From Candidatus Microsaccharimonas sossegonensis (GTDB lineage: Bacteria > Patescibacteriota > Saccharimonadia > Saccharimonadales > Saccharimonadaceae), in NCBI GenBank assembly GCA_004100325.1, contig SCKX01000001.1:417453-481452 (forward strand): DNA of 64,000 nucleotides, written 5' to 3'. Under the pieces are notes generated by a model. It did no database searches and had not been told where the DNA came from. It was given only the letters and a program-made list of their open reading frames with translations. A program made the position numbers and the translations under genes. Below, one piece after another: positions 1 to 64,000 of this stretch (within the stretch, counting starts at the first letter, position 1; each line of letters begins with the position of its first letter).

Positions 1-1
1 G

Positions 2-415
2 ATCTCGGAAGGTGAGATGGATGAATACACCAATGAGTACCACGGGTATTTAGAAGAGCAAAAGCGCGAATCATTTCAAAAAATCAACCGCCTGCTTGGC
101 GACGGTGGTCTGATTGACCGCGATATGCTCCGCGATCATGTCGTTATTCTGGTGTCTGATGGGATGAGTAGCAGCGCTGAATTAGATGCCGCAATGGACT
201 TCTTGAGACCAATCCGCCTTCAAAAACTGGTTATCGCAACACCCGTCGCTTCAGTGGAGGCAGTTGATAGGTTGCATATGATCGCCGACGAGCTACACAT
301 CCTCGACGTAAAAGATAATTACCTTGGTACAGACCATTATTATAATCAAAATGTCATTCCGTCGCATGAGGAAACCGTGGCAAAAATTAATAAAATTGTC
401 CTGAATTGGCGTTGA
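2..415 (+). CDS. phosphoribosyltransferase-like protein, C-terminal part (5' truncated by window)
   Basis: Frame is open to the window edge; 'DHVVILVSDGMSSSAELDAAMDFLR' resembles a PRTase PRPP loop context. Confidence 0.55.
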   Translation: MSEGEMDEYTNEYHGYLEEQKRESFQKINRLLGDGGLIDRDMLRDHVVILVSDGMSSSAELDAAMDFLRPIRLQKLVIATPVASVEAVDRLHMIADELHILDVKDNYLGTDHYYNQNVIPSHEETVAKINKIVLNWR

Positions 416-500
416 CCTTGCGCGGTTAAAAAGTGTAGAATAAAACTCAACGTTACAGGCAATGTGTGCGGCAATGGGTGAGGATTAAGTAAGGGGAATC

Positions 501-803
501 ATGTTAGACGTATTTATTACATCTCGGGTGCGACGAAAAATTGTGGTGGTGTACGCCAAGTATCCTGATTTTCGAACTCACGTCCGTGGACTTGCCAAGC
601 TTATTAAAGAAGATCCGGGAAACATTCAGCGCGAACTTAAGCGCCTCGAAAAAGTAGGTTTTCTGACTAGCGAAAAACAAGGAAACACGAAGATTTACGC
701 AACTAACAAGCAGTTTCCAATCTTTAAAGAACTGCAAAGTATTGTTATTAAGTCTCAGCAGCAAGCCACTCGACCAAAGCGCACCGTTCCTAATCAGTCG
801 TAA
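501..803 (+). CDS. winged-helix (ArsR/MarR-like) transcriptional regulator
   Basis: HTH-like 'HVRGLAKLIKEDPGNIQRELKRLEKVGFLTSEKQGNTKIYATNK'. Confidence 0.6.
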   Translation: MLDVFITSRVRRKIVVVYAKYPDFRTHVRGLAKLIKEDPGNIQRELKRLEKVGFLTSEKQGNTKIYATNKQFPIFKELQSIVIKSQQQATRPKRTVPNQS

Positions 804-2653
804 TGGTAGCCGCAATGTCGTTATTTGAAAAAATTTTAAAAGCCAGAGGAATAACGCCCGAAAAACGGGCTGTTTTTTTATCACCGGATTATGAAAAAAA
901 GCACGACCCATTTCTTTTGCCTGATATGCAGGTCGCAGTCGATCGACTGGTGGTGGCACATGACAAGCAAGAAAAAATCACTATTTACGGCGACTATGAT
1001 ATCGATGGACTGACAGCTACGACGGTGCTGATTGATGCTCTTCGAAGCTTTGGATTTGAACACGTCAAGTCGTTTATCCCAAATCGATTCGTAGAAGGCT
1101 ATGGACTAACGATTGATGCCGTCGAGAAAATTGCAGCCACCGGTGCTGACCTTATCATCACGGTCGACTGTGGCAGTCTGAGCCATAAAGAAATCGCGCG
1201 CGCCAATGAACTGGGTGTCGATGTTATCGTCACCGATCATCACAACGTTGCCGACACGCCGCCGCCAGCGGTTGCGACGATTAATCCAAAGCGCCTGCTC
1301 CACGACTTTCCCGAAATGTACGAAAAATTTGTTTTGAAGTCGAAGTCTGCTGGCACTGCAAGTCCTCTGCGAGCCCCGGATAATTGTGAAGTGTCCTCCT
1401 TGCGCGTCGAGGACTGTCTGAGCGAAGCGAGTTCCGCAGACGCCAAAGAAGGCACGCCAGAATTATCACGGCGGCGAACAGCCGGACTTGCAGGGGCAGC
1501 AGCTTCGTCTTCAAAACTCTACCCATTCCTCGATATTCCAGGGGTAGGGGTCGCGTTTAAATTGGTGCAAGCGCTACAAACGGTATTGCCTGGACTGCCT
1601 ATTGGTCAGGAAAAGTGGCTTTTGGATCTTGTCGCGTTAGGGACAGTCTGTGACGTTGTGACATTGATCGACGAAAATCGCATGCATGTCTTTTGGGGAC
1701 TAAAAGTCTTGGCGCAGACCAGGCGACCAGGGCTTAAAGCACTGATGGCGGTAGCGAGCGTTCGCCCAAAGGCTGTGAGCGCACGAAGTCTGGGTTTTGG
1801 ACTGGGGCCGCGCATGAATGCGTCTGGACGTCTAGAAACGGCGCAGTATTCGCTTGATCTTTTAACAGCAACAGACGGTTTGCGCGCGCTAGAGATTGCC
1901 AACCAACTTGATGCCATGAATAAAGCTCGCCGCTCCGAACAAGACGAAATCTTAAAAGCCGCTATCATCCAGGCAGAGGAATTTGCCGATCTGCCGGTAC
2001 TAGTCGTCAGTGCGCCAGGCTGGAATCATGGCATCGTCGGCATTGTGGCCGCGAAACTGCTTGAAAGATACAAAAAACCCACCTTTGTCCTCGAAGAAAT
2101 GGGCGAAGCAGCCAAAGGCTCTGCAAGAAGTTATGGTGACTTTAGCGCTGCCGACGCAATTCGAGCGTCGGACGATATTATTACAAAGGGTGGCGGACAT
2201 ACATTTGCTGCTGGCGTGACGTTACCAACCAAAAATATTCCCGCTTTTCGAAAGCGCGTCAATGATTTTTACAGGTCACAAAAACTGATGAATCAGCCGC
2301 TATTATTACTGCCAAAAGAGGATAGCGAAGCTGGCTTGCACGAACTAGACGAGGCATTAGTTGATGCCATGAAACAACTTGAGCCATTCGGCAACGGCAA
2401 TCCGCAACCTATCCTGAAATCAACCAACGTCGTTGTCGTGAATCAGCGAAAAATGGGTACAGAATCGCAGCACGTAAAGCTGACGCTTGAAATGCAGGGT
2501 CACAAAATTGATACGATCGCCTTTAACGCGCCGGCACATTTCTTTGTCGAGCCGGGTGAAACCGTCACGGTGTGGTATACGGTCGATGTGAATGAATGGA
2601 ATGGGCGACGCAGTGTTGAGGGGCAACTCTTGCACCTTGAAACGAACGACTAA
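803..2653 (+). CDS. recJ: single-stranded-DNA-specific exonuclease RecJ (DHH family) with a ~60-residue in-frame insertion
   Basis: DHH motifs 'YGDYDIDGLTATT', 'VTDHHN', 'LGFGLGPRMNASGRL', 'GGGHTFAAG'. Confidence 0.93.
   Translation: MVAAMSLFEKILKARGITPEKRAVFLSPDYEKKHDPFLLPDMQVAVDRLVVAHDKQEKITIYGDYDIDGLTATTVLIDALRSFGFEHVKSFIPNRFVEGYGLTIDAVEKIAATGADLIITVDCGSLSHKEIARANELGVDVIVTDHHNVADTPPPAVATINPKRLLHDFPEMYEKFVLKSKSAGTASPLRAPDNCEVSSLRVEDCLSEASSADAKEGTPELSRRRTAGLAGAAASSSKLYPFLDIPGVGVAFKLVQALQTVLPGLPIGQEKWLLDLVALGTVCDVVTLIDENRMHVFWGLKVLAQTRRPGLKALMAVASVRPKAVSARSLGFGLGPRMNASGRLETAQYSLDLLTATDGLRALEIANQLDAMNKARRSEQDEILKAAIIQAEEFADLPVLVVSAPGWNHGIVGIVAAKLLERYKKPTFVLEEMGEAAKGSARSYGDFSAADAIRASDDIITKGGGHTFAAGVTLPTKNIPAFRKRVNDFYRSQKLMNQPLLLLPKEDSEAGLHELDEALVDAMKQLEPFGNGNPQPILKSTNVVVVNQRKMGTESQHVKLTLEMQGHKIDTIAFNAPAHFFVEPGETVTVWYTVDVNEWNGRRSVEGQLLHLETND
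1332..1516. repeat. 185-bp quasi-palindromic insertion within recJ
   Basis: Left arm ttttgaagtcgaagtctgctggcactgcaagtcc versus reverse complement of right arm ttttgaagacgaagctgctgcccctgcaagtcc; inner arms share gataatt and gtg(t)cc(t)cctt..gcgtc. Confidence 0.85.
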
Positions 2654-2703
2654 CGAGAACCGCTGTTGCATTCGAGCTTCACATCTGTTAAAATATCTTT
2701 CAT

Positions 2704-2919
2704 ATGGTACAAGTAACACGTAAAGACGAACGAGAAGCAAACGAGAATATTATTCGTCGTTTCAACCGAAAGGTTTTGCAAAGCGGGGTGTTGGCAGAAG
2801 CGAAAGCTTCAATGCGATTCGCAAAAGACATCAGCAAACCTGAACGCCGCGCCAAAGCGATTATTCGCAAAGAGCGTAAGGCTGACAAATTGAACAAAGC
2901 CCGCCTAGGACTGAAGTAG
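2704..2919 (+). CDS. rpsU: 30S ribosomal protein bS21
   Basis: 'IIRRFNRKVLQSGVLAEAK...ERRAKAIIRKERK' S21 signature. Confidence 0.8.
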   Translation: MVQVTRKDEREANENIIRRFNRKVLQSGVLAEAKASMRFAKDISKPERRAKAIIRKERKADKLNKARLGLK

Positions 2920-2922
2920 TCC

Positions 2923-3375
2923 GTGGCTTTAAAGGCACAATTCGATCAAGATATTAAAGCCGCTCTTCTTGGCGGCGATCGTTTTACTGCCAGCGTACTT
3001 CGCGATTTTAAAGCTGCCGTTCTTAACGAAGAGGTAGCGCAAAAGAAGCGCGATGAAGGACTCTCTGACGAGGAAATTGAAAAAGTACTCATCCGTGAAG
3101 TAAAGAAGCGCGCCGAAAGCGCAGCTATTTACGACGGCGCCGAAAGAACCGAACTGGCACAAAATGAACGTGCCGAATCGAACATCCTTGAGAAATACCT
3201 TCCAGAACAGGTTTCAGAAGCTGACATCAAAGCAGCGGTTGATGAAGCGATCGTTTCGACTGGTGCGACCAGCGCCGTGCACATGGGGCAAGTGATCGGC
3301 GCGGTCAAAAGTCAGCTTGGTAACGCTGCTGATGGCGCGACGATTGCCCGAATTGTGAAAGAAGCCCTGAGATAA
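2923..3375 (+). CDS. GatB/YqeY domain-containing protein (GTG start)
   Basis: Full-length YqeY-like sequence with 'LREVKKRAESAAIYDGAERTELAQNE...ILEKYLPEQ'. Confidence 0.9.
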   Translation: MALKAQFDQDIKAALLGGDRFTASVLRDFKAAVLNEEVAQKKRDEGLSDEEIEKVLIREVKKRAESAAIYDGAERTELAQNERAESNILEKYLPEQVSEADIKAAVDEAIVSTGATSAVHMGQVIGAVKSQLGNAADGATIARIVKEALR

Positions 3376-3412
3376 CATTTGCGTAATCGTCCGACTCCGT
3401 TAAGATAGACAT

Positions 3413-3958
3413 ATGATTGTATTTTTCGGACCTGCCGGCGCAGGAAAAAGTGTCCAGGGACAAATCCTCGCAGCTCGTATGGGCTGGCGCTGGCTGAGTG
3501 CTGGTCAGCTGCTTCGTGATACTAAAGATGTTGCGTTGCTTCACGTCATGCACGAGGGAAAAATGGTACCCCACGAAGCAATTACCAAGATTATGGGCGA
3601 AGCAATCTCAAAATCTGCGAATATCAACCAGTTGATCCTTGACGGCTTTCCACGGCTACTAGAACAAGCGAAATGGCTGACCGACAGCCAACCAGCACAC
3701 GGTCGCTCGGTGGCGCTGGTGATTGTATTAGAAGTGCCTCGCGAAGAGCTATTAAAGCGACTCGAAATCCGAGGGCGGGCCGACGATACGCCCGAAGCAA
3801 TCGATGAACGCCTGAAGATTTACCGCATAGAAATGTATCCGGTTCTTAATTACTTAACCGAACAAAACGTGCCGATTGTGCATATTGATGGGACTGGTTC
3901 CGTGGGACAAGTTCACGACCGCGTCGTGGCGGAATTAACTAGCCGAGAATTGGTGTAA
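3413..3958 (+). CDS. adk: adenylate kinase-like nucleoside monophosphate kinase
   Basis: P-loop GPAGAGKS, 'LILDGFPR', 'RGRADDTPEAIDERL'. Confidence 0.9.
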   Translation: MIVFFGPAGAGKSVQGQILAARMGWRWLSAGQLLRDTKDVALLHVMHEGKMVPHEAITKIMGEAISKSANINQLILDGFPRLLEQAKWLTDSQPAHGRSVALVIVLEVPREELLKRLEIRGRADDTPEAIDERLKIYRIEMYPVLNYLTEQNVPIVHIDGTGSVGQVHDRVVAELTSRELV

Positions 3959-3959
3959 C

Positions 3960-4709
3960 ATGCGCCAAAAAACAGCAGCAGAAATACAGGCGATGCGCGA
4001 CGGCGGGAAAATCCTCGCCGGTATTTTTCATGATTTAAAAAACCAGGTGAAACCCGGCATTAGTGAAAAAGAACTTGATGCCTGGGTGGATAAAGAAATT
4101 ATGCGCCGTGGTGCGATCGCGACCTATAAGACACCAGAAGTAGCGTTCCCGGCAGCAATTTGCATTTCTGTTAACGAGCAGATCGTTCATGGTATCCCAA
4201 CTGAGTATGTGCTGCAAAAAGGTGACATTGTTAGCTTTGATTTAGTTATTACGTACAAAGGCATGAAAACTGACGCCGCTTTCACGACTGTTGTTGGCGG
4301 TGAACCAAATGGTGCCCAAAAACACCTAATTAACGCAACCGAACGGAGTTTATATGCGGCCGTTGATGCCATTAAAGGCTCAGTTCGAACCGGTGATATT
4401 GGTGCTGCGGTGGAGGAGGTTTTGAAAAAAGCTAAACTTGGCATTATCCGCGAACTCGTCGGTCACGGCGTGGGACACGAGATGCACCAAGCACCTGAAG
4501 TACCAAACTACGGCCGAAAGGGAACCGGCGTGCTGTTAACACCTGGCGACACGATTGCGATTGAGCCAATGGCAACGCTTGGCGGCGAGCGGATTATTAC
4601 AGAAGACGACGGCTGGACGATTTCGACTCGTGATGGCGGCCTGGCGGCTCACTTTGAGCATACGGTGCTGATTACTAAAGATGGTGCGGAAATTTTAACA
4701 CAACTTTAA
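3960..4709 (+). CDS. map: type I methionine aminopeptidase
   Basis: 'GDIVSFDLVITYKGMKTDAAFT', 'GHGVGHEMHQAPEVPNYG', 'IAIEPM'. Confidence 0.95.
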   Translation: MRQKTAAEIQAMRDGGKILAGIFHDLKNQVKPGISEKELDAWVDKEIMRRGAIATYKTPEVAFPAAICISVNEQIVHGIPTEYVLQKGDIVSFDLVITYKGMKTDAAFTTVVGGEPNGAQKHLINATERSLYAAVDAIKGSVRTGDIGAAVEEVLKKAKLGIIRELVGHGVGHEMHQAPEVPNYGRKGTGVLLTPGDTIAIEPMATLGGERIITEDDGWTISTRDGGLAAHFEHTVLITKDGAEILTQL

Positions 4710-4922
4710 GCCAGCGACCCAGTTATTATCCTCTTTTTGGAGGTCGCTCTATGGGTTTGCTCTGCGAAGCCCATGGCGCCCGTCTCGACCCGTGAGGGGA
4801 CATCCTACTCTAGTAAAAGAGGCGGGGTGTTGGGATGATTGAGACATATTTTCGGCACCGTATTAGCAATTATGCAGTGTTATGACTTTGCAACCACAGA
4901 CACAAGCGCTATACTAAGCTTT

Positions 4923-6164
4923 ATGCAAGAAGGTTCTACCTACGCCGTCGGTATTGACGTTGGAACAACGACTGTCAGGACTGTCGTGGCTCACATTGAT
5001 GGTGCAACCGGCGTTCCTACAATTGTTGGCGTCGGCCACGTACCAAACAGCGGCATGCGCAAAGGCGTTGTCGTGAACTTAAACGGACCCGCGCAGGCAA
5101 TTGACGATGCGCTTGGCGCCGCCGAACGAATGAGTGGCTATCAAGTAGATGCTGCAACGCTAAGCGTTAACGGCGCTCACATCTTAAGCACGCACGCCGA
5201 CGGCATGGTTGCGGTTGGGGCGGCCGATCACGAAATTACTCGGGACGATTTAATGCGTATAGAAGAAGTAGCAACCCTTGGCAAAGTGCCAGCAAACCGC
5301 GAAATCCTCGATGTGATTCCTCATGCCTATAAACTGGATGGGCAAGATAATATCAAAGATCCACTGGGTATGACCGGAACGCGGCTTGAAATTGACGCTC
5401 ATGTCATTTCAGGGCTGACTCCTTATCTTGAAAATGTCCAAAAAGCCGCCGAAACCGCTAAAGTGCATCCCAACTCAGTCGTCGTCACCTCGATTGCTGC
5501 CGCCCGTGCAGTGTTGGGTGAACAACAGCTTGAGAACGGCGTCGCCGTGATTGATATGGGCGGCGCCACGACGAGCATCGCTGTTTATGAAGAGGGCGAT
5601 TTACAGTATACGGGCGTGATTCCGATTGGAGGGGTCAACATTACTAATGACCTTGCGATCGGACTAAAAACTGATCCGGAAGTGGCGGAAAAGATCAAGC
5701 TGGAACATGCCTCTGCTGTCACCCGCAAAGAAGATGCTGGCATCAGCTTGAAACATGATGGGGAAGTGCTGACATTCAAAACGAGCGATATCGATGAAAT
5801 CGTCGAAGCTCGGCTTGAAGAGATTTTTGAAGCTGTCCAACAGCAGCTTCGAAATGCCGGCCGCGCCGGTAAACTACCAAGCGGTGTTGTCCTGACAGGT
5901 GGCGGTGCGCAGCTAAAACATATTACCGACTATGCAAAGAACTTTCTTGGCCTGGCTGCACGAATCGGTAAACCAACTGGCTATGGCGGCGTTGCCGATG
6001 ACATCGAAAAACCATCTTTTGCGGCAGCAATTGGACTGATGCTTTTTGATGCTGAACGTATTGCTGTCTCTGGTCAAGGTAAGAAAAAAACGTCCCACAA
6101 GAAGCCGACCAGAAAAGGTGTGATGCACTCGCTGACTAAATTATTTGCTCGTTTTAAAGCATAG
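4923..6164 (+). CDS. ftsA: cell division protein FtsA (start moved from 4839 to 4923)
   Basis: Actin-like ATPase 'YAVGIDVGTTTVRTVV', 'VIDMGGATTSIAVYEEG', 'VVLTGGGAQL', C-terminal amphipathic helix; upstream of ftsZ. Confidence 0.9.
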   Translation: MQEGSTYAVGIDVGTTTVRTVVAHIDGATGVPTIVGVGHVPNSGMRKGVVVNLNGPAQAIDDALGAAERMSGYQVDAATLSVNGAHILSTHADGMVAVGAADHEITRDDLMRIEEVATLGKVPANREILDVIPHAYKLDGQDNIKDPLGMTGTRLEIDAHVISGLTPYLENVQKAAETAKVHPNSVVVTSIAAARAVLGEQQLENGVAVIDMGGATTSIAVYEEGDLQYTGVIPIGGVNITNDLAIGLKTDPEVAEKIKLEHASAVTRKEDAGISLKHDGEVLTFKTSDIDEIVEARLEEIFEAVQQQLRNAGRAGKLPSGVVLTGGGAQLKHITDYAKNFLGLAARIGKPTGYGGVADDIEKPSFAAAIGLMLFDAERIAVSGQGKKKTSHKKPTRKGVMHSLTKLFARFKA

Positions 6165-6259
6165 TCAGACCTTAAATATGCTACCCCTTTATTCCAAACG
6201 CTGAAATGGTATACTAGGAAAAGTAAGAAGACAAGACCTGAGGGAGATAGGGAAGCAAC

Positions 6260-7465
6260 ATGCCTGAAGTAAAACCAAGTGATATACAGACGTTTGCCAG
6301 TATTAAGGTGGTTGGAGTTGGTGGTGCCGGTGGTTCAGCCGTTAATCGCATGAAAGACGCTGGTCTTTCTGGCGTGCAATTTATTGCCATGAACACCGAT
6401 GCGCAGGCACTGCACAATTCAAAAGCAGATACGAAAATACATTTAGGACACTCAACAACTGGTGGACTAGGTGCTGGAGCTGATCCTTCAGTCGGTGAAG
6501 CCGCTGCTAATGAATCACGTGATGAGATTAGAGATGCTCTCACTGGGGCTGACATGGTCTTTGTGACCATTGGTGCCGGCGGCGGAACGGGTTCGGGTGC
6601 CGGCTACATCGTTGCTGAAGTTGCCCGCGAACTAGGCATTCTGGTAGTTGGTGTCGCCACCAAGCCTTTTAGTTTTGAAGGTGAAAAACGTCGTCAAAAC
6701 GCCGACTGGGCGATTGCCCAGCTTCGTCGCCACGTCGACACGCTCATTACTATTCCTAACGACCGCTTGCTGCAGACAATTGACCGCCGGACACCACTTC
6801 TAGAGACGTTCAAGATCGCAGACGACGTGCTTCGCCAGGGTGTTCAGGGTATTTCCGAATTGATTACCGAACACGGATTGATTAACCTTGACTTTGCCGA
6901 CGTCAAGGCTATTATGAGCAACGCTGGTTCAGCGCTGATGGGAATTGGTCGCGCCAGCGGTGACAATCGTGCCGCCCAGGCTGCCCAACAAGCAATTGAA
7001 TCACCATTGATTGAAGTCTCTATCGATGGTGCAAAAGGTGTTCTCTTTAATGTGACGGGTGGCTACGATATGAGCATGTCTGAAATCCAAGAAGCAGCCG
7101 AGATTATCACTAGTGCCGTTTCACCTGACGCAAACATCATTTTTGGTGCAACCCTTAAACCTGAAATCGAAGATGAACTGATCATTACGGTGATTGCAAC
7201 CGGATTCGACTCGGCCTATTTCCAGGAAACTGAAACCGAACAACAGCAGGCTGATACCGCAGTTCAGTCTGGACTGAACGACCGAATGGCAGAAGAAGTC
7301 GTCAGCCACGTTGACATGAACCTCGATCACACTGAAGCTGCAGCGATCTTTAACGAAGAAGCCGGGGAAAGCATGTGGAATCAACCCGTAGAGCAGGAAG
7401 ACGAATCTGATACGCCGGCATTTCTACGCCGCCGCAAAAAGCGCAATAAAAAAACAGAGGAGTAA
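6260..7465 (+). CDS. ftsZ: cell division protein FtsZ
   Basis: Tubulin signature '[10 protein letters not shown]', '[23 protein letters not shown]', C-terminal '[11 protein letters not shown]'. Confidence 0.98.
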
Positions 7466-7471
7466 ATAGCC

Positions 7472-7936
7472 GTGGCACAGGTCAATATTGGTGACAGTCG
7501 GGTTATCGAATCACGCGAAGTCAGTGATGGTGTCACGATTCGTCGTCGTCGCGAATCACCTGATGGCAAACGGTTTACGACTTACGAACGGATTGAAAAG
7601 CCAAACCTTGCTGTGATTAAAAAGAACGGGACGCGGACATTATTCGACCGTGAAAAGCTTTCGATTGCTGTCAAACGTTCAGTCGGCAAGTTCTTTGATT
7701 CTGAGGTTGAAGTTGAAGAAATGATCGACGAGATTGAAGACGGCGTCTATGCACTTGGTGAAAATGAAGTTACCTCAAAGCAAATAGGTGACAAGGTACT
7801 TGATGAATTAGTACGTCGTAACGAAGTCGCTTACGTGCGGTTTGCTAGTGTCTACCAGGACTTTAAAACCCTTGATGACTTCGTGAAGATCCTCGAACAG
7901 CGCAAGCAGGCGAACGAGCAAAAGAAAGCTGCTTAA
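7472..7936 (+). CDS. NrdR-like ATP-cone protein lacking the zinc-ribbon cysteines (GTG start)
   Basis: 'DSRVIESREVSDGVTIRRRRESPDGKRFTTYERIEKP' aligns with the NrdR N-terminus; ATP-cone 'FDREKLSIAVKRS...KVLDELVRRNEVAYVRFASVYQDF'. Confidence 0.88.
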   Translation: MAQVNIGDSRVIESREVSDGVTIRRRRESPDGKRFTTYERIEKPNLAVIKKNGTRTLFDREKLSIAVKRSVGKFFDSEVEVEEMIDEIEDGVYALGENEVTSKQIGDKVLDELVRRNEVAYVRFASVYQDFKTLDDFVKILEQRKQANEQKKAA

Positions 7937-7961
7937 TGAATATACTTAGAGCGGGAACAAT

Positions 7962-8222
7962 ATGCGGGTTGTGGTGATGTACAAGGAACAAACCGATTAC
8001 GCACGGCAGGTGATTGAGTACATTGCTGACTTTAAACGTCAGACGGGTCATGATCTTGAAACGATGAACCCTGAGTCACCAGCGGGCATCGACTTTACGC
8101 AGGTCTATGACATTATGGAACTGCCGACAATGATTGCACTTTCTGATGACGGCGTGATGCAAAACACATGGTCAGGGTTACCACTACCTACCATAAGCGA
8201 GGTCAGTTATTATATTCAATAA
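7962..8222 (+). CDS. thioredoxin/glutaredoxin-fold protein without CXXC
   Basis: 'RVVVMYKEQTDYARQVIEYIADF...YDIMELPTMIAL' with cis-Pro motif and no cysteines. Confidence 0.55.
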   Translation: MRVVVMYKEQTDYARQVIEYIADFKRQTGHDLETMNPESPAGIDFTQVYDIMELPTMIALSDDGVMQNTWSGLPLPTISEVSYYIQ

Positions 8223-8262
8223 GATATTTAACAAGATTGTATCGCTGAAACAGTATCGATAC

Positions 8263-8835
8263 ATGACGTTTGCGTTCATGCTGGTAGGCGGCATTGTGGC
8301 GCTTATTGCAGCTTTTGTATTGACGCTTGATAAATTTGCCGTCCTCGAAAACCCGAACGCGGTAGTTTCCTGCAGTATCAACATCGCGCTTAATTGCTCG
8401 ACCGTTATGCAAAGCGGGCAGTCTCATGTTTTTGGCTTTCCGAACATGATTATTGGACTTGTGGCGTTTCCAATCCTTCTGACGATTGCCATTTTGGGGC
8501 TTGCTGGCACAAAGTTTCCCCGTTGGTTTCTAATCTCATCTTTGACAACGTTATTCCTTGGACTAGTATTCGCATATTGGCTATTGTTTGTCAGCGTGTA
8601 TGTAATTCAAGTTTTGTGTCTGTGGTGTTTAGTGGTGGCAGCGGCAATGACGATCATGTTTTCAAGTTATCTCCACTTTAACTTAAAAGAAAATACCTTT
8701 ATGTTAAAGGATGCAACCAATAAGAAAATACAATATGTTTTAAAAAGCGGCTTCCATCCAATGATTGTTCTGGCGTGGATCGCCTTGATGATCGTGCTAA
8801 TTTTGTTCAAGTTTGGACAAGCACTCTTTGCATAA
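8263..8835 (+). CDS. vitamin K epoxide reductase (VKOR) family protein (start may lie upstream)
   Basis: 'CSINIALNCSTVMQSGQSHVFGFPN' plus 'VLCLWCLV' CXXC in a multi-TM protein. Confidence 0.88.
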   Translation: MTFAFMLVGGIVALIAAFVLTLDKFAVLENPNAVVSCSINIALNCSTVMQSGQSHVFGFPNMIIGLVAFPILLTIAILGLAGTKFPRWFLISSLTTLFLGLVFAYWLLFVSVYVIQVLCLWCLVVAAAMTIMFSSYLHFNLKENTFMLKDATNKKIQYVLKSGFHPMIVLAWIALMIVLILFKFGQALFA

Positions 8836-8856
8836 AAAACATGGCTGAGGTAAAAT
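8828..8856 (+). promoter_or_regulatory. sigma70-type promoter for the ileS leader
   Basis: TTGCAT - 17 nt - TAAAAT immediately before the T-box RNA. Confidence 0.7.
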
Positions 8857-8862
8857 AGCAAC

Positions 8863-9066
8863 AAGACGTTTGAGTGGATATCAGCCACGAGTCTTCGGAA
8901 GAAAACCTGCAAGGTGAGTAGAACCGAACGCGCACGCGGCGACACAGCGAACAACTAAGCGCTGAAAGAAATATCACCTCTTTGAGGTTGAAGAATCACT
9001 TCTTTTGGAAGTCAGATGGTAACGTCCTCACGGACTCTGACATTCAGAAGAGGTGATTTTTGTTTT
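8863..9066 (+). promoter_or_regulatory. ileS T-box leader with very short Stem I and intrinsic terminator
   Basis: Stem I AAGAC..GTGG-ATATCAG-CCAC..GTCTT with ATC; S-turn GTG-AGTAGAA-CCG//CGG-CGA-CAC; antiterminator GTCAGA-[TGGTAAC]-GTCC-TCAC-GGAC-TCTGAC; terminator arm aagaggtgatttttgtttt; followed by ileS. Confidence 0.87.
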
Positions 9067-9098
9067 AATAAAAAACCAGAGATGATAAAAGGAGACAT

Positions 9099-12032
9099 AT
9101 GAAATTTAAATCAGGTACCCGCCGCCGCGCGCTCGAATACGAAAAAGACATTATTCGCTATTGGAAAGACAATAATACATTTGAAAAATCAATTGAACAG
9201 CGCCCCGTGACTGATTCATATGTTTTTTACGATGGTCCGCCGTTTATTACCGGTGTGCCGCACCACGGAACACTCCTTAGTTCTATCGTCAAAGACGCCG
9301 TGCCGCGCTATCAAACCATGAAAGGCAAGCGCGTCGAGCGCGTCTGGGGTTGGGACACACATGGGTTGCCGGCTGAAAACTTTATTGAAAAGAAACTCGG
9401 CATTACCAGTCGCCACGAAGTCGGCGAAAAAATTAGCTTGGCTGATTACATTACCACTGCCCGCGAAAGCATGGTCAGTAACGCCGCACTGTGGGAAGAC
9501 ACGATTGACCGGATTGGTCGCTGGGTTGACTTTAAAGGTGCCTACCGCACCATGGACAAAGATTATATGGAGTCCGTCTGGTGGGCATTCAAAGAACTCT
9601 ACGAAAAAGGCAAAATCTACGAAGGAGAACGCGTCCTCATGTACGACACGCAGTGGGCAACACCACTGTCAAAAGCCGAAGTAACGATGGATGCTGGTGC
9701 CTATATCGACGTGACCGACCCAAGCGTCTATGTGAAGTTCCCACTTACAAAAGAGAGTTACAGAAATTTTTCAGAAAGAATTGGTTTCATTACTGATCCT
9801 GAAGAAGATAAGACCGTCAGTATTTTGGCTTGGACAACGACACCATGGACGCTTCCGGCTAATACGGCACTTGCGGTTAACAAAGATGTCAATTATATGA
9901 CAGCTAAAGTTGGGGATGAGGTATTGATTGTTGCTGTTGATCTTGCTGATACTATTTTTACAGATGAAAAACATGCCCTCATTGAATACCAGGAGATGAA
10001 TAGATTCAGAGGTGGAGACCTTGTTGGCTTGGAATACGAACCTCTGTTCGAGGACCGCGGTGAAAAAGGGCACCGCGTTTGGTCAGCAGACTATGTCACG
10101 ACCGACTCAGGTACCGGCATTGTGCATCTTGCGCCCGCTTATGGCGAAGAAGACTTTATCTTTGCCAAAGAAAAGCACATTCCAGTCGTGCATGTCCTTG
10201 ATGAATACGGTATCTATACGGAAGGTGTCTGGAAAGGCGAAGAAGTCTGGTCTATTAACAAATCCATCGCCAAAACACTGCTTGAACAAGGCGTCGTCTG
10301 GAAAATCGACTACATCCGCCACGAATATCCGCATAATCCACGCACTGGTCATCGCCTCATGTACCGCGCTCACCCCAGCTGGTTTTTTAACATTGATGAG
10401 CAGCGCACCCTGATGCTGGAAGAAAACGCCCAACATATTAATTGGTTCCCCCCGCACATCAAGCATGGTCGTTTTGAAAAGACAATTGAAACCGCACCGG
10501 ACTGGAACGTGTCACGTGATCGTTTTTGGGCGACAGCAATGCCGGTGTGGAAAGGGACTGACAAGGACGGCAACGAAAAGGTGAAGGTCGTTGGAAGCTA
10601 CGCCGAATTAAAAGAGCTGAGTGGCCGAGAATTAGAAGATTATCACCGTCCATGGGTTGATGAGATTGAATTTGACCTTGACGGCGTTCACTACACACGC
10701 ATCGAAAAAGTCCTTGATGGTTGGTTCGAATCAGGCAGTATGCCATTTGCACAATTTCACTATCCATTTGAAAACACCGAAAAGTTCGAAGCAAATTTTC
10801 CGGGCGACTTTATCGTCGAGTACGTCGGACAAGTTCGGGCCTGGTTTTACTATGTCCATGCGGTCAACGTTGGTTTGTTTGGTCATAATGCCTTCAAGAA
10901 CGTGATTGTGACCGGCACCGTTGCCGGTAATGATGGCAAAAAAATGTCAAAAAGTGTCGGCAACTACACCGATCCAAACGAACTCATGGATCAGTATAGC
11001 GCCGATAGCCTACGATTTACGTTACTCTCAAACCCACTCTTAGCCGGTGAAGATTTTTCGCTCAAAGATAAGGAAGTTGGTGACGTCGCCCGCAAACTGA
11101 GCATGGTCTGGAATATGTACGATTTCTTTACGCTATATGCCGAAGTCGATGGCTGGGAATTCACTCCATCTGCGGATGGGGTGATTGCAGATCCTTCCGA
11201 AAGCCTGACAAACCCACTTGACCAATGGATTGTAAGCCGCCTCCATCAACTGATTGAAGAGATTGAAACGAACATGGACGGCTACGACATTCCAAACGCC
11301 GTTAAACCAATTCTAACGTTCATCGACGATGCGAGTAACTGGTTTGTTCGCCGTTCGCGCCGTCGTTTTTGGAAATCTGAAGATGACGCTGACAAGAACG
11401 ATGCCTACCGCACACTCCACTATGTGCTAGTGCGCGTCAGCCAAGCTTTAGCGCCATTCGTTCCATTCTTGTCTGAAGAACTGTACCGCAACCTCACGGG
11501 CGAAGAAAGTGTCCATCTGACCAATTGGCCAAAGGTGGGGCATATAAACGAACCGGTCGTGAGCGACATGGATACGGTGCGTGACTACGTCACCCAAGCC
11601 CTTAGTCTGCGCGCGGCATCGAAAATGAAAATCCGCCAGCCACTGGCAAGTGTGACCGTTCCGACACTTGGTAAAGCGATTAATTTCGAAGATATACTCA
11701 CCGAAGAGTTAAATGTAAAAAAAGTTATTCAAGGCGGCGAGAAAGTAGAACTTGATCTTGACATTACCCCAGAGTTAAAACGTGAAGGCTATGCCCGTGA
11801 AATCATTCGCTATATACAGGCGGCGCGCAAAACTGCTGACTTGAATGTAGACGACCACATTGATCTTAGTCTTTCGACAGAAGACGAAGACCTCGCGCAA
11901 ACCATCAAAGAATTCGGCACGGTTATTGCAGACGAAACACTGGCTGGTGCGATTTCAACAGGTGAGTATGCGTATGTGGAGACCGCCATGATTGAAGGAA
12001 AAACACTGCAGCTCAGCTTGCAAAAAAACTAA
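9099..12032 (+). CDS. ileS: isoleucyl-tRNA synthetase
   Basis: 'YDGPPFITGVPHHGTLL' (HIGH-like), 'GNDGKKMSKSVGNY' (KMSKS), 977 aa. Confidence 0.97.
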   Translation: MKFKSGTRRRALEYEKDIIRYWKDNNTFEKSIEQRPVTDSYVFYDGPPFITGVPHHGTLLSSIVKDAVPRYQTMKGKRVERVWGWDTHGLPAENFIEKKLGITSRHEVGEKISLADYITTARESMVSNAALWEDTIDRIGRWVDFKGAYRTMDKDYMESVWWAFKELYEKGKIYEGERVLMYDTQWATPLSKAEVTMDAGAYIDVTDPSVYVKFPLTKESYRNFSERIGFITDPEEDKTVSILAWTTTPWTLPANTALAVNKDVNYMTAKVGDEVLIVAVDLADTIFTDEKHALIEYQEMNRFRGGDLVGLEYEPLFEDRGEKGHRVWSADYVTTDSGTGIVHLAPAYGEEDFIFAKEKHIPVVHVLDEYGIYTEGVWKGEEVWSINKSIAKTLLEQGVVWKIDYIRHEYPHNPRTGHRLMYRAHPSWFFNIDEQRTLMLEENAQHINWFPPHIKHGRFEKTIETAPDWNVSRDRFWATAMPVWKGTDKDGNEKVKVVGSYAELKELSGRELEDYHRPWVDEIEFDLDGVHYTRIEKVLDGWFESGSMPFAQFHYPFENTEKFEANFPGDFIVEYVGQVRAWFYYVHAVNVGLFGHNAFKNVIVTGTVAGNDGKKMSKSVGNYTDPNELMDQYSADSLRFTLLSNPLLAGEDFSLKDKEVGDVARKLSMVWNMYDFFTLYAEVDGWEFTPSADGVIADPSESLTNPLDQWIVSRLHQLIEEIETNMDGYDIPNAVKPILTFIDDASNWFVRRSRRRFWKSEDDADKNDAYRTLHYVLVRVSQALAPFVPFLSEELYRNLTGEESVHLTNWPKVGHINEPVVSDMDTVRDYVTQALSLRAASKMKIRQPLASVTVPTLGKAINFEDILTEELNVKKVIQGGEKVELDLDITPELKREGYAREIIRYIQAARKTADLNVDDHIDLSLSTEDEDLAQTIKEFGTVIADETLAGAISTGEYAYVETAMIEGKTLQLSLQKN

Positions 12033-12082
12033 CCTGTGTAGGAATCAAATTGACTTTTTATACTATTCATGCTTAAATAAAT

Positions 12083-12307
12083 ATGTTAGCAAACACATAC
12101 AAACATATGTCTATTTTAAATTTCCTCCAATTACAACCTGTCGAGCCAACCGACGATGACACTGTCAGTCCGTTAGACGAATATGAACATGATGAAACGA
12201 TCGATTTAAACGCGGACATCGATGAATCTGTTCTTGATGAAGAGTTGGACATGGTTATTAACGACTTAAAAACAGATCCTGAGAAGCTGACGTTTTCTGA
12301 TCAGTAG
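12083..12307 (+). CDS. small acidic hypothetical protein
   Basis: 74-aa ORF with promoter TTGACT-17-TTAAAT just upstream; D/E-rich. Confidence 0.55.
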   Translation: MLANTYKHMSILNFLQLQPVEPTDDDTVSPLDEYEHDETIDLNADIDESVLDEELDMVINDLKTDPEKLTFSDQ

Positions 12308-12325
12308 GCTATACTCAGGATACCA

Positions 12326-12700
12326 ATGGAACTGACAGACCAAGCATTTGACCAACTTATCAGCCGGGCGATGGATGAACTTCCCCAAGAATATATCAAA
12401 GGCCTCGACAACGTCGCTATTTTATATGCCGATGATCCTGACGAGTATCAGGTTCAAAAATCTGGTTTACGTGAAGGTAATATCCTCCTTGGTTTGTACG
12501 AGGGCATTCCGCTGACGAAACGAGGTGATAACTACAGCTTTGTACTGCCGGATAAAATTACGTTATTCAAACACTCAATGATGATGGTGGCGCACGATCA
12601 GCAACAATTGTACGAACAAATCAAGCGGACGTTATGGCACGAAATTGCGCACTATTATGGACTTGATCATGAAAGAATCCATGGCTTAGAGAGAGGCTAG
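12326..12700 (+). CDS. minimal zincin-type metallopeptidase family protein
   Basis: 'LWHEIAHYYGLDHERI' HExxHxxGxxH-type motif. Confidence 0.85.
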   Translation: MELTDQAFDQLISRAMDELPQEYIKGLDNVAILYADDPDEYQVQKSGLREGNILLGLYEGIPLTKRGDNYSFVLPDKITLFKHSMMMVAHDQQQLYEQIKRTLWHEIAHYYGLDHERIHGLERG

Positions 12701-12734
12701 CCTCTTCTTCTATACATGTATGTAGTATACCAGC

Positions 12735-12759
12735 GCCGTCGCAATCGGTCGGCTTTTTT
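12735..12759 (+). terminator. intrinsic terminator
   Basis: GCCG...CGGC followed by TTTTTT. Confidence 0.55.
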
Positions 12760-12819
12760 GAAGGTATCGGCGAGTGGTCGACCTTTAGCTAATAATTCTT
12801 AATTTTTGATTAAATTTCA

Positions 12820-12848
12820 TTGCCAATTCAGTATGAAAGTGGTAGAGT
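12820..12848 (+). promoter_or_regulatory. sigma70-type promoter of the surface-protein gene
   Basis: TTGCCA - 17 nt - TAGAGT, ~85 nt leader with AAGGAG SD. Confidence 0.6.
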
Positions 12849-12936
12849 TAAGAAAAATACAAAAGGTGAGAGCGTTGTATTATATCAGACCTGTGTCGTG
12901 GATGGTCTTTTGTGGAAGTAATCTAAGGAGTGTGTC

Positions 12937-15381
12937 ATGAAGTTTTTTGCGAGTAAACGAACCCAACGATTAACGAAGGGAGCATTGGCAGCATTGCTAG
13001 TGGTGAGTACTGTGACGGCCAGCGTGCCGTTTTTATTTAGTCAAAAAGCGGCTGCAGCAACAGTCGTGACGGTGAACACGACAAATTCACAGGGATGGAC
13101 TTCTCTATATCCTGCCGACACACGTGCAAATGGTCGTGTATCATTTGTTTCGGATCCATCAGCCCCAGGTGCAAACGGTGCGCTTAGTATGAAAACTGAC
13201 GCTGCTCCAGTATCTGGACAAGATAAAGCGCAGTATATGAAATACTTCACAACACCAGTTTCACTCAGTAGTATTACTGGAGAACTCTCTTATGACACCA
13301 AGCAGAATAGTGCTTCTTTTGTTGCTGGTGATCCATCTTATCAAATCCCAGTGTACCTAAATGCCAATGGAACACCTGGTACTAATTTTGCGACAATTGT
13401 GTACGAACCATATGTTGACCAAGGCAATGCTGCAATTGTAAATGGTGTTTGGCAACACTGGTCAATTGACCAAACAACAAGTAAATTCTACGTCACGCGA
13501 AGTGTCACAAGCTCAACCGGTAGTGTGGTTGCAAGCCAAGGCTCAAACACTTATACACTTGCTCAGCTAAAAACGTATTTCCCTTATGCCCAGGTACTTG
13601 GGTACGGACTTAATGTAGGTTCAAACAACCCGGGCTACGACACCGAAGCAGACAACTTTACGTTTAACGGTACAACCTACGATTTTGCCTACACCACTCT
13701 TTCAGCGCCAACTAACCTGAAGCCAGTGGACAATTCATACACTAACAACTCTTCGTTCGACAACACGTGGAATGCAGTCACTGGTGCAGTGAAATATGAA
13801 TACACCGCTTCTTACAACGTTGGCGGGAACCCACAAGTGTACACTGACACAAGCGATGCGGGAAACTATGTACTCGGTGGCGCAACGATTGTTCGTCACA
13901 ATAATATGGCCCCTGACTCGACCTATACATGGAAAGTTCGTGCCATTGACGCCAATGGTGTTGCTGGGGCATGGAGTGCAGAACAACAAGTAACTGTTGA
14001 TACAGCCGCGGCGACTCCAACACTTACCTCACCAGCTAATGGTGCAGTAGTGAACGGAGCAAGTGTGACGCAGTCATGGTCTACGACTGATACTGACATT
14101 AACTACTATGTCTATGAAAGCTACAACGATGCCGCAGCAACGAGCTTGCGCTTCACAGCAAAATACAGTGGTACCAGTAAAACGGCAACAAATGTCACCG
14201 ATGGGACGGTATATTATTGGCGGGTAAAAGCTGTCGACAATCTAGGTAACGTCAGTGCCTGGAGTCCTCTTTGGAAGATTACAATTGATAATACAGCACC
14301 AACTGCAACAATTAACGGCAGCGCACCGGTTGCATTCTACGGTGCGGGGACAAACATTAATGTCCGCGCTATTGATGCTAACTATCTCCAAACTGACCTG
14401 TACCTAAGTGGTGCGACCACACCATTCAAGACGTATACGGGGGAATACTTTGGTCTGTTCTGGCTGGCCGATGGCACCTACCGAATGGTGGTAAGGGACA
14501 AAGCGTCCAATGCAACCGCATACGTTTTTACCATTGATAAGACTGCACCAAGTGTGGCGATTACTTCACCGGCCAATGGAACAACAGTTGGTAATAACAA
14601 AGTTGTCAACATCACTGGAACGACAGGTGACGCGGTTTCTTATACGCTAAAAATTGGTAATACGGGCCAAGTGCCGATCGTCAGTGTCAGTGGTACAAAC
14701 TTTAGTGCCTATAATTGGGACACGACAGGGCTTTCCAGTGGTGCATATATTGCTTCGTTGACCGGTACTGATGCGGCAGGCAACTCCAAAACTTCTGAAG
14801 TGGTTATTAATATTGATAACACGGCGCCATCAGTCAAGATTGATGCGCAGACGAATACTGCAACAAATCAGCCAACGATTACCGGCACAGTCAATGATGT
14901 CACGGCAACATTAACTGCCACATTTAACGGTATCAATTATTCATTGAACAATACTAATGGCTTTTTCAGCTTCACCGCACCAACGGCACTTGCAAATGGT
15001 ACGTATGCACTTGCTATTGCCGCAACTGATGTAAATGGCAATGCAACGACGCAGTCTGCCAACGTTGTTGTCGCTGTCACTGCGCCTTCGACAACTCCAA
15101 CAACAACTATTACTCCTGTGACTCCGACTATCACAAGTCCTACTGGTGCAGCTGTTCTTGGTGCAACAACCACGAACGATAATAGCACGGCCAATGGTGA
15201 TACAGGTGTAAAAGGTGCTTCGGACACAAAGGCTGCCAATGCAGTCAACTCGGACGCCAACAAAGGAATGATCTTTGGACTTGCCTGGTATTGGTGGATT
15301 TTGATCCTTGCAATACTGGCTGCAATTGCTTGGTCTATCGTCGCTGCGATCCGTCGCCGAAACGCTAACGAAACGACATAA
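12937..15381 (+). CDS. secreted/anchored surface protein with Ig-like/FnIII-like repeats and C-terminal TM
   Basis: Signal peptide, repeated 'NTAPSV/ATI...' Ig-like modules, Thr-rich linker, C-terminal 'WYWWILILAILAAIAWSIVAAIRRR'. Confidence 0.85.
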   Translation: MKFFASKRTQRLTKGALAALLVVSTVTASVPFLFSQKAAAATVVTVNTTNSQGWTSLYPADTRANGRVSFVSDPSAPGANGALSMKTDAAPVSGQDKAQYMKYFTTPVSLSSITGELSYDTKQNSASFVAGDPSYQIPVYLNANGTPGTNFATIVYEPYVDQGNAAIVNGVWQHWSIDQTTSKFYVTRSVTSSTGSVVASQGSNTYTLAQLKTYFPYAQVLGYGLNVGSNNPGYDTEADNFTFNGTTYDFAYTTLSAPTNLKPVDNSYTNNSSFDNTWNAVTGAVKYEYTASYNVGGNPQVYTDTSDAGNYVLGGATIVRHNNMAPDSTYTWKVRAIDANGVAGAWSAEQQVTVDTAAATPTLTSPANGAVVNGASVTQSWSTTDTDINYYVYESYNDAAATSLRFTAKYSGTSKTATNVTDGTVYYWRVKAVDNLGNVSAWSPLWKITIDNTAPTATINGSAPVAFYGAGTNINVRAIDANYLQTDLYLSGATTPFKTYTGEYFGLFWLADGTYRMVVRDKASNATAYVFTIDKTAPSVAITSPANGTTVGNNKVVNITGTTGDAVSYTLKIGNTGQVPIVSVSGTNFSAYNWDTTGLSSGAYIASLTGTDAAGNSKTSEVVINIDNTAPSVKIDAQTNTATNQPTITGTVNDVTATLTATFNGINYSLNNTNGFFSFTAPTALANGTYALAIAATDVNGNATTQSANVVVAVTAPSTTPTTTITPVTPTITSPTGAAVLGATTTNDNSTANGDTGVKGASDTKAANAVNSDANKGMIFGLAWYWWILILAILAAIAWSIVAAIRRRNANETT

Positions 15382-15407
15382 TCACGAATTCTTAAAATAG
15401 AATGAAG

Positions 15408-15438
15408 CATTCCCCGATAACAGGGGAATGTTTGTTTT
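15408..15438 (+). terminator. intrinsic terminator
   Basis: CATTCCCC-gataaca-GGGGAATG then TTTGTTTT. Confidence 0.85.
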
Positions 15439-15472
15439 CAATTCTTGACTTCAATGGTATGATATATTCATC

Positions 15473-16402
15473 GTGAAAACAAAACAAAAACACAATAGTA
15501 GTAAGAAATCGACTACACTCCATAAAAAAGCCCGGATACACTTAAAGCACGTATTAGTACCTCATAAAGGTAACCACTATCGCCCACATTTGATCAGGCT
15601 TCATGGTATCACGGCTATACTAGTAGTAGCTGTTTTGATGCAGCTGTCGTATGGTTTTTTCTCATCGGGTCGCATGGAGGTGCTTGGACGAGTCTCAAGT
15701 ATTAGTGCCAGTGAGCTTTTAACTGATACGAATAATGAGCGCGCGAAGCAATCGCTACCAGCCTTAAAAATAAATGATAGATTAAACAATGCCGCTTTTG
15801 CAAAGGCAAAAGACATGTTCGCCAACAACTATTGGGCACACACTTCACCGAAAGGTGTCACTCCATGGAAATGGTTTGCGGATGCGGGCTATAACTACGA
15901 CGTTGCGGGTGAGAACCTAGCAAAGAATTATGCGACGGCACAAGCGACATTTGATGCCTGGATGGCATCGCCGACCCACCGTGCAAATATTTTGAACGGC
16001 AAGTACCAAGATGTTGGGTTGGCCGTGGTCGATGGTACATTGGACGGACGTCCGGCGACACTTGTGGTAGCATTTTACGGCACACCTGCGTCCGCTGCCG
16101 TGGAAGGCGCGAAAGATACAAAGACGACGCCAGTTGTCAACGCTCCGCCAGTTGGGCAAGGTATCGGCAATCCGCTGACGTACTTTGGAACGGCGCTTCA
16201 GTCGCTGACACCGGCAACGCTTGGGACATTGGCATTACTGACAATTGTTGGTGCAGTTGCACTAGCCGCACATCACTATCGCAATAAACTTCCGTTGGCA
16301 TGGCGAAAAAGCTGGAAGCTACATCACGGCATGTACACCTTGATTGGAGTGATTAGTTTGGGCATTATTGTTGTCTTTGCAACTGGCGGCGGTTCGATCT
16401 AG
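15473..16402 (+). CDS. membrane-anchored CAP/SCP-like extracellular protein (GTG start)
   Basis: 'LLTDTNNERAKQSLPALKINDRLNNAAFAKAKDM...WAHTSPKGVTPWKW...AGENLA...HRANILNGKYQDVGLAV'. Confidence 0.93.
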   Translation: MKTKQKHNSSKKSTTLHKKARIHLKHVLVPHKGNHYRPHLIRLHGITAILVVAVLMQLSYGFFSSGRMEVLGRVSSISASELLTDTNNERAKQSLPALKINDRLNNAAFAKAKDMFANNYWAHTSPKGVTPWKWFADAGYNYDVAGENLAKNYATAQATFDAWMASPTHRANILNGKYQDVGLAVVDGTLDGRPATLVVAFYGTPASAAVEGAKDTKTTPVVNAPPVGQGIGNPLTYFGTALQSLTPATLGTLALLTIVGAVALAAHHYRNKLPLAWRKSWKLHHGMYTLIGVISLGIIVVFATGGGSI

Positions 16403-16495
16403 CGCAAGCGTCCAGCAACGACTTGAAGTTTAGTGCTACATCTGTTACAATGAACAACTGAATTGTTAATTTATTCACAATATTAAGGGAACAAC

Positions 16496-16804
16496 ATGAC
16501 AAAAGCAGTCGTAAAGATCGGTGGAAAGCAATTTATTGTCACCGAAAAAGAGACCCTACTGGTGGACCTCCTCCAGGAAGGAACGAAAGAGCTCACTCTA
16601 GACGCACTGTTGGTGATTGATGGCGACAACGTGACCGTCGGTACCCCAACTGTCAAAGATGTGAAAGTGACCGCCAAGGTCGTTGACGACCTGGTCAAAG
16701 GTGACAAAGTCCGCGTCATCCGCTACAAAGCTAAAAAGCGCGTACACAAGGAAAATGGACACCGTCAAAAATACAGTAAGATCGAAATTACTTCGATCAA
16801 ATAG
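16496..16804 (+). CDS. rplU: 50S ribosomal protein bL21
   Basis: 'KAVVKIGGKQFIV...KYKAKKRVHKENGHRQKYSKIEI'. Confidence 0.93.
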   Translation: MTKAVVKIGGKQFIVTEKETLLVDLLQEGTKELTLDALLVIDGDNVTVGTPTVKDVKVTAKVVDDLVKGDKVRVIRYKAKKRVHKENGHRQKYSKIEITSIK

Positions 16805-16843
16805 TGCGGTTTTTGAGATTATATAGCCTCGAAAACACTCTCG

Positions 16844-16877
16844 ATAAAGAAACTCCCACAGGGAGCTTCTTTATTTT
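16844..16877 (+). terminator. intrinsic terminator after rplU
   Basis: ATAAAGAAaCTCCC-aca-GGGAGcTTCTTTAT + TTT. Confidence 0.85.
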
Positions 16878-16951
16878 GCGACGGGCTAAAAATATTAAAG
16901 GGTTTTTTATCGTATATTTCCTTGGTTCCGTAACTTCGAATAAAAAGGTTA

Positions 16952-16978
16952 TTGACCAATTAATAATAAAGTTATAAA
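16952..16978 (+). promoter_or_regulatory. promoter of small basic ORF, flanked by TTCGAATAA/TTATTCGAA inverted repeat
   Basis: TTGACC...TATAAA (15 nt spacer; TAAAAC alternative at 17); inverted repeat at 16935-16943 and 16985-16993. Confidence 0.45.
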
Positions 16979-17036
16979 ACAACATTATTCGAAAACATTT
17001 TCGATGTCCGCGCATCACCTACCGAAAGGTATGATC

Positions 17037-17219
17037 ATGGCAATCTGTCGATTCGGGGGAATCCCCATGGATACGAAGATATGTCCGTGCTTCAAATGTA
17101 GCACGCGTCGTAATAACGCCGCACAACGAGCCGGCAACGGACGTAACGCCAAGCGCGTCAACGTCCACGGCGACGGCAAGCCGAACCAGAACCGCAGCGG
17201 CAACGGTCGTCGCGGCTGA
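17037..17219 (+). CDS. small basic Gly/Asn/Arg-rich protein with CPCFKC motif
   Basis: ORF with own promoter, AAAGGT SD-like element, downstream terminator; starts at 17031 or 17037 preferred over 17004. Confidence 0.5.
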   Translation: MAICRFGGIPMDTKICPCFKCSTRRNNAAQRAGNGRNAKRVNVHGDGKPNQNRSGNGRRG

Positions 17220-17229
17220 CACAAGACCT

Positions 17230-17262
17230 GAGCCAAGTCTAAAAACTGGCTCATATTCTTTT
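17230..17262 (+). terminator. intrinsic terminator
   Basis: GAGCCA-agtctaaaaac-TGGCTC then atattctttt. Confidence 0.65.
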
Positions 17263-17290
17263 GACCCTATTTTATGTAGTATAAGAACAC

Positions 17291-18061
17291 ATGAAGACGT
17301 TTATATATAAAAAATATTCTCCTCGTCCCAACATTCTCCACCTATATGAGCATGTTGTTTCTATTCATATTCACGAACAACTACGTAAAATGGGATATTA
17401 CTGTTATGTTGATTACGCAATCAAGGCACAGACGCATGATCAAGGTCTTGCCACTATTACTATAGAAGTCTATAATTCGATGCTTGAAACAGAATGGAGT
17501 GACTTACTGCTATGGAATTTTGAGATAACAGATGCATTAATCCAGATTGCATATTATCAATTTTTAGCCGAAGAGGGTGTATTGTTTACCGTAAAAAATG
17601 CTAATCTTAAGGAAGAATTAGAAGTCGAGCATAGTAATGGTTGGCAGACAACAAAGAATATAGATACTCCAAAGGATATATCGGGTAAGGACGATACTGC
17701 ATTAGTTGCTAGCTCGAAAGATATCCCATTGCTTAGTTATGATATAGTACTTAATTTTCAAAAAAAGGAAGTTGCTAAAGAATCATATCATGATGCGTTA
17801 TTAACCCTCGGTCACAATATTCAGGTGCATCTTTCTAATAAAAAAGGATATTACAGGTCAGAGTTCTCGGTAATTGGTAATGAGATAAAGCTTTCGTTTC
17901 AAGTAATAGAGTTGCTTTCAAATACATTAGGTCAGAGCGACTCTCTTATTGCAACAGGAGTTATCGAAGAACTTATTGAAAGTGAAGCGTTGGACGTCTT
18001 TATTGATGCTAAAAAAGCCCGTCAATTAAATGCCATTTCAATTTCTACTTTTGTTGCATAA
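17291..18061 (+). CDS. hypothetical protein, possible single-domain M16-peptidase-like
   Basis: HLYEH at residues 17-21 (HxxEH) and Glu residues ~77 positions later, as in M16; AT-rich. Confidence 0.6.
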   Translation: MKTFIYKKYSPRPNILHLYEHVVSIHIHEQLRKMGYYCYVDYAIKAQTHDQGLATITIEVYNSMLETEWSDLLLWNFEITDALIQIAYYQFLAEEGVLFTVKNANLKEELEVEHSNGWQTTKNIDTPKDISGKDDTALVASSKDIPLLSYDIVLNFQKKEVAKESYHDALLTLGHNIQVHLSNKKGYYRSEFSVIGNEIKLSFQVIELLSNTLGQSDSLIATGVIEELIESEALDVFIDAKKARQLNAISISTFVA

Positions 18062-18137
18062 TATTGCCGTATCATTAACGGTTTGAACCAGTGCTCGTGC
18101 TACAATAGGTACAAAAGAATAGGGAATACATACAGAA

Positions 18138-18926
18138 GTGCCGATTGTTATTGCTGTGACGAATCAGAAGGGTGGTGTGGGAAAGACCACCACTGCTATT
18201 AATGTGGCATATTTCCTTGCCAAGGCGGGTAAAAAGACCCTTTTGATTGATTTTGATCCACAGGGTAATGCCACCAGTGGTCTGGGTGTGAATAAAGCCG
18301 AACTACAATCGTCGATGATTGATGTCGTAAAGGGTGATAGTGATCTTGCATCAGCTGTCCTAAGGACTGAACACAAAAACTTATGGCTGGCGCCAACAAC
18401 GTCAATTCTTGCAAATACAGAGGTTGAATTAGCGCAGGCTGACAAGAAATTCTCTCGCCTAAAGCATGCGATTGATGCCAGCGGTGATGCATACGACTTT
18501 ATTATCATTGATAGCCCGCCAAGTCTCAGTCTTTTAACAGTCAATGGACTGATCGCGGCAAAATACGTGTTACTGCCTGTTCAGGCGGAGTTTTATGCGC
18601 TGGAAGGCTTGGGGCAGCTCCTCGAAACGATGAAACTGGTGCGAAAAGGGATGAATCCGGCTCTTGAATTACTTGGCGTGTTGCCAACCATGCTTGATAG
18701 CCGCACCACTCTTAGTAGTCAGGTACACGAAGAGATTAAGCGTCACTTCCCAGGCAAAGTGTTTGATATCACCATTCCGCGCAACATTCGTCTAGCCGAA
18801 GCGCCAAGCCACGGCGTGCCAATTGGCGTCTATGATAAGTTTTCTAAAGGTTCACGTGCCTATAAAGCCCTCGCGAAAGAAGTAATTACCCGAACGCAAG
18901 ATTCGTTGGAAGCGGCGGCGTCATGA
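18138..18926 (+). CDS. parA: chromosome partitioning ATPase ParA/Soj (GTG start)
   Basis: 'VTNQKGGVGKTTTAINVA', 'IDFDPQGNATSGLG', 'DSPPSLSLLTVN'. Confidence 0.96.
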   Translation: MPIVIAVTNQKGGVGKTTTAINVAYFLAKAGKKTLLIDFDPQGNATSGLGVNKAELQSSMIDVVKGDSDLASAVLRTEHKNLWLAPTTSILANTEVELAQADKKFSRLKHAIDASGDAYDFIIIDSPPSLSLLTVNGLIAAKYVLLPVQAEFYALEGLGQLLETMKLVRKGMNPALELLGVLPTMLDSRTTLSSQVHEEIKRHFPGKVFDITIPRNIRLAEAPSHGVPIGVYDKFSKGSRAYKALAKEVITRTQDSLEAAAS

Positions 18927-19816
18927 CACAGAAAAAAGGTCAAGCAAGAGGATTAGGGCGCGGGTTTGAGTCGTTAATCCCGACTGATCTATTAGACGAG
19001 TCATTTGATACGACGAAATACATTGATGAACGGGTTAGTGAACTAAAAAATGTGCAGCTTTCCAAGGTTACTACTGATCCAGATCAGCCGCGCCGAACTT
19101 TTGACCTTGAAGCCTTGAACGAACTGGCGGAATCTATCCGCGAACATGGGGTGCTACAACCTATCATTGTCACCAAAAAGGGAAGCGGTTACCAAATTGT
19201 TGCTGGTGAACGACGCTTTCGAGCCTCGCAAATTGCAGGGCTTGAAACAATACCGGCACTTGTAAGGTCAATGAGCGATCAGAACAAATTGGAAGTTTCT
19301 TTGATTGAAAATTTGCAGCGTCGCGACCTAAACACGATTGAAACCGCGACCGCACTGCAAAAACTTCGTGATCAGTTCAATCTGAGTAATGAAGAGATCG
19401 GAAAGCGCGTCAACAAATCACAAAGCGCCGTGCAGAACACGATGCGCCTGTTGAAACTGCCCAAAAACGTCCGTGAATTAATCGCTGAAGGCACATTAAC
19501 AGAGGGACAAGCACGTCCACTTATTTCTTGGGACGAAGCATTTATTAACGCAGTCGTACCACGTATCATCGCCGAGGAGTGGAGTGCCCGTAAAGTTGAG
19601 CAATATGTTGTCAATGCCCGGAATGGCAAAAAGCAAACAGAACCACAAACTGTCACACAAACTGAATCTCGGCATGAACAAAAAATTGCCACCCTTCGCA
19701 GTCGCCTGAAGACCGACGTCAACATTCGCGTCAACAACAAAGGTGCCGGCACCATCGTTATCAAATTTAGCGATGAAAAAGACCTCGATCGTCTGCAAAA
19801 ACTTCTCGGCGAATAA
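18923..19816 (+). CDS. parB: chromosome partitioning protein ParB
   Basis: 'PDQPRRTFD', 'ESIREHGVLQPIIV', 'VAGERRFRAS', 'SLIENLQRRDLNTIETA'. Confidence 0.97.
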   Translation: MTQKKGQARGLGRGFESLIPTDLLDESFDTTKYIDERVSELKNVQLSKVTTDPDQPRRTFDLEALNELAESIREHGVLQPIIVTKKGSGYQIVAGERRFRASQIAGLETIPALVRSMSDQNKLEVSLIENLQRRDLNTIETATALQKLRDQFNLSNEEIGKRVNKSQSAVQNTMRLLKLPKNVRELIAEGTLTEGQARPLISWDEAFINAVVPRIIAEEWSARKVEQYVVNARNGKKQTEPQTVTQTESRHEQKIATLRSRLKTDVNIRVNNKGAGTIVIKFSDEKDLDRLQKLLGE

Positions 19817-19820
19817 GAGC

Positions 19821-19962
19821 CAAAGAACTCCAGGATGACACGGTCTCAGAACACTCTTTTAAAAAAGATCTCCACTGGAGATCTTTTTTAGCGTTGGGCT
19901 GAAAAAACTCCTATGGAAGTTTTTTCACACGTTCTTCGACCGTGTCATCCTGAATTTCTTTG
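19821..19962. terminator. nested bidirectional terminator/quasi-palindrome between convergent parB and lepB
   Basis: Outer perfect 15-nt arms CAGGATGACACGGTC (19831-19845)/GACCGTGTCATCCTG (19938-19952); inner hairpins AAAAAAGATCTCC..GGAGATCTTTTTT and GAAAAAACT..AGTTTTTTC. Confidence 0.85.
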
Positions 19963-19966
19963 TTGC

Positions 19967-20572
19967 TTAAGTCGGGAAAGTCCGAATCTTATTGAACGGA
20001 AAAATTCGTACTTCAGCCGGTCCAACCACATCATAAAGCGGAATGGTTCCTAGTCCGTTGCGGGAATCATATGAATAGTTGCCCTGACGGTTATCACCCG
20101 AAACAAAAATCTCGCCAGCCGGAACAATCTCGTCAATTGCACCGCTGGTAGGAGAACGAGGCTCACCGCGATTGGCGTCATCCGGATTAAAACCATTTGG
20201 GTACTGAGTATTATAGACGGTGTAGCGCCCATCCTTTAGCTGAACGCGTTCACCAGGAAGGCCAATGACGCGCTTGACGATATATTCATCTTCGGTGCCT
20301 TGGATAAAGCGAGGATTCTTAAAGACAATAATTTGTCCGCGCTTTGGTATGTAGGTTTTGTTTTGCAGTTGTGCCCACGTCACTGGCAGACGGTCAACGA
20401 TTAAGCGGTCACCAGTATATAGCGTCGATTCCATGCTTGGACCAACAACATTAAAGCTGCGAAAGACAAACGTATTGATCAAAATCGTGCCTATAATGAC
20501 GCACACAATAAAAATGACAATCCCTATAATGTCTTTTGCGAACGGATGACGAGTGAAATAAGAAGCTTCCAT
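19967..20572 (-). CDS. lepB: signal peptidase I
   Basis: 'GPSMESTLYTGDRLIVDRL', 'YIVKRVIGLPGERV', 'VSGDNRQGNYSYDSR'. Confidence 0.96.
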   Translation of the reverse strand: MEASYFTRHPFAKDIIGIVIFIVCVIIGTILINTFVFRSFNVVGPSMESTLYTGDRLIVDRLPVTWAQLQNKTYIPKRGQIIVFKNPRFIQGTEDEYIVKRVIGLPGERVQLKDGRYTVYNTQYPNGFNPDDANRGEPRSPTSGAIDEIVPAGEIFVSGDNRQGNYSYDSRNGLGTIPLYDVVGPAEVRIFPFNKIRTFPT

Positions 20573-20586
20573 TAACCTGACTGATT

Positions 20587-20615
20587 ATAACACGAGATAA
20601 CGAGTGAAAAAGCAG
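20587..20615. repeat. direct repeat copy 1, overlapping the predicted lepB promoter
   Basis: ataacacgagataacgagtgaaaaagcag. Confidence 0.8.
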
Positions 20616-20654
20616 TTTACTGATTATTCCGAGTGTCGAAGTGGTATGTCTCAC

Positions 20655-20683
20655 ATAACACGAGATAACGAGTGAAGAAGCAG
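20655..20683. repeat. direct repeat copy 2
   Basis: ataacacgagataacgagtgaagaagcag (one mismatch to copy 1). Confidence 0.8.
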
Positions 20684-20743
20684 AATGTGCTTATGTCATA
20701 CTTCATAATTTAAGCTTCTTCGAGTATAGTAGTGTAAGTATTT

Positions 20744-22402
20744 ATGAAGAAGCAAACACAAACTTCTATTGATGGTTTTATTCCACGTCGTTCTGGTGCC
20801 CAGTTGGGCAACCTGCATGCATCCGAAGAAGCAGTACCAATTGATCGATCACTCCACACCGGTGACGGCACGTCCAGAGAAGTCGTGGGCGTTGCTCGTG
20901 AAAGCAAAAGCATCGGTCGGTCTGACATTGATGAATCGCTGCGTCAAATCGATGATCCTAACGCAGACCGCGGGACAAGGCGGCAACGACGTGCTGAAAA
21001 ACGCCGTCGTAAAAAGGCGAACCAAAAACCAAAAAACAAAACAAAGCGCATTATCAAATGGGTGTTGATTGGACTTGGTATTCTTGTCGTCGCTATCATA
21101 GGGTATCTTGCCTTCAAGGCAATTAATGCCAGTGACTCGATATTTAAAGGCAATGTGCTTGATCTCGTAAAATCCGATCCTTTAAAACAAGATGCCAACG
21201 GACGGAGCAATTTTCTTATTGTGGGAACTTCCGAAGATGACCCGGGTCATCAAGGTGCCAACTTGACTGACACCATTATGGTACTGAGTATCAATCAGAA
21301 AACCAAAGATGCCTACACTTTTAGTGTTCCGCGTGACCTTGAAGTGCAATATGGACAGGCTTGTCCCTCCGGGTATTCAGGAAAAATAAACGTCTACTTT
21401 AGTTGTGTGAATACGGGTACTGATGCTGCATCGGAACAAGATCGATTAGCGAAAACGCAAGCTTTTGTGGGTAACATTATTGGTATGGATATCCAGTACG
21501 GTGTGCATGTTAACTACACCGTGGTTCGTGATGTTATAAAAGCGATTGGTGGTTCAATCACCGTTAATATCGAAGGTGACAACGGGCAAGGGCCTCAACC
21601 AAATCTTGGGATTATGGACAGTAACTTCGACTGGAAATGTGGAGCGACCATCGCAATACGAAAGAAAAATTGTCCGCCGAATGGACGCTTCATAGAATAC
21701 GGCCCAGGCAACCAGGTGCTGGATGCCGAACGTGCGCTGTATCTTGCACAGGCTCGTGGCGATGTTGCCCCAACCTACGGGTTAGCACAGTCGAACTTTG
21801 ACCGAGAACGTAACCAGCAAAAGATCGTTTTGGCAATTCGGGAAAAGGCATTGAGTACCGGAGTTCTCACAAACATCAGTGCGGTCACACAGCTTATTAA
21901 TGCACTTGGTAACAACCTCCGTACCAATATCCAAACAAAAGAAATCCGCACCTTAATGGGTCTTGCAAAAGACATTCCATCGGATAAGATCACTTCAATC
22001 GATCTTTTCAAAGCAGGTGAAGCAGTCTTTACTGCTTCTGGTCAACCTGTGCAAGGTCAATATGAATACAGTGCTATCCAGGCGTATATTAACAAAATTA
22101 TTACGCAGGAACCTTTCGTCAAAGAGAAGCCGCGAGTGATTGTATTGAATGGCGGTGCTGCTGCGGGTGTGGCACAAACAGAAGCGGACAAGCTGACGGC
22201 AAAGGGATTCACGGTGGATAGTGTCGATAACGCTCCCGACGGCACGTATCCAGCGGTAACGGTTTATCAAGTTGCTAACAACAAGCCGCTAACTGCCGCA
22301 AAACTCAAAGAGCTTTACGGCGTGACGCTGCTGACAACAAAGCCTCCGGTCAGCGTTGTTGGCACTACTGATTTCGTGGTCATTATTGGGCCGACGCAGT
22401 AA
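20744..22402 (+). CDS. LytR-CpsA-Psr family protein with LytR_C-like C-terminal domain
   Basis: 'LTDTIMVLSINQKTKDAYTFSVPRDLEV', 'VLDAERALYLAQARGD', C-terminal 'RVIVLNGGAAAGVAQTEADKLTAKGF'. Confidence 0.92.
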   Translation: MKKQTQTSIDGFIPRRSGAQLGNLHASEEAVPIDRSLHTGDGTSREVVGVARESKSIGRSDIDESLRQIDDPNADRGTRRQRRAEKRRRKKANQKPKNKTKRIIKWVLIGLGILVVAIIGYLAFKAINASDSIFKGNVLDLVKSDPLKQDANGRSNFLIVGTSEDDPGHQGANLTDTIMVLSINQKTKDAYTFSVPRDLEVQYGQACPSGYSGKINVYFSCVNTGTDAASEQDRLAKTQAFVGNIIGMDIQYGVHVNYTVVRDVIKAIGGSITVNIEGDNGQGPQPNLGIMDSNFDWKCGATIAIRKKNCPPNGRFIEYGPGNQVLDAERALYLAQARGDVAPTYGLAQSNFDRERNQQKIVLAIREKALSTGVLTNISAVTQLINALGNNLRTNIQTKEIRTLMGLAKDIPSDKITSIDLFKAGEAVFTASGQPVQGQYEYSAIQAYINKIITQEPFVKEKPRVIVLNGGAAAGVAQTEADKLTAKGFTVDSVDNAPDGTYPAVTVYQVANNKPLTAAKLKELYGVTLLTTKPPVSVVGTTDFVVIIGPTQ

Positions 22403-22431
22403 CGCGTTTACTCGTGGTATAATAGGCTAAT

Positions 22432-23232
22432 ATGGAGTTTTTAAAACTAGTCCGACGCCGCTCTTTTTTGAGTGAAGTGGTATACACATTGTTGAACGTC
22501 GCCTTCGCAGTGGCGCTGGTGTTGGTGATTAGTTTCACCGAGTCAATTCCTTTGGCACTTGGGCTGGTGTTGATCAGTAAATGGCGCGTTTTGGCGGTTC
22601 GGGCGCGCTATTGGTTTGTCAATATCCGTTCAAATCTTGTCGATATTATCGTCAGTGTGAGCATTGTGGTAGGGCTGTATACGATTGACACTTCAAATCT
22701 AACTGATTCTCGTAAGTTTCTTTTACTAGCGATTACAACGGCGCTGTATGTGGTCTGGTTGCTGATTATTAAACCTCGCTCAAAGCGGACATATGTCGCT
22801 GCACAGGCGGGGATTGCCGTACTACTTGGAACCGCCGCCCTCTATACGGTATCGTTTAGTTGGCCTGTGTCGGTAGTGGTTATTGGGATGTGGTTGATAG
22901 GTTACAGCGCAGCTAATCATATTCTTAATACCTACGATGATGAAACGCACGGCATCTTTCTTAGCTTGGCGTGGAGCGTCATTTTCGCTGAGATAGGGTG
23001 GGTAGCCTACCACTGGACGATTGCCTATTCACTGCCGTTTGCAACCAGTCTATTGATACCACAAATTGCGATGATCGGCCTTTTAATTGGATTTGTCGCG
23101 TATAAAGCCTATGATTCGTTTTATCACCACCAGCGGATACGAACCAGTGATATTCTTTTACCGTTGTTATTTAGCTTGAGCGTCATCGCCGTGTTGGTGC
23201 TGGTTTTCAACCGGGTGGGGACCGCGATCTAA
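22432..23232 (+). CDS. multi-pass membrane protein, unknown function
   Basis: Several hydrophobic segments; -10 TATAAT 8 nt upstream. Confidence 0.8.
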   Translation: MEFLKLVRRRSFLSEVVYTLLNVAFAVALVLVISFTESIPLALGLVLISKWRVLAVRARYWFVNIRSNLVDIIVSVSIVVGLYTIDTSNLTDSRKFLLLAITTALYVVWLLIIKPRSKRTYVAAQAGIAVLLGTAALYTVSFSWPVSVVVIGMWLIGYSAANHILNTYDDETHGIFLSLAWSVIFAEIGWVAYHWTIAYSLPFATSLLIPQIAMIGLLIGFVAYKAYDSFYHHQRIRTSDILLPLLFSLSVIAVLVLVFNRVGTAI

Positions 23233-23247
23233 GCCCGCGAATATTGA

Positions 23248-24108
23248 TTATTTGGCTATTTTTTCTAGCAGGATGCCGTAGCCTTCTTGGCCCGATACGA
23301 GGAGACCGTATTTTTTTGCTTGGCTGATAATAGCAGGATGCTGCTCGGGATCGGCCTCTAGAATAAGTGAGCCGCCATTGACCAATGTAACTTTGGTTTG
23401 AAAAAGTAATTCGTAAATCAGAGCTTTGCCACCATGAGCCGCGAAAAGTGCGCTGGCTGGTTCATGCTCGGTCTCGGGTGAACGTTCCCACTCGCCATCA
23501 ACATACGGTAAGTTGGCGATAATAATATCTGCGGCGAAAGGGTAGTCGGCGAGGAGGTTACTGTGAAGGATGCTCACCTCAACCTGCAGGTCCTTCGCGT
23601 TCTTCTCGGCAATTTTTAACGCGTGGCGACTGATATCGCTGAGTGTGACATCAAGTTCTGGGTACAGTAATTTGGCCGTAATCCCCAGGTTGCCACTACC
23701 AGTGCCGACGTCAATTAAGCGCAGGGGCTTTTCATGTAAAAGAGAACTATTTCGAGGAATGACTTGTTTTAAAAGCTCGATCAAGGCTTCAGACTCAGGA
23801 CGAGGGATCAGCGTAGCGGTCGTGACCGAGAATTGGTGACCATAAAATTCCTTGTGCCCAATAATGTAGGCGACTGGAACGCGTTCAATGCGTAGGCTGA
23901 GTCGAGCGTTGGCAATTTCGATAGTGCGTTCGGTCAGCTGTTCTTCGGGGTGCGCATGCAAGTAGCTGCGATTTTTACGTAGAGTATGTGCCAAGATTAA
24001 TTCGGCATCAAGCCGAGCCGAGGCAATCTGAGCAAAGACCAACTGACGCGTCGCGTCCGCCAGCCAGTCGTTAATTGCTAGCACTTGAGGCTGCCAGTTC
24101 TCGTTCAT
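23248..24108 (-). CDS. prmC: peptide chain release factor N5-glutamine methyltransferase
   Basis: '[18 protein letters not shown]', '[12 protein letters not shown]' (NPPY-like), follows prfA. Confidence 0.93.
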
Positions 24109-25141
24109 ACGCCTGTAAGTTTTCTACCAGATCGTCGATTGATCCGTTTAATGCAGCTGGAATATTACTTCGACTGTAGCTAATGCGGTGATCGGTAATG
24201 CGGTCCTGCGGGAAGTTATAGGTGCGAATTTTCTCCGACCGGTCGCCTGAACCAATCAGGTTGCGGCGTTCGCTAGCGAGTTTGGCATTTTCGGCATCAG
24301 TTTTAATCTGTAAAAGACGGCTGCGTAGCACACTCATGGCTTTTTCCTTATTTTTAAGTTGCGACTTTTCGTCCTGGTTAATGACAACCAACCCTGAAGG
24401 TAAGTGAGTAATGCGCACGGCGCTATCGGTTGTGTTCACGGACTGCCCACCATGTCCCCCAGATCGGTAGATATCGATGCGAAGATCGTTAGGATTAATG
24501 TCAATGTCAGTTTCTTCGGCTTCCGGCAGGACGGCAACAGTGACTGTACTGGTGTGGATGCGTCCTTGGGATTCGGTTGCCGGCACGCGCTGGACACGGT
24601 GAACGCCGGACTCGTATTTTAGTTGAGAGTAAACGGCATCCCCTTTGACACTAAAGACAACCTCTTTGTAACCGCCGGAATCGTTAGCACTTTCGCTGAT
24701 AGGTTCGGTTCTCAGGTTGTGCATTTCGCAGTACCGAAGATACATGCGGTAGAGTTCGGCGGCAAAAAGGCTGGCTTCATCGCCGCCGGCCCCAGCCCGG
24801 ATTTCAATAATCACGTTTTTTTCGTCATTCGGATCTTTTGGCGCCAGCATCGCAAATAATTCGTCTTCAAGTGTAGCTAGGCGTGCGGTATTTTCTTCAA
24901 TTTCCGATTTTGCCAGGTCGGCAAGCTCGTCGTTGCCACCAGCCATGTCTCTAGCATCAACGATTTGCGTTTCCAACGATTCACGCAGCAGTGCTTTTTC
25001 CAGAATTGTTTGGATTTCCATGAAGCGTTTGTTTTTTTTGGAATAATCAGGGTCGACGTAGGCATCAGGACGCATCAAAAAGGTGTCGAGTGCTTGTTTC
25101 TCGGCTTGCAGTTCATCAATATTGAGATTAATCTTTGGCAT
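24071..25141 (-). CDS. prfA: peptide chain release factor 1
   Basis: '[21 protein letters not shown]', '[19 protein letters not shown]'. Confidence 0.97.
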
Positions 25142-25182
25142 AATGGGGTGCTTTTCTCAGGTCGTTACTTTTTTATTCTAAC

Positions 25183-25216
25183 AAAAAAGAGCCTTATCAG
25201 ATACAAGGCCCTTTTT
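25183..25216. terminator. intrinsic terminator (bidirectional)
   Basis: AAAAAAGAGCCTT...AAGGCCCTTTTT. Confidence 0.75.
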
Positions 25217-25227
25217 CTGAGCGAGAG

Positions 25228-25551
25228 CTAATTATCGCTTGTTTTTTTGGCTTTGCTAGCCGCAGATTTTTTGGCTTTGTTGGCAAGTTCTGTCCTTCGG
25301 GCCTGGGCAGCGGCAGCCCGGTTCTTGAATCGGTCGACCCGACCTTCGGTGTCGATGATCTTTTCTTCGCCGGTGAAAAATGGGTGAGAAGCACTTGAAA
25401 TGTGCAACTTCACGAGTGGGTACTCGTTTCCATCTTCCCATATGATCGTCTCATTGGTCTGCGCCGTTGACTGAGTCAAAAAAGCAAAACCAGCAGTGTC
25501 GTCGCTAAATACGACGGGACGGTAGTCACTTGGGTGTAGGTTTGTCTTCAT
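25228..25551 (-). CDS. rpmE2: 50S ribosomal protein bL31 type B (zinc-free)
   Basis: '[29 protein letters not shown]...[25 protein letters not shown]', no cysteines. Confidence 0.94.
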
Positions 25552-25586
25552 AATCCGAATTATTGTATCTGTTTTTTATCGAATTG

Positions 25587-25973
25587 TCAAAGGGTGGTAA
25601 GAGGAGAGTGCCGTTCAAGTTTTTTGATTCGCTTTTCGTGACTATCAAGATAATCGGCATGGATGGCCAATATACCGGCTTGTTCATCTTGGATTTCGCC
25701 GATAACATTGAGAATTTTATCTAATTTTGTGTCGCTGTCATCGAACCGTTGATCAATACTGTCAAGCCTACCATCAATACCATCAAGTCGGTGGTCTATA
25801 CCATCAAATCTACCATCCATAGCATCAAGCCTTATATCAATACCATCAAGTCGTTGATCAATGCTATCGAACCTGTCATCCATGCCATCTAACCGTTTGG
25901 CGACAGGTGCAAGTTCACGACGAACAACAGTCGTCATGAGTCTCTCAAGTTTTTCAATGCTCACCATTTCCAT
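25587..25973 (-). CDS. coiled-coil protein with tandem heptad 'RLDGIDx' repeats
   Basis: 'RLDGMDDRFDSIDQRLDGIDIRLDAMDGRFDGIDHRLDGIDGRLDSIDQRFDDSDTKLD'. Confidence 0.75.
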   Translation of the reverse strand: MEMVSIEKLERLMTTVVRRELAPVAKRLDGMDDRFDSIDQRLDGIDIRLDAMDGRFDGIDHRLDGIDGRLDSIDQRFDDSDTKLDKILNVIGEIQDEQAGILAIHADYLDSHEKRIKKLERHSPLTTL

Positions 25974-26100
25974 AGCTTTATTATGGAAGGTCGTTTATCC
26001 GTCGTCAATAACAACATGTGAAAAGTTAATGTTTGTTAAGAATAATTTAAGAAACTACTTTATTTGTCGAAACTCGGGGGAGGGTGCTACTATATAAAGC

Positions 26101-27021
26101 ATGAGCGCTAAGTGGGCATCTCGGCGAAAGACATATCAGTCGGCTTTTACGATTGTTGAACTCCTGATTGTGGTCGTGGTGATTGGAATTTTAGCAGCGG
26201 TGACGGTCATCACCTTTAATGGAGTCCAAAGTAAAGCCCGGGTTGCCGGTCTGCAGTCAACGCTAGAATCTTCGCTCAAGCAGATAGAAAACGCACGTAC
26301 AACAGCGGGAACAAACACCTACCCAACGACGGCTCCAACCGAATTACCTTCAGGTGTGACATACTATGCTAATGCAAACTTAGGCGGGTTCTGCGCTTCA
26401 AAAACGGACAGCAGCCTCACGTATATGATTACTTCAACCAGTACAGTACCGCATGCTGGGCCTAGCTGTACAGCCACAAACTTAACAAATTTAGTGACAA
26501 ACCCTTCGTTTGAAACATCCAATGCGAACTGGGTAGCTGCAGGCACTAACACAATTACAAGAAGTACCGCATACAGTGCAAACGGTGCAGCAAGTGGTTT
26601 AGTTGCACGGACAGGAACAGCGGGAAGTACCACAGTAAGTATTCCCATGACAACAGTGGTTGGGACGCAGTACTTTGTTTCATACGCACTGCGTAACGTC
26701 GTGGGGACATCAACGATTACTGCTTCGGTACGAAATACAAGCGCCACTGGCACTATTCCAGCAGACTCATCTTCGTAAGCGATCGTACCAACGGCATCAT
26801 TTACGCGTTATACGACCAGTTTCACGGCAGAAGCAACTACCACCTATTTAGTATTCGACTTCACGACCACCACAAACGCCAATTCTTATGCAATTGATAG
26901 TGTCTTTGCAGTTGTTGGTGATAACGCAAGCACTTATGTAGAGCCAGTGACAAGCCCGGCAAATGGTTGGACATGGACAGGCACGACAAATTTGTCTACT
27001 TCAACTGGTCCTGCCTTTTAG
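26101..27021 (+). pseudogene. type IV pilin-like protein with CBM/jelly-roll-like C-terminus, interrupted by an in-frame TAA at 26776
   Basis: 'FTIVELLIVVVVIGILAAV' prepilin N-terminus; after TAA the same frame continues 80 codons to TAG 27019-27021 encoding 'AIVPTASFTRYTTSFTAEATTTYLVFDFTTTT...NGWTWTGTTNLSTSTGPAF'. Confidence 0.8.
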
Positions 27022-27161
27022 CTAAAACTTTAACACCTTGAATTAAACATCTCTATAGGGTATAGTGCTAGGTGTAACAACATATAATGACACAACCCTA
27101 CGCATAACTCCTAATGACGACGTCAGCAGGGCGGAAGGTGAGGAACAAGGAGTTTAAAATT

Positions 27162-27899
27162 ATGGCAGTATCTGTCGATATTAAGGCGCTTTTAGAAGCC
27201 GGTGTTCACTTTGGACACAAAACCAGCCGTTGGCACCCGAAAATGGCGCCGTACATCCACAGCAAGCGTCAGGATAACCACATCATTGACCTCAATAAAA
27301 CGGTTGAGGGTCTTGCGATTGCGCTACCTTTCTTGACGAAAGTTGCTGCCAGCGGAAAGCCAATCCTTTTCGTTGCCACCAAAAAGCACACCAAAGACAC
27401 CGTCAAAGCTGTAGCCGAGAAGCTCAACCAACCATACGTTATTAACCGCTGGCTAGGGGGGACTTTGACAAATATCACCACCATCACTGCTCAGATCAAA
27501 AAACTCAAAGAGCTTGAAAAGCGAATGGCGTCTGGTGAACTTGAAAAGAAGTACAACAAGCTTGAAGTACAGCGCTACCAAGAAGAAATCGACGAACTTA
27601 CCTTTAAGTACGGCGGTGTCAAAAACCTTAGTGGCAAGCCGGGTGCTGTCTTTATTATCGACGTGCTTGGTGACATCAACGCCATCAAAGAAGCAAAGAC
27701 AATTGGCGTGCCTGTTGTTGCGGTGGTTGACACAAACGCCGATCCAACACTGGTTGACTACGTCATTCCAGCCAACGATGATGCGATTAAGGGCATCCAC
27801 CTTCTCCTCGACTACGTCAGTCAGGCAATTATTGAAGGTCAAAGCAGTGCAAAGCCATCTGAAAAAGAAGTAGTCGTTAAAAAAGGGGAGGAAGCATAG
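27162..27899 (+). CDS. rpsB: 30S ribosomal protein uS2
   Basis: 'LLEAGVHFGHKTSRWHPKMAPYI', 'NRWLGGTLTN', 'DTNADPTLVDYVIPANDDA'. Confidence 0.97.
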   Translation: MAVSVDIKALLEAGVHFGHKTSRWHPKMAPYIHSKRQDNHIIDLNKTVEGLAIALPFLTKVAASGKPILFVATKKHTKDTVKAVAEKLNQPYVINRWLGGTLTNITTITAQIKKLKELEKRMASGELEKKYNKLEVQRYQEEIDELTFKYGGVKNLSGKPGAVFIIDVLGDINAIKEAKTIGVPVVAVVDTNADPTLVDYVIPANDDAIKGIHLLLDYVSQAIIEGQSSAKPSEKEVVVKKGEEA

Positions 27900-27902
27900 T
27901 AC

Positions 27903-28499
27903 ATGGCAGTATCAATTGACGACATCAAGAAGCTCAAAGAACTGACCGGCGTTGGGCTAACCGACGCAAAGGCAGCATTAGTTGCGGCTGACGGTGACTT
28001 TGACAAAGCACTGGAAGAAATGCGCAAAAAAGGCCTGACAAAGGCTGAAAAAAAAGCTGACCGCGAAGCGCTGGAAGGCGTGATAGACAGCTACGTTCAC
28101 GGTGGTCGCATCGGTGTTCTTGTCGAGGTAAACTGTGAAACCGACTTCGTTGCCCGTACTGACGGATTTAAGGAATTTGCGCACATGATTGCGCTACAGG
28201 TCGCCTCTATGTCGCCTGTCTACGTGACTGAAGAAGAAATTCCGGCTGACGAAATCGCTCGTGTTCGCAAAGAAGCAGCAGCCAGTGGTTCTAACAAAGG
28301 CAAACCAGCTGACATCGCTGAAAAGATCATCGAAGGCCAGGTCAAGAAATACTTCGCTGAAAAAGTACTGTTGAACCAACAATACATCATGGACGATTCG
28401 ATGACAGTCGGAACTTTCCTCAAACAGACTATCGGACAGGTGGGTGAAAATATTGTTATTCGTCGCTTTAAGCGCATCGAACTGGGCGTGAACGACTAA
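27903..28499 (+). CDS. tsf: elongation factor Ts
   Basis: 'LKELTGVGLTDAKAALVAADGDFDKALEEMRKKG', 'VEVNCETDFVART'. Confidence 0.97.
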   Translation: MAVSIDDIKKLKELTGVGLTDAKAALVAADGDFDKALEEMRKKGLTKAEKKADREALEGVIDSYVHGGRIGVLVEVNCETDFVARTDGFKEFAHMIALQVASMSPVYVTEEEIPADEIARVRKEAAASGSNKGKPADIAEKIIEGQVKKYFAEKVLLNQQYIMDDSMTVGTFLKQTIGQVGENIVIRRFKRIELGVND

Positions 28500-28631
28500 T
28501 CGAGCATGTATATGTCTGAACTAATCGTAACGGCCAAAATACAGAGGCGCCAACGAACAAAACAAGTGGGAAAATTGTGATACGCATGACCACTGACGAA
28601 ATTGACTCGTAGCCTGTTATACTAAGGGTAT

Positions 28632-29186
28632 ATGTTTGATACGAAGCCCTACGAAGCCCGCATGAGTGCCGCAGTTGCGCACTTTCAAGAAGAACTAAAA
28701 AGAGTCCGCACCGGTCGCGCCCACCCGAGCATGCTTGATAGCGTTCAGGTGGAGGCCTATGGGCAAAAAATGCCACTTAATCAAGTCGCAAACGTGACTG
28801 CAGCTGAACCACAACTTTTAACAATTACGCCGTTTAACCCGAGTAATATCCAGGTAATTGCCGCTGGTATTCGCCAAGATCAATCACTTGGACTGAACCC
28901 AAGTGATGATGGTCGCGTCATCCGGGTGCCAATTCCACCGCTGACCGAAGAGCGCCGCAAGCTACTGGTCAAGCAAACCAGCGAAAAAGTTGAAGCAGCC
29001 CGCATTACCCTCCGAAATGTTCGTCAGGATGCTTTAAAAGAGGCGAAACGCAGGAAAGAGGCCAAGGCAGTATCTGAAGATGACCTTAAAACTATCGAAA
29101 AATCGATTGATGCCAGTATCGCCAGCTTTAATGCGCAGCTTGACGCATCGTTCAAAGAAAAAGAGAAAGATATTCTGACGCTCTGA
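28632..29186 (+). CDS. frr: ribosome recycling factor
   Basis: 'RTGRAHPSMLDSVQVEAYG', 'IRVPIPPLTEERRKLLVKQ'. Confidence 0.97.
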   Translation: MFDTKPYEARMSAAVAHFQEELKRVRTGRAHPSMLDSVQVEAYGQKMPLNQVANVTAAEPQLLTITPFNPSNIQVIAAGIRQDQSLGLNPSDDGRVIRVPIPPLTEERRKLLVKQTSEKVEAARITLRNVRQDALKEAKRRKEAKAVSEDDLKTIEKSIDASIASFNAQLDASFKEKEKDILTL

Positions 29187-29905
29187 TGCCACAAGATCGC
29201 GTTGATGCACCCATTGAAGGTCCGGCAATTCCACGTCACGTGGGGTACATCGTCGACGGTAATCGTCGGTGGGCAAAAAAACACGGGCTGCCCATCTATG
29301 AGGGGCATCTTGCTGGCTACAACGCTTTAAAAGACGTGGGGATCGCGACGCTTGAAGCCGGTGCTGAATATATGTCTGCCTACGTTTTCTCAACTGAAAA
29401 CTGGAAGCGCAGTATTGATGAAGTCAAGCATCTGATGGGTCTGACGCTGAAGGTGATTACCGCCGATGTGCCGATTTTTAATAAGTATAATGTTCAGCTG
29501 CGGGTCATTGGTTCACGCGACGGCGTTGATCCAAAAATTGTCAAAGCAATGGCGGCGGCAGAAGAAGCGACAAAGGACAACACCGGCGGCGTCTTTGCAC
29601 TCTGTTTCAATTATGGTGGCCAGCAAGAAATTGTTGATGCGGTGAAAAAAATTGTTCAGTTGGGTGTAAAAGAAAAAGACATCACGCCGGAACTGATCGC
29701 TAAAAACCTTTATTTGCCTGATGTGCCGCCAATGGATCTGGTGGTGCGCACCAGTGGTGAAATGCGCCTGAGTAACTTTATGCTGTGGCGAGCTGCCTAT
29801 AGCGAATTCATTTTTCTTGATAAAATGTGGCCAGAAATGACAAAAGATGATGTCGTCAGTATAATAAAGGAATATTCGCGTCGCGGGCGACGATTCGGAT
29901 CATAA
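29186..29905 (+). CDS. uppS: isoprenyl transferase (undecaprenyl diphosphate synthase)
   Basis: 'HVGYIVDGNRRWAKKHGLP', 'YVFSTENWKRS', 'LVVRTSGEMRLSNFMLWRAAYSEF'. Confidence 0.96.
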   Translation: MPQDRVDAPIEGPAIPRHVGYIVDGNRRWAKKHGLPIYEGHLAGYNALKDVGIATLEAGAEYMSAYVFSTENWKRSIDEVKHLMGLTLKVITADVPIFNKYNVQLRVIGSRDGVDPKIVKAMAAAEEATKDNTGGVFALCFNYGGQQEIVDAVKKIVQLGVKEKDITPELIAKNLYLPDVPPMDLVVRTSGEMRLSNFMLWRAAYSEFIFLDKMWPEMTKDDVVSIIKEYSRRGRRFGS

Positions 29906-29933
29906 ATGATCATAATGAGGGGCTAACATAGAC

Positions 29934-31088
29934 ATGGACATCGGAGTTTTTAATGTGATTTTCGGCATCATCACGGGTATTGTGGTGTTGGTTATTTTGG
30001 TGGCAGTGCATGAACTAGGGCATGGCATCGTGGCGCGTCGAAACGGTGTGGTGCTGGAAGAGTTTGGTATCGGCTTTCCACCGCGTGCCTTCGCAAAAAA
30101 GCTAAAAAACGGCGTGGTTTTTAGTTTAAACTGGCTGCCGCTTGGGGGATTTGTCAAACTTCAGGGTGAACATGATGCAGCGAGTAAAAAAGGTGATTAC
30201 GGAGCTGCTACGTTTTGGCAAAAAACTAAAATTCTGCTTGCTGGTGTGCTGGTAAACTGGGTCGTAGCAGCTGTATTATTAACGATCTTAGCGCTTGTTG
30301 GCTTGCCAAAAATTCTTCCAAATCAGTTCTCGGTTCCGGCTGATACCAACCTTTCAACTGGTCCGGTCGTTCTCTCGTCCGTCGTTAAAGACTACCCAGC
30401 GGCAAAAGCTGGCCTACAGTCTGGTGATAAAATTATCAGCATTGATGGTCAAAAAATTACCACACCCGACCAATTGATTGCTCAGACAAAAGCCGACCGT
30501 GGCAAGACGGTGACAGTAGATTATACCCGTGATGGCACACCAGCATCCAAAAAAGTCACCCTTCGTGATGCAAATACAGCCGTCTTTGGGTCAACGCTTT
30601 CTCAGACTCAATCAATCCGCGCGACGTGGTCAGCACCCATTGTCGGCGTAGCGACAACGGGGCAATTTACCTGGGTGACTATTCAAGGTCTTGGGCAGCT
30701 GCTGGCAAATCTTGTGACGGGTATATTTGGACAACTGAGTCCCGACCAGACAACTCGTAAAGCGGCGAGTACCAATTTGGCAGCGGCGGGGGACAGTGTG
30801 GCGGGTCCAATTGGCATTCTCGGTACGATTTTTCCAGCTGCCAGCAAAGCGGGTCCAAAAGAGGTACTCTTCCTGGCGGCAGTCATCTCATTGACCCTTG
30901 CGGTCATGAACACGCTGCCAATTCCATCGCTTGATGGCGGGCGCTGGTTCGTGACGGCACTCTATAAAGTTCGCAAACAGAAATTGACCAAAGAAAAAGA
31001 AGAGAAGATCCAGGCAATTGGTTTTTCGGTACTGATGATACTGGTTGTAGTGGTAACTATAGGTGATGTTACGAAACTCTTTAAGTAA
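29934..31088 (+). CDS. rseP: site-2 protease RseP-like with PDZ domain
   Basis: 'AVHELGHGIVARR' HExxH, PDZ 'AKAGLQSGDKIISIDGQKI', 'LPIPSLDGGRWF'. Confidence 0.94.
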   Translation: MDIGVFNVIFGIITGIVVLVILVAVHELGHGIVARRNGVVLEEFGIGFPPRAFAKKLKNGVVFSLNWLPLGGFVKLQGEHDAASKKGDYGAATFWQKTKILLAGVLVNWVVAAVLLTILALVGLPKILPNQFSVPADTNLSTGPVVLSSVVKDYPAAKAGLQSGDKIISIDGQKITTPDQLIAQTKADRGKTVTVDYTRDGTPASKKVTLRDANTAVFGSTLSQTQSIRATWSAPIVGVATTGQFTWVTIQGLGQLLANLVTGIFGQLSPDQTTRKAASTNLAAAGDSVAGPIGILGTIFPAASKAGPKEVLFLAAVISLTLAVMNTLPIPSLDGGRWFVTALYKVRKQKLTKEKEEKIQAIGFSVLMILVVVVTIGDVTKLFK

Positions 31089-31815
31089 AGTACTCGCAAA
31101 GCCGGAAGGCTTCAAGTGGTGGATGGGGCTGGTACTGCCGGTCTGGGTGTTTGTCGGTTTTATGGCCGCACAGGTCATCGTGGGGCTCCTTTTATCACTG
31201 CTGAGTTTACTAAGGATTCCGCTTAAAAATATCAGTGAACCGACGATTCAGGCGATTGGTTCGTTTGTTGTGTATATAGTCGCGCTACTCACCGTGATTG
31301 GTCTGCCGTGGTTGGTCAGAAAATACAAAACTTCAAAAGCTGAAATTGGGCTTGACCATCACCTGACGTGGACGGACTTATTACTAGCTCCGGCGGCATT
31401 TATTGTCTATATCCTGCTGTCGTTTGTCCTGACAAGTATCTTTTCACAGTTTCCGTTTTACAACGTGAATCAAGTACAAAATACCGGATTTTCAGGGCTT
31501 AGTTACGGCTATGAATACTTTCTGGCATTCTTTACGCTTGTCATTGTCGCGCCAATTGCTGAAGAAATCCTCTTCCGCGGTTATTTGTTAGGGAAGCTAC
31601 GCAGGTATCTGCCGATCTGGGCGGCAGTGCTGGTTACCAGCCTTTTGTTTGGAATTGTCCATTTTGCATGGAATGTCGGCGTCGACGTGTTTGTACTGAG
31701 CATCGTGCTGTCTATCCTGCGCATTCGCACCGGACGTCTGGCGCCATCGATCTTGCTACATATGATCAAAAACGGTGTTGCCTTTTACTTCCTCTTTATT
31801 AATCCACTCCTATAA
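31063..31815 (+). CDS. CPBP family intramembrane metalloprotease
   Basis: 'APIAEEILFRGYLLGKLRR' and 'FGIVHFAWN'. Confidence 0.92.
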   Translation: MMLRNSLSKVLAKPEGFKWWMGLVLPVWVFVGFMAAQVIVGLLLSLLSLLRIPLKNISEPTIQAIGSFVVYIVALLTVIGLPWLVRKYKTSKAEIGLDHHLTWTDLLLAPAAFIVYILLSFVLTSIFSQFPFYNVNQVQNTGFSGLSYGYEYFLAFFTLVIVAPIAEEILFRGYLLGKLRRYLPIWAAVLVTSLLFGIVHFAWNVGVDVFVLSIVLSILRIRTGRLAPSILLHMIKNGVAFYFLFINPLL

Positions 31816-31835
31816 ATTACAGTAGAAAGAAGCAT

Positions 31836-33074
31836 ATGAGAGTTTCAAATTTAGTGACGAAGACCAGTAAAAATGCGCCTGCCGACGAAGTGGCAAAAAA
31901 TGCCCAACTTCTTATTCGTGCTGGCTACATTTACAAAGTGATGGCGGGTGTCTATGCCTACACCCCGCTTGGGCTACGCGTCATTGAAAACATCAAGCAC
32001 ATTGTTCGTGAAGAAATGAATGCGATTGGTGGACAAGAACTTATTATGACTAACCTTCAGCCAAGAGAGGACTGGGAGATCACGACTCGTTGGGACGACA
32101 AGGTGGTTGATATTTGGTTCAAGACGAAACTGAAAGATGATACAGAGGTCGGATTGGCGTGGTCACACGAAGAAGCGATTATGACGATGATGAAGAATTA
32201 CATCAAGAGTTATAAAGATTTACCTGTGAACGTCTATCAGTTCCAAACGAAGCTTCGTAATGAAGTCCGCGCCAAAAGTGGCATTATGCGCGGACGAGAA
32301 TTTGTTATGAAAGATATGTATTCGCTAAGTACCGGCCAAGAGCAGCACGAAATCTTTTATCAGGCAACAATTGAAGCTTACAAAAAAGTCTACGACCGCC
32401 TTGGGTTGGGTCAAGACACGTACGTCACCTTTGCGAGTGGTGGCGCATTTACGCAGTTTAGCCACGAATTCCAAACGATCTGCGATGCTGGTGAAGACAC
32501 TATCTATGTCAACCGAGAAAAAGGCATCGCGGTCAACGAAGAAGTCTTGAATGATGAAACGCTAGCGACGCTTGGTGTGACGCGGGATGAATTAACAGAG
32601 ACAAAAAGTGCTGAAGTGGGTAATATTTTTAACTTCGGGACTGATAAGTCTGAACAAATGGGCATTTTCTATACTGACGAAAATGATACAAAAGTGCCAA
32701 TTTTCCTCGGCTCATATGGCATTGGGATTACTCGTGTCATGGGTGTCATCGTTGAAAAATTCTCAGACGAAAAGGGTATTGTGTGGCCAGAAACCATTGC
32801 GCCGTACAAAGTCTACCTCGTTTCTATTGGAGCTGTTGCAACGCAGGCCGATGCACTGTATGATGAATTGACCTCGAGAGGCGTCGAGGTACTCTACGAT
32901 GATCGTGATGAGCGTGCCGGGGCAAAGTTTGCCGATGCCGAACTTCTCGGAATTCCCTATAGAGTTACCGTCAGCGAACGCCTTATCGCTGACCATAAAT
33001 TTGAATATACCCCACGAAACACAGGCACATCCGAACTATTGACAGCCGAGGAGCTGCTTGCTAAACTAAGCTAA
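31836..33074 (+). CDS. proS: prolyl-tRNA synthetase, short form lacking the INS editing domain
   Basis: Class II motifs, 'QFQTKLRNEVRAKSGIMRGREFVMKDMYS', 412 aa. Confidence 0.95.
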   Translation: MRVSNLVTKTSKNAPADEVAKNAQLLIRAGYIYKVMAGVYAYTPLGLRVIENIKHIVREEMNAIGGQELIMTNLQPREDWEITTRWDDKVVDIWFKTKLKDDTEVGLAWSHEEAIMTMMKNYIKSYKDLPVNVYQFQTKLRNEVRAKSGIMRGREFVMKDMYSLSTGQEQHEIFYQATIEAYKKVYDRLGLGQDTYVTFASGGAFTQFSHEFQTICDAGEDTIYVNREKGIAVNEEVLNDETLATLGVTRDELTETKSAEVGNIFNFGTDKSEQMGIFYTDENDTKVPIFLGSYGIGITRVMGVIVEKFSDEKGIVWPETIAPYKVYLVSIGAVATQADALYDELTSRGVEVLYDDRDERAGAKFADAELLGIPYRVTVSERLIADHKFEYTPRNTGTSELLTAEELLAKLS

Positions 33075-33186
33075 ATAGAGATGCAAAGCAGGCGTCCTAC
33101 GCTATATGTGGTGTAGGGCGCCTTCAACACAAGAATTATCAGCCGTTGAAACCTTATGTCAAGAAAGAACCAAGAGATATATTATC

Positions 33187-33642
33187 ATGAAAAAACATTA
33201 TCAAATTACTGCCGAAGGAAAGAAAGAACTCGAAACAGAGTTAGACACTTTAAAAGCGCGTCGTGGCGACGTGGCAGATAAAATTGCCGAAGCTCGTGAT
33301 TTTGGTGACCTTAGCGAAAACGCTGAATATGACGCTGCTCGTGAAGAGCAGGGACTGCTAGAAACCCGAATCGCTGAAATCGAAGACATTATCAATAACG
33401 CCGACATTATTAAGAGTGGCGCAAAGGGACTGATCGGTCTGGGAAGCAAAGTCGCTTTAAAGACTGGTAACAAAATTGTCACCTACACTATCGTTGGTCC
33501 GGTTGAAGCCAACCCACTCGAGGGTAAAATCAGCAACGAATCACCAATTGGTTTGGCGCTTTTTGGACGAAAAGTGGGCGATGACGCCGAAATCACGACA
33601 CCAAAAGGTACCGTGAAGTATAAGATCGCTGAAATTAGCTAG
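33187..33642 (+). CDS. greA: transcription elongation factor GreA
   Basis: 'ITAEGKKELETELDTLKARR', 'DFGDLSENAEYDAAREEQ', 'GKISNESPIGLALFGRKVGD'. Confidence 0.95.
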   Translation: MKKHYQITAEGKKELETELDTLKARRGDVADKIAEARDFGDLSENAEYDAAREEQGLLETRIAEIEDIINNADIIKSGAKGLIGLGSKVALKTGNKIVTYTIVGPVEANPLEGKISNESPIGLALFGRKVGDDAEITTPKGTVKYKIAEIS

Positions 33643-33647
33643 AACAC

Positions 33648-33713
33648 ATATCGTTTTGAGCTTCTCTTGAGTCAGCTCGAAAACACGATATACCCCATGT
33701 CGTGTTTTCTTGT
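33648..33713 (+). promoter_or_regulatory. candidate three-arm alternative-hairpin element between greA and lysS
   Basis: arm1 ATATCGTTTTGAGCT, arm2 AGCTCGAAAACACGATAT, arm3 TCGTGTTTTC; arm2 can pair with either arm1 or arm3. Confidence 0.5.
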
Positions 33714-33843
33714 ATTCTGCGTAACTCGACTCCGTCTCAGACATACTCGAATAGGCATGAAAACACTCCATGGGTTATTCGGTTTTCTCACAGCCTCATT
33801 CGTAGCTAAACGAGAAGTGTTCTATGCTATAATCGAACCTATT

Positions 33844-35361
33844 ATGGCAACACTCAAAGACTTTCGTGATGAACGGCTTCGCAAGCTTGAAGTACTCAAA
33901 CAACTAGGGGTTAATCCGTACCCGGCGGAGTCTCACCGCACGCATCATGCAGGTGAGATTGTTTCTCGGTTCGATGAGCTCGAAAACCAGACCGTTACGG
34001 TTGCGGGGCGAATCTTGGCGATCCGAAAGTTCGGTGCGCTCGCATTTATTGTGATGAAAGACTTCAGTGGTCAGGTGCAGTTATACTTGCAGACTGACGA
34101 GGTTGAAGGTCGTGACGCGGCGTCTGGTCGCCTGGGAATCGAAGATGTGCCGCTGCTTGATACGGGTGACTTTGTTGAAGCGACTGGATCGGTGGGTAAA
34201 AGCAAAACCGGCGAGGTATCGGTATTTGTCAAAGAGCTTCGACTGCTGACAAAATCACTGCGCCCTATGCCAAGTGCCCAGGAAGGCTTCACCAATAAAG
34301 AAGAGCGAATGCGCCGTCGATACATCGATATGAACGTCAACCATGAAGTGCGTGACCGCTTTATCCGTCGTAGCAAATTCTGGCAGGCGACACGGGATTT
34401 TCTTAATACTCACGATTTTGTTGAAATTAATATTCCTGTGCTCGAACACACCACAGGTGGTGCCGATGCGAATCCGTTTGTGACGCATATGGACGCATTA
34501 GATCAGGATTTCTACCTCCGAATTAGCCATGAACTTCCCTTGAAACGTCTGATTGGTGCAGGTTTTGAAAAGGTCTATGATATTGGTCCGCGTTTTCGTA
34601 ATGAAAATTACAGTGACGAACACCTTCCGGAGCACGTTGCAATGGAGTGGTACTGGGCGTACGCCAACTGGCAAGACGGCAAAGACTTTATGGAGGCGAT
34701 GTATAAGGATGTTCTTCAAAAGACATTCGGAACACTGCAATTTACACTTGGCGACTTCGAGGTTGATATGAGCAAAGAATGGGAAGTGTGGGACTACGCA
34801 ACGATTATGAAAAACCGCTACGGGATTGATGTCTTCCAGTCTACGTTAGACGAGGTGAAAAAAGCCTTGGCTGATAATAAACTTGAGGTCGAACAGACCG
34901 AAAACCGTGCTCGTGGCATCGACAAACTATGGAAGCATATCCGTAAAGACGTTACTGGTCCGATCTGGCTTATTAACACCCCGACCTTCATTAGTCCTTT
35001 GGCCAAAACTGACCCCAATAATGCCGAAATCGCACAGCGTTTCCAGCCGGTGATTGCTGGATCTGAACTGGGTAATGGATTTTCGGAGTTGAACGATCCA
35101 ATCGATCAACTAGACCGCTTTAAAGAGCAGCAGGACATGCGCGATCGTGGTGACGACGAAGCCATGATGCTGGATATCGACTTTATTGAAATGCTTGAAT
35201 ATGGTATGCCGCCAGCTTGTGGGTGGGGATACAGCGAACGTGTTTTTTGGATTTTCGAAGGCGTTACCGCACGTGAAGGCGTACCGTTCCCACAGCTTCG
35301 TCACGAATACGACGAAGTAACCAAATCTCTGTATCCTGAAATAAACCTCAATCACTCATAG
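33844..35361 (+). CDS. lysS: lysyl-tRNA synthetase class II
   Basis: 'FIRRSKFWQATRDFL', 'FVTHMDALDQDFYLRISHELPLKRLIGAGFEKVYDIGPRFRNE'; start set at ATG 10 nt after TATAAT. Confidence 0.96.
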   Translation: MATLKDFRDERLRKLEVLKQLGVNPYPAESHRTHHAGEIVSRFDELENQTVTVAGRILAIRKFGALAFIVMKDFSGQVQLYLQTDEVEGRDAASGRLGIEDVPLLDTGDFVEATGSVGKSKTGEVSVFVKELRLLTKSLRPMPSAQEGFTNKEERMRRRYIDMNVNHEVRDRFIRRSKFWQATRDFLNTHDFVEINIPVLEHTTGGADANPFVTHMDALDQDFYLRISHELPLKRLIGAGFEKVYDIGPRFRNENYSDEHLPEHVAMEWYWAYANWQDGKDFMEAMYKDVLQKTFGTLQFTLGDFEVDMSKEWEVWDYATIMKNRYGIDVFQSTLDEVKKALADNKLEVEQTENRARGIDKLWKHIRKDVTGPIWLINTPTFISPLAKTDPNNAEIAQRFQPVIAGSELGNGFSELNDPIDQLDRFKEQQDMRDRGDDEAMMLDIDFIEMLEYGMPPACGWGYSERVFWIFEGVTAREGVPFPQLRHEYDEVTKSLYPEINLNHS

Positions 35362-35426
35362 CGGCCGTTAAAATAATGTAATAACCGCTAGTGCATTACC
35401 ACATTTTATTGCTATGATAAGTGCGT

Positions 35427-36110
35427 ATGATTGAGCTTATTGGGGTTACCAAAACGTATGGCAAAAAACAAAGTACTTTCAAGGCACTTGATAATATAAA
35501 TTTTACGATTCCTGATGGGGCGAGTGTCGCAATTGTCGGAAAGTCAGGTTCAGGTAAATCAACGCTAATGCACGTGATGAGCGGGCTTGATCGTCCCGAA
35601 CAAGGGCAGGTTGTGATTGATGGTGTTGATATCTTAAAACTAAAAGTAAAAGCCGTAGATATGTTTCGATCTAAGAAAATCGGTTTTATTTTTCAGGCTT
35701 TTTTTGTACAGGCAAATGAAACGACCTATGAAAACGTCGCATTACCACTCGAAATTGCCAATGTCTCTGCAGGCGAACGGCGGCGAAGGGTGATCGAAGC
35801 TTTACGGACGGTTGAGCTGACCGATAAAGTAAAAGAAAAAGCTCGTAACCTTTCAGGTGGACAAAAGCAGCGTTTGGCGATCGCACGGGCCATCGTAAAT
35901 AGTCCGCGCATACTATTTGCCGACGAACCAACCGGTAACCTCGACACACAAACAGGTGAAACGATTGAGTCACTATTGTTTGGTTTAAATAAAAACGGCG
36001 GCAGTACTTTGGTGATCGTGACACACGACGAAGAACTCGCTGCAAAGTGTGATATGAAAATTTATATCAAAGATGGCCAAGTTGATCGCGTTGTTGGAGG
36101 GGAAGGATAG
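35427..36110 (+). CDS. ABC transporter ATP-binding protein (MacB/LolD type)
   Basis: Walker A GKSGSGKS, 'LSGGQKQRLAIARAI', 'LFADEPTGNLD'. Confidence 0.95.
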   Translation: MIELIGVTKTYGKKQSTFKALDNINFTIPDGASVAIVGKSGSGKSTLMHVMSGLDRPEQGQVVIDGVDILKLKVKAVDMFRSKKIGFIFQAFFVQANETTYENVALPLEIANVSAGERRRRVIEALRTVELTDKVKEKARNLSGGQKQRLAIARAIVNSPRILFADEPTGNLDTQTGETIESLLFGLNKNGGSTLVIVTHDEELAAKCDMKIYIKDGQVDRVVGGEG

Positions 36111-37486
36111 TGAAAACACTTGATATTATTCGACGAGCAGGTCGAAGTTTACGCAATGCAAAAACCCGGACGATCTTAACAAGTCTTGCAATTGCAGTCG
36201 GTGCATTCACAATTGCAATTTCACTGGCCGCCGGTGAGGGCGCACGACAATATGCTAATAAACTGATTGGATCAAATGTGAATCCACAGGTACTTTTCGT
36301 CGTAAAAGATCAAGCCTTATTTCAGGCTGGTGTGGGACAGACAGGCTTAACGGTTTATTCAGAAGATAATGGCACAACTCCGAGAGGAATAACGATTCAA
36401 CAACTTACTCAGGCTGACATCGACAAGTTTACCGCCAGAACCGATGTTCAAAATGTGACTCCTGTCTATAATCCACAGCTGAAATATGTCACATTTGAAG
36501 GCAGCGACAAGAAATTTTCAGGAGAGGTCACTTCATATGATACGACGATTATTAATAATGCGACATTCGGTACCCTGCCAAAACTTGGTACACAACTTGG
36601 TCTCGATGAAGTTGTATTACCGACAACATTTGCCGATACACTGGTTGAACAAAAAGTGATTACACAGCCACAAGCTCTGATCGGTAAAAATGTCAGTATG
36701 ACGATTTCGGCAGCAACCGTTCAGCCCACCGTCGACGAAATCACCGCTGCATTTACAACTGGTGGTCAGGTGGCAGTGGTTGCACTGACAAAACCAAAAA
36801 CAAAGGTTATTACACTGAAGATTGTTGCACTTACAAAACAATCAGCCACTGCGTTGACTGGGACTAATGCATTTCAGATATCGAGTGAACAGGCGCGTAT
36901 TATTGCCGAGTACACCACAAAAGGGACGAGTGCCTATCAAAAGTACCCCGGCGTCACCATGCTGGCAAAACCAGGTATTGATCCAGCTGCCGTAAAAGCA
37001 GACCTAAAAGCACAAGGGTATGCGCCGCAAACAGCCAAAGATCTTCAAAGCTTGATATTTACGATTGTGAATACGCTACAGGGAATTGTTCTTGGTTTTG
37101 GGGTTATCGCCCTCATAGCGAGCGTGTTCGGTATCGTGAATACGCAGTACATCTCTGTCCTGGAGCGAACCAGAGAAATTGGACTGATGAAAGCGCTGGG
37201 TATGCGCGGCCGTCACGTCAGCCGTCTGTTCCAATTCGAGGCTGCCTGGATCGGATTCTTGGGCGGTACAATCGGTGCCATCATCGCGGTGATTGTAGGG
37301 ACACTTCTGAATCCCGTGATAACAAAAGCACTCGATCTGGGTGATGGCACGTCGCTGCTTATTTTCCAGCCGATTCCAATTATCCTTATGATTGCCGGAC
37401 TGATGCTGATCGCGATGCTTGCAGGTTACTTCCCGGCTCTAAAAGCATCAAAACTTGATCCAATTGAAGCCCTGAGGACGGAGTAA
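36110..37486 (+). CDS. ABC transporter permease (MacB/FtsX-like, GTG start)
   Basis: 'NAKTRTILTSLAIAVGAFTI', 'QYISVLERTREIGLMKALGMRGRHV', 'LKASKLDPIEALR'. Confidence 0.93.
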   Translation: MKTLDIIRRAGRSLRNAKTRTILTSLAIAVGAFTIAISLAAGEGARQYANKLIGSNVNPQVLFVVKDQALFQAGVGQTGLTVYSEDNGTTPRGITIQQLTQADIDKFTARTDVQNVTPVYNPQLKYVTFEGSDKKFSGEVTSYDTTIINNATFGTLPKLGTQLGLDEVVLPTTFADTLVEQKVITQPQALIGKNVSMTISAATVQPTVDEITAAFTTGGQVAVVALTKPKTKVITLKIVALTKQSATALTGTNAFQISSEQARIIAEYTTKGTSAYQKYPGVTMLAKPGIDPAAVKADLKAQGYAPQTAKDLQSLIFTIVNTLQGIVLGFGVIALIASVFGIVNTQYISVLERTREIGLMKALGMRGRHVSRLFQFEAAWIGFLGGTIGAIIAVIVGTLLNPVITKALDLGDGTSLLIFQPIPIILMIAGLMLIAMLAGYFPALKASKLDPIEALRTE

Positions 37487-37530
37487 GAACGGAATAGAAG
37501 ACTGAATAGTTCATCTGATACAATAGTTCT

Positions 37531-38778
37531 ATGTTAGATATCCGCTTTATCAAGGAAAATCCCGAACTTGTTCAAGACCACGCCCAGAAAAAGGGGTACA
37601 CGGTCAACATTCAAGAAGTGTTAGACCTCTATTCAAAAGCCGTTGAACTGGGGCAAAAACAAGATGCGCTTCGAGCAGAAAAGAACGCCCTATCTGCTAC
37701 TCAGGGTGCCGGGAAGCCATCTGACGACGTCATCGAGCGTGGTCGAGCGATTCGTGCAGAAATTGCGCAGAACGACGAGGCCTTTGTCGCAGCCACGAAA
37801 GCCTACGAAGACGCGATGTGGCAGATTCCAAACACTCTTCAACCCGACGTGCCAATTGGCGGTGAAGAGGACAGCGTTGAAATTAAAAAGTGGGGTGAGC
37901 AAAACACTGGGGCTATTGATCACTTGGACTTCGCAACACAGCGCGACTGGGTTGATTTTGAGCGCGGTGCTAAAGTTGCCGGTGCCAAATTCTACTACTT
38001 AAAAGGCGATCTGGCACTGCTTGAAAATGCCATTACACAGTTTGCTTTGAACCTTGTGATAGCAAAAGGTTTCACGTACGTTACGGTTCCAGCCCTTGTG
38101 AATACAAAAACCGCGACCGGCACGGGCTTTACTCCTCGTAGCAGTGATCAAAGTGACGAGTACTTTATCGAAGGCGAAGACCTCAGTCTCATCGCGACCG
38201 CCGAAATTCCCCTCACTGGCTACCACGCTGATGAAATTATCGACGAAGCAACACTGCCATTATTCTATGCCGCTTACAGCCCATCGTTTAGAAAAGAAGC
38301 TGGCACCTACGGTAAATTTGTCCGCGGGCTCTTCCGCGTTCACCAGTTTAATAAGCTTGAAATGTATGCTTTCACAACTCCAGAACAAAGTATCGAAGTG
38401 CATGAAAAGATCCTCGCTATCCAAGAAGAAATCTGGCGAGCCATCGGTATTCCATATCACGTCATCAACATCGCCAGCGGTGACCTTGGCGCTCCAGCTA
38501 GCAAAAAGTACGACCTAGAATACTGGTCACCAGTCGATAACATCTACCGCGAACTGACCAGTGCTTCGAACTGTACTGACTTCCAGGCGCGTAATCTTAA
38601 TATTCGTGTTCGCCGAACAGAAACGGGAAAAGTCGAGACATTGCACACGCTTAACGGAACAGCCGTGTCGCTGGCACGATCACTGGTCGCAATTATCGAG
38701 CACTATCAGAACCCCGATGGGACCCTTCGAGTACCAGAAGTTTTGCGTTCTTACATGGGTAATCGCGAAGTACTATAA
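37531..38778 (+). CDS. serS: seryl-tRNA synthetase
   Basis: 'MLDIRFIKENPELV', 'TAEIPLTGYHADEI', 'RELTSASNCTDFQARNLNIR'. Confidence 0.97.
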   Translation: MLDIRFIKENPELVQDHAQKKGYTVNIQEVLDLYSKAVELGQKQDALRAEKNALSATQGAGKPSDDVIERGRAIRAEIAQNDEAFVAATKAYEDAMWQIPNTLQPDVPIGGEEDSVEIKKWGEQNTGAIDHLDFATQRDWVDFERGAKVAGAKFYYLKGDLALLENAITQFALNLVIAKGFTYVTVPALVNTKTATGTGFTPRSSDQSDEYFIEGEDLSLIATAEIPLTGYHADEIIDEATLPLFYAAYSPSFRKEAGTYGKFVRGLFRVHQFNKLEMYAFTTPEQSIEVHEKILAIQEEIWRAIGIPYHVINIASGDLGAPASKKYDLEYWSPVDNIYRELTSASNCTDFQARNLNIRVRRTETGKVETLHTLNGTAVSLARSLVAIIEHYQNPDGTLRVPEVLRSYMGNREVL

Positions 38779-38794
38779 ATCTATTCGCCTTCTG

Positions 38795-38934
38795 CTGAGG
38801 TTTGTAAGAACGAACAAGACCTTCCTGAGGAAACATCTGCAGCCCGAGTCTATCCCGGTACTGAAACAGAGAGAGACTCGGAGCGAAGCCGTTTCAGAGG
38901 GAAGGTCTTGTTCGTTCTTACGGCACTTCCTCAG
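38795..38934. repeat. 140-bp intergenic quasi-palindrome
   Basis: 22-nt perfect arms GTAAGAACGAACAAGACCTTCC (38804-38825) / GGAAGGTCTTGTTCGTTCTTAC (38900-38921), plus flanking ctgagg/cctcag and inner cgagtct/agactcg. Confidence 0.92.
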
Positions 38935-38986
38935 ACAAAAGGGCGTATAATAAAACCATCAACAACCAACGGAAACGGAGGCTAAC

Positions 38987-39373
38987 ATGATACACTCAAT
39001 TGATATTACGAGCGTAAAGTACACAGCAGGCGACCAAGTTCAAAAATACGTCCTGCGAAAAATTGGAAAGCTGGATAGGTACTTGCCGCGGCATGCTCGC
39101 AAAAGTGTGACAGCCGATGTGAAACTGAAACAGGTGAATCGCGACCACGGTAACAAATACGAAGCCGAAATTATTATCAATGTTCCCGATAAACGTCTGA
39201 CAGCCAAAGACTCGACCGTCAATATGTTTGCAGCAATCGACATCGTCGAAGCAAAAATTATTAATCAGCTTCGTAAATACAAGCAAGAGACGATTGCGCA
39301 TGTTGGGAATCGTCGTGTCCTTAGTCGTTCCAAGCGCTCACAGCTGCCAGAGCAAAGCGTCAATAGCCTATGA
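38987..39373 (+). CDS. hpf: ribosome hibernation-promoting factor (HPF/RaiA family)
   Basis: 'YVLRKIGKLDRYLPRHARKSVTADVKLKQV...AEIIINVPDKRLTAKDSTVNMFAAIDIVEAKIINQLRKYK'. Confidence 0.85.
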   Translation: MIHSIDITSVKYTAGDQVQKYVLRKIGKLDRYLPRHARKSVTADVKLKQVNRDHGNKYEAEIIINVPDKRLTAKDSTVNMFAAIDIVEAKIINQLRKYKQETIAHVGNRRVLSRSKRSQLPEQSVNSL

Positions 39374-39467
39374 TTATTGTCGAAATCCTTGTTAACTACC
39401 CCATAAAATCGTATAATACTACCTAAAGCAAGTAGACTGAACCATTTCCTGAAAGGCGGGTACGATA

Positions 39468-42092
39468 GTGATAAGCAGGCAAGGTGCGCTTACCAAAATT
39501 TTTGGAGATCCTCAAGCGAAAACGATCAAGCGACTGCAAAAAAAAGTTGCCGTCATTAACGGACTGGAAGAAAAATATAAAAAACTTTCAAAGGCCGACC
39601 TCAAAAAACAAACCGAGCTTTTAAAGAAACGTCTGCAGAAAAAGGGCGAGTCACTCGACACGATTCTTCCGGATGCTTTTGCTTTAGTACGTGAAGCCAG
39701 TGACCGTGTGTTAGGTATGCGCCATTTCGACGTTCAGCTGATAGGCGGTATAGTACTACACGAAGGCAGCGTTGCTGAAATGAAGACTGGTGAAGGTAAA
39801 ACGTTGGTGGCGACGCTTTCAGCGTACCTTAACGCGCTTGAACAAAAAGGCGTGCACATTGTCTCGGTCAATGATTATCTGGTGCAACGTGACGCTGCAT
39901 GGATGGGTGAATTATATCACTTCCTTGGTCTTTCGACCGCTGTTATTATCAACGAGGCCTCGTTTATTTTCGACCCAAGCTACACTGCCGACGCTTCACA
40001 TGATGATCCACGATTGACGCACCTGCGCCCTGTCACGCGTAAGGAAGCCTACGCCGCAGACATTACCTACGGCACTAACAACGAATTTGGTTTCGATTAT
40101 CTTCGCGACAACATGGTCGACGAGGTTGAGTTACTCCGTCAGCGCGATCTTCACTACGTGATCGTGGACGAGGTCGACTCAATTCTTATTGATGAAGCGC
40201 GTACTCCGCTGATTATTAGCGCACCGGCAGCAGAAAATCCCGAAAGTTACATCCAATTTGCAAAAGTCACCGCCAAACTTGTGCCCGAAGATTATACGCT
40301 CGACGAAAAACGCAAGATGGTCGCACTGACAGACGAAGGGGTTGAGAAAGTGCAGCGACTACTTGGAGTAAAAAACCTCTACAGTCCAGAATATGTTCGT
40401 TCGGTCTATCACCTCGACCAAGCCCTCCGCGCGCAGACGCTTTTTAAACGCGACAAAGACTACGTGGTCAGTAACGACGGCGAAGTGATTATCGTCGACG
40501 AATTTACCGGTCGTTTGATGCAAGGTCGTCGCTATAACGAAGGACTGCACCAGGCAATCGAAGCCAAAGAAAAAGTTGAAGTGTTGCAAGAAAGCATGAC
40601 GCTGGCGACGGTCTCGTTCCAGAACTATTTCCGTTTGTACAAAAAACTTTCTGGTATGACTGGCACGGCTTTTACCGAGGCTGAAGAATTTCAACAAATT
40701 TATAGCCTTGACGTGGTTCAGATTCCTTCGAATAAACCAATTGCCCGTGTTGACGAACAAGACCTCATTTTCCGAACTGAAAAAGCCAAACTAAAGGCAA
40801 TCGCCGATGTCATCGTAGAATATCACAAAGTAGGTCGCCCGGTTCTGGTCGGCTCTGCCTCTATTGCGAAAAACGAATTGATCGCAGATTGGCTGAAAAA
40901 GTATAAAGTTCCCTTTGAAATTTTGAACGCCAAAAACAATGAACGTGAAGCCGCGATTATCGAAAAAGCTGGTGAGAAGGGTGCGATTACACTCGCAACC
41001 AACATCGCTGGACGTGGTACTGATATTAAACTTGGCGAGGGTGTCAAAGAACTTGGTGGCCTGGTGGTAATCGGCTCAGAACGACACGAATCACGCCGCA
41101 TCGACAACCAGCTACGTGGACGTGGTGGACGTCAAGGTGATCCAGGATTAACCCAGTTTTACGTTTCAACCGAAGACGATTTGATGCGTATTTTCCAAGG
41201 TGAACGCATCTCAAGCCTTATGGGTCGGATTGGCATGGACGACGATACCCCTATCCAGCACAAGATGGTCTCGAACACGCTCGAAGCGGCCCAAAAAAGG
41301 GTTGAAGGTTTTAACTTTGATATTCGTAAAAACGTTGTTCAGTACGACAACGTGATTAACCGTCACCGCCGCGTAGTCTACACGATTCGCCGTAAGATTC
41401 TTGAGGGCGCCGACATCAAAACTGAAATCGAACGCTTGATCGAAGCGAAAGTCCACGATCTGACCGTACTGCCTGCCAAAAACAACAAGAACTTTACCCC
41501 AGAATTTGAAGAGATTTTCCCACTCAACGATAAAAAAATTAAAGCGATCGGTGCCGAAAAGAAGGATAAGGCTCGCTATGAACTCGCGCTCAAAGAGGTG
41601 ACCAAGCTTTACAAAGCCAAAGAAGAAGAAGTTGAAACCGATGCACTCCGAAAAGTTGAACGTGAAGTCTACCTTCAGGTCCTCGATACCTTATGGATGC
41701 AACACCTCGAAAACATGCAGCATCTTCGTGACGGTATCCACTGGCGTAGCGTTGGACAACGCGACCCACTAGTTGAGTACCGTAGCGAATCGCAAAAACT
41801 GTTCGACAGTTTACAGCAAACGCTTCGTGACGAAGTGCTACGCGCCATCATGCACGTGACAGCCCGTGACGCCGTGGCTCGTACGGCTGAACGCCACGAA
41901 ACAGCCCTGACACGACTGGCGGAAAGTGCCGTTGAAAAAGGTGTGAATGAAATTAGCGCTGGTGAAGCTAATCGTGACGACGATTTTAACGTCAAAAAAG
42001 CCGAGACACATTCAGAAGCAAACCAGAAAAAGAACGCTGCACGAAAGAAAAAGAAACATCAACGTCAAAACCGTAAATCCGGCCGTAAGTAA
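39468..42092 (+). CDS. secA: preprotein translocase subunit SecA (GTG start)
   Basis: 'MKTGEGKTLVATL', 'DYLVQRDAAWMG', 'NIAGRGTDIKLGEGV', 'QLRGRGGRQGDPG'. Confidence 0.98.
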   Translation: MISRQGALTKIFGDPQAKTIKRLQKKVAVINGLEEKYKKLSKADLKKQTELLKKRLQKKGESLDTILPDAFALVREASDRVLGMRHFDVQLIGGIVLHEGSVAEMKTGEGKTLVATLSAYLNALEQKGVHIVSVNDYLVQRDAAWMGELYHFLGLSTAVIINEASFIFDPSYTADASHDDPRLTHLRPVTRKEAYAADITYGTNNEFGFDYLRDNMVDEVELLRQRDLHYVIVDEVDSILIDEARTPLIISAPAAENPESYIQFAKVTAKLVPEDYTLDEKRKMVALTDEGVEKVQRLLGVKNLYSPEYVRSVYHLDQALRAQTLFKRDKDYVVSNDGEVIIVDEFTGRLMQGRRYNEGLHQAIEAKEKVEVLQESMTLATVSFQNYFRLYKKLSGMTGTAFTEAEEFQQIYSLDVVQIPSNKPIARVDEQDLIFRTEKAKLKAIADVIVEYHKVGRPVLVGSASIAKNELIADWLKKYKVPFEILNAKNNEREAAIIEKAGEKGAITLATNIAGRGTDIKLGEGVKELGGLVVIGSERHESRRIDNQLRGRGGRQGDPGLTQFYVSTEDDLMRIFQGERISSLMGRIGMDDDTPIQHKMVSNTLEAAQKRVEGFNFDIRKNVVQYDNVINRHRRVVYTIRRKILEGADIKTEIERLIEAKVHDLTVLPAKNNKNFTPEFEEIFPLNDKKIKAIGAEKKDKARYELALKEVTKLYKAKEEEVETDALRKVEREVYLQVLDTLWMQHLENMQHLRDGIHWRSVGQRDPLVEYRSESQKLFDSLQQTLRDEVLRAIMHVTARDAVARTAERHETALTRLAESAVEKGVNEISAGEANRDDDFNVKKAETHSEANQKKNAARKKKKHQRQNRKSGRK

Positions 42093-42140
42093 CCTGATTG
42101 ACGTCGCATCAATAATAACCTAGTAAAAGAAAATTAGTCT

Positions 42141-43436
42141 ATGAACCACACCGTTGAAGAAGTGAAACTAAAAAATGGCGCCAAAGGCTTGCTGATAAAT
42201 ATTCCTGGTGCCACTGTTATGAGTATGCAGTTTCAATTTCGAGCTGGCAGTCGGTATGCGAAGCGTAAAGATATTGAACAGGTTGCCCACATCATGGAGC
42301 ACATGGCGTTTGGTGCCAATGCCAAGTTCAAGTCCGAACACGACTTTGAATCTGAATTTACCAAGAATGGTGCCTATCACAACGCCTATACCAGTGATCT
42401 GGCACTGGTCTACGAGGCGGATTGCGCCGACTTTGAATGGGATCGCATCCTAGAACTTCAAAAAGTCAGCATCTGTCAGCCAAAGTTCAACGCTACCGAA
42501 CTAGAAGCCGAAAAAGGCAATGTTCGTAGCGAGCTTACGAATTACTTGAACGATCACCACCGTATTCTGTGGCCACGCGTCCAGCAGCTACTAGGAGAGG
42601 ATGTTCTGACGTACCGACAGGCGATAGCAACCATCGCCAACGTGACGCTTGCCGACATTCGTGAGCACCACAAGCGTACCCATACAACGGATAATATGCG
42701 CTTTGTAATAGCTGGGAAACTACGGGGGCGTAAAAGCGAAATTATTCGCCAGCTCGAAACTTTTGAACTACCTCGTGGCGAACGGTTTGAAGTGCCGCGC
42801 GATGAACTAAAAAGCGCTCATCCGGCCTTAATTCGCCGTAAAGACGCTACTAACCTGACGTTTGGTTTTACACTTAGTGTGCCGCGCGAACTGTCTGACG
42901 AAGAGCTTGACGCCATGCACAACCTCAACCACATTCTAACTGGTACAACTCATTCACGCATCTTTGGTAAGGCGCGTTCCAAGGGGCTGGCATATAGCGT
43001 TGGCTCCTACACTGGTGCTGGCTTTTATGACAGTGCCTGGGACATCTCAGGGCAAGTAAATCACGATACGGCCCCAGAACTCTTTAAAATTATCGCCACT
43101 GAAATTCAAGCTGTTCTTGATGGCAAACTGTCTGACGAAGAAATCGAAGCAGCCAAGTCATTTGGACTAGGGCGCTACCAGATGGGTGCACAGACCGTAT
43201 CACAGATTAGTGGTTTTTACACCAACCGTTACTTTGCCGATGACTTTATTAAAGATTACGGCAAGGTGCCAGATCTGATCCGCCGCGTCACTCGTGAAAA
43301 AATCATGGCAACAACCCAGAGCTTTGTTGACGCTAATACCTGGGTGCTTGCGGCAGTCAGTAGTGGCGACCGGGATGAGATCGTAGAACTTGGCGATGCT
43401 TTGAAGGGACTGTTTAAAGCATCAGAAGCCGAGTAG
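42141..43436 (+). CDS. M16 family metallopeptidase
   Basis: 'VAHIMEHMAFGA' HxxEH, 'ELEAEKGNVRSEL'. Confidence 0.92.
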   Translation: MNHTVEEVKLKNGAKGLLINIPGATVMSMQFQFRAGSRYAKRKDIEQVAHIMEHMAFGANAKFKSEHDFESEFTKNGAYHNAYTSDLALVYEADCADFEWDRILELQKVSICQPKFNATELEAEKGNVRSELTNYLNDHHRILWPRVQQLLGEDVLTYRQAIATIANVTLADIREHHKRTHTTDNMRFVIAGKLRGRKSEIIRQLETFELPRGERFEVPRDELKSAHPALIRRKDATNLTFGFTLSVPRELSDEELDAMHNLNHILTGTTHSRIFGKARSKGLAYSVGSYTGAGFYDSAWDISGQVNHDTAPELFKIIATEIQAVLDGKLSDEEIEAAKSFGLGRYQMGAQTVSQISGFYTNRYFADDFIKDYGKVPDLIRRVTREKIMATTQSFVDANTWVLAAVSSGDRDEIVELGDALKGLFKASEAE

Positions 43437-43445
43437 AATAAGGAC

Positions 43446-44723
43446 ATGAAAATTGCTATCGCTGGCTATGGGGTGGAAGGTGAAGCGAACTATCGATACT
43501 ATTCGAAAGATCCGTCAAACGATATTACTATTTTTGATCATAACCCAGATTTCGTCGGACCAGAAGGTGTCCGAACCATTGTTGGCCCCGATGCATTTGA
43601 GGCTTTAACTGATTACGATCTTGTACTGCGATCCCCATCAATCGCACCCTACAGTTTGCATACGCATGGTAAGATTTGGTCGGGCACGAATGAGTTTTTT
43701 GCAACATGTCCTGCTCATATCATCGGTGTGACTGGTTCAAAAGGCAAAGGGACTACTGCAAGCTTGATCGCCTCTGTGTTAAAAACAGCCGGACGAAACG
43801 TATGGCTGGTCGGGAATATCGGTGTCCCAGCCTTAGACGTTCTGAATCAGATTCACCCTAATGATATTGTTGTGTACGAGTTATCAAGTTTTCAGCTATG
43901 GGACCTAGAAGGCGCTCCCAAGACTGCAGTGGTGTTATGTATCGAAAGGGAACACCTTGATGTTCATAAAGATATGGCGGAATACGTTGCCGCAAAGGGC
44001 AATATCACCAGATTTCAAACTTCAGATGATCTATTGATTTATAATGACGAAAATGAATATTCTCGTTCCATCGCCGAGGACTCGCAGGCACAAAAGGTAG
44101 GCTACCCGAGTGAATTAACGACCCACGTACGTGATGGGCACTTCTATAATGGTGAACAAAAATTGTGTTCAACCAAGGTTTTGCAGATTAAAGGTCCGCA
44201 TAATATCTCTAATGCGATTGCAGCTATTGATGCTGTGTGGCAGTATACGCAGGATCCAGCGGTTATCGAAAAAGGACTCCACGATTTTACAGGCCTTCCG
44301 CACCGCCTGGCATTTGTCCGTACGGTAGATGGCGTTGACTACTACGATGATAGTATTGCAACCACGCCGGCCTCGGCAATTGCGGCGCTCCGAGCGTTTG
44401 ATACACCAAAAGTGATTATCTTGGGCGGTTCATCAAAAGGTTCTGATTTTACCGAACTGGCAGACGAGCTAATAAAACACAACGTCTATGCGCTACTCAT
44501 TGGAGACGAAGCCGAAAAAATTGCGGAAGCGGCGACATCAGCTGGTTTTCATCACTATGAAATCATTGAGGCGCCAACTATGGAGAAAGTAGTGGCCCGG
44601 GCACGCCAACTCGCAAAACAGCACTCAGTTGTTTTACTTAGTCCAGCCAGTGCAAGTTTTGGACTTTTTAAGAATTACGTTGACCGCGGCGAACAATTTA
44701 TTGCTGCCGTCAACCAGCTTTAA
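43446..44723 (+). CDS. murD: UDP-N-acetylmuramoyl-alanine-D-glutamate ligase
   Basis: 'GVTGSKGKGTTASLIASVLKTAG', 'YDDSIATTPASAIAALRAFD', 'ILGGSSKGSDF'. Confidence 0.95.
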   Translation: MKIAIAGYGVEGEANYRYYSKDPSNDITIFDHNPDFVGPEGVRTIVGPDAFEALTDYDLVLRSPSIAPYSLHTHGKIWSGTNEFFATCPAHIIGVTGSKGKGTTASLIASVLKTAGRNVWLVGNIGVPALDVLNQIHPNDIVVYELSSFQLWDLEGAPKTAVVLCIEREHLDVHKDMAEYVAAKGNITRFQTSDDLLIYNDENEYSRSIAEDSQAQKVGYPSELTTHVRDGHFYNGEQKLCSTKVLQIKGPHNISNAIAAIDAVWQYTQDPAVIEKGLHDFTGLPHRLAFVRTVDGVDYYDDSIATTPASAIAALRAFDTPKVIILGGSSKGSDFTELADELIKHNVYALLIGDEAEKIAEAATSAGFHHYEIIEAPTMEKVVARARQLAKQHSVVLLSPASASFGLFKNYVDRGEQFIAAVNQL

Positions 44724-44747
44724 ACCTTTCCTGTATAATAAAAGCCA

Positions 44748-45830
44748 ATGCAACCTCTTATAAAAAGACTAAAAGAATTGGAAACGCAAGTCAATGCCGC
44801 ATTGACACGCTTGAATATTGAGGCCAAAAAGGCGGTTATCGCGACACTTGAAGGTCAGCTTGCTGCACCCGAAGTGTGGCACAATCCATCACATGCGCAG
44901 GACTTAAGTAAACAGCTTGCTGCCGCAACGTCGGTCGTTCACCCCTGGATAACACTGAAAACTCAGACGAGTGACTTATTAGAATTGATGGATCTCGATG
45001 ATGACAGTCTGCTCGCTGAATTCGAGGGTCAGATTATTGCGCTTGAAAAAGAGTTTGCCTCACTCCGAAAAGACCTTTTGTTCGACGGTGAGTATGACGA
45101 TCATAATGCCATTGTGCGGCTTAGTGCCGGTGCCGGCGGCACTGACGCTCAAGATTGGACAGAGATGTTAGAGCGTATGTACCTCCGCTGGTCAGAAAAA
45201 TCTGGCATGTTGGCGACAACGATAGAACGTGCTTCCGGTGAAGAAGCGGGTGTGAAATCAGTTGTTATAGATGTCACGGGACCGTTTGCATACGGAAAAT
45301 TAAGAAGTGAAAACGGCGTTCACCGCTTGGTTCGTCTGAGTCCTTTTAATAGCGATAACCTTCGCCAAACCAGTTTTGCACTGGTCGAAGTGTTACCTAA
45401 AATTGATACACCCGATGAAGTGAAAATCGATGATAAAGATTTGAAGATCGACGTCTACCGCGCTGGCGGACACGGCGGTCAATCCGTCAATACGACCGAT
45501 AGCGCAGTTCGAGTGACACATATTCCGACCGGCCTCGTCGTGGCAATTCAAAATGAACGTTCGCAGCTCCAAAATCGTGAAACGGCAATGAAGATCCTTC
45601 GTTCAAAACTTGCCAAGATGCAGCTAGACCAACACTCCAGTTCGATTTCTGAATTGCAAGCAGGAGAGTCAGCCAATTGGGGAAGTCAAATTCGAAACTA
45701 CGTGCTGCATCCCTATACACTCATCAAAGATACGCGTACGAAATATGAAACAAATAATGTGCAGGGGGTGCTTGATGGTGACTTGGATGCATTTATGACA
45801 GCTTTTTTGGAAGCTCCCGAAACAATATAA
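44748..45830 (+). CDS. prfB: peptide chain release factor 2 (no programmed frameshift)
   Basis: 'LSAGAGGTDAQDWTEMLERMYLRW', '[19 protein letters not shown]'; single continuous ORF. Confidence 0.96.
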   Translation: MQPLIKRLKELETQVNAALTRLNIEAKKAVIATLEGQLAAPEVWHNPSHAQDLSKQLAAATSVVHPWITLKTQTSDLLELMDLDDDSLLAEFEGQIIALEKEFASLRKDLLFDGEYDDHNAIVRLSAGAGGTDAQDWTEMLERMYLRWSEKSGMLATTIERASGEEAGVKSVVIDVTGPFAYGKLRSENGVHRLVRLSPFNSDNLRQTSFALVEVLPKIDTPDEVKIDDKDLKIDVYRAGGHGGQSVNTTDSAVRVTHIPTGLVVAIQNERSQLQNRETAMKILRSKLAKMQLDQHSSSISELQAGESANWGSQIRNYVLHPYTLIKDTRTKYETNNVQGVLDGDLDAFMTAFLEAPETI

Positions 45831-45929
45831 GATTATTCGAGACGATTGATACCACACCTATAACACCCCGCTCACACACCTCGAAAATAAGGCTGGTACT
45901 TTTATGTTTATGCTATACTAAATACAGAA

Positions 45930-46628
45930 ATGATTCTGTTAGATAGGGTAACAAAAACATACGGTAAAGACACAGCTCCGGCACTCAGTCGGCTGAGTCT
46001 GTTTATTGAACCCCGTGAATTTGTCATTATTGTCGGGACGTCTGGTGCCGGCAAATCGACGCTTTTAAAACTTCTGACGAGAGAAGAAAAGCCAACCAGC
46101 GGTAAAATCGTCGTTGGGGGCATTGATTACGATACCCTGAAAGACAGCCAGATTCCGATGCTTCGTCGCAAAATTGGCGTCGTCTTCCAAGACTTTAAAT
46201 TACTGCCGCAACGAACGGTCTTTGAAAACATTGCTTTTGCGCTAGAAATTGCTGGCATGACGTCGCGCGAAATTAAAAATACCGTTCCGAAGGTGATCGA
46301 TTTGGTTGGGTTGAATGGTAAAGAGAAACAATTTCCCCATCAGCTTTCAGGTGGTGAGCGCCAGCGCGTTGCAATTGCTCGAGCGGTTGTTCGCCAGCCG
46401 AAGATTTTGGTTGCTGATGAGCCAACTGGAAACCTCGACCCAAAACACAGCTGGGACATTGTCCGGTTGCTTGAAAAGATTAATAAGTATGGCACGACAG
46501 TCCTTCTTACGACGCACAACGTGGACATCGTCAATAAGCTCAAACGGCGGGTCATTACGATCGACGGCGGTAAAATCACTAGTGACCAAGCAGAGGGAAG
46601 TTATCGCCAAGGTACAGCAGAGAAATAA
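45930..46628 (+). CDS. ftsE: cell division ATP-binding protein FtsE
   Basis: 'GTSGAGKSTLLKLL', 'IGVVFQDFKLLPQRTVFENIAFALE', 'LSGGERQRVAIARA'; followed by ftsX. Confidence 0.95.
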   Translation: MILLDRVTKTYGKDTAPALSRLSLFIEPREFVIIVGTSGAGKSTLLKLLTREEKPTSGKIVVGGIDYDTLKDSQIPMLRRKIGVVFQDFKLLPQRTVFENIAFALEIAGMTSREIKNTVPKVIDLVGLNGKEKQFPHQLSGGERQRVAIARAVVRQPKILVADEPTGNLDPKHSWDIVRLLEKINKYGTTVLLTTHNVDIVNKLKRRVITIDGGKITSDQAEGSYRQGTAEK

Positions 46629-46651
46629 AAAGGAAACATAGGGCGAATATT

Positions 46652-47635
46652 ATGGCTAAGGGAAAAAAGAAACTCGATTCAAAAACGTACGCAAAGCAAA
46701 AGCGGCACCACCGACAGTGGACGACTTTTATTCGTATGATTCGCTACGGCGTTAATAATTTTAGTCGTAACGCATGGTTGACTATTGCTGCTACCGCGGT
46801 GATGACGATTACTTTGTTTGTCATTTTTACCAGTGTCGTTTCACGTAACGTCTTGACTGATACACTCACTAGCCTTCGAGACAATGTCAGCATGTCCATT
46901 TATATGAAAACTGACGCGACTGAGGTAGACGTCAATCAAGTCGCTAGCGACCTCAGAAAAGAGTCGAGTGTGCTTGCCGTAAACGTTACGTCACCAGAGC
47001 AAGCCCGCACCCAATATGCTCAGTCCATCAAAAACGACGCCCAGTCACTTACAATCCTAAAAGAAGCTACCAACAAATTCCCTTGGACGCTCAGTATAAA
47101 AGTTCGGGATATAAATAATACCACCCAGCTTGCCAACTTTGTCAAAACAAACAAAACCTATCTTGCGAATCAAGACCCGCAGCGTCAGCCTTCATTTGCT
47201 GGTCCTCGCCGAGCTGCCATCGAGAATATCGGCAATGCGGCTACCTTTGCGCAGAATGTGGGGATCATTATCAGCGCCGTGTTTGTGGTGGTATCGACGC
47301 TGATTATCTTTAATACCATTCGTATGGCTATCTTTAATCGACGCGAAGAAATTCAGATGATGAAGCTGATTGGAGCGGAACGTGCCTTTATCCGCGGACC
47401 ATTTGTGGTTGAGGCAATAGTGTATGGCTTCTTTGCCGCTCTGTTTGCCACTGCACTTGGTGGCGGGATTCTGATTTTGGCTGCGCCTGGCTTACAACAA
47501 TACTTTACGATCCAGCCAACCATCGACACGCTGACGTTTTATGCTGGATTCGTGTTGCTAGCTATGATCCTCATCGGTGCATTTATCGGCATAATTTCAT
47601 CACTTATGGCAACGCGTCGATATTTAAAGCTTTAA
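46652..47635 (+). CDS. ftsX: cell division permease FtsX
   Basis: 4-TM FtsX architecture, 'IFNRREEIQMMKLIGAERAFIRGPFVVEAIVYG'. Confidence 0.95.
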   Translation: MAKGKKKLDSKTYAKQKRHHRQWTTFIRMIRYGVNNFSRNAWLTIAATAVMTITLFVIFTSVVSRNVLTDTLTSLRDNVSMSIYMKTDATEVDVNQVASDLRKESSVLAVNVTSPEQARTQYAQSIKNDAQSLTILKEATNKFPWTLSIKVRDINNTTQLANFVKTNKTYLANQDPQRQPSFAGPRRAAIENIGNAATFAQNVGIIISAVFVVVSTLIIFNTIRMAIFNRREEIQMMKLIGAERAFIRGPFVVEAIVYGFFAALFATALGGGILILAAPGLQQYFTIQPTIDTLTFYAGFVLLAMILIGAFIGIISSLMATRRYLKL

Positions 47636-47691
47636 AAAAGAGCGAAAGGGAATTGACTAAGTATTTTGCTTATGCTACGATAATAACAGAT

Positions 47692-48864
47692 ATGAAACTG
47701 AATTCCACCACACCAGTCTCACGCTCTCGCATTGCCAGAATTGTAGTATTTATTACTATTTCAGCCCTCATGATTATTGGCTTGGTGCCAATTTCTAGGC
47801 CGGCGGCTGCTGATCAGTTTGATGAAAAAATAAATGCCCTCACTCAAGACATGGCAAGGTATCAGGCACAAGCCGATCAATTAAACGCCCAGGCTGATAC
47901 GCTGCAAAATGCTCTTGCCCAACTTGCAAACGACAAAAATGCGCTGCAAACCCAGATTAACTTAAATCAAGCTCAGTCTGACAAGCTGGTTGTTCAGATT
48001 GCTGACACCCAAACGCAGATTACTGCCAATCAAGACGCGCTGGGTAAAACAATCGCCGATCTTTACATTGATGACGGCACAACGCCAATTGAACTGTTGG
48101 CGAGCAGTACTAATATCGGTGACTTTTTGAACAAACAAGAATATCGAAGCTCTGTAAAAACGCAGCTTAACGATACGATTAAAAAAGTGAAGACGCTTAA
48201 GAGCCAGCTTGATACACAAAAAGCTGACCTCGATAAAGTCCTTGCTCAGCAAACCGCTGCCCGCGATGATCTTGCGACAAAAGAAAGCCAGCAGGCAACG
48301 CTGCTCGCCAAAACACAAAATGATGAAGCCAATTACCAGACTTTGATTAAAAACAGCGCAGCCGAAATCGCCTCAGCAAAAGCTCTGCAAGCTGCAATTC
48401 GTGCACGTTCAAACGCGACTGGTGGGTACTCTCTCGTTGATGCGGGGTCACTCCCGGGATACCCATGGAATAGTGCAAACTGTCCTATGTTGGGCTACCT
48501 CTCAACCGGTGGTACTAATGGTAACGGCAGCGACGGCCGTGGCTACGGATGTCGCCAATGTGTCAGCTACGTTGCTTACCGTATTGCGCAGGTAACCGGT
48601 GTGTATTACACCGACCTTGGTGACGGTGGTCAAACAGCACAGAACCTTGTTGATAAACACGGTTGGAAAAACCTTGGCAACAAGCCACAACCTGGCTCGG
48701 TCGGCTCACTATGGGGAAGTCCAGGACACGCTGCATATGTTGAAGCAGTCGATGGTAACTATGTTATCGTGACACAGTACAACTACAACTACGGAAGTGG
48801 TTACGGTATGTATAGCAAGATGCGTTTGTCAGCAAGCTTCTTCAACCAATACGCAATGCCATAA
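47692..48864 (+). CDS. PcsB-like peptidoglycan hydrolase: coiled coil + CHAP domain
   Basis: Signal peptide, long coiled coil, C-terminal CHAP 'GYGCRQCVSYVAYRI...GSPGHAAYVEAVDGNYVIVTQYNY'; follows ftsEX. Confidence 0.92.
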   Translation: MKLNSTTPVSRSRIARIVVFITISALMIIGLVPISRPAAADQFDEKINALTQDMARYQAQADQLNAQADTLQNALAQLANDKNALQTQINLNQAQSDKLVVQIADTQTQITANQDALGKTIADLYIDDGTTPIELLASSTNIGDFLNKQEYRSSVKTQLNDTIKKVKTLKSQLDTQKADLDKVLAQQTAARDDLATKESQQATLLAKTQNDEANYQTLIKNSAAEIASAKALQAAIRARSNATGGYSLVDAGSLPGYPWNSANCPMLGYLSTGGTNGNGSDGRGYGCRQCVSYVAYRIAQVTGVYYTDLGDGGQTAQNLVDKHGWKNLGNKPQPGSVGSLWGSPGHAAYVEAVDGNYVIVTQYNYNYGSGYGMYSKMRLSASFFNQYAMP

Positions 48865-48874
48865 GCCGGCAATC

Positions 48875-49095
48875 ATATCATTCCGTGCAAGCTATGAGCA
48901 ATCAGCTGTGTGTGCTGACTGATCTGTGAGGCACCCAAATAACATAACGGGCAGCTTTATTGCTATCCGAGTATGTCTGAAACGTAGTTGAGTTACGCAG
49001 GATACAAAAAACTGGCAGTTATGTTATATTGCGGTGCCGAGTTGATCAGTCAGCACACACAGCTGATTGCTTGTACTGCCTTGTGTGATATGTGA
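48875..49095. repeat. ~220-bp intergenic quasi-palindrome
   Basis: 28-nt perfect arms AGCAATCAGCTGTGTGTGCTGACTGATC (48897-48924) / GATCAGTCAGCACACACAGCTGATTGCT (49044-49071); further inner pairing aataacataac../..gttatgttatatt. Confidence 0.93.
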
Positions 49096-49255
49096 GATGG
49101 GAGTGACGATCTGTCCGATCACAAACAACAACCAATGAAATTTTTTAAACAAACCATAACTTTTATAGCGTACTATGGTGGCAGGTACGCTATAATGATA
49201 TCAAGCAATATCTCACGAAAATACTGAAGGAAGCAATAAGGGAGTTACATTACAC

Positions 49256-50488
49256 ATGTCCAAGCATTCAATACTACTACAGCGTGTCCGACGGGTGAGA
49301 GGTACAAACGACCAACGCATTCCAGGCGCAATTGTCGCTATCGGACTTATTTTTATTCTAGGGCTGGGCTATATTGCCGGTACGTTTAATAATCAAATTG
49401 TCGCAACTGTTGCACCTTTGTTTGGCGCCAAAGTCTATACTGGCAGCCTTGATACTACCAGTATACAAGCAACGTATAGGGCGTTGAAAGCGAACTACGA
49501 CGGCACCATTGACGACAAAGCACTGATTGAAGCGGCAAATAAAGGTATGGTGAGCTCGCTGGGTGATCCGTATACCTTATATTTTAATGCCCAAGAAGCG
49601 GCAAACTTTAATAATGACTTAACTGGTACGATTGGTGGTGGTATTGGTGTTGAGCTGAACCTTCGCAATAACCAGGTCGTTGTGGTGCGCGTGCTAGCTC
49701 ACAATCCCGCTGAAAAAGCCGGTATTGCAGTAGGTGATGTTCTGACAAAGATTAATGATACGGCGGTCGCTGTTGGTGATTCACTCGACACGACCGTCAG
49801 TAAGATTCGTGGTGATGCTGGTACAACTGTCAAGATTACTGTACTGCGCGGCACGGTGACAAAAGACTTTACGATTACCCGGGCGCAGGTGACCAACCCG
49901 AGTGTCTATAGCACCGTTTCCGGAGGCATTGGCATCATGACGATCACGCGCTTTGATGATCAGACGGGACAGCTTGCTCGTTCGTCCGCACAAAGCTTTA
50001 AAAGCCAAAATGTCAGAGCAGTCATTCTTGATCTTCGCGGTAATGGTGGGGGCTACTTAACCGCCGCACAGGATGTCGTTGGACTTTGGGAAAGCGGCAA
50101 GACGGTAGTTACCGAAAAGACAAACGGCAAGGTCGTCGATCAGCTGACATCAGGTACGGACGCCATTCTTAAGGGGCTGCCAACGGTAGTATTGGTGAAT
50201 ACTAGTAGTGCGAGCGCCAGTGAAATTGCCGCCGGTGCCTTGCAGGACTATGGTACGGCGAAGCTGGTCGGTGAGAAAACATTCGGTAAAGGCAGTGTAC
50301 AGAAGCTTATTGGACTTCCTGACGGAGCGCAGCTAAAAGTAACAATTGCAAATTGGTACACGCCAAATGGTAAGAACATCAATAAAGAGGGAATTACTCC
50401 GGATAAGATTGTTCCACTTACGACTGAAGACAGTAACGCTGGACGTGATCCACAACTTGATGCGGCAAAAGCGTTACTCGCGCCGTAG
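49256..50488 (+). CDS. S41 C-terminal processing protease with PDZ domain
   Basis: 'SSLGDPYTLYFN', 'VILDLRGNGGGYLTAAQDVV', 'NTSSASASEIAAGALQDYG...GEKTFGKGSVQ'. Confidence 0.95.
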   Translation: MSKHSILLQRVRRVRGTNDQRIPGAIVAIGLIFILGLGYIAGTFNNQIVATVAPLFGAKVYTGSLDTTSIQATYRALKANYDGTIDDKALIEAANKGMVSSLGDPYTLYFNAQEAANFNNDLTGTIGGGIGVELNLRNNQVVVVRVLAHNPAEKAGIAVGDVLTKINDTAVAVGDSLDTTVSKIRGDAGTTVKITVLRGTVTKDFTITRAQVTNPSVYSTVSGGIGIMTITRFDDQTGQLARSSAQSFKSQNVRAVILDLRGNGGGYLTAAQDVVGLWESGKTVVTEKTNGKVVDQLTSGTDAILKGLPTVVLVNTSSASASEIAAGALQDYGTAKLVGEKTFGKGSVQKLIGLPDGAQLKVTIANWYTPNGKNINKEGITPDKIVPLTTEDSNAGRDPQLDAAKALLAP

Positions 50489-50500
50489 CGACAGGCGACA

Positions 50501-50534
50501 AAAAAAGCAGCACTAACGGCGCTTGTGCTTTTCT
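50501..50534 (+). terminator. intrinsic terminator after S41 protease
   Basis: AAAAGCA...TGCTTTT stem with T-rich tail. Confidence 0.6.
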
Positions 50535-50561
50535 TCTGCCCTGTAGTACAATTGAAGCAAT

Positions 50562-50963
50562 ATGGATACGAAGAAAAAAATTCTCCTGGTAGAAGACGAT
50601 GAAGCGTTGGCATCGGTCTATAAATCTCGACTTAATCTTGAAGGTTTTGACACCAGGGGTGTCTTTAACGGTGAAGATGCCTTGTCGGCGGCTATGGACT
50701 TTAAGCCTGACCTCATCCTTCTTGATGCGATGATGCCAAAAATCAGTGGCTTTGATGTCCTAGATATCCTCCGTAACACTCCTGAAACGGCCAAGATTCG
50801 CGTTATTATGCTGACCGCACTCAGCCAGCCAAAAGATAAAGAACGCGCCGAAGCCCTTGGTGTGAACGATTACCTCGTAAAGTCACAAGTGGTGATTGGT
50901 GACGTGATTGAACGTGTGAAGTTCCACCTGGGTATGCTGGCCGAAAAGCCATTAGAGCGCTAA
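50562..50963 (+). CDS. response regulator receiver-only protein
   Basis: 'KILLVEDDEALASVY', 'PDLILLDAMMPKISGFDVL', 'IMLTALSQ'. Confidence 0.95.
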   Translation: MDTKKKILLVEDDEALASVYKSRLNLEGFDTRGVFNGEDALSAAMDFKPDLILLDAMMPKISGFDVLDILRNTPETAKIRVIMLTALSQPKDKERAEALGVNDYLVKSQVVIGDVIERVKFHLGMLAEKPLER

Positions 50964-50965
50964 CA

Positions 50966-52045
50966 ATGCCCGAACAGTTTACTACTGGCGCAAAGTTAGT
51001 CCGACGTAGTAGTGGAGCGATTGTTGAGATGCTCCCAACAGGTGAAAAGGATGAAAAAGGGCGCGAATATTACCAGGGCCTTGAAGAAGAAGAATTTGTT
51101 CAACTTGATGCTGCCGGTAACGAAGTGATTGTACGGGGCTTTCCCAAAAAGCCATTGGCTGAGAATTCAATTAGTCCTGAATACCAGGCACAGCTAGCAC
51201 GCGAGCGAGCTGAACAAGCTAGTCAGATCGACGAAAAAACGAAACCTCGTTCTCAACCATTCGAAGCTACTGCGGTCGAGAAAGAACCTTTAAGCGAAAC
51301 CGAAGAGGAGGTTGCAGAACTCGCAATCGAAGTCTCAACCGGAATTGAAGACCCATCTGAATTAGATGGTAATGCCCGTATGTTCGGTCCTGCTGAACTG
51401 CGTGCGATGCGTGAAGCTTCTCGGCGCTTGACTGGTCTGGAATCACCAAAAGTAAATCCAGATGACGCACTTTTGGACCCGAACATTCCCAATATCGTCG
51501 AAAAAGACACACGTCCCGATGTCTATACATACCTGAAAGACGCCTTACCAGTTGTGACACGCGGTGATACTGAAGCCAGCCGAAAATATTATGATAAGTT
51601 CGTTACGGAAGAGAATAAACAGGTGTCGCTCGACTTTTTGCAGGAGGCGGTGAAAGCTGATCGTGAAATTGCGAGGGTTCTTGATGAAGCGGGGCTGAAG
51701 CCAATAGACATGGCTGCTGTGGACGCCATTCGTGAGAACCCGGATGTGCGTTACGGCGTGGCAAAACGTTTGGTGCAAAAACTTGATATGCTTGTTGATC
51801 GCAACCCCGAAGATTTTGGTATCCGCATTGCACACGACAGTGCAGGCAACCTGAAGGTTGATCCACAAACCGGTAAAAGAATGAAAAGTCGCCTCTACGC
51901 CGTCGATATGGCGCTAAAGATGCTGGGCGGTGAGTTTAGTGAGCGGTATGAGTCCAACGACTTTGCGCGTGACAGTAATGACCGAGTTACCATTGGACAG
52001 CACCGCCACGCTGCTCGTGCGGTTATTATGAGTCGTTTCGCCTAA
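50966..52045 (+). CDS. hypothetical cytosolic protein adjacent to the response regulator
   Basis: 359-aa ORF starting 3 nt after the RR stop; acidic/charged. Confidence 0.8.
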   Translation: MPEQFTTGAKLVRRSSGAIVEMLPTGEKDEKGREYYQGLEEEEFVQLDAAGNEVIVRGFPKKPLAENSISPEYQAQLARERAEQASQIDEKTKPRSQPFEATAVEKEPLSETEEEVAELAIEVSTGIEDPSELDGNARMFGPAELRAMREASRRLTGLESPKVNPDDALLDPNIPNIVEKDTRPDVYTYLKDALPVVTRGDTEASRKYYDKFVTEENKQVSLDFLQEAVKADREIARVLDEAGLKPIDMAAVDAIRENPDVRYGVAKRLVQKLDMLVDRNPEDFGIRIAHDSAGNLKVDPQTGKRMKSRLYAVDMALKMLGGEFSERYESNDFARDSNDRVTIGQHRHAARAVIMSRFA

Positions 52046-52097
52046 AGGACTCATAATAGACCCCACATTAAGTAAGTTATTTTTTAAAAAGAGGTTA

Positions 52098-52370
52098 TTA
52101 CATAACGCTGACTTCGGTTCGCTGTGTAGTTTTGCCTGTGAAACGAGTCTTTTTGATCTTGTTAAAGCTAACGATACCGTTTTTTGCGGCGTGAATCGTA
52201 AAGTTTTTGCTGAGAAAGGTGCCAGGCCCAGCCACTTTTGTGCTACCAGTTTGACGAACCAATACTTCGCCGGTCGAAACAACTTGGCCACCAAAACGCT
52301 TGACACCAAGACGTTGTCCGGCATTATTATGGATGTTTTTACTTGAACCACCAGCTTTTACGTGTGACAT
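52098..52370 (-). CDS. rpmA: 50S ribosomal protein bL27
   Basis: 'MSHVKAGGSSKNIHNNAGQRLGVKRFGGQVVSTGEVLVRQTGSTKVAGPG'. Confidence 0.94.
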   Translation of the reverse strand: MSHVKAGGSSKNIHNNAGQRLGVKRFGGQVVSTGEVLVRQTGSTKVAGPGTFLSKNFTIHAAKNGIVSFNKIKKTRFTGKTTQRTEVSVM

Positions 52371-52505
52371 ATGGTATTGCTCCTTATGGTCTCGTTTTTT
52401 AAACGGACTCATTCAATCTGATTAAGTGTACGTGAAAGTAGCGAAATCGTCAAGAGGTGAGGAGTGTTAATAAAAAGTTAATAGTTGTCATGTTACAATT
52501 GAAAC

Positions 52506-52770
52506 TAGCATTTCGGTGCTGATAACGAATACAACAATTTGGCAAAATAACCTAACCCGCACTTGGCAATGATCTGGGATATAGCTATAACAACAGGGCG
52601 GTATGGTTAAAAAACGCATAAACAATACTGATCCCGTCGTTCAGGTTCGTTTATGCGTCATGGTTGGAAACTTCCATGGGACCTGTAAAAAGGTCTGCTT
52701 AGCGGCGGGTTTTGTGTCCCCAAACGCCAAGCATTTCCCAAGCATTTCTATGTAAGCATGAGGAGGCTAT
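52506..52770 (+). other. long structured 5' leader or ncRNA candidate
   Basis: TACAAT at 52494-52499; several local hairpins (agcatttcggtgct; acgcataaac/gtttatgcgt; gacct-gtaaa-aggtc); ends with AGGAGG SD. Confidence 0.5.
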
Positions 52771-52923
52771 GTGCAAAATCATCACATTCGGAAAAGAATT
52801 CGTAAGTGGCCTGCCTTGAAAATTCTGGCAGCTATTGGTATTTTCTTATTATTGGCGGCGGTATCGTATATGGCGGCGGACGCTATTGATCAACAGGCTC
52901 GACCTACTTCTTCTCAATTATAA
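52771..52923 (+). CDS. small single-TM membrane peptide (50 aa, GTG start), absent from the supplied ORF track
   Basis: V(M)QNHHIRKRIRKWPALKILAAIGIFLLLAAVSYMAADAIDQQARPTSSQL*; AGGAGG SD 5-6 nt upstream. Confidence 0.65.
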   Translation: MQNHHIRKRIRKWPALKILAAIGIFLLLAAVSYMAADAIDQQARPTSSQL

Positions 52924-54083
52924 ACGGATTTTGGGAGCAAGCTGCTCGCAGTGCGGTGACGGAATACATCTCTTTTTTGCGCAGCAATGCTTGATTGGAT
53001 CTCGGGTTTTGCCCTGTCCATAACCTTAATATAACCCGCATTGAGGTCTGGTCGCATGTGATCAGCATTGGTCACGTCGTAGCTTAAAAAAGGCACGTTG
53101 GCTTTTTTGGCGTATGCAGCAACGGCATTCGACGATTTCTTGTCGTTCACTATAGGGTCATAACCTGGGCTTGCAATACTTAGGTAAACAATAGTCGGTC
53201 GCATCTTATCTTTAGGTATGGTACTCATGTTGGTGATACGATCTTTAAGATTTGCGTTTTCGATGGCAACCATCTGGTCAAACATCAGCCACATGCCAGG
53301 CAGTTTGTTGTTATCAAGGTTTGTCTGAACGGTAGCAGCTGTTTGAAAGAAAGCGTCTTTGTTTTCTAAAAAAGTACCTTTTGTATAATTGCTTGAACGA
53401 AGTGCCATTTCACCGATAAAACGGAACGGACTGGAATATTCGACGCCTGGTATCCAGTCGACTTGCTGGACAATATCGATCTCGTTTTGGCGGGCGGGTC
53501 GCAGTGATGTAATGCCATCCGGCGTTGATATAAGTACGATCGCTTCAATACTAAGGTTGGATGCCTGACGAATCCGTTCTTGAACTTGCATCGCGACGTT
53601 ACCTCCAGCGCTGTAACCAACTAACGAGATCGTATCAAGTTTTCGGGCTTTAGCGGTCGCAATTATCTGCTTTGCAATATCTTTCGTTTCGAGCGGTGCA
53701 TTATTGTACCCAACTGATAATAATTGCCCGTCAATGACAGGTTGGACAGCGGCACCAGTATATTTCGTGATATTATCTGCATTATCGCTACCAAATCCAT
53801 CAATAAACACCAAACCTTTTTTGTTGTTGGCTTTATCGAGAGCCGGACCTTTGTATTCAACAGTGATCGATGCTTTGGCTTGAATTTCTTGATTGTCTCG
53901 CACATCGTGCGCATAGGTTGAGATACCCGCACCAATTAAGGCAACCCCAGCAAAAGTACGAAGAAGGGCGTTGTGGCGGCGTTTGGCACGTTTCCACTCA
54001 AGCTTGACCGCTTTTGCTTCGATAGGGTCGTAGGTTTGGTAGTTCTCCAACCGTTTCTGGATTTCTGGTGACGGTAATAACAT
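52914..54083 (-). CDS. alpha/beta-hydrolase fold protein with N-terminal TM segment
   Basis: 'SLVGYSAGGNVAMQVQER' GxSxG; start reassigned to ATG 54083 behind TATACT on the minus strand. Confidence 0.8.
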   Translation of the reverse strand: MLLPSPEIQKRLENYQTYDPIEAKAVKLEWKRAKRRHNALLRTFAGVALIGAGISTYAHDVRDNQEIQAKASITVEYKGPALDKANNKKGLVFIDGFGSDNADNITKYTGAAVQPVIDGQLLSVGYNNAPLETKDIAKQIIATAKARKLDTISLVGYSAGGNVAMQVQERIRQASNLSIEAIVLISTPDGITSLRPARQNEIDIVQQVDWIPGVEYSSPFRFIGEMALRSSNYTKGTFLENKDAFFQTAATVQTNLDNNKLPGMWLMFDQMVAIENANLKDRITNMSTIPKDKMRPTIVYLSIASPGYDPIVNDKKSSNAVAAYAKKANVPFLSYDVTNADHMRPDLNAGYIKVMDRAKPEIQSSIAAQKRDVFRHRTASSLLPKSVYN

Positions 54084-54152
54084 AACTGCACTATAGTATA
54101 TACCTGTTATCAATTTTATTGTGTAGTAATTATTAACTGAAACGAGAGTGAG

Positions 54153-55328
54153 TTATTTCTTGACGAGAACGAGGATTTCACGTGCGACGACTTGGTCGGG
54201 GCGAAAATACAGTAACTGGTGGGGGCGAACGGTGCGCATTTCAACGTACCGATATCCCAGCTCTTCAACTTTTACGACCAGTGGCAGGTGAGTGAAATGA
54301 CCATCAGTGTGTTTCCAGGCAGGCACGGCCAGCACAACTGGTGTACCGGGTTTAATTTGTTCAGCTAGGTTTTTTAAAAACTCCGAAAGAATGTGATTTG
54401 TATTACCACGTACTTCCATTAGTTTTGAGCTGGACGGTGGTGCGCTAAATGGCTGTCCCAGATAGCCTTCGGCGACGACGGCATCGACGGGGATTTCCCA
54501 AGTTGTGGTCATAGCATCACCGACGTGGAGCGTCACGTCGAGGTTTAGGTTGTCTTTGTCAGCGATCCACTTCAGGTTTTGACGGGTAAAGTCGATCATT
54601 TTTTCTGATAAGTCTGTGCCATAGACGGCATAGTTCATCAGGCCGGCTTCCTGAAGGATCACACCCGTACCACAGAATGGATCAAGCACACGGGGCGAAC
54701 CTTTGTCATTGCCAGCAACCCCGAGTGGTCCCGCCAGGTTGACCATGATCTGGGCAAGTTTTGGCGGCAACATACCAACAAAAGCATCGCGCTTTGGCCG
54801 ACCTTGGTCACGGGCGGCAAGCGACGTGATATGCTGTGCACCGGTGCTTTCAGCGACGACAATGCCAGACTGACCTTTAACGACGATAAGTTCGACTTTC
54901 GTATTAGACAACCCTAGTTTGTTATGGTGAGAAGTTGCGGTTGACAAGGCAGCTGCTTGGTTTGGGATTAATCGAAGGCTGGTGCCAGTTGATTTTAGTT
55001 TACCTTTTAGTATTAATCCGGTTTTTTGAATGTCGCGCGGACTTTCCTTAAATCCGTAGGCACTGATGCCGAGAGTGATTTTTTTGGCTTGCTTTGCCCA
55101 AACTTTACTGTAGTGCTGAACTATCTTCATAGATGCGGCGTGCCAATCGTGACCGGGGACTTGCAGGATGACTAGGCCGGTTTTTTGACTACCACCTAGG
55201 CGGGTAATATCAATGTACTCGGCACCTACCAGCGCGCTGACATCAGAGAACCAACTGACATCGCCATAGACTCGTTCAAGTTCGGCGATCGAGATGGCAG
55301 GTTGACGACCCAAAATGGCGATGTGCAT
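54153..55328 (-). CDS. Trm11/TrmG10-like (COG1041-type) RNA methyltransferase
   Basis: N-terminal 'ILGRQPAISIAELERVYG', Rossmann motif 'RVLDPFCGTGVILQEAGLM'. Confidence 0.75.
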   Translation of the reverse strand: MHIAILGRQPAISIAELERVYGDVSWFSDVSALVGAEYIDITRLGGSQKTGLVILQVPGHDWHAASMKIVQHYSKVWAKQAKKITLGISAYGFKESPRDIQKTGLILKGKLKSTGTSLRLIPNQAAALSTATSHHNKLGLSNTKVELIVVKGQSGIVVAESTGAQHITSLAARDQGRPKRDAFVGMLPPKLAQIMVNLAGPLGVAGNDKGSPRVLDPFCGTGVILQEAGLMNYAVYGTDLSEKMIDFTRQNLKWIADKDNLNLDVTLHVGDAMTTTWEIPVDAVVAEGYLGQPFSAPPSSSKLMEVRGNTNHILSEFLKNLAEQIKPGTPVVLAVPAWKHTDGHFTHLPLVVKVEELGYRYVEMRTVRPHQLLYFRPDQVVAREILVLVKK

Positions 55329-55375
55329 AGCTTTAGTATACCTGATACAAGACTTGATGCTATATAATGAAGCTT

Positions 55376-56416
55376 ATGAAAAACATGTCTTTTAGGGGAT
55401 GGCTAACTGTTTTGACGTTTGTGCTGCTAGTGGTGGTTGTGTTTATTGCGTGGCCGGAAATCGTCAAAGCGTATCGGTTACTGAATAGAGTCGATTTGGG
55501 TATTTTGGCGCTTATTATCCCCGTACAACTTTTTAGTTACTACGCAGGAGGCGGTATGATTTTTTCATATCTGCGTTCAAAAGGCGATCTAAAAGGTTTG
55601 TCGCAGTGGCGAATTACGCGTTTTGCACTTGAACTTAACTTCGTCAACCATATTTTACCAAGCGGCGGAGCAGCTGGCTTTTCATATCTCGGATGGGTAT
55701 TAGGCAAGTATGGGGTGAAACCGAGTCGGGCAACCATCGCGCAGCTGATTCGTTTTACGTTAACATTCTTAGCCTTTGTTATTATCTTGTTGTTCGCAGT
55801 CATTTTCCTTGCTGCTGACGGTCGCATCAACCGTTTAATTATTGTACTTGCCAGCGTGATAGCGGCTGTCTGTTTATTTGTTATTTTTGGTGCAATTTTT
55901 GTGATTGGTAACAATCTGCGACTGAAAAAATTTTCTCACTGGCTCACAAAATTTGCTAATCGCGTAGTGAATAAACTCACTCGCGGTCGGAAACCACATG
56001 CCGTAAAGGATACGCTCATTCCGAATTTTTTTGGTGAGTTACACCAAGATTACCTTTCAATTCGAAAAGATGCTCGAATTTTGATCAAGCCGTTTATTTG
56101 GGCATTCTTCATAAACGTTGCTGATGTTGCCTTGATTTGGATTGCGTTCTTCTCACTTGGGTACAATGTCAGCCCAGCAATCTTGTTTGTCGCCTTTGGT
56201 GTTTCTTCGCTTGCCAGTGCGATTTCGGTCACTCCTGGAGGTGCAGGCATATACGAAGCTATCATGATTGCGTTCCTCGCTTCCAGTAACGTACCGGCCG
56301 ACGTTGCGATTGCGGGCACCGTGCTGGCTCGGGTAACCCTTGTGCTAGGCACTATTTTATTCGGTTATATGTTCTATCAATTTACGGTGTTGAAATATGG
56401 AAAACGTACTTCTTAG
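55376..56416 (+). CDS. lysylphosphatidylglycerol synthase-type TM (UPF0104) flippase-like protein
   Basis: Multi-TM; 'LNFVNHILPSGGAAGFSYLGWVL', 'SVTPGGAGIYEAIMIAFL'. Confidence 0.85.
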   Translation: MKNMSFRGWLTVLTFVLLVVVVFIAWPEIVKAYRLLNRVDLGILALIIPVQLFSYYAGGGMIFSYLRSKGDLKGLSQWRITRFALELNFVNHILPSGGAAGFSYLGWVLGKYGVKPSRATIAQLIRFTLTFLAFVIILLFAVIFLAADGRINRLIIVLASVIAAVCLFVIFGAIFVIGNNLRLKKFSHWLTKFANRVVNKLTRGRKPHAVKDTLIPNFFGELHQDYLSIRKDARILIKPFIWAFFINVADVALIWIAFFSLGYNVSPAILFVAFGVSSLASAISVTPGGAGIYEAIMIAFLASSNVPADVAIAGTVLARVTLVLGTILFGYMFYQFTVLKYGKRTS

Positions 56417-57491
56417 CGTCAGTGAATTTGTCGCGGCGACAAACCAGACATTAGAGTATGCCTATCCGGTGGTACATGTTGAGGGAGAAATTGCAGAATT
56501 TAAAATTAGCCAAAATCAGTGGGTACATTTTAAAATAAAGGATGAAGTTGCGGTTGTCAGCTGTTTTATGACGATGTTCCAAATGCGTGTGCCACTCGAA
56601 GATGGTATGAAAGTCGTGGTGACTGCATCACCAAAACTCGACGGTCGGTGGGGAAAGTTTTCGCTGATCGTTCGAGCTGTTCGACCAGTCGGTGAGGGTT
56701 CGATTAAAAAAGGATTTGAACTTTTAAAAGCAAAACTTGAAAAAGAAGGGCTCTTTGCGTATGAACGAAAGCGGCCACTCCCGCGTATGCCGAAAAAGAT
56801 CGCTGTTATTACCAGTACTGAATCGGCGGCTTATGCTGATTTTATAAAAATTATTAATAAAAGATGGGGTGGGCTCGACGTTGACGTCGCTCATACGCAA
56901 GTTCAAGGTGCGCCAGCAGCAGACCAGATGATCCGGGCAATTCATTATTTTAATAGCCTAGAAGCGCTGCCAGAAGTACTCGTCATTATTAGAGGTGGGG
57001 GCAGTCCGGATGACCTTGCAGCTTTTAATGATGAACCTCTTGCCAGAGCAATAGCTGAGAGTCGCATTCCAACACTGGTTGGTGTAGGCCACGAGGTCAA
57101 TCATACACTTGCCGATATGATTTCAGATGTTCGCGCAGCGACACCAACGGATGCAGCGCAGCTACTTGTTCCAGATAGACATGAAATTATTCGTAGTTCC
57201 AAAGCACAGGTACATGCCGTCGGGTTTTTGCTGACGCAGGCAATTGATACCTATTCACGCCAGACGAAAGAAAACCTGGAAGCAGCTTTCGGGCGCATTC
57301 AAGAACGTCTGGATGACGCTTTTGATCGATTGGGAATATTGCGGGTTGCTACGTCGCAGTTGAATCCTGAACATGTGCTGCGACGAGGCTATGCCCTGCT
57401 ACGAGGCGATCAAACGGTGGGATCACTATTACAAATCGAGACAGTCAAACATATTATAAGCGCGGAGGTACAAGATGTCAGACAAAAGTAA
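56397..57491 (+). CDS. xseA: exodeoxyribonuclease VII large subunit
   Basis: 'VVHVEGEIAEFKIS', 'KIAVITSTESAAYADF', 'IIRGGGSPDDLAAFNDEPLARAIAESRIPTLVGVGHEV'. Confidence 0.95.
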   Translation: MENVLLSVSEFVAATNQTLEYAYPVVHVEGEIAEFKISQNQWVHFKIKDEVAVVSCFMTMFQMRVPLEDGMKVVVTASPKLDGRWGKFSLIVRAVRPVGEGSIKKGFELLKAKLEKEGLFAYERKRPLPRMPKKIAVITSTESAAYADFIKIINKRWGGLDVDVAHTQVQGAPAADQMIRAIHYFNSLEALPEVLVIIRGGGSPDDLAAFNDEPLARAIAESRIPTLVGVGHEVNHTLADMISDVRAATPTDAAQLLVPDRHEIIRSSKAQVHAVGFLLTQAIDTYSRQTKENLEAAFGRIQERLDDAFDRLGILRVATSQLNPEHVLRRGYALLRGDQTVGSLLQIETVKHIISAEVQDVRQK

Positions 57492-57687
57492 CCCATCAGT
57501 CCAGGAAAAACTGACGCACTTGTCCGAATTAGTCGGATGGTTTCAAGGTGCGTCATTTACATTAGAGGATGCGCTCGATAAGTTCAAACAGGCTGAAGCG
57601 CTTGCTGAAGAGATTGAAAATGATCTCACGAAACTAAAAAACGATATCAAAGTGGTCAAAAAGCGATTCGATAGCGAAACGCCATGA
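57475..57687 (+). CDS. xseB: exodeoxyribonuclease VII small subunit
   Basis: 'KLTHLSELVGWFQGASFTLEDALDKFKQAEALAEEIENDL' after xseA. Confidence 0.85.
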   Translation: MSDKSNPSVQEKLTHLSELVGWFQGASFTLEDALDKFKQAEALAEEIENDLTKLKNDIKVVKKRFDSETP

Positions 57688-58214
57688 TCTCGCCATTGAC
57701 TGCAATTGTCTTTGTCCTCATCTGTATATTTCTTTTCTTCGGATTGGTTGTATTCGTAGGGGCGCCGTATATACCGAGCCATCGTAAAGACATCAAAAAG
57801 GCCTTTGATCATTTCGACATCAATAATTCAGACGTGTTAGTGGATGCCGGCAGCGGGGACGGAGTCGTGTTAAGGAGTGCAGCGAGTCGCGGCGCACAAG
57901 CAATAGGCTACGAAATTAACCCGATATTAGTTGGCGTTTCGCGGCTGCTGTCGTTACGCGACCCGAACGTGACGGTGCTTTTACAAAACGTATGGCTGGC
58001 AACATTGCCCGAGGAGACGACGATTGTCTACGCATTTTCAGTGCAGCGTGACGAAAAAAAGCTGATCGCATTACTTCAGCGTGAGGCAAATCGGCTGAAC
58101 AAACCGTTACGGCTTCTCTGTTACGCCAGCCCCTTTACCGGCATGAAAGCATCTGATACTTTTGAAGCATATTATCTTTATATATTCCATCCTTTACAGT
58201 CAAAAAATGCTTAA
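57684..58214 (+). CDS. membrane-anchored SAM-dependent methyltransferase-like protein
   Basis: N-terminal TM, 'DVLVDAGSGDGVVLRSAASRGAQAIGYEINPILV'. Confidence 0.75.
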   Translation: MISPLTAIVFVLICIFLFFGLVVFVGAPYIPSHRKDIKKAFDHFDINNSDVLVDAGSGDGVVLRSAASRGAQAIGYEINPILVGVSRLLSLRDPNVTVLLQNVWLATLPEETTIVYAFSVQRDEKKLIALLQREANRLNKPLRLLCYASPFTGMKASDTFEAYYLYIFHPLQSKNA

Positions 58215-58228
58215 GGTATAATGGCGAT

Positions 58229-58891
58229 ATGAATCATCATCTTGTAGCGCGACCTTACGAACAAGGAACGACAAATATCTGGCTGATCCTAAGCATTGTG
58301 TTTATTATCTTAACCGTTGGGCTGGGAGGCGCATTTGGCTGGGCACTGGTGAATTATATGGATCAAAAAAACAATGTCGACACGAAAGTCTCAACGGCAG
58401 TCACCGCCGCCGTAAAGGCACAAGCTGATAAGGATGCAGCAACCTTCGAGGCGGAGGACAAAAAACCAAACCGCCAATTTGCTGGTCCTGAAGATTTCGG
58501 ATCACTGAGTTTCTCATATCCTAAAACATGGAGCACCTACGTCAGTAAGGATGCGTCAACAGGGACATTCCAGGCCTATTTAAACCCCGTCTTGGTACCG
58601 CCAGTGGCCGAAACAACTCAGTATGCCCTTCGTGTCAGTATTGAAACGCGCAGCTACGACACGGTGCTCAATATATATCAGACTTTAGTCAAAAAAGGTG
58701 ATTTGAAATCAAGCACGGTCAAGATCAACGGCGTCGATAGCACACGGCTAGATGGGAATTTTACAAAAGACATCCGTGGTTCAGCAGTAGTCTTTAAAAT
58801 CCGCGATAAAACAGTGACAATTCGGACTGACGCCGACACATTTAAACCCGATTTTAACGCGCTGGTCGCTTCCATTAAGTTCAACTCTTAA
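58229..58891 (+). CDS. single-TM protein with extracytoplasmic domain, unknown
   Basis: N-terminal TM; 'FGSLSFSYPKTWSTYVSKD' module; TATAAT 6 nt upstream of ATG. Confidence 0.75.
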   Translation: MNHHLVARPYEQGTTNIWLILSIVFIILTVGLGGAFGWALVNYMDQKNNVDTKVSTAVTAAVKAQADKDAATFEAEDKKPNRQFAGPEDFGSLSFSYPKTWSTYVSKDASTGTFQAYLNPVLVPPVAETTQYALRVSIETRSYDTVLNIYQTLVKKGDLKSSTVKINGVDSTRLDGNFTKDIRGSAVVFKIRDKTVTIRTDADTFKPDFNALVASIKFNS

Positions 58892-58954
58892 CAGTAACAT
58901 CATACATTATGCTCATCTTTGTCAGGAGGCATCGGCTGATGCTACACTAAAGGT

Positions 58955-59692
58955 ATGAGAAAGAGTGAGGGACTCTCTGGGGATGGGAGAAGTGGCATGG
59001 CTCCTCGTGAGGTGTCGTCGTTAATTGCGGCGGCGCATGAACTAAAGTCTCCGCTGGCATTAGTGCGTCAATTGGCGCTTCGCCTTGAAACCGGCGAACT
59101 ATCTGACCAGCAGCATCACTTGCTTCAACAGATTACGCTGACCAGCGAACGTGCGCTGCGGCTGACGAGTGATCTCACACGTTCTGCCCGGCTTGAGGAT
59201 GCCCTGTTTGAAGTTGAGCCAATTAATCCCGAACAATTGTGCAGGGATATCGCTAACGAACTTACGCCGCTTTTTGAGGCACACGGAAGATCGCTTGATG
59301 TCAATCATCGCACGCATCCTTTGTTGCTGGTTGCAAACCGTGATTTGCTACGCCGGATTATCATGAACTTCAGCGATAATGCATTGCACTACAGCCAGCC
59401 AGGGTCTGCCGTGCATATGCAGATTCAAGCTTTGAAAAAGGCAGGAACAATTCGCGTCGGGATTCGTGACTTTGGCCCGGCACTATCAAACGATATGTGG
59501 CGCGTCCTACAAAAAAAGCTCAAGCGTTCACCCCAAGCGGTCCATGCTAGGCCACAAAGTAGCGGCTTGGGACTGTACATCGCTAGCCAATTCGCTGAAG
59601 CAATGCACGGCACAATTGGCGCAACGAGGCACCGCGATGGCGCTACCTTTTATGTCGAGCTACAAGCCTCACGGCAGCTGAGCTTGCTATGA
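58955..59692 (+). CDS. soluble histidine kinase (HisKA + HATPase_c, no sensor domain)
   Basis: H-box 'AAHELKSPLALVRQLALRLE', N-box 'RIIMNFSDNALHYS', G-box 'GLGLYIASQFAEAMHG'. Confidence 0.92.
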   Translation: MRKSEGLSGDGRSGMAPREVSSLIAAAHELKSPLALVRQLALRLETGELSDQQHHLLQQITLTSERALRLTSDLTRSARLEDALFEVEPINPEQLCRDIANELTPLFEAHGRSLDVNHRTHPLLLVANRDLLRRIIMNFSDNALHYSQPGSAVHMQIQALKKAGTIRVGIRDFGPALSNDMWRVLQKKLKRSPQAVHARPQSSGLGLYIASQFAEAMHGTIGATRHRDGATFYVELQASRQLSLL

Positions 59693-60054
59693 CCAGTATC
59701 CTTCTGGTAGAAGACGATCCTTGGTTGGCGGAATTAGAAGCCAGTGTGCTGACAGATGCCGGCTACGAAGTGACGCATGCGCCACACGCACCATCGGCAA
59801 TCGCGAAAATTGATGAAAATCAGCCTGATGTCATCATTCTGGACGTATTATTAACTGGAAGTACGGCGTTTGCGCTCTTACACGAATTACAATCATATGG
59901 TGATACTAAGGATGTGCCAATTATTCTTTGTACGAATATGGCGGAAAACTTGAAGCTGGAAGAGCTTAAAACCTACGGCGTCCGAAGGATTATTGATAAA
60001 ACCATCATGCATCCAGATGATCTGATTGCCGCCATAAACGAAGTGTTGTTATGA
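59689..60054 (+). CDS. response regulator receiver-only protein
   Basis: 'SILLVEDDPWLAELEASVL', 'PDVIILDVLLTGSTAFALL'; overlaps HK stop. Confidence 0.94.
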   Translation: MTSILLVEDDPWLAELEASVLTDAGYEVTHAPHAPSAIAKIDENQPDVIILDVLLTGSTAFALLHELQSYGDTKDVPIILCTNMAENLKLEELKTYGVRRIIDKTIMHPDDLIAAINEVLL

Positions 60055-60725
60055 AGACAACGACTACTCGGGCAATTGTGCTACGACGAACGAATTACGG
60101 TGAAGCTGATCGAATATTGCAGCTATTAACTCCAGAAGGTCGCCGAAGCGTGATGGCGCGCGGTGTCCGTAAGCAAAAGAGTAAACTAGCTGGTGGCATT
60201 GAACTGTTTGCAGTCTGCGACGTTGTGCTTGGGGAAGGAAAAGGTGAGCTGGGGATCTTAATATCTTCACGGCTGGTGCATTTTTACCGCCATATTATTG
60301 AAGATTACGACCGCTTGCAGTTCGGTTATTTCGTGATTCAACAGGTGACGAAAGCCAGTGAAAACGTTGACGAGCCAGAGTGGTTTGATCTAATGTCTGA
60401 AGTGCTCATGGGACTTGATGCGTTAACAATCCCGTTATCATTGACGCAGACTTGGTTTTACCTGAAGTTTGCGGGACTACTAGGTCACCAGCTTAATCTA
60501 GAAATCGATACGAATGGTCAGAAATTAGATCAAAAGCGAACCTATCGCTATGATATTGGCGAACAGGGACTTCGGGAGACGCCAAACGGAGAAATCACCG
60601 GTGATCATATTAAACTGCTGCGGCTTATTTCGACGCGATCCATTAAAATTTTGGCACAAATAGGTGGGGTGAACAGTATTTTGCAAGAATGCTTGCAGGT
60701 TGCCCGTGAACACGCGGCTATTTAG
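60051..60725 (+). CDS. recO: DNA repair protein RecO
   Basis: 'TRAIVLRRTNYGEADRILQLLTPEGRRSVMARGVRKQKSKLAGGIELF'. Confidence 0.93.
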   Translation: MKTTTTRAIVLRRTNYGEADRILQLLTPEGRRSVMARGVRKQKSKLAGGIELFAVCDVVLGEGKGELGILISSRLVHFYRHIIEDYDRLQFGYFVIQQVTKASENVDEPEWFDLMSEVLMGLDALTIPLSLTQTWFYLKFAGLLGHQLNLEIDTNGQKLDQKRTYRYDIGEQGLRETPNGEITGDHIKLLRLISTRSIKILAQIGGVNSILQECLQVAREHAAI

Positions 60726-60768
60726 GCTCGATGACTCTCGTCTTCCTATGCTATAATCAACCCTAGTG

Positions 60769-62133
60769 ATGGTACAAAACAGTCAAAAGTCTGGGGAAAA
60801 AATGGAACGAATCGTCTCGCTGGCGAAACGTCGCGGCTTTATTTACCCTGGATCTGACATGTACGGTGGACTGAGTGGAACGTGGGATTTTGGCCCACTC
60901 GGTGTCACACTGAAGCGAAATATCATGCAGCTGTGGTGGAAGCTGTTCGTTGAAGAACGTGACGATATGTACGGAGTCGATGCGGCAATTCTCATGAATC
61001 AGAAGGTTTGGCAGGCGAGTGGTCATGTCGATACATTTACTGATCCGCTGGTGGAAGACCTGGAAACAAAACAACGTTTTCGGGCTGACCACCTCCTAAA
61101 AGAAGCAGGACTCAGTCCTGAGGGGCTTTCGCTTGAACAAATGACCCAGCTGATAAAAGACAACGATGTCAAAAGTCCGAATGGCAACGCGTTATCGGAA
61201 GTTCGTACTTTTAATATGATGTTTAAGACAACGGTCGGACCAATTGATGACGACACGAGCATCAGTTACCTTCGCCCTGAAACTGCCCAAGGAATGTTCA
61301 CGAATTACAAGAATGTGCTTGATAGTTTTTACCCAGATCTGCCGTTTGGTTTAGCGCAGCAAGGCAAGGCATTTCGCAACGAAATTAGCCCGCGCGACTT
61401 TATTTTCCGTAGCCGCGAGTTTGAACAAATGGAAATTGAATACTTTGTTGATCCAGCCAAATGGGAAGAGGCTTTCGAGCACTGGCGACAGCAAGTCTGG
61501 CGCTGGACGCAATGCTTAGGATTGCCTGACGAGAACGTCCATGAGCTTGAGGTACAAGAGGCGGATCGGGCACATTATAGCAAACGAACGATCGATTTTG
61601 AGTTTGATTTTCCTATTGGCAAAGAAGAACTATTGGGCCTGGCATATCGTACGGACTTTGACTTACGAAACATCCAAAACGCTACCGCTAAGAACATGGA
61701 GTACCTAGTGAAGGGAACGAACACAAAATTTGTTCCGCATGTGATCGAACCTTCATTCGGGGTTGAGCGAGCGGTCATGGCAGTGCTGACAGCCGCATTT
61801 ACGGAAGATGAGGTCAACGGGGAAACCCGGACGTATTTAAAGCTTCCCGAGCATCTTGCACCCATAAAATACGCTGTTTCACCACTGGTGCGCAATAAAA
61901 CGGAATTAGTAGCGAAAGCGCGTGAGCTATACGACGGCTTGAAAAAGAAACACGGCGCTGTTATGTGGGATGAAAACGGTAATATTGGGAAGCGCTATCG
62001 TCGCCAAGATGAAATTGGTACGCCGCACTGCGTGGTGGTGGACTTCCAAACGCTTGAAGATGACACGGTGACCATTCGTGAGCGTGACACAACCCAGCAG
62101 CGCCGGGTCCCTATCGAAGAGTTGGTGAAATAG
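60769..62133 (+). CDS. glyS: glycyl-tRNA synthetase (single-chain, dimeric type)
   Basis: 'RRGFIYPGSDMYGGLSGTWDFGPLGVTLKRNI', 'RPETAQGMFTNYKNVLDS'. Confidence 0.96.
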   Translation: MVQNSQKSGEKMERIVSLAKRRGFIYPGSDMYGGLSGTWDFGPLGVTLKRNIMQLWWKLFVEERDDMYGVDAAILMNQKVWQASGHVDTFTDPLVEDLETKQRFRADHLLKEAGLSPEGLSLEQMTQLIKDNDVKSPNGNALSEVRTFNMMFKTTVGPIDDDTSISYLRPETAQGMFTNYKNVLDSFYPDLPFGLAQQGKAFRNEISPRDFIFRSREFEQMEIEYFVDPAKWEEAFEHWRQQVWRWTQCLGLPDENVHELEVQEADRAHYSKRTIDFEFDFPIGKEELLGLAYRTDFDLRNIQNATAKNMEYLVKGTNTKFVPHVIEPSFGVERAVMAVLTAAFTEDEVNGETRTYLKLPEHLAPIKYAVSPLVRNKTELVAKARELYDGLKKKHGAVMWDENGNIGKRYRRQDEIGTPHCVVVDFQTLEDDTVTIRERDTTQQRRVPIEELVK

Positions 62134-62148
62134 CGTATAGTACTTACT

Positions 62149-63255
62149 ATGAAATGGTGGACGGGCATGGTGAGCAAAGTGTGGCGAACACAGGAAAAGT
62201 CGAAGGCTTTTACACTCGTGGAACTACTGATTGTCATCGTGGTGATCGTTATTTTAGCGACCATTGTCACAATTGGATATGGCGCAGTGGTAGGGAATGC
62301 CAATGATAAAGCCGTCCAAGCCGACGTGACGAAATTAGCCGATGCATTGAAATTGAAAAGTCTTGACAATAACAACATTCCAGCCGGCGGAGCAACCTCA
62401 TCGAATACTGGCGACTCAACTCAACTGAGCGGTATAACATTCAAACCTAATGTGAATGGATACGATCCGACAGTATCTAATCTGTACTACTGTTCCGGTA
62501 CAGTCAATGGGTCGAGTGAATTTGCGGTGGCAGCCCGTTCAAAATCCGGCAAAGCCTTTTCTTATATTTCAAATAAGGGAGTGTCTGATTTTGTGGGATA
62601 TTCCTGGACGGCATCCAGTAACGGCGTTGCACTTTGTACGGCGCTTGGGTTTAGTGCGCCATTTACCTGGTCATATGGCTACAATCCAAGTCCGTCGTAT
62701 GGCTGGTATGCTTGGGCATTCCCTGGTGACATAATTAAAAATATTGTTTTAAACCCAAAAGGAGTTGGGTCAACCGCAGGATGGTTTAGTCCAATTGTGA
62801 GTTCGGTAACAGCAACCTCAAATGTCAGCTGGAATGGCAAAGCAGATTGGTATCGTTATGTCTGGGATGGTACCGGTGCCAGTACAGTCAGGTTGAATGT
62901 CAATCAAAGTGATTTAGTAAACGGCCAGACGTACACGGCATCAATGCTAGTTGGTAATTCGGGCGCATCATCTGTTTCTTGGTCGAATGACTGGAGTGAT
63001 CAAAATATGACGAACTTTACGCTTGCTGCGGGTCAGCAAAAGCGTATATACTTTTCTGCATCACGCGCCACATATGACGCAACCTATCGTTTTCTAGATT
63101 TTAACTTAACGACTTCCGGTGTTCCTGGGCTTTTAGTGAGTGATGTTATGATAACAAGCGGGACAAATCAATATGCGTATGGTGATGGCAATTCTAACGG
63201 ATGGCAGTGGACGGGCGGTGCTTACGCATCAACTTCCTCTGGTCCTGGTCGTTAG
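62149..63255 (+). CDS. type IV pilin-like protein with CBM/jelly-roll-like C-terminus
   Basis: 'AFTLVELLIVIVVIVILATI' prepilin N-terminus; C-terminal '...NSNGWQWTGGAYASTSSGPGR'. Confidence 0.87.
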   Translation: MKWWTGMVSKVWRTQEKSKAFTLVELLIVIVVIVILATIVTIGYGAVVGNANDKAVQADVTKLADALKLKSLDNNNIPAGGATSSNTGDSTQLSGITFKPNVNGYDPTVSNLYYCSGTVNGSSEFAVAARSKSGKAFSYISNKGVSDFVGYSWTASSNGVALCTALGFSAPFTWSYGYNPSPSYGWYAWAFPGDIIKNIVLNPKGVGSTAGWFSPIVSSVTATSNVSWNGKADWYRYVWDGTGASTVRLNVNQSDLVNGQTYTASMLVGNSGASSVSWSNDWSDQNMTNFTLAAGQQKRIYFSASRATYDATYRFLDFNLTTSGVPGLLVSDVMITSGTNQYAYGDGNSNGWQWTGGAYASTSSGPGR

Positions 63256-63325
63256 GACTGCAAACGAGCATAAATAATTGGTACGCATTACGTGTATTAT
63301 ATAAAGGGTAAAAAGGAGAAATTAT

Positions 63326-63628
63326 ATGAAAGCAATCTGGCATAATCAAGTTCTGGCCGAAGCGCCAACAGAAGAGCTTATTCGCATTGAAGGAAATTGG
63401 TATTTTCCACCACATTCACTGAACCGACAATTCTTTAAAGACAGCGACCATCACACAACCTGTATGTGGAAAGGGGACTGCAGTTATTACGACGTGACGG
63501 TTGAGGGCGCCACAAATGAGTTTGGCGCCTGGTATTATCCCAAGCCAAAGGAAGGTTCTATCGAACGAGTAAAGAAAGATTTTACTCATTATGTGGCGTT
63601 TTGGAACGGTATTGAAGTACGCGAATAA
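63326..63628 (+). CDS. DUF427 domain protein
   Basis: 'MKAIWHNQVLAEAPTEELIRIEGNWYFPP...CMWKGDCSYYDV...AWYYPKP...FTHYVAFWNGIEV'. Confidence 0.92.
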   Translation: MKAIWHNQVLAEAPTEELIRIEGNWYFPPHSLNRQFFKDSDHHTTCMWKGDCSYYDVTVEGATNEFGAWYYPKPKEGSIERVKKDFTHYVAFWNGIEVRE

Positions 63629-63699
63629 ATAATAGTGAATTATAAGCTGCTTTTCAGATTTTAGCAGTACCTTTATTGGTAGAAGGAGAAATAACAACT

Positions 63700-64000
63700 A
63701 TGGCTGAAAATAATCAAACAAAGCATGTAAAAGAAGAAGTGACTGAAAAGACCATTACTGAAGGTGATACACCAACAGGTGGCGTTGTGGCGGAGCATCG
63801 TCATTCGAGATCTTGGGTGATCGCGATCGTGGCAATTGTTGTGGTGGTGTATTTGATGTTGATGGTTGCTGGATTATGGCTCTTCCAATCAATCGCTGAT
63901 CGTCGCAATAGTCTTGGTACGAACGGGACAACGGCAACAGAACAACTGGGGGGACGATATGAGTTTGGAGGCGGTGATCGCAGTTATACGTTGCGTCAGA
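63700..64000 (+). CDS. membrane protein, 3' truncated by window
   Basis: ATG 63700 with AGGAG SD; single TM 'SWVIAIVAIVVVVYLMLMVAGLWLF'. Confidence 0.7.
   Translation, partial: MAENNQTKHVKEEVTEKTITEGDTPTGGVVAEHRHSRSWVIAIVAIVVVVYLMLMVAGLWLFQSIADRRNSLGTNGTTATEQLGGRYEFGGGDRSYTLRQ

Follow-up and report, generated by a model that had tools for sequence, protein, structure and literature searches.

A palindromic hairpin element with a conserved tip inside recJ of Candidatus Microsaccharimonas sossegonensis: probably tolerated and mobile

The long palindrome within the recJ coding sequence of Candidatus Microsaccharimonas sossegonensis raises the question of what this element is and how it persists inside a gene. 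The window, that is the whole stretch of 64,000 nucleotides analysed here, carries recJ at positions 803..2653 of the plus strand as an open reading frame of 616 amino acids, recognised by the Pfam domains DHH, DHHA1 and RecJ_OB of its product and by RecJ chains of the PDB. The hairpin was delimited to 1331..1517 on the plus strand (187 bases, about 62 in-frame codons) with 68 base pairs, and its outer arms, GTTTTGAAGTCGAAG... and ...CTTCGTCTTCAAAAC, make the pairing nearly end to end. The folding energy of positions 1320-1530 was -102.8 kcal/mol compared to -65.5 +/- 4.2 kcal/mol for 200 dinucleotide shuffles (z -8.84), none of which folded as well, and the 616-codon frame stays open across the whole hairpin. 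The in-frame quasi-palindromic element that the sequence-only reading had placed at 1332-1516 is thus real, its peptide and arm sequences were correct, and its coordinates were right to within a few bases.

The position of the insert in the protein was analysed by comparison with structures and relatives. Since the solved RecJ chains bridge the flanking segments with about 5 residues compared to about 75 in the window RecJ, the insert is by this alignment placed in a connecting loop. Three relatives whose RecJ is 86-87% identical (G015, G006 and G014) have a loop of only 22 residues at this site. An AlphaFold model, computed along with 16 orthologues, gave pLDDT below 50 for residues 171-240 at a moderate whole-model mean pLDDT of 66, and the encoded peptide looks like a disordered linker in this prediction. 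Both the model and the solved chains are in line with a surface loop.

A search with the entire insert found no second copy in its own genome. Its centre, in contrast, matches other genomes of the genus and family, mostly at the tips of long hairpins with unrelated arms. The common part is a conserved and covarying tip of 58 nt with the motif CGAGGA(C)TGTCTGA-stem-GAGTTCCGCAG and with conserved internal loops. The covariance model R1 was built on this tip and used for the genome searches; it matches the recJ element at 1395..1452, sense to recJ on the plus strand, with 75.2 bits and an E value of 1e-25. Over the ten tip pairs of 127 matches, 96.2% of the cells were paired and the covariation score was 0.66; shuffles scored 0.15 and slid partners no more than 0.09. 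The alignment was fitted to the R1 model, which itself favours covariation. An alignment of 17 tips made with MAFFT revealed five covarying pairs. No Rfam family matched the tip region or the related loci, and no description was found of the motif, or of palindromes in Saccharibacteria or Patescibacteria, in literature whose coverage excluded most subscription journals. The hairpin family is apparently undescribed.

The R1 search of the source genome returned three copies, all inside the window. The second is a minus-strand hairpin at 33641..33823 between greA and lysS (60.3 bits; tip 33704-33762), and the third lies on the plus strand at 48874..49092, between a murein hydrolase-like gene and an S41-like peptidase gene (56.4 bits; tip 48955-49013), the gene names being assigned by eye in both cases. 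The stem has 81 bp in the third copy compared to 68 bp in recJ. The greA-lysS copy has orthologous copies in G014 and G015; in G006 about 1.4 kb separates the two matching parts of this site, so that it is not a clean empty site. No clean target-site duplication was found. Other structures were also observed in the window: a large hairpin at 38804-38921, unmatched by R1, whose outer arms GTAAGAACGAACAAGACCTTCC pair perfectly over 22 bp and whose GA-rich tip GACTCGGAGCGAAGCCG is a different one; a long hairpin at 19814-19969 with a nested AAAAAAGATCTCCACTGGAGATCTTTTTT stem; another long hairpin at 8965-9065; and a LOOT RNA (RF03000, 64.6 bits) at 52549-52696, 3.5 kb from the third copy.

The tip is widely dispersed. 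At an E value of 0.1, 9 of 17 own-genus genomes carry it, eight with strong matches. In the family the count is 51 of 295 genomes, spread over 16 of 61 genera, each carrier genome having 1-11 copies, and other orders and classes of the phylum include some carriers as well. An exact-pattern scan returned at least 119 DNA stretches, including Nitrospira, Gallionella, Thauera, Lachnospiraceae, Barnesiella, Coriobacteria, Uhrbacteria and Nomurabacteria; one viral contig carries the pattern, and Rickettsia was not among the matches listed. A 38-nt tip query of limited sensitivity gave no match in plasmids, phages or E. coli, an absence that is unusual for an active mobile element within the sensitivity of that query.

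The arms behave differently from the tip. They are unrelated between most copies of a genome, unique to each copy within the own genus, and yet complementary within each copy, with a mean stem of 56 bp within 80 nt on either side of the tip (53 elements). Because most copies in a genome have unrelated arms, recent copying is visible in some genomes only, as recent copies with common arms in some genomes of one genus. Copies stand alone as single hairpins or form head-to-head pairs. Family tips not more than 600 bp apart showed the (-)(+) order in 20 of 20 cases, and such tip pairs form double-hairpin elements in some genera. On contig C3 of G612, all ten copies lie on one strand of 1.24 Mb; most have unrelated arms with near-perfect pairing. 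In Gallionella-like and other bacteria (L135, L166, L184, L201 and L227), inverted copy pairs with terminator-like hairpins bracket single accessory genes of about 1 kb in a cassette-like manner.

Flanks were available for 117 family copies; long open frames enclose 15 or 16 of these, and the remainder are mostly intergenic. The doubtful sixteenth, near def in G012, is probably not coding. The recJ gene holds in-frame copies in seven species of five genera (G000, G005, G011, G126, G138, G149 and G171), the recJ insert of G185 also carries the tip motif, and the LK and LYPF motifs flank all family recJ inserts. Six of the seven have the tip antisense to recJ; the window copy has it in the sense direction. 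The RecJ of G651, from another class, contains two copies whose tips are nearly identical. They occupy separate loops, both distinct from the insert loop of the window RecJ. The insertion is not strain-specific, since the insert loop of the window RecJ has such a hairpin in at least seven species of five genera, and a RecJ of another class has two. Other in-frame hosts are an ABC-F protein, with the tip in the second ABC domain at the same site in two genera, an RNase HII-UPF0102 (rnhB) fusion, with the tip in the linker in two genera, and ileS, mnmA, dusB and a pseudouridine synthase gene. All of these host proteins act on nucleic acids or the ribosome, in numbers too small for a firm claim.

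Palindromes of other kinds were observed at the same places. Both loops used in G651 hold short GGCAAGACC-type palindromes in recJ of G712 (L369), and unrelated palindromes thus seem to use the same RecJ loops. In recJ of G031 and G033 (L311 and L313), and also at L008, hairpins of different sequence (VSA.ESRD..RES) without an R1 match in recJ occupy the loop of the window insert and are apparently a second palindromic family; a peptide similar to VSA.ESRD..RES adjoins the ABC-F insert.

The history of the recJ site was analysed on a tree of 40 RecJ sequences. The ten full inserts counted, which include the G031 and G033 hairpins without an R1 match, need nine changes, at least six of them across well-supported branches, in a sample whose pairing of carriers with near non-carriers inflates the count. 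They clustered no more than shuffled labels did. When the own genus is taken by itself, two changes are required, for G000 and the G011-G005 pair. The tree would fit recurrent insertion as well as recurrent loss, including one origin with many losses, and does not separate them.

The pairing is kept while the sequence changes. A consensus hairpin common to the seven recJ inserts has 69 pairs, with double changes in 55 and with 88.6% of the cells paired; any separate hairpins aligned together would show the same, so this is not a proof of change in place. The orthologous G014-G015 copy and the sister pair G011-G005 provide cleaner tests. The greA-lysS copy differs between G014 and G015 by 9 compensatory and 9 one-sided pairing-keeping changes, all of them transitions, and 18 pairs are broken in one or the other. 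Over 158 elements, G-U pairs make up 8.1% of the arm pairs on the tip strand compared to 5.4% on the other strand (p 2e-9), and in the recJ inserts the tip strand, usually antisense, has 49 G-U pairs compared to 9 A-C mismatches (p 9e-8), both p values being weakened by kinship among the copies. The tip strand also folds 8.8 kcal/mol better than the other strand on average over the 158 elements. From the excess of G-U pairs over A-C mismatches on the tip strand it follows that the folding of one strand, as RNA or single-stranded DNA, has been maintained. A conserved peptide with a palindrome that is not conserved, the pattern that would have spoken against a palindromic element, was not found, since the palindrome persists and the peptide encoded by the arms has drifted.

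These properties were compared with known palindromic elements. The Rickettsia palindromic elements (RPEs) occur in frame in protein genes and between genes, with proteins that apparently tolerate them (PMC6649704, PMC3733652, PMC5656822), and they are reported to lose repeat identity over time (PMC6649704). The parallel drawn with them in the sequence-only reading holds in part. The present element is likewise dispersed, mostly intergenic, absent from close relatives and sometimes in frame within surface loops of conserved genes that are otherwise intact (recJ, ABC-F, RNase HII-UPF0102, ileS, mnmA, dusB and pseudouridine synthase); as measured against RPE descriptions, it differs in that the conserved part is the 58-nt tip with free arms, and that pairing is kept by wobble and compensatory changes in place of decay. 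REPs are 20-40 bp long with stems of 5-13 bp and an unpaired GTAG or CGTC tag, and they occur in many phyla, often head-to-head, and some are located within genes for replication, repair and tRNA pseudouridine synthases (PMC3733652). The likeness to REPs and REPINs lies in chromosomal palindromes that are often head-to-head, found in many phyla and sometimes intragenic, but the present hairpins measure about 120-220 nt with a structured tip and have no tag. No GTAG or CGTC tag was found at the ends of the third window copy, nor by eye at the true ends of the greA-lysS copy, and the CGTC of the recJ copy falls within a paired arm. REPtrons, in which a RAYT mobilises the REPs, have a tyrosine transposase with the repeats on its flanks; here no Y1_Tnp was found in 14 own-genus genomes, and ten Y1 loci were free of tips. 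MITEs (ERIC, NEMIS, Nezha and others) are non-coding inverted-repeat elements of 70-300 bp (PMC3733652), and they are similarly dispersed between genes; here, in contrast, the centre is conserved and not the ends, and there are neither terminal inverted repeats common to the copies nor a matching transposase. Nematomorpha mitochondria have long coding-sequence hairpins that come and go and keep pairing (PMC6649704), with perfect arms, whereas here all copies have a structured tip and G-U pairs are tolerated in the arms. The element behaves like RPEs and like intragenic REPs, and it fails the REP tests of tag, stem length and transposase.

Several other explanations were weighed against these data. 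A functional structured RNA, transcribed at each copy from the tip strand and acting in trans or in cis, and antisense in most recJ copies, is unlikely on balance. It would account for the tip-strand excess of G-U pairs over A-C mismatches, which extends to recJ with its antisense tip strand, for the covariation and internal loops of the tip, and for the transition-only compensations in the orthologous greA-lysS copy. The orientation relative to neighbouring genes is mixed, however, and the window recJ copy is sense where other recJ copies are antisense; there is no sigma-70-like promoter or terminator within 1200-1700, no Rfam family, and most relatives have no copies. More doubtful still is a giant relative of REPs moved in trans by a tyrosine transposase (Y1, RAYT or TIRYT-like). 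Head-to-head pairs, intragenic copies in repair and RNA-modification genes and spread over many phyla are all reported for REPs (PMC3733652), and outside the own genus Y1 genes were found in 8 of 12 carriers compared to 2 of 8 non-carriers in a small chosen sample, but Y1_Tnp is absent from all 14 own-genus genomes examined, eight of them carriers, none of the ten Y1 loci has a tip, the unpaired tag is lacking, and the stems are far longer than 5-13 bp.

Palindromes may also persist without function or mobility if template switching during replication keeps the arms complementary, as proposed for Nematomorpha mitochondria; PMC6649704 considers template switching or conversion as a cause. This would suit arms that are unrelated between copies and complementary within each, but it leaves unexplained the tip conserved across phyla, the strand asymmetry of wobble pairs and the mix of G-U and compensated pairs. 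The conserved tip and the strand asymmetry argue against template switching as the whole story, and as a full explanation it is very improbable. Least credible, to the point of being nearly negligible, is a feature of the RecJ protein itself, a disordered linker under protein-level selection with an incidental palindrome. The same loop is indeed lengthened in many RecJ orthologues, some without a hairpin, but outside the stretch encoded by the tip the insert peptides are highly diverse although the pairing persists, and the same tip is mostly intergenic.

The explanation that we favour, with somewhat better than even confidence, is that recJ contains a single member of a dispersed family of non-autonomous palindromic elements, recognised by their tip and tolerated in recJ. 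The evidence for an element family is the tip at the ends of long hairpins with unrelated arms in the genus, the family, other classes and other phyla. Such an element would be tolerated and is probably mobile. We infer that a cellular or mobile-element factor would recognise the tip of a folded single strand, either single-stranded DNA at the replication fork or RNA, whereby the element spreads or is kept; the duplex would be a required handle of free sequence and the folded tip the recognition site. Three features may let the element survive in recJ: a length divisible by three, the lack of an in-frame stop, and a site in a flexible loop between the DHH core and the YPF block that accommodates a probably disordered linker. 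Ribosomes would read through it like any other linker, and for this reason RecJ with the insert has probably kept its activity. The patchy pattern would follow if the element was gained and lost repeatedly at the loop and sometimes flipped. A wider version of this explanation is tentative: a hairpin class crossing phyla, with a GA-rich tip on a free duplex and one folded strand kept, may repeatedly colonise RecJ loops, mostly antisense, and recJ may be a preferred home of coding palindromes.

Specific modes of movement were also considered and rejected. The clustering of open reading frames around 151 tips in other phyla revealed no transposase linked to the tips; only spurious frames over the repeat and common genes lie near them, and the cargo between inverted tips differs each time. 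A transposon of 2-3 kb bounded by paired hairpins (G238, G221 and G207) was dismissed as the intervening genes are ordinary. The near-identical tips with different arms in the G651 RecJ prompted the idea of arms as an inverted target duplication, which was ruled out since neither arm matches the empty site in relatives.

A precise motif is now available to search for, and the element would explain small spurious open reading frames that cover the tip in other phyla and yield 'CLSEASSA'-type peptides. Coding palindromes have been known mainly from Rickettsia and a few REP-rich genomes, and the present family is an independent kind in the small genomes of Patescibacteria; in several genera it is tied to a single nuclease loop, and it occurs also in RecJ of another class. 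Two questions thereby become testable: which factor recognises palindromic elements lacking a transposase, and why such elements are so often found in repair genes, as is reported for REPs (PMC3733652).
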